Shown here: piece after piece, positions 1-28,114 of the stretch
Numbering within the stretch: the first letter of the stretch is position 1
Layout: each line of letters begins with the position of its first letter
Source: a virus
Strand: one strand, 5' to 3'
Virus record (IMG/VR): IMGVR_UViG_3300045926_000049
Coordinates: 1-28,114 of that record
DNA: 28,114 nucleotides
Program-made: the position numbers and the translations under genes
Notes under the pieces: model-generated
What the model was told of the DNA's origin: nothing
The model's database searches: none
Seen by the model: the letters and a program-made list of their open reading frames with translations, nothing else

Positions 1-120
1 CTCCGCGCGATCTTCGGCGGACGCATCATCGCCGCCGTGACGGACAACCGCGCGACGACGACGACCGCCGCCGAGAAGTGGATCACGATCGACACACCGG
101 AGAGGAGCGACGACCGGTGA
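1..120 (+). CDS. C-terminal end of an unidentified protein (partial)
   Basis: An open frame enters from the left edge and stops with TGA at 118-120, giving 39 residues that end in TIDTPERSDDR. It overlaps the GTG start of the next gene in a GTGA arrangement, which is typical of the coupled genes in this phage and supports this frame as real. The visible part begins LRAIFGGRIIAAVTDN and carries a Thr/Ala stretch. No family is recognisable from so short a tail. The 5' end lies outside the window. Confidence 0.5.
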   Translation, partial: LRAIFGGRIIAAVTDNRATTTTAAEKWITIDTPERSDDR

Positions 121-524
121 CGAACCCGATCGACACGTTGTTCACCGAGGCGGATCGCGCCCGCGCCGCGGACCTCGATCGCCAACTCCGCGACGTCGGC
201 AGGATCAGCAAGGGGTACTACGCGCGCGACGGGACGCCGATCACGTTCGGCCAATGGACGGTTCTCTTTCAACGGTTCGAGGCATATCGGATCGTGCGCC
301 AGACGTGGACGCACTCCGGCGCGTGGATCTCCACGGTGTGGATGGGACTCGACCACGCGTTCGGGCAAGGCGCCCCACTCATTTTTGAAACGATGGCGTT
401 CCACGAGGGCGAGGATCTCGAATGCGACCGCTACGCAACCGAGGCGGAGGCGGTCGCCGGACACGAGGCCATCGTGGAGCGATACGGCGGGCGCGATCAC
501 GACGGATCGAGGGCGCATGTTTGA
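117..524 (+). CDS. Conserved phage hypothetical protein, 135 aa
   Basis: The GTG at 117 is chosen over the GTG at 78 because GAGAGGAG lies about 9 bases upstream and the start overlaps the previous stop (GTGA). The protein is soluble and mixed alpha/beta. Its central part, WISTVWMGLDHAFG followed by PLIFETMAF, and the later C-D-RY-T-EA-A--GH pattern resemble a hypothetical protein common in temperate phages and actinophages, often of the form STV-LGLDH-FG then ETM. That match is from memory and no function is known for the family. There are no membrane segments or catalytic motifs that I recognise. It overlaps the next gene by 8 bases. Confidence 0.8.
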   Translation: MTNPIDTLFTEADRARAADLDRQLRDVGRISKGYYARDGTPITFGQWTVLFQRFEAYRIVRQTWTHSGAWISTVWMGLDHAFGQGAPLIFETMAFHEGEDLECDRYATEAEAVAGHEAIVERYGGRDHDGSRAHV

Positions 525-774
525 ACAGATCACACACGAGGACGTCGAGCGGATCGACCGCATCCACGAGGACGTGAAGCGGTTCTTGTTGCGCGAGCAT
601 CCCCGCGCCCCCGCCCTCGCGATCCTCGTCGCGTTGTCGTACGAGATCGGGCGGTGCGCCGGGATGATGTCCGAGGGAATGGACGATCGCGAGGTCGAGT
701 CGATGTTGCGTGGTGTCCTCGGGATCATGCGCCGCCACGTCGAGGCGTTCCGCTCCGGGAAGTTGCGCGACTGA
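517..774 (+). CDS. Small helical hypothetical protein, 85 aa
   Basis: It starts at the ATG at 517, inside the end of the previous gene (8-base overlap), which implies translational coupling. A longer reading from 385 would run in a different frame across the previous gene and is not credible. The protein begins MFEQITHEDVERIDRIHEDVK and is predicted to be nearly all helical, with a central hydrophobic ALAILVALSYEIG segment that is too short and polar-flanked to call membrane. I do not recognise the family. It closes the first + strand gene cluster; an 82-base AT-richer gap follows. Confidence 0.65.
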   Translation: MFEQITHEDVERIDRIHEDVKRFLLREHPRAPALAILVALSYEIGRCAGMMSEGMDDREVESMLRGVLGIMRRHVEAFRSGKLRD

Positions 775-796
775 ATCCCTGGCCTTCCCCGCGCGT

Positions 797-845
797 TTGA
801 CTGTATATACAACTCCGATGTACCGTGGACAGGTATAAAGGAGAT
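797..845 (+). promoter_or_regulatory. Candidate promoter/operator upstream of the RHH-integrase operon
   Basis: The 775-856 gap is distinctly AT-richer than its surroundings. It contains TTGACT at 797-802 (a good -35 match) overlapping a perfect 10-base palindrome, TGTATATACA, at 802-811. The -10 at the right spacing is weak (around 820-825), and the better TATAAA at 834-839 is too far away, so promoter placement is uncertain. A Shine-Dalgarno AAAGGAG lies at 837-843. The palindrome is a plausible operator for the ribbon-helix-helix protein encoded just downstream. Confidence 0.35.
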
Positions 846-856
846 CAGCTAAGCAC

Positions 857-1102
857 ATGCGGATCAAAGCTACGAAGCAACCTCCACGCCCGACACGTCC
901 TCACCGGTTGCCGGTCGCCGCGCCCGAGGCGATCGCCGAGTTTCTCAAACGCGAACCCAAACGCCGCGCCGTCCTCATCCGCATTGATACCCGCGTCCTC
1001 GACGCCTTCCGCGCCGAGGCGGATCGCCAAGGGATCGGGTATCAAACCCTGATGCACAACATTCTCACCACGGCGGCGATCACCTTGGGGGGGCAATCGT
1101 GA
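857..1102 (+). CDS. Ribbon-helix-helix (BrnA/CopG-like) DNA-binding protein, 81 aa
   Basis: Residues about 38-75 read VLIRIDTRVLDAFRAEADRQ then GIGYQTLMHNIL. This is the beta-strand, helix, GxGYQT turn, helix layout of BrnA-type antitoxins and related MetJ/Arc repressors. The N-terminal 35 residues are basic and Pro-rich. BrnA normally pairs with a BrnT toxin encoded just upstream, but no BrnT-like ORF is present here, so a transcriptional regulator role, possibly of its own operon with the integrase or as a recombination directionality factor, is more likely than a toxin-antitoxin role. That role is inference. The ATG at 857 is about 13 bases after GGAG, a little long. Its stop overlaps the next start (GTGA). 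Confidence 0.75.
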   Translation: MRIKATKQPPRPTRPHRLPVAAPEAIAEFLKREPKRRAVLIRIDTRVLDAFRAEADRQGIGYQTLMHNILTTAAITLGGQS

Positions 1103-1308
1103 CGCCGCAATTTCGCGAGGCGTTCGAGGCGATGAAAGCGGCGGCGGACGCCCTGATCGTCGTCAATACGCAGATCAAGCGGATGGGCGATGCGATGCTC
1201 GCCGCGAATGACGATCACGAAGATTTGCGGGAGCACGTCGTCCGCCTGGAAGGGATGATCCTGAATTTGACCGCCGAGGTCCGCCAACTCCGCGAGGGGC
1301 GATCCTGA
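1099..1308 (+). CDS. Small coiled-coil protein, 69 aa
   Basis: The GTG at 1099 overlaps the RHH stop (GTGA), and the TGA at 1306-1308 overlaps the integrase ATG by one base, so this gene sits in a tightly coupled three-gene operon. The whole protein is heptad-like; the C-terminal half, HVVRLEGMILNLTAEVRQLRE, has leucine/valine at a/d positions typical of a dimeric coiled coil. There is no recognisable domain. It might be an accessory factor for the regulator or the integrase, but that rests only on position. Confidence 0.6.
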   Translation: MTPQFREAFEAMKAAADALIVVNTQIKRMGDAMLAANDDHEDLREHVVRLEGMILNLTAEVRQLREGRS

Positions 1309-2720
1309 TGCCGACCATCGACACGAACATCGTCCAAGAGGACGACGGATCGTTCCGCGTGTACGTGCGCGACACGGATCCGATCACCGGCAAATCGAAG
1401 AAGGTCCCGCGGCGATTCCCCATCGGCACCACACTCGCCGCCCTCCAGGCGTACCGCGACACGCGGCGGGCGGTCGCGTTGGCGCCGGAGCCCGAGGCGG
1501 CGGCGGCGACCGGGTTCACCGCCGACGCGCGCCGGTACCTCAAATTGGAGGACGTGAAGGCGATGCCCGCGATCAAATCGCGGACGCGCGAGATCGAGAA
1601 GTGGATCGGGATCTTCGGCGACATGCCGCGCGAGGCGATCGACAAAAACATGATCAACGACGCCTTGTATCGGTTGAAGAAATCCGGCTATGCGGCGGCG
1701 TCGTGCAACCTGTTCCGGACCGCGTTGATGTCGTTGTGGACGACGCTCGACGGGCGGAGCGGCGCCAATCCCGTACGCGATGCCGTCGTGTTCGAGGAAG
1801 CGCCGTTGATGCCGCGCGGCCACTCCTACGATCTCCTGACGCGGATCCTCGACGCGATCCCCGACGAGCGGGGCATCGCGATCGACCGATCGACGCTCTA
1901 TCGCGAACTCTGGAACGAACCCGCCACGACGGTTGCGAGACAGTACGGCGTGTCGTCGCGCTACCTCGGGATGATCTGTACGCGATTGAGTATTCCGCGC
2001 CCGCCGCGCGGGTACTGGACGATGCCCCCGTACGCGCGCGGACCGCGCCCGCCGTTGCACCGTGGCGTCAACGGACGGGCGCCGGAGCTTCTGAAATCGC
2101 GCGCCCGCCTGGAGGTCCTCGCATGGACCGGGATGGATCCCGGCCAATTGGCACGGATGGAACCCGAGCGGGATTTCTCGTTCGCGGGCGGCGGATGGTA
2201 CTCGCCGCCGTTCCGCCGCAAGGGACGGCGCGTCACCCGAGCGCCCCGCCTCCCGGTACGCTTGCCGATGACGCCGGAGGCGCGGGAGGCCTTCCAACGC
2301 CTCCTCGCCGTGGGCGCCGTGGGCGCGTTCAGTGGCGCGTCGTTGCTGCACACGTGGATCCGCGCGCAACGGCGCGTCGAGCGGGCGATCCGCGAGGAGA
2401 GCGGCGACCCGACGTTCGTCCTCCCGCATATCCGGTTGAAGGACGTCCGGCATTCGTTCGGGACCAAGCTCTACGAGGACACGGGCGGCGACGAAAACAA
2501 GGTTGGGCAGATGTTGGGCCACGCGCCCGGTTCCCCGATGACGCGCCGCTATGCCCTCGGCGCGGTCCCCGATGTGCTCCGGCAAGCGATGGCGAAATGG
2601 ACGCCCACGCCGAGGCGAAAGGTTTTTGGCGCGCGACGTCCCGGCGAGGGTCGAGGGGCGGGGGGTACCGCCTCCCCGTCAAAAGGGGCCAAAGTGGTAC
2701 CCCTTACGCGAAATTCCTAG
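1308..2720 (+). CDS. int: Tyrosine-family site-specific integrase with an inserted HTH domain, 470 aa
   Basis: It recombines attP with the bacterial attB, here inferred to be tRNA-Arg(CCU). The C-terminal catalytic half shows KDVRHSFGTKLY (box II Arg 381, then His 382), QMLGHAPGSPMTRRY (His 405, nucleophile Tyr 415) and a basic RRKGRR hairpin (about 303-308, catalytic Lys). At box I the usual TG-R-xxE arginine is replaced: WTGMDPGQL has Asp at 277; some integrases of this type also lack Arg there, as far as I recall. Residues about 75-165 are the SAM-like core-binding domain. Residues about 191-238 hold an extra helix-turn-helix (LYRELWNEPATTVARQYGVS, then PRPPRGYW) splitting the catalytic domain before box I. 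The tail from 435 is Gly/Arg-rich and overlaps the att arm repeats. Start: ATG with GAGGGG upstream and a TGATG overlap. Confidence 0.93.
   Translation: MPTIDTNIVQEDDGSFRVYVRDTDPITGKSKKVPRRFPIGTTLAALQAYRDTRRAVALAPEPEAAAATGFTADARRYLKLEDVKAMPAIKSRTREIEKWIGIFGDMPREAIDKNMINDALYRLKKSGYAAASCNLFRTALMSLWTTLDGRSGANPVRDAVVFEEAPLMPRGHSYDLLTRILDAIPDERGIAIDRSTLYRELWNEPATTVARQYGVSSRYLGMICTRLSIPRPPRGYWTMPPYARGPRPPLHRGVNGRAPELLKSRARLEVLAWTGMDPGQLARMEPERDFSFAGGGWYSPPFRRKGRRVTRAPRLPVRLPMTPEAREAFQRLLAVGAVGAFSGASLLHTWIRAQRRVERAIREESGDPTFVLPHIRLKDVRHSFGTKLYEDTGGDENKVGQMLGHAPGSPMTRRYALGAVPDVLRQAMAKWTPTPRRKVFGARRPGEGRGAGGTASPSKGAKVVPLTRNS
1878..2021 (+). other. Inserted HTH domain within the integrase
   Basis: This segment encodes integrase residues 191-238. 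It matches the layout of a short HTH module seen in stand-alone bacterial proteins: an aromatic/Leu-rich helix (STLYRELW), an xPxTxxARxYGVS helix-turn, a second helix ending in LSIPRPP, and the invariant-looking RGYW end. The flanking residues (ILDAIPDERG before, KSRARLEVLAWTG after) would be contiguous in a standard integrase. The family match is from memory and should be checked with a profile search. Confidence 0.6.
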
Positions 2721-2734
2721 CAATTTTCCAAATT

Positions 2735-2786
2735 GTGGCGCCTCCTAAGCGCTAGGCCGTGCGTTCAATTCGCACCGGGGACACCA
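2735..2786 (+). other. attP core: 3' half of a tRNA-Arg(CCU) gene
   Basis: The segment folds as the 3' half of a tRNA. Anticodon stem: 2737-2741 pairs with 2749-2753. Loop: CTCCTAA at 2742-2748 with anticodon CCT. Variable loop: AGGCC. T-arm: GTGCG/CGCAC around TTCAATT (2759-2775). Then CGGGGAC as the 3' acceptor strand (2776-2782), discriminator A and an encoded CCA ending at 2786. The matching 5' acceptor strand (GTCCCCG) and D-arm are absent upstream, where the integrase ends instead, so this is not a functional tRNA. Phages that integrate in tRNA genes carry exactly this kind of 3' copy so the gene is restored after recombination. It lies 15 bases after the int stop codon. Confidence 0.85.
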
Positions 2787-2788
2787 TC

Positions 2789-2817
2789 AAAAACCCCTGT
2801 ATTGACAGGGGTTTTTT
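2789..2817. terminator. Bidirectional rho-independent terminator
   Basis: AAAAACCCCTG (2789-2799), a six-base loop TATTGA, then CAGGGGTTTTT (2806-2816) form an 11-bp perfect hairpin. It has a run of six T on the + side (2812-2817) and the complementary A-run on the other, so it can end transcripts from both directions. It sits between the convergent integrase and tail operons, immediately after the tRNA-like CCA. It may also be part of the sequence shared with the host tRNA gene and its terminator. Confidence 0.88.
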
Positions 2818-3128
2818 GTTGTACGGCGTCCGCGCCGATCGCCGGACCGGGGGAGGGGGGTACCGCGGGGGGTACCGCCCGATACAGCCGGATACAGCCG
2901 GGTACAGGGACCCGGTACCGGGCGAAGGTCCTCCCGGCGAGTGGACGCGAGATGCGAGGGGTTCGGCGATCTAGTCCGGCGTTCAACGGATGGGTCGTTT
3001 CACGTGAAGCGACTCGACCATGCCCGCGCCCCTCCAGGCGTCGAGGGCGCCGGACGATCGGAGGTTCGGAGGCACCGGAGATCGCGTTCCGGCGAGGCGC
3101 CGGGACGGGCGGGGGCGGCGCCGGGCGT
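2818..3128. other. Non-coding attP-proximal region
   Basis: About 310 bases without a credible gene. Short frames exist on both strands but none has a ribosome binding site or protein-like composition. The left third holds the GGTACC/GATACA boxes (to 2922). The middle holds a parS-like palindrome at 2994-3013. The right third (3050-3128) is very GC-rich, with GGCGCCG-type runs leading into the end of the hub gene. Nothing else is recognised. Confidence 0.7.
2994..3013. promoter_or_regulatory. parS-like palindrome (ParB-binding-site resemblance)
   Basis: A 20-base inverted repeat, with a single mismatched pair, is centred on CACGTG at 3001-3006. Its inner 16 bases (2996-3011), CGTTTCACGTGAAGCG, match the conserved chromosomal parS consensus TGTTTCACGTGAAACA at 13 of 16 positions. 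The inner 14 bases (2997-3010) match GTTTCACGTGAAAC at 13 of 14. It lies in non-coding DNA about 210 bases from the attP core. Host ParB binding is inferred from the motif. No ParB with a parS-binding HTH is visible in this window. Confidence 0.5.
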
Positions 3129-6100
3129 TTACTGTCCGACGCCGGGCGTTTCGAGTTGGAGGCGGCGCAACACGTCCTCGAACGTCCATTTCACGCTCGA
3201 CGCCGTGACCCGGTAGCGGGGATACACGCCGGGCGTCACGTCGATCCGATCGATCTCGACCACTTGAATCGTGAACGTGCCGGAGATCCCGAGGTCCGGG
3301 AGGTCGATCGAGACTGATTTGCCGCTCCGGGTTTTGGGATCGTGGGTCGAGTATTCCACCGTGGTGATCGGGTACGCGAACAAGGTGAGATCGGCGCGCC
3401 CACTCGCGGTCGCTTGCGGGATCCCGAGGCGGTTGTCCCGGATGTGGTGTTCGATGATCCCGTCGCTGCCATCCTTGGCGGCGAGTGCCGCTTGTGCCGC
3501 GGCGTCGTCCACCTGGATGCAGATGTTCACTTCGTCGCCGCGGAGGATGTCGTACAGGATCGCGCCCGGACCGCTCGCGGGGATGCCGGTGAGTTCCGTC
3601 ACCGTGTCGCCGATGTTCACGCCGCCGAGTTGGGCGTCCGATTTGTTGTCCTGATAACTCGTCGTCGCGTTGTCGTCGATCGTCGCTAACGCCTTGTACG
3701 AGGTCCCGCCGCTTTCGGTCCGATAGAGTTTGCGTTGGACGGTTCCGGCGGGTCCGATCGCGATCGCGGTGACGAGGATTTGCCCGCCGCCCGCGGTGTT
3801 CACTTGCGGATAGGTTGCGCCGAGGGCGCCATCGGCGGCGGCACTATAGAACGTCGTCGTCGTGTTGTCGTTGATGGTTGTCTCAAGAAGAAAGGTCCAC
3901 GGCGATCCGTTGATCGGCGTGCGATAGATGCGCCGCTTCGTCACGCGCGCATCGGGCGACGTCGGAATGCCGGAGAGTTGCGCGCCGCCGGTCGCCACGG
4001 GCACCGATCCGATCGAGTTGCCCCACGTCGTTTCGCCGCCGGTTGCGGTGACGAAGGTCACCATCCACCAGTACGTTCCGTTCCCGAGGGCGCCGCCCGC
4101 GGTGTTCGCCGGAGGGAGCCCGGCGGCGCCGAGTCCGCTATCCGCTTTGGTATCGGTGTACGTCGTCGTGGTGTTGTCGTTGATCGTCGCGAGGAAATAC
4201 CACGCCGCCCCGTTCACGTTCGTCCGATAGAGTTTCCGTTTGGTGACGCCCGCCGGACCGATCGCAATCGCTGAGAGGTCCGCACTCGCATACAGGATCG
4301 TCGTGCCCGTCGTGTTGCTCGAGGGCGCCGCGGCGCCGAGGGCGCTATCCGGCTTGTCGTCGACGATCCCGCCGTAGGCATCGCCCGCGATCTCTTTCAC
4401 GAAGCGGGGCGCGCCGCCCGCCTTGGGCACACGATAGAGGCGGCGCGCGACGACGCCCGGACCGCCGTGGGCGTTGATGTAGATTTCGTACGACCGCGTG
4501 CCGACCATGTTGTACCCGGCGTTGGCCGGGACCGCGCCGAGGGACGCGTCCGGCGTCGTGTCGTGATACGTCGTCGTCGTGTTGTCGTTGATCTGGACCA
4601 CGAACCCGAAGTTGGATCCCTGATTCGCGCGCCCGCGATAGATGCGGCGCCCCGTGATGCCGGGCGGACCGATCGGGATATTCGAGATCGGCACCGAGCG
4701 ATCGAGGGCGGTTGTCCCGTTGAATGGGAAGCTCAGTGTGGCGATCCCGTACGATGTGCTTGGCGCCTCGTAGATGCTCGACTCGCCCACGGGCGATACC
4801 CACGACACGGCATAGTAGTACTGATAATTCGCGGGACTCGCCGAGGTGAGCCCGAGCCCATCGCCGCGTGGTCCTGGGAGTGGTTGCGCGTTGACGATCG
4901 AGAAGGTCGCACCGGGTAAGGTTTCGCCCGCGGCGTTGCGCGCGGTCACACTGTAATAGAGCGTCGGGAGCCCACTGCCCGGCGGATTGTTCGTCGGGAC
5001 GCCCATGAACGTATCGCGCGCCGCGGACGTGGCGATGCTCGCGGTATCGGTGAGGGTCCCGGTTGTCTCCGGTCCGAGGTCGATCCAATTGACGGGACCG
5101 TTCGTTGTCTCGCCGTACGCGGTGACGAACGTCACCAGCCAATAGTACCGACCGACACTCAACGATCCGCCGACACGGCGCGCGAGCGTCGGCGCGGTCG
5201 CGGGCGGCGGGAACGGCGCATCCACGGCGGTGATCGCCGTGGCCGGATCCGCGACGTTGGGGATCGTGGCGGCGTTCGAGGGGACCGATTGCGGCGACTC
5301 GACGCCACTTCCGATCGTCGTGACTTTGTAGCTATAGGGACCGGCGCCGAGATTGCCGACCACTTGTTGCGGCGCCGCATAGGGCGGCGCGGGTCCCGGT
5401 TGGAGTCCCTTCCCGCTATACCGGATCCGTTGCGGGCCACTCACGACGAGCCCGCCGCTTGAGGCGTACCACGTCCCATCCTCCACGGGGATCGTCGTCG
5501 CTCCAGGCGCGACCGGTTCCCGCGCCGCGGCGCCGCCGCCCTCGCTATAGACGCGCGTCCGGAGTTGCGTGGCGTCGAGGGCGTGCGTAATCGGCGGGTC
5601 GTTCAGCAGGACCCGCGCCGCGCGCGTGATCGGCGTCGGGGCGTCGAAGGCTTCTGTAATGAACAGATGCACATCTTTCTGATAGTCGACGTACCAATAT
5701 CCGCCGATGCGTTGCGACAACCGCGAGAAGCACTCCGTGACGTCCTCTTCGGTGAAATCGATCCCGCCCTCGACGATTGGGAGCCCGTCGACGATATGCG
5801 TTCCCGTGTATCCGGCGGGCGCGTACCGCGTGAGCACGTCGCGCGCGATCGCCGTGGCGGACTGTTGCCCGTACCGGATGCGGACCTTGCGCCGGTTGAT
5901 CCCGAGGGTGTAGTCCTGGCACGTGACTTCGTACACGCGATTGCTTGGCACGCCCTCGTACGTCGTCGTGATCGTGTCGACGAGTCCGCCGAAGATGACA
6001 TTGGCGGGATCGAGCGATCCGAGTCCGATCCGGACGTCGTGTCCGGCGGCGGGCGCGACCTCGACGACGAAGCGGCACGTGTTCGGCTGATCGGTCAAGA

Positions 6101-6785
6101 GGTCGCGCACGGACAACCCGGCAATCCGCATCGGCGGCGTGGCGCCGTTGATCGTCCACACGAGGCGGGTCCGATCGATCGATTGGAATCCCCACGTGAG
6201 GGACGGGGAGGCGCCCGCGTTGTTGCGCGCGACGATGCGCCACAGATAGTCGATCCCGCCCTCGCGGATCGTCGCGACATAGTTCGTCGTCGTCCCACTC
6301 ACGGTCGCCACGCGCGGCGGCGGGACGTACGCATCGGGTCCGAGTCCCACATCGTAGAAAATCGGCGTCGTGTCCGCGGGTACCGCGGTCCACGTCAACG
6401 TGACGGGCGAGGCGAGCCCGATCGATCCGTTCGCGGGGGCGATGAGCGTCGGGCTCGAGGGTTTGCGCGCGGTGAACGTCCACACCGGTCCGACGACCGT
6501 GCCGAACACACTCTCCGAGGTCACGCGCCAGTAGTAGACGGTCCCATCGGTGAGGGGCGGGAGATCCACACTCGGCGTCGTGCCGGTGCGATAGGTGGGC
6601 GGCGGGTTCGTGGTGCCGAACTCAATCCGATACGAGGCGCCGCCATCGCCCCGCCACGTGAGCGTATACGGTCCGGCGGCGGTATCGGTGGGCGGGTTCG
6701 GATTGCGCGGGACCTCCGGCAAGGCGGCGTTCAACCGGAACGCGTTCAGTCGTCCGATCCCAAGTCTCGCCTGGAGCAGTGCCAT
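3129..6785 (-). CDS. Tail hub / tip protein with fibronectin-III domains and internal repeats, 1218 aa
   Basis: Likely the baseplate hub or central tip protein at the distal end of the tail. Two FN3-like domains occupy residues about 30-106 and 110-202 (TLTW, YYWRV, YLWRI signatures). Residues about 205-400 resemble the first half of the phage tail-hub fold (VTCQDYTLGINRRKVRIRYG; then DFTEEDVTECFSRLS and GGYWYVDYQKDVHLF). The last 120 residues resemble its second half (HIRDNRLGI; VEYSTHDPKTRSG; YRVTASSVKWTFEDVLRRL). Between the halves lies a roughly 650-residue insertion of further FN3-like and tandem repeats around NDNTTTTY. The start at 6785 is the first ATG of the frame and has no strong ribosome binding site. 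As the last gene of the late operon it ends 300 bases before the attP terminator. Confidence 0.85.
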   Translation of the reverse strand: MALLQARLGIGRLNAFRLNAALPEVPRNPNPPTDTAAGPYTLTWRGDGGASYRIEFGTTNPPPTYRTGTTPSVDLPPLTDGTVYYWRVTSESVFGTVVGPVWTFTARKPSSPTLIAPANGSIGLASPVTLTWTAVPADTTPIFYDVGLGPDAYVPPPRVATVSGTTTNYVATIREGGIDYLWRIVARNNAGASPSLTWGFQSIDRTRLVWTINGATPPMRIAGLSVRDLLTDQPNTCRFVVEVAPAAGHDVRIGLGSLDPANVIFGGLVDTITTTYEGVPSNRVYEVTCQDYTLGINRRKVRIRYGQQSATAIARDVLTRYAPAGYTGTHIVDGLPIVEGGIDFTEEDVTECFSRLSQRIGGYWYVDYQKDVHLFITEAFDAPTPITRAARVLLNDPPITHALDATQLRTRVYSEGGGAAAREPVAPGATTIPVEDGTWYASSGGLVVSGPQRIRYSGKGLQPGPAPPYAAPQQVVGNLGAGPYSYKVTTIGSGVESPQSVPSNAATIPNVADPATAITAVDAPFPPPATAPTLARRVGGSLSVGRYYWLVTFVTAYGETTNGPVNWIDLGPETTGTLTDTASIATSAARDTFMGVPTNNPPGSGLPTLYYSVTARNAAGETLPGATFSIVNAQPLPGPRGDGLGLTSASPANYQYYYAVSWVSPVGESSIYEAPSTSYGIATLSFPFNGTTALDRSVPISNIPIGPPGITGRRIYRGRANQGSNFGFVVQINDNTTTTYHDTTPDASLGAVPANAGYNMVGTRSYEIYINAHGGPGVVARRLYRVPKAGGAPRFVKEIAGDAYGGIVDDKPDSALGAAAPSSNTTGTTILYASADLSAIAIGPAGVTKRKLYRTNVNGAAWYFLATINDNTTTTYTDTKADSGLGAAGLPPANTAGGALGNGTYWWMVTFVTATGGETTWGNSIGSVPVATGGAQLSGIPTSPDARVTKRRIYRTPINGSPWTFLLETTINDNTTTTFYSAAADGALGATYPQVNTAGGGQILVTAIAIGPAGTVQRKLYRTESGGTSYKALATIDDNATTSYQDNKSDAQLGGVNIGDTVTELTGIPASGPGAILYDILRGDEVNICIQVDDAAAQAALAAKDGSDGIIEHHIRDNRLGIPQATASGRADLTLFAYPITTVEYSTHDPKTRSGKSVSIDLPDLGISGTFTIQVVEIDRIDVTPGVYPRYRVTASSVKWTFEDVLRRLQLETPGVGQ
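3600..4640 (-). repeat. Tandem protein-coding repeats in the hub gene
   Basis: Four copies of a unit with K-R-x-Y-R ... INDNTTTTY ... D-x-LGA are encoded, with the conserved block near 4569-4592, 4161-4184, 3851-3875 and, more diverged, 3658-3685. A fifth, weaker copy near 4330-4440 lacks NDNTTTT. The DNA of the conserved block (CGTCGTCGT, then GTTGTCGTTGAT on the + strand) is nearly identical between three copies, which suggests recent duplication or recombination between units. The repeats probably form an extended beta-rich stalk. Confidence 0.75.
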
Positions 6786-6809
6786 CGGTCCCGCCGCGGG
6801 CGGCGCGCG

Positions 6810-7082
6810 TTAGACGCCGATCCCGAGGAGTTGCTTGATCCACGTGGACGCGGTGATCGCGTTGTAGATCGCGGGCAGGTCGCCCACGTAGAAGCCTTTG
6901 ATCGCGTTGATCTCGTCCTGCGTCAGGCCGAGCGTGATCAGGTCCGCATCGGGCCATGTTTCGAGTTGCGCTTTGAGTTGCATCCCGTCGGTCGCGTGAT
7001 CGCGCAGCATCGCCGCGAGGTTGCCCGCCTGCTGCTGGAGTTCGTCGGCGGTGAATTGCTTACCCGCTTGAATGATCGCCAC
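6810..7082 (-). CDS. Small helical phage protein, 90 aa
   Basis: The GTG at 7082 follows AAGGAAGGAG on the minus strand by seven bases, one of the best ribosome binding sites in the window. The protein is alpha-helical and soluble (ADELQQQAGNLAAMLRDHA; LGLTQDEINAIKGFYVGDLP). It lies between the fibre and hub genes. No family is recognised with certainty. Position suggests a tail-tip accessory or assembly protein. Confidence 0.7.
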   Translation of the reverse strand: MAIIQAGKQFTADELQQQAGNLAAMLRDHATDGMQLKAQLETWPDADLITLGLTQDEINAIKGFYVGDLPAIYNAITASTWIKQLLGIGV

Positions 7083-7097
7083 GAATTGGCTCCTTCC

Positions 7098-8054
7098 TTA
7101 ACCCATCGCGTGATACGACATGCTGCCGAGGAAGCGTGTTGAATCTGTCAGGTCGCTGCCGACCAAGTAATTCTGCGGAAGATTGACGCGCAGGTAGCCT
7201 GCATCCCAGCCCGGGCCACCCAGACTCCACGTCAGCGGATTCGTGATATTCGAATTGGCTAAATTGTCAGCGACGATGGCGCAACTCGCGCCAGCGATGG
7301 CGGTCAAATATGGAATGTTTGAGAGAAAGACGGCCCCGTTCAACGTGCCTTTGGTCGTTAACTGCACCTCGAATTCCAGCGTCACGAGCCGACCGACTTT
7401 CGTATACAACCCGAATTGTTTGAGATAAACCTGCCCGCTGGCTCCGCCGTCTGCAGTAATGCGGGGCAACCACGTTCCTTCATGGTAGTCGTCGAGCGTG
7501 TTGGGATCGGCGGAGGGGTTCTGCGTCGGCGGAAAAAAGAATTGTCCCTTTAATAATTGCAGCACGCCCGCCGCGTTGAGTTGCAGGAGCGCATCCAACG
7601 CGCCCCCGCCAGCAGGGATCGCCTGCACGGTAAGCACGCCACTTCCGAGCGTCACCAGCAACGCACGTTTACTCGCGTCGTCCTGAACCCACGCGGTTCC
7701 GTTATGGTTCGCGTTCTGGGTCAAGGTCACCACGTCCGCGAATGGACCGACTACCCGGCTTTTCGTTGTCGCCCCGGCATAATCCAAGACAATGCGTGGC
7801 GTCGTTTTCTGCAGCGTGAGATCCCCGCCCGTCGCCAGCAACGTCGGTTCACCCTTGATCGTATCGGCATCGGCGAAGGTCGCGAGTTGATTCGCGGCAG
7901 CAGTGCCGCTCTTGTCGACCAGCCCCGCGAGCGACGCATCGATCGTGTCGAGCAATCCGTCTACTTGCGTTTTGTTCCAGACGGTCCCGACGGTGCCCGA
8001 TCCGTCGTCGTCAATGAGTTGATCGAACCAACTCCGATTCAGCGGAGGTGCCAT
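7098..8054 (-). CDS. Tail fibre / receptor-binding-type protein, 318 aa
   Basis: The N-terminus (LNRSWFDQLIDDDGSGTVGTVWNKTQVDGLLDTID) has the short helical form seen in phage appendage proteins that anchor to the tail. The middle is beta-rich with a TPRIVLDYAG motif. The C-terminal half starts with DDYHEGTWLPRI and LKQFGLYTKVGRLVTLEFEV, the pattern of a C-terminal domain common in phage fibres and spikes that probably trimerises and contacts the host. The base use differs from the neighbours: more A/T-ending codons, fewer CGATCG strings, and TTTAATAATTG-type stretches, consistent with acquisition or exchange of this module. A GAGGA ribosome binding site precedes the ATG at 8054. Lysis or depolymerase activity is not evident. 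Confidence 0.78.
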   Translation of the reverse strand: MAPPLNRSWFDQLIDDDGSGTVGTVWNKTQVDGLLDTIDASLAGLVDKSGTAAANQLATFADADTIKGEPTLLATGGDLTLQKTTPRIVLDYAGATTKSRVVGPFADVVTLTQNANHNGTAWVQDDASKRALLVTLGSGVLTVQAIPAGGGALDALLQLNAAGVLQLLKGQFFFPPTQNPSADPNTLDDYHEGTWLPRITADGGASGQVYLKQFGLYTKVGRLVTLEFEVQLTTKGTLNGAVFLSNIPYLTAIAGASCAIVADNLANSNITNPLTWSLGGPGWDAGYLRVNLPQNYLVGSDLTDSTRFLGSMSYHAMG

Positions 8055-8068
8055 TTACGAAATCCTCG

Positions 8069-10486
8069 TTACACCGCGGGCCACTTGCGCCCGGTCCGCA
8101 TCATGCGCGTGAGTTCCTCGGACACGGTCCGCGCCACGTCTTGGCCGGTCCCGTTGACGTTGAACGTGTTGTTATACGTGCTGGAGTACGCCGCGCCGCC
8201 GCCGACGATTTGCGCGGGCGAGGGCATCGCGTTCAGAAAGGGATTCAGTTGATCCCACGTGAACGCGCCCGCGGGCGGCGTGATGCCCAACGCTTCCCAA
8301 TCCGGATTCATCGGACGCCCGCCATACCCCGGCATCGAGGCATTTCCCTCGCCGTGCACGACCGGACCAAAGTATCGTCCCTCGGCGAACTGTCGTTGCA
8401 CTCTCGCAATATGCCCCGGTGATCCCCACGGTCCGTAATTGGTCATCGTCCCCGGACCGCCCGCGGGGAGTGTCCCGCTCATCGTCCCTTGCCCTTGGCG
8501 CACCGCCTCCATCGCTTCCGACCACGAGAGGGCGGCGCGTTGCGCGTGTCCCACGATCGTATTGGCCGTGTCCGCGGACGCCTGCCCGATGATGAGGAGG
8601 TTCCCCGCGTATTGGTCGACCGCATCTTGTGCCGCGCGCGCCTGGTTCTCCGCGTTCTGGATCGCCGAGGCGGAGTAGCGATCGGAGTGCGTGATCGCCT
8701 CGTTGTAGGTCGCGACGGCGCGATCGCGAGTCTCCTCCAACGACTGGATCGATCCCGTTTTCAACTCGCCCCAATTGACCATCATGTTCTGGATCCGTTG
8801 CGCGGCGATGGCATCGATCGCCGCGTAGTGCTCCGTCGTCCCGATCTTCATCTCGGCGAGTTTGGCTTTATAGTCGGTCGCCCATCGTTGGATCTCGGCG
8901 ATTTGCCGGTCCGTGGCACTCTTGGCGCCCACGGCTTGTGATTCATAGAGGTCGAGCCCGAGTTGCGTGAGTTCCTCGTCCGCCGCTTTCTGGAGTTCCT
9001 TCGCCTCCGTCAACTCGTCGAGGGCGGTTTTGATCGCCTTGACTTGCGGCACCGTGAGCGAGTACGCCGCGGCGAGTTTCTCGACGGAGGCGCCGCCCTC
9101 TAACAGCTTTTGAATGTGGGACACGAGGGACGCGTCGATATCATCGATCGTCGCCTGGACCGGGCGCGCGTATTCGTTGACCTCCTCGAATCCCTCCGCC
9201 CATTTCTTCAACGCCTCGGCTTCTGCCTCCGCGCGTTTCTTGGCTTCCTCCGCGGCGCGTTTGTTGGCGGCGATCGACTCGGTGTTTTCTTTGTCGAGTT
9301 GCCGTTGGACCTCCGCGAGCTCGCGCCCGCTCAACGCCGTGTCGGCGAGTGCCGCCTTGAAATCGGAATAGGGTTTGATCGGCGGCGCCGCCTTGTCGAG
9401 CGTGGCTTGGAGGTCCTTCGCGCCGCCGTCCATCAGGTTCCAAAATTGCCCCCACGAGGCGGCGATACTCATCGAGGTCCCCGGTTGCATCCAATCCGGG
9501 AGTTTGGTCGCGGCGAAATCAACGACGGCGTTCTTCGCGGTGATAAAGAACCCGGCGACCTCGCCCACGATCACCTTGGCGTTCTTGTACATGGTCCCGA
9601 GGTCGTCGACGAACCCATCGATCGCTTTTGACGAATCGTCACTCATCGTCCACGCGGCATCCCCGACCTTGCCGAACTCCTCATTCATCGCGGGCAACGC
9701 CTCGCGCCATGTCTTCTCGAGGACCTGTTGCGCGCGGGTCGCGCGTTCGGTGGGATCCTCGATCTCGCCGATCGCGCGTGCCAACTCGCGCATCTGTTCA
9801 TAGGCGTTGAGTCGCTTGAACGCCTCGACGTTGATCCCGAGGTTCTTGAGTCCGGCGATCACGCCCGCGTTGTCGGTCCCGAGGGCGAGGGTGAGATCCT
9901 GCGAGGCTTTCACGAGGGTCCCGAGCGGCACACTCGATCCCGCCGCCGCCGCTTGCAGGCGTTGGACCTCGTCGGCGGTCATTCCCGTTTGCGCCTGGAG
10001 CTTTTGCACTTCGTCGGCAAGGTCGAGAATGCCCTTCCCGAAGTTGAGGACCGCGCCCACGGTGAACATCCCCGCGAGTTGTCCCGCGAGTCCGTTAAAG
10101 AGACTCGTCGTCACGCCCGCCGACTGTCCCGCGGTTTTGGTTTCCTCGCCGACCTTCTTCGCCGCCCCGGCGAGTTTGTCGAGCCCGGCGGGGACGTCCA
10201 TCCCGAGGGCGCGCATCTTCTCGGACGCCTCCGCCGCCTTGGCACTGACCTCCGCGAGTTCCTTCTCCGTGAGTTTGGCGGCGCCGCCGATGCGCTCGAT
10301 CGCCTCGACCATCAACGCGGCATCCTGGATCAATTTCTGCCCGGAGAACCGGTTGGTCATCCGCGAGAGGGAATCCCCGACCTTGTTCGCGTCGTCCTCG
10401 AACGATCGCAACTCGACCTCCGCCTTGTTGACGGCATCGAGGAACGGCGTGAAATCGGCGCGGAAGGTTCCAGTAACATCGGCCAT
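8069..10486 (-). CDS. Tape measure protein, 805 aa
   Basis: It sets tail length and is ejected with the DNA. The product is long, Ala/Glu/Lys-rich and mostly helical. It begins MADVTGTFRADFTPFLDAVNKAE, the usual N-terminal pattern of tape measure proteins, followed by coiled coil (about 30-125) and a hydrophobic AGQLAGMFTVGAVLNFGKGI segment (about 133-152). Repeated coiled-coil stretches run through the middle, and a Gly/Pro-rich C-terminal third follows. Using about 0.15 nm per residue, the tail would be about 120 nm (inference). The gene starts four bases after the stop of the frameshifted tail chaperone, the canonical order. Large antisense frames across it are composition artefacts. Confidence 0.92.
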   Translation of the reverse strand: MADVTGTFRADFTPFLDAVNKAEVELRSFEDDANKVGDSLSRMTNRFSGQKLIQDAALMVEAIERIGGAAKLTEKELAEVSAKAAEASEKMRALGMDVPAGLDKLAGAAKKVGEETKTAGQSAGVTTSLFNGLAGQLAGMFTVGAVLNFGKGILDLADEVQKLQAQTGMTADEVQRLQAAAAGSSVPLGTLVKASQDLTLALGTDNAGVIAGLKNLGINVEAFKRLNAYEQMRELARAIGEIEDPTERATRAQQVLEKTWREALPAMNEEFGKVGDAAWTMSDDSSKAIDGFVDDLGTMYKNAKVIVGEVAGFFITAKNAVVDFAATKLPDWMQPGTSMSIAASWGQFWNLMDGGAKDLQATLDKAAPPIKPYSDFKAALADTALSGRELAEVQRQLDKENTESIAANKRAAEEAKKRAEAEAEALKKWAEGFEEVNEYARPVQATIDDIDASLVSHIQKLLEGGASVEKLAAAYSLTVPQVKAIKTALDELTEAKELQKAADEELTQLGLDLYESQAVGAKSATDRQIAEIQRWATDYKAKLAEMKIGTTEHYAAIDAIAAQRIQNMMVNWGELKTGSIQSLEETRDRAVATYNEAITHSDRYSASAIQNAENQARAAQDAVDQYAGNLLIIGQASADTANTIVGHAQRAALSWSEAMEAVRQGQGTMSGTLPAGGPGTMTNYGPWGSPGHIARVQRQFAEGRYFGPVVHGEGNASMPGYGGRPMNPDWEALGITPPAGAFTWDQLNPFLNAMPSPAQIVGGGAAYSSTYNNTFNVNGTGQDVARTVSEELTRMMRTGRKWPAV

Positions 10487-10489
10487 CGC

Positions 10490-11064
10490 TTACCACTCGG
10501 CGTCGTCGCGCGGCGGGAGGGCGCGCGCGGGCGCGTCCGCCGCCTCGGGCGCGGATGTCCCTCTCAAGATATCGACGAGGGCGTAATAGTCGTCAGGGTC
10601 GAGGGCGCGAACCCACTCGACGCGCCATCCACACCGGACGGCGAGGGCGAGATCGGTTTTGCGTCGAGCGATCCATCCCGGCGTTTTTTTTCCTCCGCTC
10701 GCGCGGCGCGTGTCTCGGCGTCGTGTCGCTCGATCGCCTCTTTCAACTCGAGGAACGAATCCGGGTCGAGACTCCGCAACGTCATCTCGATCTCGTCGAG
10801 CGGGAACGGGCGCCCGTTGGCATCGCGGAGCGGCACGATCTCCCCGTGTTTATCGCGCAAGGTCCAGTCCACGAGATACGCGGATACGATCGCGATCCCG
10901 ACCTTGAACGCGTCGACGCGCAAGGCGCCATCGATCCCCGGTCGATACATGCGCGCGTGCGCGTCATTTTGTTCGCCCCAATTGAGGCGGCGTTTCACGG
11001 TGATCGTGTCGCCCCCGGACAACGGGAGGACCTTCACCTCGGGATCGACGAATCGCGAAAACAT
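10490..11064 (-). CDS. Tail assembly chaperone, -1 frameshifted (GT-like) form, 191 aa
   Basis: A -1 shift on the A8 run at 10684-10691 (minus strand) joins residues 1-127 of the short form to 64 residues that begin TPGWIARRKTDLALAVRCGW. They continue with VEWVRALDPDDYYALVDILR and stop at TAA (10490-10492), three bases before the tape measure ATG. The extension is far more protein-like than the 0-frame tail and has the aromatic/Leu pattern of the T domain of lambda-type G-GT chaperones, which recruits tail tube subunits. The frame was translated by hand. The shift efficiency is unknown. Confidence 0.8.
10564..11064 (-). CDS. Tail assembly chaperone, short (G-like) form, 166 aa
   Basis: It sits between the tail tube gene and the tape measure gene, the invariant place for tail chaperones. 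It starts MFSRFVDPEVKVLPLSGGDT, with an N-terminal part that binds the tape measure in related phages. The 0-frame runs past an A8 slippery run at residues 125-127 (EKK) and ends with a Ser/Pro/Thr-rich tail of low protein-like quality. The start is the ATG at 11064, three bases after the previous stop. It is produced when ribosomes do not shift. Confidence 0.85.
   Translation of the reverse strand: MFSRFVDPEVKVLPLSGGDTITVKRRLNWGEQNDAHARMYRPGIDGALRVDAFKVGIAIVSAYLVDWTLRDKHGEIVPLRDANGRPFPLDEIEMTLRSLDPDSFLELKEAIERHDAETRAARAEEKKRRDGSLDAKPISPSPSGVDGASSGFAPSTLTTITPSSIS
10684..10691 (-). promoter_or_regulatory. Slippery heptamer (A8) for programmed -1 frameshift
   Basis: Eight T on the + strand give AAAAAAAA followed by CGCC on the minus strand, read in frame 0 as GAA-AAA-AAA-CGC. 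Tandem AAA codons preceded by A can re-pair one base back, which is the standard bacterial -1 slip site. A run of this length is exceptional in such GC-rich DNA, so it is likely selected. A GC-rich stretch follows and could form a stimulatory structure. Confidence 0.82.
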
Positions 11065-11067
11065 CGT

Positions 11068-11358
11068 TCAGTACTCCAAGGGTCCGAGTGTGGCGATCAT
11101 CGACGTCTCGCCAATCTGCGAGGCGCGAATCGGCCAACAGAACTGCCCGTTGGGACGCGGCGCGGTAAAGAGCGGCGGGCGGTCCCGGTCGCGTGACGCG
11201 CGCGCGAGCATCACGCGATCGGCGCGGGCGAGGCGCGCGGAGAGGGTCCATTTCCCCTCGCGCGATTTGTGCACACTCCAGGCGCCCACGGTCGCGACGG
11301 TGTAGTACCCCCACGCAATCGCGCCCGTGCGCCCGCGGAGCGTGATCGTGTCGAACAC
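11068..11358 (-). CDS. Small phage structural-region protein, 96 aa
   Basis: It lies between the tail tube gene and the tail chaperone gene, three bases from the latter. It has a predicted beta-rich N-terminal part (ITLRGRTGAIAWGYYTVATV) followed by a helical, basic middle (SARLARADRVMLARASRDR), then FTAPRPNGQFCWPI. I know no function for it; position suggests a tail assembly accessory. The ATG at 11358 is used; an upstream extension would overlap the tail tube gene. Confidence 0.65.
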   Translation of the reverse strand: MFDTITLRGRTGAIAWGYYTVATVGAWSVHKSREGKWTLSARLARADRVMLARASRDRDRPPLFTAPRPNGQFCWPIRASQIGETSMIATLGPLEY

Positions 11359-11367
11359 GCGCCCTCA

Positions 11368-11778
11368 CTACGGCGTCGTTGGGGCGCGGGTCCACGGACC
11401 GGCGGCGCGGAACTCACCGGAGACAGTCGGCGCGCCGTCGACGCTCGTATCAATCTCGGCATCCATGTACGCGAGCCCACTCCAAAAGAACGTGTTCTCC
11501 GTCGTGTTGGGCGTGAGCTTCAAGACGCCCGGTGTGGGCGAGTCCGCCGCCTCGAACAACGTGACATCGGCGGAGTTCCAGAACCCGGCGACCGATCCGC
11601 TCACGTCCTTCATCCCCGGCACGTAGACCTTGTTGCTATCGCCGAAACAGGTCACGTCCTCGTAATCGGTCTTAAAGGACGCCTTCCAATTGTTCAAACT
11701 GATGATCGCGACGGGCGTTCCTGGGAGTGTGCCCGTCGCGTCCCACGCGACTTCACCGTATCGACCGGTTTTGATCAT
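11368..11778 (-). CDS. Major tail (tube) protein, 136 aa
   Basis: Forms the stacked rings of the tail tube. The product is small and beta-rich. It has KTGRYGEVAWD at the start, a SLNNWKASFKTDYEDVTCFG strand pair, VPGMKDVSGSVAGFWN in the middle and GEFRAAGPWT at the end, the usual layout of short siphovirus tube proteins, in which a GS-xG-x-W/F motif follows the central strand. It lies just after the tail terminator gene and before the chaperones, as expected. A ribosome binding site of AGAGGA lies upstream of the ATG at 11778. Confidence 0.85.
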   Translation of the reverse strand: MIKTGRYGEVAWDATGTLPGTPVAIISLNNWKASFKTDYEDVTCFGDSNKVYVPGMKDVSGSVAGFWNSADVTLFEAADSPTPGVLKLTPNTTENTFFWSGLAYMDAEIDTSVDGAPTVSGEFRAAGPWTRAPTTP

Positions 11779-11790
11779 GATGTCCTCTGC

Positions 11791-12219
11791 TTAATTCGCA
11801 ACCGCCATTTGGATCCGGTACTGCCCGCCGCGGTGTTGCCAGCGGATCATCGTGTCGAGATCGTCGACCTCGTTCGCTTGCTCGCGTTTCAACCGGTACC
11901 CGGTCATCCAGCCATAGCCCGGCACCGTGAGGGGGACGTCCTCCAGCAACACATTGATCCGTGCCGCCGCCTCGATCGCCGTCGATCCCTCGTGCGCCTG
12001 GATGACGGCCTTCACGAGATAGACGAGATGCTCGAACGCGCGCCCGCCGAACGTGGGAATGTCGATCGCGTCGATGAGCGACACGATTACAAACCGCGTG
12101 CATTGCGGCGGCGCCTCGTCGAGCCACACGCCATCGGGCACAAGGGCGGCTAAGGCGGCATCCGCCTGCAATTGCGCGATGATCGCGTCGTCGATCGCGG
12201 AGGAATCAGGCGGCGGCAT
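11791..12219 (-). CDS. Tail terminator / completion protein (DUF3168-like), 142 aa
   Basis: Caps the tail tube and joins it to the head-neck. The true start is taken at the ATG at 12219 (MPPPDSSAIDDAIIAQLQAD). The upstream 19 codons of the longer frame are Ser/Arg-rich and overlap the previous gene. The N-terminal helix ending in LQADAALAALVPDGVWLDEA, the strand FVIVSLIDA, the HLVYLVKAVIQA strand and the RINVLLED then GYRLKRE layout are typical of tail completion proteins of this group. It overlaps the previous gene by 14 bases. Confidence 0.8.
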   Translation of the reverse strand: MPPPDSSAIDDAIIAQLQADAALAALVPDGVWLDEAPPQCTRFVIVSLIDAIDIPTFGGRAFEHLVYLVKAVIQAHEGSTAIEAAARINVLLEDVPLTVPGYGWMTGYRLKREQANEVDDLDTMIRWQHRGGQYRIQMAVAN

Positions 12220-12685
12220 CGAAGGAGCCCGTGACGATGAGTCCCTCGCGTTCCAGCATGAACACGAGGCGCGCATACATGGCGGTCCGCCACTTGATCG
12301 CGGTCCGTACGAACAGGTGTGTCGGTTTCATGTACCCGAGTCCGCCCGGTCGCGTCGAGGATCGGCGGGTCGCGGTCCCGTTGTCGTAAAACCACGCGTG
12401 CGGCGCGTGGTTGTAGAGGATCGCGTTCACGCCTAACGCCTTCGACGACGCCCGCATCCCGGACCCGCCCTCACCGGGCAGGCGCATCTTGAGCCCGCGC
12501 CGGAGGTTCCCCGTGGGTCCGATCGGATACCCGTTATAGATTTCCGTGAACGCGTGTTGCACCGAGGACGACACGATCCCGGACGCCTCGTTCGTCAGAT
12601 GCTCCGGGAGGTTCCGCAACCACGCGCGCAACTCGGTGAGCCCGGTCCACTGGATCCGATTCGTCCCGCCGCCAATGGTCGTCAC
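12206..12685 (-). CDS. Head-tail joining / tail completion protein (HK97 gp10-like), 159 aa
   Basis: Residues 10-40 begin with a helical segment (TGLTELRAWLRNLPEHLTNEA), then YPIGPTGNLRRGLKM, then YNHAPHAWFYDNGTATR. The P-x-G-x-TGNLRRGL and N-HAxxx-NGT motifs are characteristic of the gp10 neck family. The final third contains an H-L-F-V-R-T-A helix. The ATG at 12685 overlaps the previous stop by four bases (ATGA). The order (connector, joining, gp10, terminator, tube) matches HK97-type phages. Confidence 0.88.
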   Translation of the reverse strand: MTTIGGGTNRIQWTGLTELRAWLRNLPEHLTNEASGIVSSSVQHAFTEIYNGYPIGPTGNLRRGLKMRLPGEGGSGMRASSKALGVNAILYNHAPHAWFYDNGTATRRSSTRPGGLGYMKPTHLFVRTAIKWRTAMYARLVFMLEREGLIVTGSFDAAA

Positions 12686-13029
12686 GCGATCACCTCTTCA
12701 CACGTCAACTCGTGATCGATCGCCTGGAGATCCGGATTGCGGATCCCGGTCACGTTGAACACGCCGCCGCCGTCGACCCACACGCGCGTTTGCGTGGTGA
12801 CTTGCGGATGGAAATCCATCGTGATCGTGTGGGTCGCCGTGGTGAGGTTCGTATCGGCGCGGTCGCGCTCGAGGTTCCGGACGGGCGTGGGACGCACCGC
12901 CGCGAACATCGTCGACGGCGTGAGGTCGTTCCACGTGTACGCGAATCCCCCGTGCCCGTCCGGGATCGGGTCGCCCGGATTGCGGAGCGTGATGAGGTGC
13001 CGCCGATCGCCGCGTGTCGTGGGAGGCAT
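12682..13029 (-). CDS. Head closure / head-tail joining protein, 115 aa
   Basis: Stopper protein that closes the connector after DNA packaging. A beta-barrel pattern is visible: HLITLRNPGDPIPDGHGGFAY, TMFAAVRPT, THTITMDFHPQVTTQTRVWV and VFNVTGIRNPD. The D-G-x-GG-x-x-x-T-W start and the R-V-x-V-D-G-G-x-F-V-x-G-I-R-N-P-D block fit the SPP1 gp16-like/Phage_H_T_join group. It is ATGA-coupled to the next gene. Confidence 0.87.
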   Translation of the reverse strand: MPPTTRGDRRHLITLRNPGDPIPDGHGGFAYTWNDLTPSTMFAAVRPTPVRNLERDRADTNLTTATHTITMDFHPQVTTQTRVWVDGGGVFNVTGIRNPDLQAIDHELTCEEVIA

Positions 13030-13035
13030 CGTCGA

Positions 13036-13350
13036 TCACGCAAGGGCGGGCGTGCGGAAGCGAATCAGGATCGGATCGATCTCCGCCCACACGCCTTTGT
13101 CGACGTCGAGATCGTCACGGTCCGCCGGGTCGTCGCCGCGGTGTTGCCAGAGGTACGCGACGAGGACGAGGGTTGCCATTTGCACCGGGAGCGGCGCCGT
13201 GGTGTCGTCCCACGTTTTCGCCTCCGCGGTTTTGAGGTAGTCGACGAGGACCGCGGAGGCGGCGTCGACTTTCTGTTGCACGTCGGCATCTTGGGTCGTC
13301 GTCGTGATCCGCAGATGCGCCTTGGCCATCGGGAGGGAGATGAGCGCCAT
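13036..13350 (-). CDS. Head-tail connector (gp6-like adaptor), 104 aa
   Basis: Adaptor ring between portal and stopper. The start is placed at the ATG at 13350 (MALISLPMAKAHLRITTTTQD); the longer frame runs across the collagen-like gene and is rejected. The N-terminal L-x-x-A-K-x-HLRI, then DADVQQKVDAASAVLVDYLK and LVLVAYLWQHRG, is the all-helical signature of the HK97 gp6/phage connector family. The C-terminus contains DPILIRFRTPALA, also typical. Confidence 0.87.
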   Translation of the reverse strand: MALISLPMAKAHLRITTTTQDADVQQKVDAASAVLVDYLKTAEAKTWDDTTAPLPVQMATLVLVAYLWQHRGDDPADRDDLDVDKGVWAEIDPILIRFRTPALA

Positions 13351-13352
13351 CG

Positions 13353-13970
13353 TTACGTCCTCGTGACCGTCGACACGGTGAGATCCCGTCCGGGCGGTCC
13401 CGGCGGTCCCATCGGTCCGGCGGCACCGTCGCGCCCGTCGCGTCCGCGTTTCACGGTGAGCGTCCACGCCTTGGCGGTGTCACCTGGACGGGTCGCGGTC
13501 GCCGCGTTGCAATGCCACATCGAGCCCGCCCACGTCACGCCGTCGCCGGGCTCGTACGCCTTGCCCTCGACGAACACACCGAGATAGCGGAGTCCGGGCG
13601 CCCCATCCTTCCCGTCCACGCCTGGAGGTCCCATCGGTCCCGGCGGACCGGCGACGGGCTCCCGCGCCTCGACGAGGGCGACTCGTTCGCGGATGGCGCC
13701 GAGGTCGCGGAGCACGCCGATCGCCGACGTGGACGACGCCTCGGCGCGCGCCTCGATCGCCAGCACGCGATCGGACATGGCGGCGAGAATCGGGGGGAGC
13801 GATTCGACGATCGCCACGCGCGCCGACAACGCGGCGAGGACCGGCGCCGGGTCCGGGCGCGACTCGAGGTTCACGACGCGATCCCGGATCCCCGCCACGG
13901 CGGACGTTACGACGTCGCGCACGACGTCGCCGAGACTCGCCGACAACGCCGCGACTTCGGGTTCGGTCAT
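13353..13970 (-). CDS. Collagen-like protein with carbohydrate-binding-type module, 205 aa
   Basis: An N-terminal helical/coiled-coil part (about 1-105) is followed by a Gly-X-Y stretch (GPPGPMGPPGVDGKDGAPGL, about 110-130). Next comes a compact YLGVFVEGKAYEPGDGVTWA ... WHCN module (about 131-160) with the aromatic spacing of chitin/carbohydrate-binding modules, and a second collagen-like run (GRDGRDGAAGPMGPPGPPGRD) near the C-terminus. Proteins with this mix occur in phage virions and are thought to be surface or fibre components. It is unusually placed between portal and connector genes. ATGA overlap with the portal stop supports the start at 13970. Confidence 0.8.
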   Translation of the reverse strand: MTEPEVAALSASLGDVVRDVVTSAVAGIRDRVVNLESRPDPAPVLAALSARVAIVESLPPILAAMSDRVLAIEARAEASSTSAIGVLRDLGAIRERVALVEAREPVAGPPGPMGPPGVDGKDGAPGLRYLGVFVEGKAYEPGDGVTWAGSMWHCNAATATRPGDTAKAWTLTVKRGRDGRDGAAGPMGPPGPPGRDLTVSTVTRT

Positions 13971-15466
13971 ACGGTCGCCCTCCCGATCGCCCGCCGGAGA
14001 TGGGATTCAAACGCCGCCGTTAACAGGTGCAACGGCAACGCCTTCTCACCGCCCTCGTCGTCGTCCTCGTCGTCGTCCTCGACGTCCTCGAACTCGTCGT
14101 CGTCGTCCTCGTCCTCGTCGACGTCCTCGGGCGCGACCGCCTTCACCGGGTTCGCAAACGGATCACTGGCGTCCCGTTTCGCGAGGGCGGCGAGGGAGTA
14201 GTACTGTTGCTGCGCGAGCGGCGAATCCCCGCCCGCGACCTTGCCGAGCCCGAAGTATTTCCGCCGCGCTTCATTCGGGCTCATCATCGCGCCGGAGATC
14301 GCGTCGGTCCCAGCCTTCGTTCTCGTCGCCGTATCCATCCACAAGAGGTCGTCGATATCGAACTCGGTGCCGATCGTCGGGCGCGGGAATTCGAGCCCGC
14401 GATCCAAACACGCCTCGAACGACCCGAGTAAGGATTGGATACATTGCGAGTAGTACTGTTGGAGCAACGGTTCGACGTTGGCGTACGGCGGGGGCGGTCC
14501 GACGCCGATCATGTACGCGGGCACGTGATAGCACGAGCACACCGTGTCGGCGGTCCATTTGAGTTGATCGATCAATTGCGAGTCGACGGCGTTCACCGCC
14601 ATCCCTTCGTACTTGAGCCCGTCGCCGAGGATCGCCACGCGCCCATAGTTGGCGCCGCCGAAGTTTTCCTCCCAATACCCCTTGAGGCGTAACGCCGCCT
14701 CGTCGCTGATCTTGCCGGGCGCGGTCAAGATGCCGCCCGGCTTACTGCCATTGGCGAAGAACCGCGACGAGGAGTTCTGGATCGTCAATCCTTGCGAGGC
14801 GGAGAGTCCGCACGCGAACAACGGTGTCACGCCGCACAACGGATGAAAGATCGGGCACATCATGTCGTGGATGATTTCCGACGCGGGCACCACGATCGCC
14901 TGATTGGTACGCGGGTCGAGTTCGGGGACGTCGGAGAGGTCGTCGCGCCCGAGTTGGTAATAGACGCTCCCATCGGGGGCGATCAAGGGCGTCACGCGCG
15001 CCGGGTCGAGGACGTACATCGCGACGACGACCCGCCGGTTGTCGCGTTGCTTGAGGACGTACGTGTTGCCCGCGACGAGTTTGGAAATCATCCAGCGTTC
15101 AACAAACTTGATGATCGTCTGATACCGATTCGGCGTCCGGAGGACCGGCGAGTACGCCGGGTTCTGGACCTCGTGCCAAATCCCGTCGTCATCTTGCTCG
15201 ACGAGGCGGAGGCGGAGTTTCGCGATATCGGAGGCGATGAGCGTGACGCACGCGAACACCGCGAAGTACGCGAGGACCGAATCCGCGCGGAGTTCCTGAT
15301 TCTGTTGCCACGCGCCCGTATAGGGCTCGCGGATCGTGAGCGAGGACCATCCGCCGCCGGACCCGGACCCGCCGCCGATCGCCGGATAGAGGGGACGGAG
15401 GGCGGGCGCCGCCACGGTCCGCCGCGGCAACGCCTTCAACGTGAGATCGAACCCAAACAAACGCAT
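13967..15466 (-). CDS. Portal protein (HK97 family), 499 aa
   Basis: Forms the dodecameric DNA entry channel at the capsid vertex. The HK97 portal pattern is visible: VFACVTLIASDIAKLRLRLV near residue 75; then PNRYQTIIKFVERWMISKLV and GNTYVLKQRD; then YVLDPARVTPLIAPDGSVYYQL; then EIIHDMMC; and SARxFANGSKPGGIL-like text later (SSRFFANGSKPGGILTAPG). The C-terminal tail is unusual: a strongly acidic Asp/Glu tract encoded near 14057-14136 precedes a short helix, ALPLHLLTAAFESHLRRAI. I prefer the ATG at 15466 (MRLFGFDLTL) to the GTG at 15490, which lies inside a strong hairpin with no ribosome binding site. Confidence 0.92.
   Translation of the reverse strand: MRLFGFDLTLKALPRRTVAAPALRPLYPAIGGGSGSGGGWSSLTIREPYTGAWQQNQELRADSVLAYFAVFACVTLIASDIAKLRLRLVEQDDDGIWHEVQNPAYSPVLRTPNRYQTIIKFVERWMISKLVAGNTYVLKQRDNRRVVVAMYVLDPARVTPLIAPDGSVYYQLGRDDLSDVPELDPRTNQAIVVPASEIIHDMMCPIFHPLCGVTPLFACGLSASQGLTIQNSSSRFFANGSKPGGILTAPGKISDEAALRLKGYWEENFGGANYGRVAILGDGLKYEGMAVNAVDSQLIDQLKWTADTVCSCYHVPAYMIGVGPPPPYANVEPLLQQYYSQCIQSLLGSFEACLDRGLEFPRPTIGTEFDIDDLLWMDTATRTKAGTDAISGAMMSPNEARRKYFGLGKVAGGDSPLAQQQYYSLAALAKRDASDPFANPVKAVAPEDVDEDEDDDDEFEDVEDDDEDDDEGGEKALPLHLLTAAFESHLRRAIGRATV
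14057..14136 (-). repeat. GTC/CTC simple repeat encoding an acidic tract
   Basis: About 80 bases of near-periodic CGTCGTCCT-type triplets on the + strand encode a run of Asp and Glu near the portal C-terminus. Such triplet tracts arise by slippage and may vary in length between related phages. The acidic segment is probably a flexible linker. Confidence 0.8.
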
Positions 15467-15489
15467 CGTGTGTAGCCTGGAACGTTTCA

Positions 15490-15536
15490 CCGCGCGGGGA
15501 TCCGCGGGAGCGACTCCGCGGAGGTCCCCCGCGCGG
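15490..15536 (-). other. Strong intercistronic hairpin between capsid and portal genes
   Basis: CCGCGCGGGGA (15490-15500) pairs with TCCCCCGCGCGG (15525-15536, one extra C), and inside it TCCGCGG (15501-15507) pairs with CCGCGGA (15516-15522) around an eight-base loop. There is no U-tract, so it is not a classical rho-independent terminator. It may stabilise the 3' end of the capsid message or reduce read-through into the portal gene. Role inferred. Confidence 0.6.
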
Positions 15537-15547
15537 CGCGCGACGAT

Positions 15548-17449
15548 CTACGGCGCGGGCGCGTAATTCGCCCCGCTGACGTACTTCACGGCTTCATCCC
15601 GTCCCCGCTTCCAATTGATAAACCGTTCCGCCCGCAAGCCTACGAGGTTGTTCTGCCAGAGCGACACGAGGACCGTGGTCGCGTCCGGCGGCGCCGCGGG
15701 CGCGGAGTCCATTTGGACGGACGCTTCGCGCGACACGTCGATCGCCACGCCGCCATCGTCCGCGAAGAGGACCGTCGACGGTTGCAACGCGATCACGTTG
15801 AGGGCGGCGGCGTTGCTCGTGACGACGGAGATCCCCTCGATCGATCCGCCCGTGACGCCGACGTTCGGGAACACCTTGTTCCCCAACGCATCGCGCGCGA
15901 ATCCACACGCGAGGGCGTTCACTTCCGACATGATGATCACGGCGCCGCCGAGGGGGATATTCGCCGCGGCGAGGGCGCCGAGAAGCAATTGAATATCCTT
16001 CAGCGGATCCGCCGTCGACGTGATCGCCGTGGTGCCATTGGTGATCGACGCCGGGTTGACGTTGGCGACCGCCGCGACCGCCGGATCAATGAACTGCGCG
16101 TCGAGGAACGCGGCGATCCCCGCGATCATGTCGGCGCGACACACCGCCTCGGCGGAGGGGTTCGAGGTCCGGACCAGTTCCTCGGTGAGGACGATGATCC
16201 CGGACGCCTTCGACATATCTAGCTTGGCGAGTCCGAACCCGAGTTTGGTCACCGGTTTCGGTTTCGCTTGACCTACCCATCCGTACGACCCGCCCGCGGT
16301 TTGCACGGGTACCGAGGTATTGAACGGGACGCGTCGGAGGTTCGGGATCTTGCCAAGGATCGTGGCGGGGCGGAGCAACTCGAGGAACTCATTCGCGATG
16401 TTTTGCACCGCGGGCACGAGGTTCCCCGCCCACGCGGGATCGGTTGTCGTGCCCGGCGCAACCGCCGCCTTGAGATACAACCCGACTTCGGGTGTCGAGT
16501 CTTCCCATTGCTTGGCGTACTCGATCGCCTCGAATCGGTTCCCGCGGGACGCGAGGATCGCCATCGCCACACGCGTGAACGCGGTGCCCGGCGCCAAATT
16601 CGATCGCACCTGGATCACCGGGTTCGCGGATTTCACCGCAAGGGCGGTGCCCCCGTGCGGACGCGCGGCGACCGCGGACGCCGCGGCGACGTTGGCGGAC
16701 TCCAACGCGCGGAGGCGCGTCAGGTGCGCGTCGATCGATTTGAGTTCGAGTTCGAGCGTGTCGTATTCCTCGGTTTGCGCCTCGTCGAGGGTGACGCCCG
16801 CATCGGCGGCGGTTTGCATCAACTCCGCCATCCGCGCCGCCTTCGTGGCGCGCGTGGCATCGAACGCGGTGATCTGTTCCTGGATGGTTTGTTTCATGGC
16901 GGGCGCGACTTTCACGCGCACAACGGGGAGCGTGTCCGCAACGCCGGACGAGGTGATGCCTGACGCGGCAAGGTGTGGGGCGTCGAGCGATTTGATCGTC
17001 AGGATCGAGGCGTCGACGTTCGCCGGGATCGTCACGAGGGAGAGTTCCACGACTTCCGTTTTCAGGAAATGAATCCCGCCCTCTTTCAGGAACTTCATCC
17101 CGTCGTGCAAGGGACGGAACCCGATCGACACGCCCCGCATCAACCCGGCGACAAGGGAGGTCCACGCCTCGTCGATGCGGTCCTTCACGGCGCCGGGAGT
17201 CGCGATCGTCGCGAGGGACGCGGTAAAGGTGATCGCCTCGGCGGTGGCACTCAACGTCGCCGATCCGACCGGACGTTCGCGATCGTGGTGCAACAACAAC
17301 GGCAGGGGATTCTGGAACGTCGCCCCGAGGGGTTCGAGGATGTCGCCGCGGCGATCGGGGGCGGGCGTCGAGGCGATCCCGGTGATCGTGCGTTTGGCGG
17401 CGTCGATCGCCTTGACGTGAAGGACCGCGTACGCGCGGTGAAGATCCAT
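15548..17449 (-). CDS. Head maturation protease - major capsid protein fusion, 633 aa
   Basis: One polypeptide appears to hold three parts. Residues 1-160 are an HK97 gp4-like serine protease: GIASTPAPDRRGDILEP, PLLLHHDRERPVG (His 54/55), LMRGVSIGFRPL (Ser 108) and TEVVELSLVTIPANVDAS (Glu 135); the triad is assigned by analogy. Residues about 185-270 are a helical coiled-coil scaffold (delta) segment. Residues about 275-633 are the HK97-fold capsid subunit: AIEYAKQWEDSTPEVGLYLK; LVPAVQNIANEFLELLRPAT; the FGLAKLDMSKASGIIVLTEEL block; and FADDGGVAIDVSREASVQMD. The protein must self-cleave to release the capsid subunit. Such fusions are known in some phages. The ATG at 17449 follows a hairpin and lacks a clear Shine-Dalgarno. 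Confidence 0.92.
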   Translation of the reverse strand: MDLHRAYAVLHVKAIDAAKRTITGIASTPAPDRRGDILEPLGATFQNPLPLLLHHDRERPVGSATLSATAEAITFTASLATIATPGAVKDRIDEAWTSLVAGLMRGVSIGFRPLHDGMKFLKEGGIHFLKTEVVELSLVTIPANVDASILTIKSLDAPHLAASGITSSGVADTLPVVRVKVAPAMKQTIQEQITAFDATRATKAARMAELMQTAADAGVTLDEAQTEEYDTLELELKSIDAHLTRLRALESANVAAASAVAARPHGGTALAVKSANPVIQVRSNLAPGTAFTRVAMAILASRGNRFEAIEYAKQWEDSTPEVGLYLKAAVAPGTTTDPAWAGNLVPAVQNIANEFLELLRPATILGKIPNLRRVPFNTSVPVQTAGGSYGWVGQAKPKPVTKLGFGLAKLDMSKASGIIVLTEELVRTSNPSAEAVCRADMIAGIAAFLDAQFIDPAVAAVANVNPASITNGTTAITSTADPLKDIQLLLGALAAANIPLGGAVIIMSEVNALACGFARDALGNKVFPNVGVTGGSIEGISVVTSNAAALNVIALQPSTVLFADDGGVAIDVSREASVQMDSAPAAPPDATTVLVSLWQNNLVGLRAERFINWKRGRDEAVKYVSGANYAPAP

Positions 17450-17450
17450 C

Positions 17451-17477
17451 GCGGCGGATCGTGCGGGACTCCGCCGC
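17451..17477 (-). promoter_or_regulatory. Hairpin immediately upstream of the capsid start
   Basis: On the minus strand GCGGCGGA (17477-17470) and TCCGCCGC (17458-17451) form an eight-bp stem with an 11-base loop ending one base before the ATG of the capsid gene. There is no purine-rich ribosome binding site between stem and start. The structure could control translation of the highly expressed capsid protein or act as a processed 5' end. Function is not known. Confidence 0.45.
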
Positions 17478-17506
17478 GACTCTCAAACTTTCGGCGACAA
17501 AAATCC

Positions 17507-17956
17507 TTACGGCGCGGGTTGGACCGTGAACGTCTGGCTATTCGTCACGAGGACCCCGCCAAGCTGGACGGACACGGGGATCGGTCCTGGCGTCGTGAGG
17601 GTCGCCATGTTGATCGGCGTCGTGGCTTCCGTTGGCGATACCACGGTCGTCGGGACCGCGTTCCCATTCCAGAGGATCACGGCGCCGGGACCGAACCCGG
17701 TTCCCTGGACGTGCAACGTAAAATTCGCGCCGCCGATTTGCGCCGACGCGGGGACAAGCGATGTCACCGAGGGGATCGGTGTCTCCGTCCAGGCGAGGAC
17801 CGCATCGGAGGGCCACTCGTACGCACTCGGCGCGTACGTCGGGCGCGGGAATGTCGGATCACGCGTGAGGGTCAACACGTCCATTCCGCGGTACGGTCCA
17901 TCGGCGGGCAACGGGGACCCAAGAAACGTCGCGAGTTGGCGATAGTCGAAGCGCAT
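17507..17956 (-). CDS. IPT/TIG (Ig-like) domain protein, candidate capsid decoration, 149 aa
   Basis: Residues about 1-60 form an N-terminal part unlike any domain I know (MRFDYRQLATFLGSPLPADG). Residues about 62-149 show the IPT/TIG immunoglobulin-like pattern: IPSVTSLVPASAQIGGANFT, GTGFGPGAVILWNG and VSVQLGGVLVTNSQTFTVQ. Ig-like domains of this sort are common add-ons on phage capsids and tails and probably bind surfaces or glycans. The position directly upstream of the capsid gene favours a head decoration role (inference). AAAGGA lies upstream of the ATG at 17956. Confidence 0.8.
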   Translation of the reverse strand: MRFDYRQLATFLGSPLPADGPYRGMDVLTLTRDPTFPRPTYAPSAYEWPSDAVLAWTETPIPSVTSLVPASAQIGGANFTLHVQGTGFGPGAVILWNGNAVPTTVVSPTEATTPINMATLTTPGPIPVSVQLGGVLVTNSQTFTVQPAP

Positions 17957-17968
17957 GATCGGATCCTT

Positions 17969-18157
17969 TCAGGCGCGCCGGAGGGCGCGGCGCATCAATT
18001 CCGGAATCGTGACCCGTTCCGCCGCGGCGCGGGTACACACGGCGTCGTACTGGCGCGTGGGGATTCGGACGTGGACGTTCACCGATCGCGGGTCTTGGGC
18101 GTCGAGCGGCGGACGTCCGCGGCGTTTCGGCGGCGGCGCGGTGTCAGGCGATGACAC
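17969..18157 (-). CDS. Small RHH protein with AT-hook-like basic motif, 62 aa
   Basis: The longest frame (to 18271) runs through the upstream gene. The GTG at 18157, giving a 14-base overlap, is a better start. The product has a PKRRGRPPLD segment (residues 9-18) that fits an AT-hook, and a C-terminal ribbon-helix-helix (RSVNVHVRIPTRQYDAVCTR, then VTIPELMRRAL). It is probably a DNA-binding regulator or a phage DNA/packaging accessory. It is placed between the Tat-like protein and the decoration protein within the late module, an uncommon site for a repressor. Confidence 0.65.
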   Translation of the reverse strand: MSSPDTAPPPKRRGRPPLDAQDPRSVNVHVRIPTRQYDAVCTRAAAERVTIPELMRRALRRA

Positions 18158-18470
18158 GGCGGAACTCGATCCCGTCGATGCGATCTTGGGCGGCGTGACC
18201 GGGGCGATCGATATACGGGCGCCCCGCGGCGTTGTGGCGGAATACGATCGCGTATCCCTCGCCGGTATCATCGGCGAAATTGCACCTGGACGTTACGTCC
18301 TCGCCGGTCGCGCGGCGGATCACGTGGAGGTCGACGCCGGAATCCTTCAAGAGGCGATGCCGCGCGACGTCCATCGGACCGTACCGGACGGACGGGCGAT
18401 CGAGGATGGGGGCGGCGGTGTGGGCGGCGAAGGCGGCAACGGTTCCGCCGAGGAACGCGCGTCGGTTCAT
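18144..18470 (-). CDS. Small protein with twin-arginine-type signal, 108 aa
   Basis: The start is set at the ATG at 18470, four bases after the terminase stop; the longer frame overlaps that gene. The N-terminus MNRRAFLGGTVAAFAAHTAA looks like a Tat signal peptide: RR-x-F-L followed by a weakly hydrophobic Ala-rich stretch. The rest is soluble (VDLHVIRRATGEDVTSRCNF; YAIVFRHNAAGRPYIDRPGH; IDGIEFRRVIA) and of unknown family. A Tat-exported phage protein is unusual. Alternatively the segment is a helix rather than a true signal. Confidence 0.6.
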   Translation of the reverse strand: MNRRAFLGGTVAAFAAHTAAPILDRPSVRYGPMDVARHRLLKDSGVDLHVIRRATGEDVTSRCNFADDTGEGYAIVFRHNAAGRPYIDRPGHAAQDRIDGIEFRRVIA

Positions 18471-18474
18471 GTTC

Positions 18475-20139
18475 TTACCTCCCGAACACAAACATTTGAT
18501 ACTCGGGTTCCGGGTCCGCCTGGAGGGTCGCGAGTTTCCGCGCGAGCAACGCGCCGATCACCGGGTCGATTCGTCCGCGACTCTTCTTCTTCACCGGGTA
18601 GATGTTGTCTTTGCCGTCCCGTTGTACCACAACATTCGAGACACACCACGTCATCAGTGGATGCCCGCCCGCGTCGATGAGTCCGTCGAGGACGTCCGCC
18701 TCGAACTCTTTCGACGGTCCCGACATATGCGCCATCGTTTGCGGGATCTCGACGACTTCGAGTCCCTCGCCCTCCAACTCCGTCGCGAGGTTCCCGGCGT
18801 TGTACGGGTCGATGCCGATTTGTTGCACCGCGAATCGTTCCGTGGCGTCCTTCACGAGATCGAGTACGACGCCCTGATCGATGCGGTTGCCGGGATTCGT
18901 GCGGAGGAACCCTTGCGCGACCCACTCGAGGTATGGGGCGCGGTCGCGATGCGCGCGTTCCTCCAACGTATCGGCGGGCGTCAAACACCACGGGACGATC
19001 CGCCACGACAACCGATCGCCGTTCGGCGGGAACACGAGGACGACCGCGGTCAAATCGATCTTCGATGAGAGGTCGATCCCGAGATAGCACGGTTCGCCGG
19101 CGAGGTCCTCGACGTCCCACGTCGATTGACCCGCGCGCCAACCTTCCATCGACAACCACGGCGCGTCGACGTTGACCCAAATGTTCAACCGTTTCTGTTT
19201 GAACGCCGCCGCCGCCGCGGGCATGTGGATCGCCTTGTTCACGAGGGCGCGGAGGTCCGCCGGTTTCACCGATACGCCGTAGTTCGGATTCGCCTTGCGC
19301 CACGTGCGTTCCTCGCGCCAGTCGTCGCCCTCGTCCGCGTGACTAATGAACGCGAACACCGTGTCGTCGACGAGGACGCGATCGAGGACCTTGCACGCGT
19401 AATCGTGTTGATCGCCGCACGGGGAAACCGGGTCGTTCCCCGCCGTGGTGATCCAGTTGATGACCGGTTGTCTCCTGGCACCGGTCGCCGTTTCCATCAC
19501 ATCGATCATCCCGCGCGACTTCATCGCGTGCGCCTCGTCGATCGTCACGCAATGCGGGTTGAGTCCGTCCGTCGAATCGCGATCGGCGCCGAGAGGTTCC
19601 AGCTTTGAGGCGGTCGCGTCCCGGTGCAAGTTCGCCGTGAGGGAGATGATCCGCGAGCGGAGCCCACTCGACGCAACGAGTTGTTTACAGTCGTTGAACA
19701 CGATCTTGGCTTGCTCGCGTTTGGTCGCGATGCAATACCCCTCGGCGCCGGGCTCCCCGTCGAAAAACGAGAGATACAACGCGACGATCGCCGCCTCCAA
19801 CGATTTGCCGTTCTTGCGGGGGATCTCGTTGTACGCGGTCCGGAACCGGCGGAGCCCGGTCCCGACGTGGACCCACGCGAACACCGATCCGAGTCGAAAG
19901 AGTTGATGCGGTTCGAGGACGATGTACGAGCCCGCCCACTCGCCTTTGTAGTGCTTGAGGCGTTCGGCGAATCGATAGAACCGATCGGCGAGGGGCGGGA
20001 CGAAGCGATACGGAAAGGCGCGGGTTGCCTCGTGCGCGCGATCCCGGAGATGGCGTTCACACGCGAGGCGATGATACTTGCCCACGAGGACGCCACGCCC
20101 GCGGGCCACCTTCCGGGCGTACGCGTCGATGGGATGCAT
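18475..20139 (-). CDS. terL: Terminase large subunit (HK97-like), 554 aa
   Basis: ATP-driven DNA packaging motor with nuclease. The Walker A-like motif NEIPRKNGKS is at residues 104-113. The Walker B motif CVTIDEAHAM is at 197-206. The coupling motif region INWITTAGN is near 228. The RNase H-like nuclease begins with YLGIDLSSKIDLTAV (Asp 356), has QIGIDPYNAGNLATELEGEG in the middle, and has DPVIGALLARKLA late. The length fits the HK97/Terminase_1 family. The gene starts six bases after the small subunit stop. Confidence 0.95.
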   Translation of the reverse strand: MHPIDAYARKVARGRGVLVGKYHRLACERHLRDRAHEATRAFPYRFVPPLADRFYRFAERLKHYKGEWAGSYIVLEPHQLFRLGSVFAWVHVGTGLRRFRTAYNEIPRKNGKSLEAAIVALYLSFFDGEPGAEGYCIATKREQAKIVFNDCKQLVASSGLRSRIISLTANLHRDATASKLEPLGADRDSTDGLNPHCVTIDEAHAMKSRGMIDVMETATGARRQPVINWITTAGNDPVSPCGDQHDYACKVLDRVLVDDTVFAFISHADEGDDWREERTWRKANPNYGVSVKPADLRALVNKAIHMPAAAAAFKQKRLNIWVNVDAPWLSMEGWRAGQSTWDVEDLAGEPCYLGIDLSSKIDLTAVVLVFPPNGDRLSWRIVPWCLTPADTLEERAHRDRAPYLEWVAQGFLRTNPGNRIDQGVVLDLVKDATERFAVQQIGIDPYNAGNLATELEGEGLEVVEIPQTMAHMSGPSKEFEADVLDGLIDAGGHPLMTWCVSNVVVQRDGKDNIYPVKKKSRGRIDPVIGALLARKLATLQADPEPEYQMFVFGR

Positions 20140-20145
20140 GGCGCC

Positions 20146-20658
20146 TCAGTTCACGGGCGATCCCTCGGGCACAACCGGGGGCGCGTCGAATTCCGAGAAC
20201 GCGTCCCCCTCCGGTCCGGGTCCCGATCCCTCGACCATCTTCACGCGCGAGCGACTCGACGGCGTCAACCCGAGTTCGGGCCAGAGCTTGTTACAGTTCG
20301 CGAGGGCCTTCGTCGCGATCGGGAGGAAGGGATTCGTGATCGGGTATCCACTCGGCGCCTTGACGACGAGCCCGAGGATCTTCACTTGCGCCATCGCGTC
20401 GAGATACCGCGCCCACTCCAGGCACACCGCGATCAACGCGGCGCGATCGGCGTGCGTGATCTGTTTGCACGCCCGGAGCATCGGCGCGAGTCGCCTCCAT
20501 TCCGCGACCGCGATCGGGAACGCCTCGATCTCCGGCGGCGGCGTATCGAACGCCGGGTCGAGGGCGGGCGGTTGCGGTTCCGCGGTGTTGATCGGACGAC
20601 GCCCCGCGTTGCCCTCCAAGATTTTTTGCGCCGTGGGTTTCGGTTTGCGCCCGCGCAT
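20146..20658 (-). CDS. terS: Terminase small subunit (P27 family), 170 aa
   Basis: The true start is the ATG at 20658 (MRGRKPKPTAQKILEGNAGR), matching the P27 family opening RGRKP-P----LEGN-G-R. The ATG overlaps the previous stop by one base (TAATG). A helical DNA-recognition region follows (WRRLAPMLRACKQITHADRA), then GYPITNPFLPIATKALANCN and a Pro-rich C-terminus. It recognises the packaging start and loads the large subunit. Confidence 0.9.
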   Translation of the reverse strand: MRGRKPKPTAQKILEGNAGRRPINTAEPQPPALDPAFDTPPPEIEAFPIAVAEWRRLAPMLRACKQITHADRAALIAVCLEWARYLDAMAQVKILGLVVKAPSGYPITNPFLPIATKALANCNKLWPELGLTPSSRSRVKMVEGSGPGPEGDAFSEFDAPPVVPEGSPVN

Positions 20659-20894
20659 TACAACCACCCCCGGATCGTGACCTCGGTCACGGCGATCGCG
20701 ATCGCGTGATCGAAGTCCTTCGCCGCGTAGGGTCGCGCGAACTCCCGCCCGTCCCGCGACAACACTTGCACGGTCCAACGGAACGCGTGCGCGCCGGACG
20801 GTCCGCAACACACGGAGATCGTGAGCCCCGCGCGCCCGATCGCCTCCATCGTCTCGATCGACGTCGCATCAACGGGAAGAGAAGGATGTGTCAT
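20658..20894 (-). CDS. Small hypothetical protein, 78 aa
   Basis: The start is set at the ATG at 20894, which overlaps the methyltransferase stop (ATGA); the longer frame overlaps that gene in antiphase. The text ISVCCGPSGAHAFRWTVQVL then FDHAIAIAVTEVTIRGWL suggests a compact beta-beta-alpha fold. Similar small proteins ending in a WTV...A-AI-EA---GW pattern occur in phages, but none has a known function. Confidence 0.65.
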   Translation of the reverse strand: MTHPSLPVDATSIETMEAIGRAGLTISVCCGPSGAHAFRWTVQVLSRDGREFARPYAAKDFDHAIAIAVTEVTIRGWL

Positions 20895-22114
20895 ACGCTC
20901 GCGACCTTCACCGCGCGCGACCCGGTGAACGCCTCCCATCGATCGATCGTCACCTGGACGAATCGCGGGTCCAACTCGACGCCGCGACACACGCGCCCGA
21001 TCGACTCCGCCACGATCAGCATCGTCCCCGATCCGAGGAACGGATCGACGATGAGTCCGTCCGGCGGTGTGAGTTTCCCGACGACCGGACGCACGACGTC
21101 GACCGGCTTCGGCGACGGATGCCCGCCGCGGTCCTCGCCGGTCACGGTCGACATCTCGATGTGGTCGCGCACGAGTTCCGGTCCGACATAGCGTCCCGGT
21201 CCCGGCTTCCGGAAGATCGCCGCGTGTTCACACGACTTGGCGAGGTACTCGGGAAAACCCGGCGGCGGGTTCGGCTTGACCCACGTGAACAAATTGAGCC
21301 ACACGAGATCACACGCGAGGGCGACCCGCTCGATCGTGCCGATGCCCTGATAGGGTCCCCACGAGGCGAGGTACCCGCCTGGACGCACGACCGCGGCATA
21401 TTCGCCGACCCACACCGCATCGAGGGTTGCATCCCACGGCGCCGTACGTTCGTCGATCGCGGTCCCCCCATAGAACCCCTTGCGCCGATCCGCGGCGTCC
21501 GCGTCGAGGGCGATCCCGTACGGCGGATCGCCCCACACCATCGCCGCCACGTCGCCTCGCATCAACCGGGCGCGGACCTCGGGATCGTGCGCGTTGCCAC
21601 ACGCGACGACGTGACGTCCGCACTCGAACACGTCGCCGGGTTGGATCGACGTGGCTCGAGGATCGGGCACCGCATCGGGATCGGTGCGCCCCTGTCGCGG
21701 GACCACGCCGAACACCGCCGCGAGTTCGCGCGTGTCGAAGAACGGGGCGAGGTCGAGCCCGTTGTCCCGGTCGATCTTCAGTTGCGTGGCGTTCCACTCC
21801 GCCAACTCCGCGGCGCGGTTGTCGTACATGGCGAGGGCGCGTTTCTGTTCGTCCGTGAGTCCCCGTCGACGGACCGCGATCAACTCGTCGCCCGCCGCGT
21901 CGACGATCCGGACCTTGGACAATCCCGCCGCGGTCGCCGCGTCGACGACGCCGTTTCCGGCGAGGACCTCATTCCGTTCGTCGATCACGATCGACCGCGC
22001 CGCGCCGACGCTCCGGAGCGACTCCGCGATCATCGCGCGGTTGCGCGCCGGATGACTCCGCCGGTTCTGCGGATCCGGTGTGAGGTCCGCGATCGTCGCC
22101 GTTGACTCGTCCAT
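20891..22114 (-). CDS. ParB-like N-terminal domain fused to a DNA methyltransferase (N4/N6 type), 407 aa
   Basis: Residues about 1-140 resemble the ParB/sulfiredoxin-like domain found in phage proteins (PDPQNRRSHPARNRAMIAESL, then EVLAGNGVVDAATAAGLSKV). Residues about 155-400 are a class-beta amino-methyltransferase. The catalytic motif is DPPYGI at 196-201. The SAM-binding motif, DPFLGSGT, comes after it at 357-364, and HPSPKPVDV precedes it at 332-340. Such ParB-MTase fusions are common next to terminase genes. It probably methylates phage DNA to resist host restriction or tag packaging DNA; the specificity cannot be read from sequence. A GAGGGGG ribosome binding site precedes the ATG at 22114. 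Confidence 0.93.
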   Translation of the reverse strand: MDESTATIADLTPDPQNRRSHPARNRAMIAESLRSVGAARSIVIDERNEVLAGNGVVDAATAAGLSKVRIVDAAGDELIAVRRRGLTDEQKRALAMYDNRAAELAEWNATQLKIDRDNGLDLAPFFDTRELAAVFGVVPRQGRTDPDAVPDPRATSIQPGDVFECGRHVVACGNAHDPEVRARLMRGDVAAMVWGDPPYGIALDADAADRRKGFYGGTAIDERTAPWDATLDAVWVGEYAAVVRPGGYLASWGPYQGIGTIERVALACDLVWLNLFTWVKPNPPPGFPEYLAKSCEHAAIFRKPGPGRYVGPELVRDHIEMSTVTGEDRGGHPSPKPVDVVRPVVGKLTPPDGLIVDPFLGSGTMLIVAESIGRVCRGVELDPRFVQVTIDRWEAFTGSRAVKVASV

Positions 22115-22135
22115 TACCCCCTCGTAAACGCCCCT

Positions 22136-22951
22136 CTAGCGGGTCACGATCCCGGACGCACTCACGGGCGATCCCGTCGCGATCGCCGCCTGGACTGGCG
22201 CCGACGCCCGCGTAACCGGAACCCCAAGGTGCATTAATGACCCGCGCCGCGCGTTGCACACCCGATGGGAGGCGCGCAGATTGGCATCGGTATCCGATCC
22301 CCCGTGTTCGAGCGGCACGACGTGATCGGCGGTCCCCCCGAGGCGGTCATTCGTCGGGATGCGTGGGTCGATCGTGCCGCCACATACCCAACACCGCCAC
22401 TCGTCGCGATCACAGATACGCCGCCAACGACCGACTTCGCGCCGCCCTCCGACCGAGTGCAGTTTCGCGGACCGTAAGACGCTCGACCGCCTCCGCGAGA
22501 CTCGGCGTTGTTCCGTGGGTCCGATCGGGAGGCGGAATTGCCGCCCTCGTGACGCATCAATCCGACGACGCCGCGCCCGTCGCTTGCGGAGCCCATCTTG
22601 GCGGAGACACCATCGGCAAACCCCTCGCGCGTTACGGGTCATCGGGCGGCGACACCGCGCGCACGGTTTGTATCGTCCCGGTTGCCCCTTAATCCGTTGT
22701 GGTTCGCACTCACGACAAGACAGAGGACGACGACCAAAACCGCTATACACGAAGGCCCGGCAACAGAATCGACACGTCGCTTCTCGTTGCGGCGGTCGTC
22801 GCCGGATTGGATTCGGATTCAATATCCGTCGCTCTGCCGCGCGGAGTCGTCGGTTGCGTCGTTTTTCTTCCCGTCGTCGGCATCGCTCAGAGCAATACAC
22901 ACGAGTGAGGCGTCCAGGCATCGGGATCGGCTTGCCGCAACTCAAACACAC
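22136..22951 (-). CDS. Cys-rich zinc-finger HNH endonuclease, 271 aa
   Basis: The GTG at 22951 is well supported by AAGGGAGGG upstream. Three Cys clusters (C2/C5 with C20/C24; C60/C63 with C79/C82; C97/C100 with C112/C115) look like zinc ribbons. A very basic Arg-rich linker follows (about 118-178). The C-terminal HNH domain comes next: CDRDEWRCWVCGG (C187/C190), ADHVVPLEHGGSD (D209, H210) and RASHRVCNARRGS (H229, C232). HNH enzymes next to terminase genes assist cohesive-end cleavage in HK97-type phages; a homing endonuclease is the alternative. The strongly Arg-rich composition differs from most neighbours. Confidence 0.85.
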   Translation of the reverse strand: MCLSCGKPIPMPGRLTRVYCSERCRRREEKRRNRRLRAAERRILNPNPIRRRPPQREATCRFCCRAFVYSGFGRRPLSCRECEPQRIKGQPGRYKPCARCRRPMTRNARGVCRWCLRQDGLRKRRARRRRIDASRGRQFRLPIGPTEQRRVSRRRSSVLRSAKLHSVGGRREVGRWRRICDRDEWRCWVCGGTIDPRIPTNDRLGGTADHVVPLEHGGSDTDANLRASHRVCNARRGSLMHLGVPVTRASAPVQAAIATGSPVSASGIVTR

Positions 22952-23117
22952 GAGTCGGACCCTCCCTTAATCGAAAAACGCGAATATTTGAACTTGCCGC
23001 CTGGCCGGTTCCGAGCACTGAAAAACTTACACACTTTTTCTACCCCCCACGGGCGCCGGGACGCGCCCCACTCGCGCACGTCGACGCGCGATCGTGTTCA
23101 CGATCGCGATCGTGACG
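22952..23117. promoter_or_regulatory. Palindrome-rich intergenic region (candidate cos/pac or control site)
   Basis: The largest gap in the minus-strand operon between two HNH genes. It holds an AT-rich tract (about 22970-23040, including AAAAACTTACACACTTTTT-type text), a CCCCCC run, and at its right end a cluster of palindromes. These are CGCGATCGTG-tt-CACGATCGCG (23087-23108), the overlapping 18-base perfect palindrome TCACGATCGCGATCGTGA (23098-23115), and GTGACGTCAC (23112-23121). No promoter hexamers can be assigned with confidence. The place, just upstream of the terminase cluster and next to HNH genes, makes a packaging or regulatory role possible. Confidence 0.5.
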
Positions 23118-23298
23118 TCACGGAATCGCCAACGATCCAGTTGACGCCACCACGCGGATCAACCAAAGCAGTACGAGGATCACGACGATCGCGATCACGA
23201 CTCGCTTGTAGGATCTCGGGCATGGGGATATACGAGGTTGCCAACCACAACGCGAACCCAATGACGACGAGGACGACAAGGATCGTTAGGATGCTCAT
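23118..23298 (-). pseudogene. Two-helix membrane protein, second helix in +1 frame
   Basis: The ATG at 23298 (ribosome binding site GGGGAGG, ATGA overlap with the upstream HNH gene) starts MSILTILVVLVVIGFALWLA then TSYIPMPEI, a first membrane helix ending in the YIPMP turn of a family of tiny two-helix membrane proteins. The 0-frame then turns into charged, unlikely sequence and stops at 23098. Skipping one base at 23211-23212 (ATC-C-TAC) restores YKRVVIAIVVILVLLWLIRV, an ideal second helix, ending at 23118 (59 aa in all). It may be a sequencing error, a real frameshift mutation or a programmed +1 shift. A holin-like role is possible but unproven. Confidence 0.65.
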
Positions 23299-23717
23299 GC
23301 GAGTGTGCCTCCCCCTCGACGAGTGACCACGACGGGACGGCGGACCCTCGCCCCTCGCCCGTCAACACGCTTGCCCTTGCGGGTATTGCACGACGTGCAG
23401 AGCGACTGATGGTTCCTGGGATCGAACATGGCACCGCCATCGGCCAACGAAAGAATGTGGTCGGTCACGGTCGCCGGGACCCTCCCCCCCTCCCGTGTAC
23501 AGAACGAGTGCTCCCCGTGGAACGACCCGTCCCCCCGCTGCCCGCAGAATGGGAAGCGTCGGAGCCACGCCCGAGAGTACCGCCCCCACTCGGCGTCGTA
23601 CCCCCTCTCGATCGCGGTGCCCCGCGCGCGGTCCTCCCGCCGGGCACACGCCCCGCATCGACGCCCACGATAGAGGCGGTGACACTGCGGACACGGGCGA
23701 GGGGGAGCAACCGCCAT
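23295..23717 (-). CDS. HNH endonuclease, 140 aa
   Basis: N-terminal zinc finger CPQC...CGAC (C9/C12 and C21/C24), then RGYDAEWGRYSRAWLRRFPF (the usual RGY-xxW helix), and the HNH core VTDHILSLADGGAMFDPRNH followed by LCTSCNTRKGKR. This is the common phage HNH of the terminase neighbourhood, which in HK97-type phages works with the large subunit to cut concatemers. The start ATG at 23717 immediately follows the previous gene's TAA (TAAATG). The stop overlaps the membrane protein start. Confidence 0.9.
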   Translation of the reverse strand: MAVAPPRPCPQCHRLYRGRRCGACARREDRARGTAIERGYDAEWGRYSRAWLRRFPFCGQRGDGSFHGEHSFCTREGGRVPATVTDHILSLADGGAMFDPRNHQSLCTSCNTRKGKRVDGRGARVRRPVVVTRRGGGTLA

Positions 23718-24050
23718 TTACTTGCCTCGACTCCACATCCAGGCGCCTGCCGTGCGGAACTCTCCATTGCAAACCGATCGCGCCATCCACGCGCATTCGA
23801 TATAGGCGAGTCCGGACCACTCGCCGAGGGTCAACCACACGGGACGATTCGTACTGAGGCGGCGAGTATCCGCGTTCCTGAATACGGCGGTAAACGTTCC
23901 CATCGCATCCCGTAATCCGGGGATCCCGGAACTATTGATGCGTTGAGTCAACAGGATCTCCCACGTCATCACGTCCGCCAATCGACGCCCTCGACACGAG
24001 GCGCGAATCGCACCGCACGGAGCGATCACCGGCTTCGCTTTGCGAGGCAT
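23718..24050 (-). CDS. Hypothetical protein, 110 aa
   Basis: The start is taken at ATG 24050 (MPRKAKPVIAPCGAIRASCR) because the part upstream is Arg/Ser-rich shadow sequence. The text DVMTWEILLTQRINSSGIPG, AMGTFTAVFRNADTRR and PVWLTLGEWSGLAYIE, then GEFRTAGAWMW, has conserved-looking Trp residues and is protein-like. The base use is less extreme in GC than most neighbours. The stop TAA abuts the HNH ATG. I do not recognise the family. Confidence 0.6.
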   Translation of the reverse strand: MPRKAKPVIAPCGAIRASCRGRRLADVMTWEILLTQRINSSGIPGLRDAMGTFTAVFRNADTRRLSTNRPVWLTLGEWSGLAYIECAWMARSVCNGEFRTAGAWMWSRGK

Positions 24051-24160
24051 CCGAAACAACCCATCGCCGGATTGGTGGCATACACCGTGCGCCGACAACA
24101 CAACCACGACACGAGGACCGCGCCGAGTTGGCGATCGTCGTACGAGGGACCGCCGGTCAT
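24026..24160 (-). CDS. Possible tiny Cys-containing protein, 44 aa
   Basis: The ATG at 24160 overlaps the previous stop (ATGA), the standard coupling here. The frame encodes MTGGPSYDDRQLGAVLVSWL then CCRRTVYATNPAMGCFGCLA and ends RSR. It fills the gap between two better-supported genes and overlaps the next by 25 bases. The CC plus CxxC pattern could bind a metal. It is too short for recognition, so it is listed with low confidence. Confidence 0.4.
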   Translation of the reverse strand: MTGGPSYDDRQLGAVLVSWLCCRRTVYATNPAMGCFGCLAKRSR

Positions 24161-24351
24161 ACGCGCCGGACCTCGCGCCGGATCTCCGGATGATCGGCAA
24201 GCCACTCCGTGATCGCCCGTTGGACCGCGGACGCGAGACTATGCACGAGGCGTTCATAGTCGGCGGCGGTGTCGACCGTGTAGGGTTCCCCGCGCAAGAT
24301 GTACTCGGCGAGGTGTGCCACGTCCGCGCCGTACTCGGTGGGCACGGTCAC
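24157..24351 (-). CDS. Small helical protein, paralogue of the gene at 27600-27806, 64 aa
   Basis: The GTG at 24351 overlaps the KGG-protein stop (GTGA); the longer frame crosses that gene and is rejected. The product MTVPTEYGADVAHLAEYILR then YERLVHSLASAVQRAITEWL aligns by eye with the 68-aa protein encoded at 27600-27806 (LAEHFL ... RRVESLAIAIQRAVEAW). The conserved LAE, SLA-A-QRA-EW pattern marks a shared fold. The function is unknown. Duplicate small genes of this sort suggest gene duplication in the early region. Confidence 0.7.
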   Translation of the reverse strand: MTVPTEYGADVAHLAEYILRGEPYTVDTAADYERLVHSLASAVQRAITEWLADHPEIRREVRRV

Positions 24352-24542
24352 GACTCCAGGCGCCCACGTCCGCCGCGCGATACCGCCCCGCCTTTCTTCC
24401 CCGCGATTTGCGCCTCCCGTGAGGTCCACTCGTGCGCGGTGCCCTTGCGGTGTGCGGCGCGTCCGCCCATCGCGGCGATCGCGCGTTGCCGTTCCGGTGA
24501 GATCGCCGCGAATCCGCGTCGGAGTTTCGGTGTGTCGCTCAT
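24348..24542 (-). CDS. KGG-motif (stress-protein-like) small protein, 64 aa
   Basis: Two repeats of the KGG/GsiB-type motif are visible: RRGFAAISPERQRAIAAMGG then RAAHRKGTAHEWTSREAQIA and GKKGGAVSRGG. These glycine-rich hydrophilic motifs are known from stress-induced bacterial proteins and also occur in phage and plasmid small genes. The function in phages is not known. The start ATG at 24542 follows AGGAAAGGA; the longer frame is a shadow. Confidence 0.78.
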   Translation of the reverse strand: MSDTPKLRRGFAAISPERQRAIAAMGGRAAHRKGTAHEWTSREAQIAGKKGGAVSRGGRGRLES

Positions 24543-24661
24543 GATGCGTCCGTTCCTTTCCTGGATTCCCCTCGACGGCGGAAACCGGCCAGTTGCCCCG
24601 GATCCGCCGCGAGGGGACGACCGGCGATGGGCTCGTCCGCCCGCCGTCGATCGATCTTCAC
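24539..24661 (-). CDS. Possible tiny basic protein, 40 aa
   Basis: Between the KGG gene and the MNRR protein gene, a GTG at 24661 overlaps the upstream stop (GTGA) and the TGA at 24539-24541 overlaps the next ATG (ATGA). The encoded product is MKIDRRRADEPIAGRPLAAD followed by a Gly/Arg-rich tail ending KGTDAS. Coupled overlap at both ends exactly fills the gap and argues for a real gene, but composition alone does not prove it. Confidence 0.4.
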   Translation of the reverse strand: MKIDRRRADEPIAGRPLAADPGQLAGFRRRGESRKGTDAS

Positions 24662-24876
24662 TCCGCGAACTTGATCCGCGTGCCGCCATCGCACACGAGG
24701 ATCCGGTGATCGGGCCAGACGTCCCGGAGTGTCCGTTTGATCCGCGCGATCCCCTCTGCCGATAGCCGGTACTCGCACTCGACGACGATCACGGCGCGCG
24801 GGCGTGGTGCCGCCACGGTGACACGCGCCGCCTCGGGGAGGGCGGTCAACGCTGCAATCGCTTCACGTCGATTCAT
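24658..24876 (-). CDS. Small MNRRE-type protein, 72 aa
   Basis: MNRREAIAALTALPEAARVT opens with a twin-arginine-like or helical start followed by a beta-alpha-beta part (AVIVVECEYRLSAEGIARIK, then VWPDHRILVCDGGTRIKFAE). I have an impression of similar small phage proteins with the R-I-x-x-x-x-x-x-x-W-P-x-x-x-V-L-V-x-x-x-G-x-x-L/I pattern, but no function is known. The ATG at 24876 overlaps the previous gene by 14 bases and has GGAGCGAC upstream. Confidence 0.65.
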   Translation of the reverse strand: MNRREAIAALTALPEAARVTVAAPRPRAVIVVECEYRLSAEGIARIKRTLRDVWPDHRILVCDGGTRIKFAE

Positions 24877-25093
24877 GGTGTGTCGCTCCGATGTGTGTGC
24901 GGTCCTCGACGATCACCGCGTCATCAGGAATGGCGTACGCGAACGTTTCGGCGTACTCGCCGTTTCGCTCGTCGCCCACGCGGAGGAACGTCCGGACGCC
25001 CCACACGAGGATCGGCGGATACCCGGTTGTGAACGGCGGGATCTCGACGCTCCCGACGTACGCCCCGGTCCCCGTGAACAATCGCGCGACCAT
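24863..25093 (-). CDS. Hypothetical protein, 76 aa
   Basis: TTGGGAGGCACGC precedes the ATG at 25093. The product MVARLFTGTGAYVGSVEIPP, then PILVWGVRTFLRV and AETFAYAIPDDAVIVE is beta-rich and protein-like with no known family. It overlaps the upstream ORF (24924-25256) by about 170 bases in another frame, which is odd in this compact genome (see findings). Confidence 0.6.
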   Translation of the reverse strand: MVARLFTGTGAYVGSVEIPPFTTGYPPILVWGVRTFLRVGDERNGEYAETFAYAIPDDAVIVEDRTHIGATHHEST

Positions 25094-25256
25094 GCGTGCC
25101 TCCCAAGCGTTCGCGGTTCCTGATGACGGTGCGGACGAAGTGCAACGCCTCGACGTGTCCGCGGGATCGGTCGTTCTGGCGTTGCCGCGCGATCATCGCG
25201 AGGGCGTCCCGGATCGCGCGTTTGAGTCCGCGGAGGACAACGGCGGGATCCGTCAC
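24924..25256 (-). CDS. Hypothetical protein with an unusually long 3' overlap, up to 110 aa
   Basis: The start ATG at 25256 overlaps the stop of the ParB-fold gene (ATGA). The first 53 residues (MTDPAVVLRGLKRAIRDALA, then GHVEALHFVRTVIRNRERLG) look like a genuine helical protein. Beyond about residue 54 the frame overlaps the next gene and becomes Arg-rich and shadow-like. Either the protein really runs on, a stop codon has been lost, or a frameshift joins it to the next frame. Family unknown. Confidence 0.5.
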   Translation of the reverse strand: MTDPAVVLRGLKRAIRDALAMIARQRQNDRSRGHVEALHFVRTVIRNRERLGGTHGRAIVHGDRGVRRERRDPAVHNRVSADPRVGRPDVPPRGRRAKRRVRRNVRVRHS

Positions 25257-26197
25257 GTCGTCGCCTCGATCGTCGTCGGTGGATCGTCAGCATCAATCAA
25301 CGCCTCCAGTGGTGTTGTCGTCGCTGCCCGATGTCCATAGAGAACCGGAAACGCCTCGGTGCCTGGATTGAATTTCAATTGCTTCATCCGGCGACCCTCG
25401 CGAACGGCGTTCCACGCCTTGATCGAAAGACCGATCAATTCTTTCGGCAGGATCTTCCGCCGCGACGTTGAGTTAGCGATCAATTTTTCGCGGAATACGT
25501 GATAGGGATCACCGACGTGGAGATTTTCACCGGTCATAAGGGCGTCGAGGAACGCATCCGCGAGGTCCTCATCATCCTTCGCAAAAATCCGATGCAGGAA
25601 TGCGGCGAGTCCCTTGCCTAATAACTTGCTCTTCGTTTTCTCGACCATGATCCGGACGCGATGAGCACTCTTCCGAATCGCCGGGTCCGTTTCCAGCATC
25701 GCCATCGCTTCCGCGTACGTCCCTGGATGCGATGTGCTCCAAGTGCCCGCCTCGAAATCCCATCGCGTGAGCCATTGCAACGCAGGGGCAAGAATCGCGG
25801 CATCCTGTTCTCGCCCTGTTTCGAGGACGTTCTTCAGGCTTCGTCGTGTACCGGAATCGATGTACTTGAACGCGGTCCGCGCGACTCCGTACGCGATCCA
25901 CGCCTGAATCGGAATACCCGCGACTCCCACCGCGGCGAGTCGTGTTTGACCGTCGACTAAATCGCGCCCACGTTGCCCCGTTACACTCGTCCGCATGGTG
26001 CGCTCAAATTTGAGCGTGTCTCCGGTGTCCGGGTACCAACGTCCCGCCGTGATGTCCCCCGCAATGCGCCGTACGTTGGCACTGTTCCGTTTGCGGTTGA
26101 TGATGTCCCCGTTGAGAACGGCGTTGTCATGTTCTTCGATGAGGCGTCGTGCGATCTCGGGCGTGATCGTTTCAAATTCGAAGGTCAAAGTTCCCAT
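25253..26197 (-). CDS. ParB/Srx-like domain phage protein, 314 aa
   Basis: Residues about 1-110 fit the pattern of a phage ParB/sulfiredoxin-like family: ITPEIARRLIEEHDNAVLNG, NVRRIAGDITAGRWYPDTGD, then RDLVDGQTRLAAVGVAGIPI and AWIAYG. Residues 111-125 give the KYIDSGTRRSLKNVLETG block that usually follows. The rest is helical (TWSTSHPGTYAEAMAMLETD; FREKLIANSTSRRKIL). The role in phages is not established; DNA binding or nuclease roles have been proposed. Base use is lower in GC than the flanks. An acidic C-terminus (IDADDPPTTIEATT) ends the protein. Confidence 0.85.
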   Translation of the reverse strand: MGTLTFEFETITPEIARRLIEEHDNAVLNGDIINRKRNSANVRRIAGDITAGRWYPDTGDTLKFERTMRTSVTGQRGRDLVDGQTRLAAVGVAGIPIQAWIAYGVARTAFKYIDSGTRRSLKNVLETGREQDAAILAPALQWLTRWDFEAGTWSTSHPGTYAEAMAMLETDPAIRKSAHRVRIMVEKTKSKLLGKGLAAFLHRIFAKDDEDLADAFLDALMTGENLHVGDPYHVFREKLIANSTSRRKILPKELIGLSIKAWNAVREGRRMKQLKFNPGTEAFPVLYGHRAATTTPLEALIDADDPPTTIEATT

Positions 26198-26212
26198 TGG
26201 TTGTCGCTCCCT

Positions 26213-26425
26213 CTATCGTTCCAATTGCCCGCGCGCGGCGGCGGCGCGGAGTTGTTGGTTAACGTGCGGATGCATCGTCCCGTTCGGCATCACGTAAACC
26301 CACGCGCCGCACGCCGGGCACTCGCCGATCGCGACGTCGCGTTCCCGGCGTGATCCGTCCGCCGCGCGATGCTCGACGCGCAACGCCCGCGGCACGCGCC
26401 CCGCGCATCGGTGCGCCATCCTCAT
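26213..26425 (-). CDS. Small zinc-motif protein, 70 aa
   Basis: The start ATG at 26425 has GGCGAGG upstream and overlaps the tiny membrane protein stop (ATGA). The middle, GECPACGAWVYVMPNGTMHPH, has CxxC plus His residues suggesting a small zinc ribbon. Basic termini flank it. It is possibly a nucleic-acid-binding accessory; family unknown. Confidence 0.65.
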   Translation of the reverse strand: MRMAHRCAGRVPRALRVEHRAADGSRRERDVAIGECPACGAWVYVMPNGTMHPHVNQQLRAAAARGQLER

Positions 26426-26556
26426 TCGATCCTCGCCATCGAGATCATGACGACCATCAACAACACGAGGAGCGTCAACGCGAGGATCACGGCGACGACG
26501 GTGCAACACGTGCGCGCGAACGATCGCGGCGCGGAGGACGACACGGGATTCGTCAT
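26422..26556 (-). CDS. Tiny single-pass membrane protein, 44 aa
   Basis: Found by reading the gap by hand: ATG at 26556 with GAGGG eight bases upstream, TGA at 26422-26424 overlapping the next ATG (ATGA). It encodes MTNPVSSSAPRSFARTCC, then a clear membrane helix (TVVAVILALTLLVLLMVVMI) and SMARIE. The hydrophilic N-terminus, single helix and short charged end could suit a small phage membrane regulator, superinfection or lysis accessory. No family is recognised and the role is unknown. Confidence 0.68.
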   Translation of the reverse strand: MTNPVSSSAPRSFARTCCTVVAVILALTLLVLLMVVMISMARIE

Positions 26557-26567
26557 CGGCGATTCCC

Positions 26568-27131
26568 TCAGTGCGTCTTATCCGCGGACGCTGCGCGCGG
26601 TGCGCGTGGTTTCGAGGCGGGCGGGTCCGGCGCGTCGAGGTCCTCGAACAACGGCGGGCGAATCTCCGTGAGCGTCACGTACGCGACCCGGTGTTCCCAC
26701 GCGGTGATGAGATCCCCGAGGTCGCGCACATCGCCGCGCGCGATCACGTGGCGCGTCGTGAACTCCAACGCGAGATCGCGGAGGTTTGGTTTCGGACGCC
26801 ACACGCGGATCGTTTCGATCGTCGCGTCCTGGAGCGTGGCGACCCTCTCCGGCATGTCCGGCGCCGAGTAGAGATCCACGGCGTAATGCGCCTCGGGCGG
26901 TGTGAACCGCACGTCGTTCACGTCCCACACCGGGAGCCCGTCGACGCCGAAGCAATGATGCGCGACCGGGACGCCGATGATCGCCCGGGCGAGATCGAGG
27001 GCGAGGAGTTTCACGCGGAACGTCGTCGTACACGCGCGGACCGTCGACTCGTCCGCGTCCTCGTCGTCGTTGTCCTCGATTGCCAATCCGATCTTGCGAA
27101 CAAGAACCGGGACCGCCGCCATCTTGAACAT
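26568..27131 (-). CDS. Hypothetical protein, 187 aa
   Basis: The start ATG at 27131 (MFKMAAVPVLVRKIGLAIED) is preferred; GGAG lies upstream and the longer frame overlaps the nuclease gene. A DNDDEDADESTV acidic stretch, then KLLALDLARAIIGVPVAHHC, DVNDVRFTPPEAHYAVDLYS, TIETIRVWRPKPNLRDLALE and YVTLTEIRPPLFEDLDAPD are visible. It is soluble and alpha/beta. I do not recognise it. It sits with the nuclease, so a DNA metabolism accessory role is possible. Confidence 0.65.
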   Translation of the reverse strand: MFKMAAVPVLVRKIGLAIEDNDDEDADESTVRACTTTFRVKLLALDLARAIIGVPVAHHCFGVDGLPVWDVNDVRFTPPEAHYAVDLYSAPDMPERVATLQDATIETIRVWRPKPNLRDLALEFTTRHVIARGDVRDLGDLITAWEHRVAYVTLTEIRPPLFEDLDAPDPPASKPRAPRAASADKTH

Positions 27132-27138
27132 GGTCGAA

Positions 27139-27603
27139 TCACTCCAATCCACGCGCCGAGAACGCTTCGCGCAACGTCGCGATCGCGGCGCCACTCTTGA
27201 CCATCGGTGTCGTCGCGCGGATCACGAGCCATCCGAGGATCGCCGCGCGGTTGTATTTTTCGGCGTCGTTTTCGAGTCCCTCGCCCGTGTTGTGGCGCCC
27301 GCCGAGGCGGACCGGTGTGCCCTTGGCGATCGGGATCGACACGCCGCCGCGCCGCTCGTAGCCACTCGTGATGACGATGTAGCGTCCGTACGTCCCGCCC
27401 TCAATCTCGAGGGCGATCCGCCACGGGATCCACGCGTAGTCGAAGGCCCATCGCCGCGGCGGCGCGAACTGAAACTCCGGTTCCCACACCGGGAACCCGG
27501 CGAGCTTCATCGCGTCCTCGATCGGCGGTTGCGCCGGTTGCCGGACGGGCGCCGTGGCGAATAGCGCCGACTGTCCCGAGGCGCGACGACGACGCGTGGT
27601 CAT
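27139..27603 (-). CDS. PD-(D/E)xK-type nuclease (VSR/resolvase-like), 154 aa
   Basis: The start ATG at 27603 overlaps the previous stop (ATGA). The core FDYAWIPWRIALEIEGGTYG, then GRHNTGEGLENDAEKYNRAA and ILGWLVIRAT, follows the D ... E-x-E-G-G / K-Y-N-x-A-x-x-x-G-W-x-V-x-R layout of restriction-endonuclease-fold nucleases found in phages, related to VSR or Holliday-junction enzymes. Probable role: recombination/replication nuclease. Exact activity is uncertain. Confidence 0.78.
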   Translation of the reverse strand: MTTRRRRASGQSALFATAPVRQPAQPPIEDAMKLAGFPVWEPEFQFAPPRRWAFDYAWIPWRIALEIEGGTYGRYIVITSGYERRGGVSIPIAKGTPVRLGGRHNTGEGLENDAEKYNRAAILGWLVIRATTPMVKSGAAIATLREAFSARGLE

Positions 27604-27806
27604 CCCTGGACCTCGGGATCGTCGAGTGTGCCTGGCAACGTGTGCCCGTCGTACCACGCCTCGACCGCGCGTTGGATCGCGATCGCGAGCGACTCGACCC
27701 GCCGTTCGTGTTCCGCCTCGGAGGTGCGCTCGTCGGCGAGAAAATGTTCCGCGAGTGCTTCACTCTGCGGGTCCCACATCTCGTCGTGATTCCGTTGCGT
27801 CGTCAT
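27600..27806 (-). CDS. Small helical protein, paralogue of the gene at 24157-24351, 68 aa
   Basis: It encodes MTTQRNHDEMWDPQSEALAE then RRVESLAIAIQRAVEAWYDG. The LAE, ESLA-A-QRA-EAW pattern matches the 64-aa protein encoded at 24157-24351. ATGA overlaps at both ends (with 27803 and 27603) support the gene limits. No known function. Confidence 0.7.
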   Translation of the reverse strand: MTTQRNHDEMWDPQSEALAEHFLADERTSEAEHERRVESLAIAIQRAVEAWYDGHTLPGTLDDPEVQG

Positions 27807-28111
27807 TCACGCCCCCATCGCACGACGTCAAGACCGTGGATCGACAGACCGTGATCGCCCTCGTGCCCCGCGGGGCGATTGCACACGAGCGGGGACCGTC
27901 CCGAAACTGGCTTGGAGTTGCCGCACACGGTCGAGGGCGTCGAGGCGCGCGCGATCGTCGCGATCGACGTGAGGTCCGCCGGTCCGCGTGACCGCGGGAG
28001 ATCCGGGAACGGGTTCGGCGCCTCGCGTGGCGGCGCCGTTGACGGGCGCGCCGCCGGATGCCTCCGGATGTGGCGGACGGAGTTCGCGACGAGATCGATC
28101 ACGCGGTACAC
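27803..28111 (-). CDS. Hypothetical Cys/His protein, 5' end uncertain
   Basis: The C-terminal part, CGNSKPVSGRSPLVCNRPAG, then HEGDHGLSIHGLDVVRWGRE, has a C...C-xx-P-AGHEG-H pattern seen in many small phage proteins and is probably metal-binding. The apparent GTG at 28111 is three bases from the window edge, so the real start may be further upstream. The Pro/Ser/Arg-rich N-terminal part is weakly protein-like. It overlaps the next gene by ATGA. Confidence 0.55.
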   Translation of the reverse strand: MYRVIDLVANSVRHIRRHPAARPSTAPPREAPNPFPDLPRSRGPADLTSIATIARASTPSTVCGNSKPVSGRSPLVCNRPAGHEGDHGLSIHGLDVVRWGRE

Positions 28112-28114
28112 GTC

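Follow-up and report, generated by a model that had tools for sequence, protein, structure and literature searches.

A predicted helix-turn-helix module within the catalytic domain of a temperate phage tyrosine integrase

The tyrosine integrase encoded by a tailed-phage contig (IMG/VR record IMGVR_UViG_3300045926_000049, positions 1 to 28,114; the window is this whole stretch of 28,114 nucleotides) contains, inside its catalytic domain, a segment with the motifs and the predicted fold of a helix-turn-helix (HTH) module of other phage and plasmid proteins. This segment is probably an acquired DNA-recognition module, adding putative contacts beside the core sites. The features considered are collected in Table 1.

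Table 1. Position of the integrase, of its insert and catalytic residues, and of the adjacent att region in the window.
Feature	Coordinates	Strand	Basis or remark
Tyrosine recombinase (phage integrase), 470 aa, carries the insert	1308..2720	+	PHROG 1, Pfam, Foldseek
Arm-binding-type N-terminal domain, residues 1-58 (beta strands and helix)	1308..1481	+	AlphaFold secondary structure, PHROG 1 alignment
Core-binding (SAM-like) domain, residues ~68-165	1509..1802	+	Phage_int_SAM_1, model helices
Inserted module, residues ~187-255, between first catalytic helix and box I helix	1866..2072	+	family alignment, module profile
Three predicted HTH helices, residues 194-203, 206-212 and 217-226	1887..1985	+	AlphaFold full-length and insert-alone models
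Box I (WTGMDPGQLARM), Asp277 replaces the usual Arg	2124..2159	+	family alignment
R303-R304-K305: R303 candidate replacement catalytic Arg, K305 beta-hairpin Lys	2214..2222	+	family alignment
Box II, K378-D-V-R381 (canonical HxxR)	2439..2450	+	family alignment
Y415, presumed catalytic tyrosine	2550..2552	+	family alignment
Probable att core: 3' end of a tRNA with T-arm, acceptor strand and CCA	2759..2786	+	the one site of the window that is T-arm-like and has CCA
Tandem repeat of 10 bp in three copies, next to the att core	2878..2907	+	possible binding site of the integrase or an accessory protein

The integrase and its record

The insert lies in a tyrosine integrase of lambda type, in which a catalytic domain follows the arm-binding and core-binding domains. 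The phage is temperate and uncultured, and its record has the genes of a tailed phage: portal, major head protein, large terminase and tape measure. The integrase matches PHROG 1 (E 3e-20) in two stretches spanning the core-binding and catalytic domains. The matches to Pfam are weak, both for Phage_integrase (E 4.8e-4, under the Pfam cut-off) and, in the core-binding domain, for Phage_int_SAM_1 (E 0.18). Sequence searches with the integrase in PDB and in NCBIfam gave no match. The full-length AlphaFold model, built on a four-sequence alignment, has a mean pLDDT of 66 and a pTM of 0.41, i.e., a low inter-domain confidence. Its structural matches in Foldseek comprise lambda Int and Tn1549 Int (E 1e-6 to 3e-4, with 1.2e-6 for lambda Int) and likewise XerH. 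The window integrase has in common with lambda Int and Tn1549/Tn916 Int the domain order, the overall fold, the catalytic Lys/Arg/His/Tyr and the tRNA 3'-end att site (a probable one in the window); it differs from them by the HTH module of ~65 residues within the catalytic domain.

Three other genes of the window, all on the minus strand, must be mentioned: (i) 15548-17449 encodes one chain of 633 aa with matches to a head maturation protease, in its N-terminal part, and to a major head protein (PHROG 617, E 3.7e-134); (ii) 20891-22114 combines a ParB-like N-terminal part and a DNA methyltransferase C-terminal part (PHROG 498, E 1.5e-63); (iii) 22136-22951 encodes an HNH endonuclease adjoining this methyltransferase-like gene.

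The inserted module

In the PHROG 1 alignment, residues 13-159 of the integrase correspond to model positions 121-256 and residues 264-439 to positions 289-455. Since both flanks are matched, ~72 extra residues lie at one point of the integrase. This point has the first catalytic helix (174-182) on its N-terminal side and, on the other, the helix that runs into box I (260-274). Profile searches were also run with the fragments on either side of the insert.

The original prediction had described residues 191-238 as an HTH of an unrelated family. These residues do fall at 1878-2021; the module is longer, however, up to residue ~250, with a proline-rich tail which is also found in stand-alone proteins. 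The relationship itself is borne out by a profile HMM of the LYxxVWxxP...PPxGYW module, to which ten proteins contributed, none of them an integrase: residues 191-249 of the integrase are matched with 67.9 bits (E 2.4e-17 at Z=1e6). As a control, 10,000 shuffled integrases or shuffled inserts gave a top score of 10.1 bits with the same profile, and the insert-free relatives score 0.9 bits at most. Judged by profile and motif, the segment is a member of the PPxGYW HTH module family: all ten positions invariant in the nine-member module alignment are kept, as they are in L010 (8/10 in L019).

Searched alone, the segment is matched in non-integrase plasmid and phage proteins, in agreement with the unrelated family that had been predicted. 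With tblastn, the matches lie in 102 plasmid records, the best at E 6e-10, and in 13 phage records, the best at E 1e-9. Several of the phage matches are annotated as HNH endonucleases; the module is C-terminal in both of those that were translated, and Pfam HNH_3 is found in the module-ending phage endonucleases with E 4e-8 and 2e-8. In the plasmid matches and the other phage matches, the module is usually N-terminal, in proteins of about 375-480 aa. Because it ends phage HNH endonucleases and starts plasmid and phage proteins, the module can be considered as a portable unit. Homology with these proteins (C-terminus of PHROG 15471, and others) extends over the whole module; the difference lies in its place, i.e., terminal in the HNH endonucleases and plasmid proteins and internal to an unrelated enzyme in the window integrase. 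The possibility that the insert is a degraded homing endonuclease is unsupported: the HTH alone is there, with no HNH remnant.

Structure prediction, which had been proposed as a check, gives the HTH helices in the full-length and in the isolated models, with pLDDT of ~75-90. The segment alone is modelled as three helices with a mean pLDDT of 82.5, helix 217-226 being the predicted recognition helix. Foldseek with the insert-alone model returns mostly HTH proteins, none of them significant (best E 1.5); the PDB sequence search with the module gives weak HTH matches only (LrpA, E 0.011), and the NCBIfam search with the module proteins gives sub-threshold matches only. The RWP-RK domain (PF02042) has a weak similarity to the module across the HTH: 7 of the 9 module members are matched at E <1 (best 9.9e-5) and the window segment reaches 14.8 bits, under the gathering cut-off of 29.3. 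RWP-RK differs by its RWPxRK motif, at the place where the window segment has PPRGYW.

Carriers and insert-free relatives

The family alignment contains ten distinct members, window integrase included. Three of them (window, L010 and L019) have the insert at the same point and in frame. In the seven others, among them L002, which is the closest relative (58% identical overall), the two catalytic segments are contiguous. The comparison of close integrases with and without the insert thus upholds the view of an insertion between normally contiguous segments, and the alternative of a standard catalytic-domain element fails, since the segment is missing from seven relatives. The P185-R267 loop has 81 (window), 82 (L019) and 87 (L010) residues in the carriers vs. 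6, 6, 10, 17, 19, 21 and 21 residues in the insert-free relatives; the site is therefore tolerant of length. The module is thus a real but optional add-on among related phages.

The pairwise identity across the three carriers is 41-52% for the insert and 41-60% for the remainder. The insert appears maintained, as it has diverged about as fast as the remaining protein. A tree was calculated on the ten rows, insert columns left out. The presence or absence of the insert takes two changes on the best tree, and forcing the carriers into a single clade is weakly rejected (AU p 0.034). The tree is compatible with two histories, one in which the insert was gained once and lost in L002, and one in which it was gained twice.

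It is unlikely that the module is a neutral passenger, tolerated by the loop and of little functional effect. Such a passenger would fit with the variable length of the loop (6-21 residues), with this patchy presence and with the fact that L002, without the insert, and L019, with it, are equally close to the window integrase; nevertheless, a passenger should decay, whereas the in-frame insert evolves no faster than the rest and its motif residues are kept in three proteins which are only 41-60% identical.

The core-binding motif LDGRSxANPV is the handle by which relatives can be found. The hand-made pattern LDG[RK]..NPV gives 13 viral loci, every one a relative, and none in 84,980 species genomes. 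Automatic-pattern scans (single protein, two-row or three-row alignments) yielded a single relative among the viral contigs; the species genomes yielded none. The gapped pattern from GYW to box I gives 34 loci, with both domains only in L010, already known. The integrase family was not found in the scans of isolate phages, plasmids and species genomes.

As for the literature, inserts have been described for the Tn916/Tn1549, integron and Arch2 groups (PMC8138268, PMC5871717); these are short, either hairpins or stretches, and lie in other parts of the fold. The passages of the tyrosine recombinase survey (PMC8138268) describe short catalytic-domain inserts and extra N-terminal domains, and contain no HTH module within the catalytic domain. 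No description of the present insertion was found in the open-licence papers searched.

Box I and the other catalytic residues

The family alignment confirms that the box I Arg is replaced, as predicted, by Asp277 (WTGMDPGQL). The residue at this position is Asp, Glu, Ala or Pro in 8/10 members and Arg in 2/10. Asp is found in the window integrase and in the insert-free L002, L025 and L027, Glu in L010, Ala in L022 and Pro in L029; Arg is found only in L024 and L021. The box I change is not linked to the insert, given the three insert-free members with Asp. The catalytic Lys, the box II Arg, the His and the Tyr nucleophile are all found in the window integrase (K305, R381, H405 and Y415); K305, R381 and Y415 are invariant in all 10 members, and H405 is also aligned.

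Position 303, i.e., two residues before the beta-hairpin Lys, is Arg in 8/8 members without the box I Arg and Thr in 2/2 members with it. Residues 277 and 303 thus covary in 10/10 members, a covariation that may rest on one event because the Arg-bearing L024 and L021 are sisters. R303 would make up for the Arg missing from box I, with or without the insert. The residues S259, R285 and K287 of IntDOT have the same spacing as the 277/303/305 pattern. PMC8138268 (citing Kim 2010) reports that, in the CTnDOT integrase, the place of the box I Arg is taken by an Arg further downstream, and this enzyme is active despite the displaced Arg. Since this exception is known (PMC8138268), the loss of the box I Arg is no bar to tyrosine recombinase membership. 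The window integrase is comparable to the IntCTnDOT subgroup: the box I Arg is missing and a conserved downstream Arg may substitute. It differs in that the role of R303 is deduced from the alignment, and the likeness is one of residue pattern, not of subgroup placement.

The replacement of the first catalytic Arg by Asp or Glu could also mean that the integrase is catalytically dead, i.e., a DNA-binding protein only, the HTH being part of its new role. This is highly improbable: Lys305, Arg381, His405 and Tyr415 are all there, and R303 could readily stand in for the lost Arg. Relatives in which this Arg is replaced likewise have tRNA-type att fragments near them, and PMC8138268 provides, with the CTnDOT integrase, an active enzyme with a displaced Arg.

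Attachment site and neighbouring genes

ARAGORN finds no whole tRNA within the window. A tRNA 3'-end fragment just past the integrase gene is the usual sign of an attachment core, and the fragment 2759-2786 is the probable att core of the integrase. Sequences read by eye contain tRNA-type fragments directly after the insert-free L022, L025/L026 and L020/L021; on the L002 contig, such a fragment is localized ~3 kb downstream of the integrase. Since insert-free relatives also carry tRNA-type att sites, the insert is not needed for tRNA targeting and the module is dispensable in the integrase family.

The triple tandem repeat of the window has a counterpart in L019 (~408-437), also of 10 bp, with an unlike sequence and the same place beside the att core; each of the two is then followed by CCCGGTACCGGGCGAAGGT. 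In several relatives, GGTACC sites are found repeatedly in the surroundings of the att core. The repeat was considered as the binding site of the insert; this is unsupported, the repeat being missing near the insert-bearing L010.

Arm-binding-only ORFs homologous to the N-terminal domain of the integrase are present in L019 and L002. That of L002 (7769-8080, plus strand) encodes the arm-binding domain without the rest of an integrase; it follows the integrase gene at a distance of ~3 kb and lies within a few hundred bases of the only tRNA 3'-end fragment of the contig. That of L019 (1974-2288, minus strand), directly upstream of the integrase, encodes a small protein whose integrase-type arm-binding domain shares 60% identity with residues 3-53 of the window integrase and whose C-terminus is, by eye, BrnA/CopG-like; this protein may compete for arm sites, as a directionality factor or a regulator. 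In the window, a BrnA/CopG-antitoxin-like small protein is encoded just upstream of the integrase (857-1102, plus strand; Pfam BrnA_antitoxin, E 1.5e-7), and sequences that look similar by eye immediately precede the integrase genes of L019 and L025/L026.

A regulatory module would bind an operator (of its own promoter or of a partner gene) or contact a phage protein, coupling integration to lysogeny control. Many HTH modules are regulators, the integrase directly follows a BrnA/CopG-like gene, and the L019 gene that joins this type to an integrase-type arm-binding domain suggests a local regulatory wiring. However, no operator-like site is tied to the insert, and the 10-bp triple repeat, common to the window and L019, does not extend to L010; the regulatory explanation is rather unlikely.

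Proposed function and significance

The preferred explanation remains that of an added DNA-recognition module. The integrase would have acquired a complete HTH in a length-tolerant loop of its catalytic domain. The module would bind DNA beside the core sites or the arms, in addition to the usual arm and core contacts, and would raise affinity or selectivity, or help the assembly of the synaptic complex. The addition of target selection or regulation to the recombinase, as put forward in the original prediction, is plausible; the module might also bear on the choice among tRNA genes or on directionality. A more tentative proposal is that the module shared with HNH endonucleases might be a third sequence-reading surface, phages changing or sharpening their integration by its gain or loss.

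Tyrosine recombinases are genome tools whose specificity is hard to change. A natural family whose catalytic domain can take up an entire DNA-binding module shows where an insertion is tolerated. With insert-free relatives 58% identical for comparison, one could test directly whether target choice changes when a module is added. Moreover, the box I/R303 pattern makes the idea of a displaced arginine testable outside CTnDOT.

Follow-up and report, generated by a model that had tools for sequence, protein, structure and literature searches.

The window analyzed here, meaning the whole stretch of DNA, corresponds to a 28,114-base virus record in IMG/VR, has 65% G+C, and gave no match when phage records were searched by DNA similarity. 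Its late genes are encoded on the minus strand, and the capsid and portal genes come after the gene for the large terminase subunit (TerL) in this late cluster. The original prediction had placed three inverted repeats at the edge of the only large gap in this cluster, between two HNH genes. All three repeats proved to be exact, within 23087-23122, and the two HNH genes are present on either side, but the gap itself is partly filled by a small ORF. This ORF leaves only about 22952-23097 truly empty, and its 3' end overlaps with the palindromes (Table 1).

The small ORF is membrane-protein-like and shows an apparent frameshift near 23200, with its hydrophobic second half (VVIAIVVILVLLWLIRVV) lying in the next frame and ending at 23118. 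Since a second contig of the same phage (L083) aligns there without gaps, the frameshift is not a one-off assembly error. Elsewhere in the window, a perfect 12-bp inverted repeat (AAAAACCCCTGTATTGACAGGGGTTTTT) with A- and T-runs lies between the integrase gene and the end of the late genes (2789-2816), and looks like a two-way terminator.

Table 1. Positions of genes and of observed or predicted sequence features in the window
Feature	Position	Strand	Remark
Integrase gene	1308-2720	+	
Terminase large subunit TerL (phrog_9)	18475-20139	-	
Terminase small subunit TerS (Terminase_4 / phrog_83)	20146-20811	-	
ParB-like and N6/N4 DNA methyltransferase gene	20891-22114	-	between probable cos and terminase
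HNH endonuclease gene	22136-22951	-	left-end side of probable cos
Left-end G-rich element AAGGGAGGG	22960-22968	-	counterpart of GGGGGG after CGCGAAATT in relatives
CGCGTTTTT, probable small-terminase binding element	22974-22982	-	+17 to +25 from predicted left end; by position only
Predicted 10-nt 3' cohesive overhang CCGGCCAGGC	22999-23008	-	left genome end predicted to begin at 22998
Right-end element GTGGGGGGTAGAAAAAGTGTG	23030-23050	-	counterpart of GGGGGGTNAAATCT in relatives and HK97; profile match
Palindrome cluster	23087-23122		right-end side, outside conserved core; probably spacer
Inverted repeat, 10-bp arms, spacer TT: CGCGATCGTG-TT-CACGATCGCG	23087-23108		
18-base palindrome TCACGATCGCGATCGTGA	23098-23115		
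Third palindrome GTGACGTCAC	23112-23121		by inspection widens to the 12-mer CGTGACGTCACG (23111-23122)
Small ORF, 66 codons	23098-23298	-	
HNH endonuclease gene	23295-23717	-	right-end side of probable cos, position of HK97 gp74

Contig ends and a shared motif in the gap

Relatives of the window were sought by TerL, and the best 80 of 206 matching stretches were kept. One of these (L004) comes from the same phage and matches the window leftward from 22998 over 14,521 of 14,522 bases, the first base being the only mismatch; this match also begins exactly 16 nt before CGCG. L083, which was found by the palindrome pattern, matches from 23001 rightward for 5,114 bases with a single mismatch. The two contigs stop 3 bases apart on opposite sides, and their IMG/VR names carry different sample numbers. 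Fixed genome ends at one place are thereby represented by two contig ends, 22998 and 23001, both of metagenome contigs and not of virion DNA. A further search with the neighboring gene (23718-24257) gave no additional right ends, as one match (L359) was the L083 contig itself and another (L360) stops inside the gene.

The same spacing recurs in divergent relatives, and the contigs of three of them (L002, L045, and L069) open exactly 16 nt before CGCGAAATT and a G-run. A scan of viral contigs with the pattern CGCGAAATTN{3,9}GGGGGG matched at least 120 stretches, and the 80 among the matches listed, together with 10 TerL-family loci, gave 90 motif loci. The contig starts exactly 16 nt before the CGCG of the motif in 14 of these 90 loci and 17 nt before it in one, with 18 starts falling within 40 nt. 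TerS could be recognized in 51 of the 80 listed loci, and was downstream on the same strand in all 51. In the remaining 29, nothing matched the TerS protein of the window, in some because the contig stops and in others probably because the motif matched by chance. When genome contigs were searched with the motif, the titles of the matches came from many phyla and, judged by these titles, the matches are mostly due to chance. In the TerL-family set, 67 contigs start upstream of TerL; 8 of these have CGC[GA] at offset 16, more than at any other offset from 5 to 39, and 6 have it at offset 17.

Of the 44 relatives whose sequence crosses the site, 37 have the trinucleotide ACC, which opens the putative overhang, at a distance of 26 or 27 nt before CGCG; ACC stands elsewhere in 4 and is absent from 3. 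In the window this distance is 26 nt, the order being GGAA, CCGGCCAGGC, GGCAAGTTCAAATATT, and CGCG. Alignment across relatives yields a testable consensus: GGGG..AAATCT, ACC, 26-27 nt to CGCGAAATT, and then GGGGGG. Moreover, two long contigs, of 39,965 bases (G002) and 44,119 bases (G003), have one half of the motif at each end and finish with the G-run half, as expected of a linear virion chromosome. Opposite ends were inspected for 16 contigs in all; only a minority resembled the right end of cos, and most of the others break elsewhere.

A profile built from the 44 relatives, with the window excluded, found its best match in the window at 23055-22979 (E 0.0044, score 11.6), a score that was reached by 6 of 200 shuffled windows. 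The case for cos weighs on the contig ends. Several observations count against a cos site: the window carries CGCGTTTTT in place of CGCGAAATT and GGGAGGG in place of GGGGGG; it runs through the site and so is not a virion-end contig; L004 opens with a base that differs from the window; and the L083 end at 23001 retains 8 of the 10 predicted overhang bases, when a contig with a trimmed 3' overhang should end at 23009. The weakness of the profile when taken alone, and the many reasons for which metagenome contigs break, would fit an assembly accident at 22998/23001 in a gap that is not a cos site. We consider this very unlikely, given ends so close together that were reached from opposite sides in differently numbered samples, and at an offset that recurs among the motif loci.

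Based on the contig ends, the position of the motif, and the gene context, with TerS and TerL on one side of the site and an HNH gene on the other, we conclude that the gap very probably holds an HK97-type cos site on the late (minus) strand, at about 22960-23050. This upholds one part of the original prediction, which had named a cos/pac site as one candidate here; its other candidates, an operator and a replication site, have no support. The palindromes themselves do not coincide with the predicted cleavage site and are not conserved at the cos of relatives. From the contig ends, the motif, and its position, which are observations, we infer cleavage, the length and polarity of the overhang, and the roles of the proteins as follows. 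The small terminase would bind CGCGTTTTT, and the large terminase, aided by an HNH nuclease, would cut the strands 10 nt apart, at 22998/22999 and 23008/23009. Such a staggered cut would leave the 10-nt 3' overhangs of CCGGCCAGGC that we predict by analogy with HK97 and phiSLT. The left virion end would then comprise the second HNH gene, the methyltransferase, the terminase, and the head genes, and the right virion end the first HNH gene, the small ORF, and the palindromes.

Two TerL-family loci showed a strong profile match on the strand opposite to their terminase genes (L011, 7810-7904, E 7e-9; L029, 9184-9281, E 6e-10), and another contig (L009) opens at the right end that corresponds to this match. 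In L011 and L029, packaging may run with the opposite polarity with respect to the terminase genes.

Possible roles of the palindromes

Inverted repeats with arms of at least 10 and a spacer of at most 12 number 3 in the window, versus 1.5 +/- 1.3 in 40 dinucleotide shuffles. Base composition predicts 9.6 copies of CGATCG and 90 of GATC, and the window contains 109 (11x) and 431 (4.8x), so palindromes built on CGATCG are cheap in this window. Taken singly, the palindrome lengths are ordinary for such CGATCG-rich DNA. It is the clustering, not the lengths, that is unusual and unexplained. Only two repeats in the window have arms of at least 9 and a spacer of at most 2, and both lie within the same 29 bases and overlap. 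Neither 300 Markov-simulated windows nor TerL-family loci totaling 878,104 bases contained a similar overlapping pair, by a statistic chosen after the pair had been seen. The 878,104 bases comprise 74 of the 80 TerL-family loci, leaving out L004, L009, L028, L033, L043, and L045, which are the same phage or likely duplicates or close relatives of other loci. Because a repeated half-word is common to both repeats, the pair counts as one event and not two. Three alternating half-sites (CGCGATCGTG) stand at 23087, 23099, and 23105.

Measured from the predicted left end at 22998, the palindromes lie at a distance of 89 to 124 bases, on the right-end side and outside the conserved core. This position, the rarity of such an overlap, and the presence of a GATC-rich palindrome (GATCGATCGCGATCGATC) beside the cos of one relative (L036) would suit an accessory part of cos or of packaging, namely a right-end element to which a protein of the host or the phage binds. 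Conservation of the palindromes in related phages had been named as a check on the original prediction, and the relatives did not bear it out. In 42 relatives the 200 nt from -275 to -75 could be examined, and only 2 of these (L036 and L124) have a repeat with arms of at least 9 there, against 0.74 +/- 0.83 expected, and a second comparison of loci with the full 200 nt found one in 1 of 16 (L036). Furthermore, an exact search of viral contigs for the 22-nt palindrome returned, besides the same phage (L083), two other loci (L082 and L084), both lacking a cos profile match at E <= 0.5. We therefore regard an accessory role as rather unlikely.

An operator, in which the overlapping half-sites would be bound by a dimeric regulator, could account for the three alternating half-sites (CGCGATCGTG) and is, in our view, unlikely: a scan of 22700-23500 for the sigma-70 consensus gave no promoter-like site, the relatives hold no conserved counterpart, and CGATCG is in excess throughout the genome. 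A transcription terminator or RNA hairpin closing the right-end operon would use the 9-10 bp stem that can form in late-strand RNA just after the small ORF. This is highly unlikely, as there is no T-run, the search by intrinsic-terminator criteria found 0 terminator-like sites, and shuffled sequences fold as well as the late-strand RNA does (z -0.19). Rather than any of these roles, we favor the view that the palindromes are probably unconserved spacer, most likely without a role in cutting. The proximity of palindromes to a terminase does not, on its own, make them a packaging signal.

GATC is concentrated at the packaging site of phage P1, whose pac site contains methylated GATC sites. Beside cos, GATC occurs 9 times per 200 nt in the window (3.1 expected) and 9 times in L036, and most relatives are not so rich. 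We rejected a P1-type GATC concentration as a general feature beside cos, as 42 relative loci together had 58 occurrences against 56.5 expected. The GATC-rich palindromes could conceivably form a switch, at which methylation or protein binding would decide whether cos is cut, perhaps through the phage's own ParB-like/methyltransferase protein encoded beside the site; we hold this to be extremely unlikely. In L036, the palindrome is found 77-95 nt upstream of CGCG, and the predicted overhang (CCGGCCTGGC) is one base off CCGGCCAGGC.

Comparison with known cos sites

An HK97-type cos is an already known kind of site, here in an uncultivated phage. The likely ends of its genome could be fixed from sequence alone, and metagenome contig ends, when aligned across relatives, reveal the cos of HNH/Terminase_4 phages nearly to the base. 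A literature search at the level of listings found no metagenome-wide cos consensus, which is not proof of absence.

The records of Pseudomonas phage vB_PstS-pAN and Marinobacter phage AS1 open just before GAAATT/AAAATT...GGGGGGG and TerS and close after an HNH gene, these ends being the depositors' choice; AS1 gave a weak profile match (E 0.3). Staphylococcus phage phiSLT (AB045978) has an annotated 10-nt cos, CCGGAGAGGC, that is identical at 8 of 10 positions to the predicted overhang of the window, and it is likewise followed by CGCGG...AAATT and GGGGGTC. Unlike in the window, 14 nt and not 16 separate the overhang from CGCG in phiSLT, and its host is different. The profile did not convincingly find the cos of phiSLT (E 0.43, wrong strand).

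For HK97, PMC11331095 describes a cos with a 10-nt 3' overhang, a TerS that needs positions 15-29 from the cut and recognizes G21 and the adjacent A-tract, and stimulation of cutting by the HNH protein gp74. PMC9410871 agrees on gp74 and gives the overhang as both 10 and 12 nt. The HK97 record (AF069529) ends with GGGGGGGGATCAAATCTTCAAAACCTTTGCCCCAAATGACCGCCGCCAAA and starts with GTTTGAATTTAACGCTAACCCGATTTTTTT, and our profile recovered its cos with an E of 1.4e-5, the overlap being in the right half only. The window differs from HK97 in having two HNH genes and a methyltransferase gene around the probable cos, and CGCGTTTTT at +17 where HK97 has CCCGATTTTTT at +19. By position only, CGCGTTTTT at +17 to +25 falls inside the +15 to +29 span of the HK97 TerS site, which in HK97 lies beside an A-tract in a manner similar to the window. 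HK97 further resembles the window in its right end, GGGGGGGGATCAAATCT...GACCGCCGCC, and in the placement of an HNH gene (gp74) at the right end and the terminase at the left.
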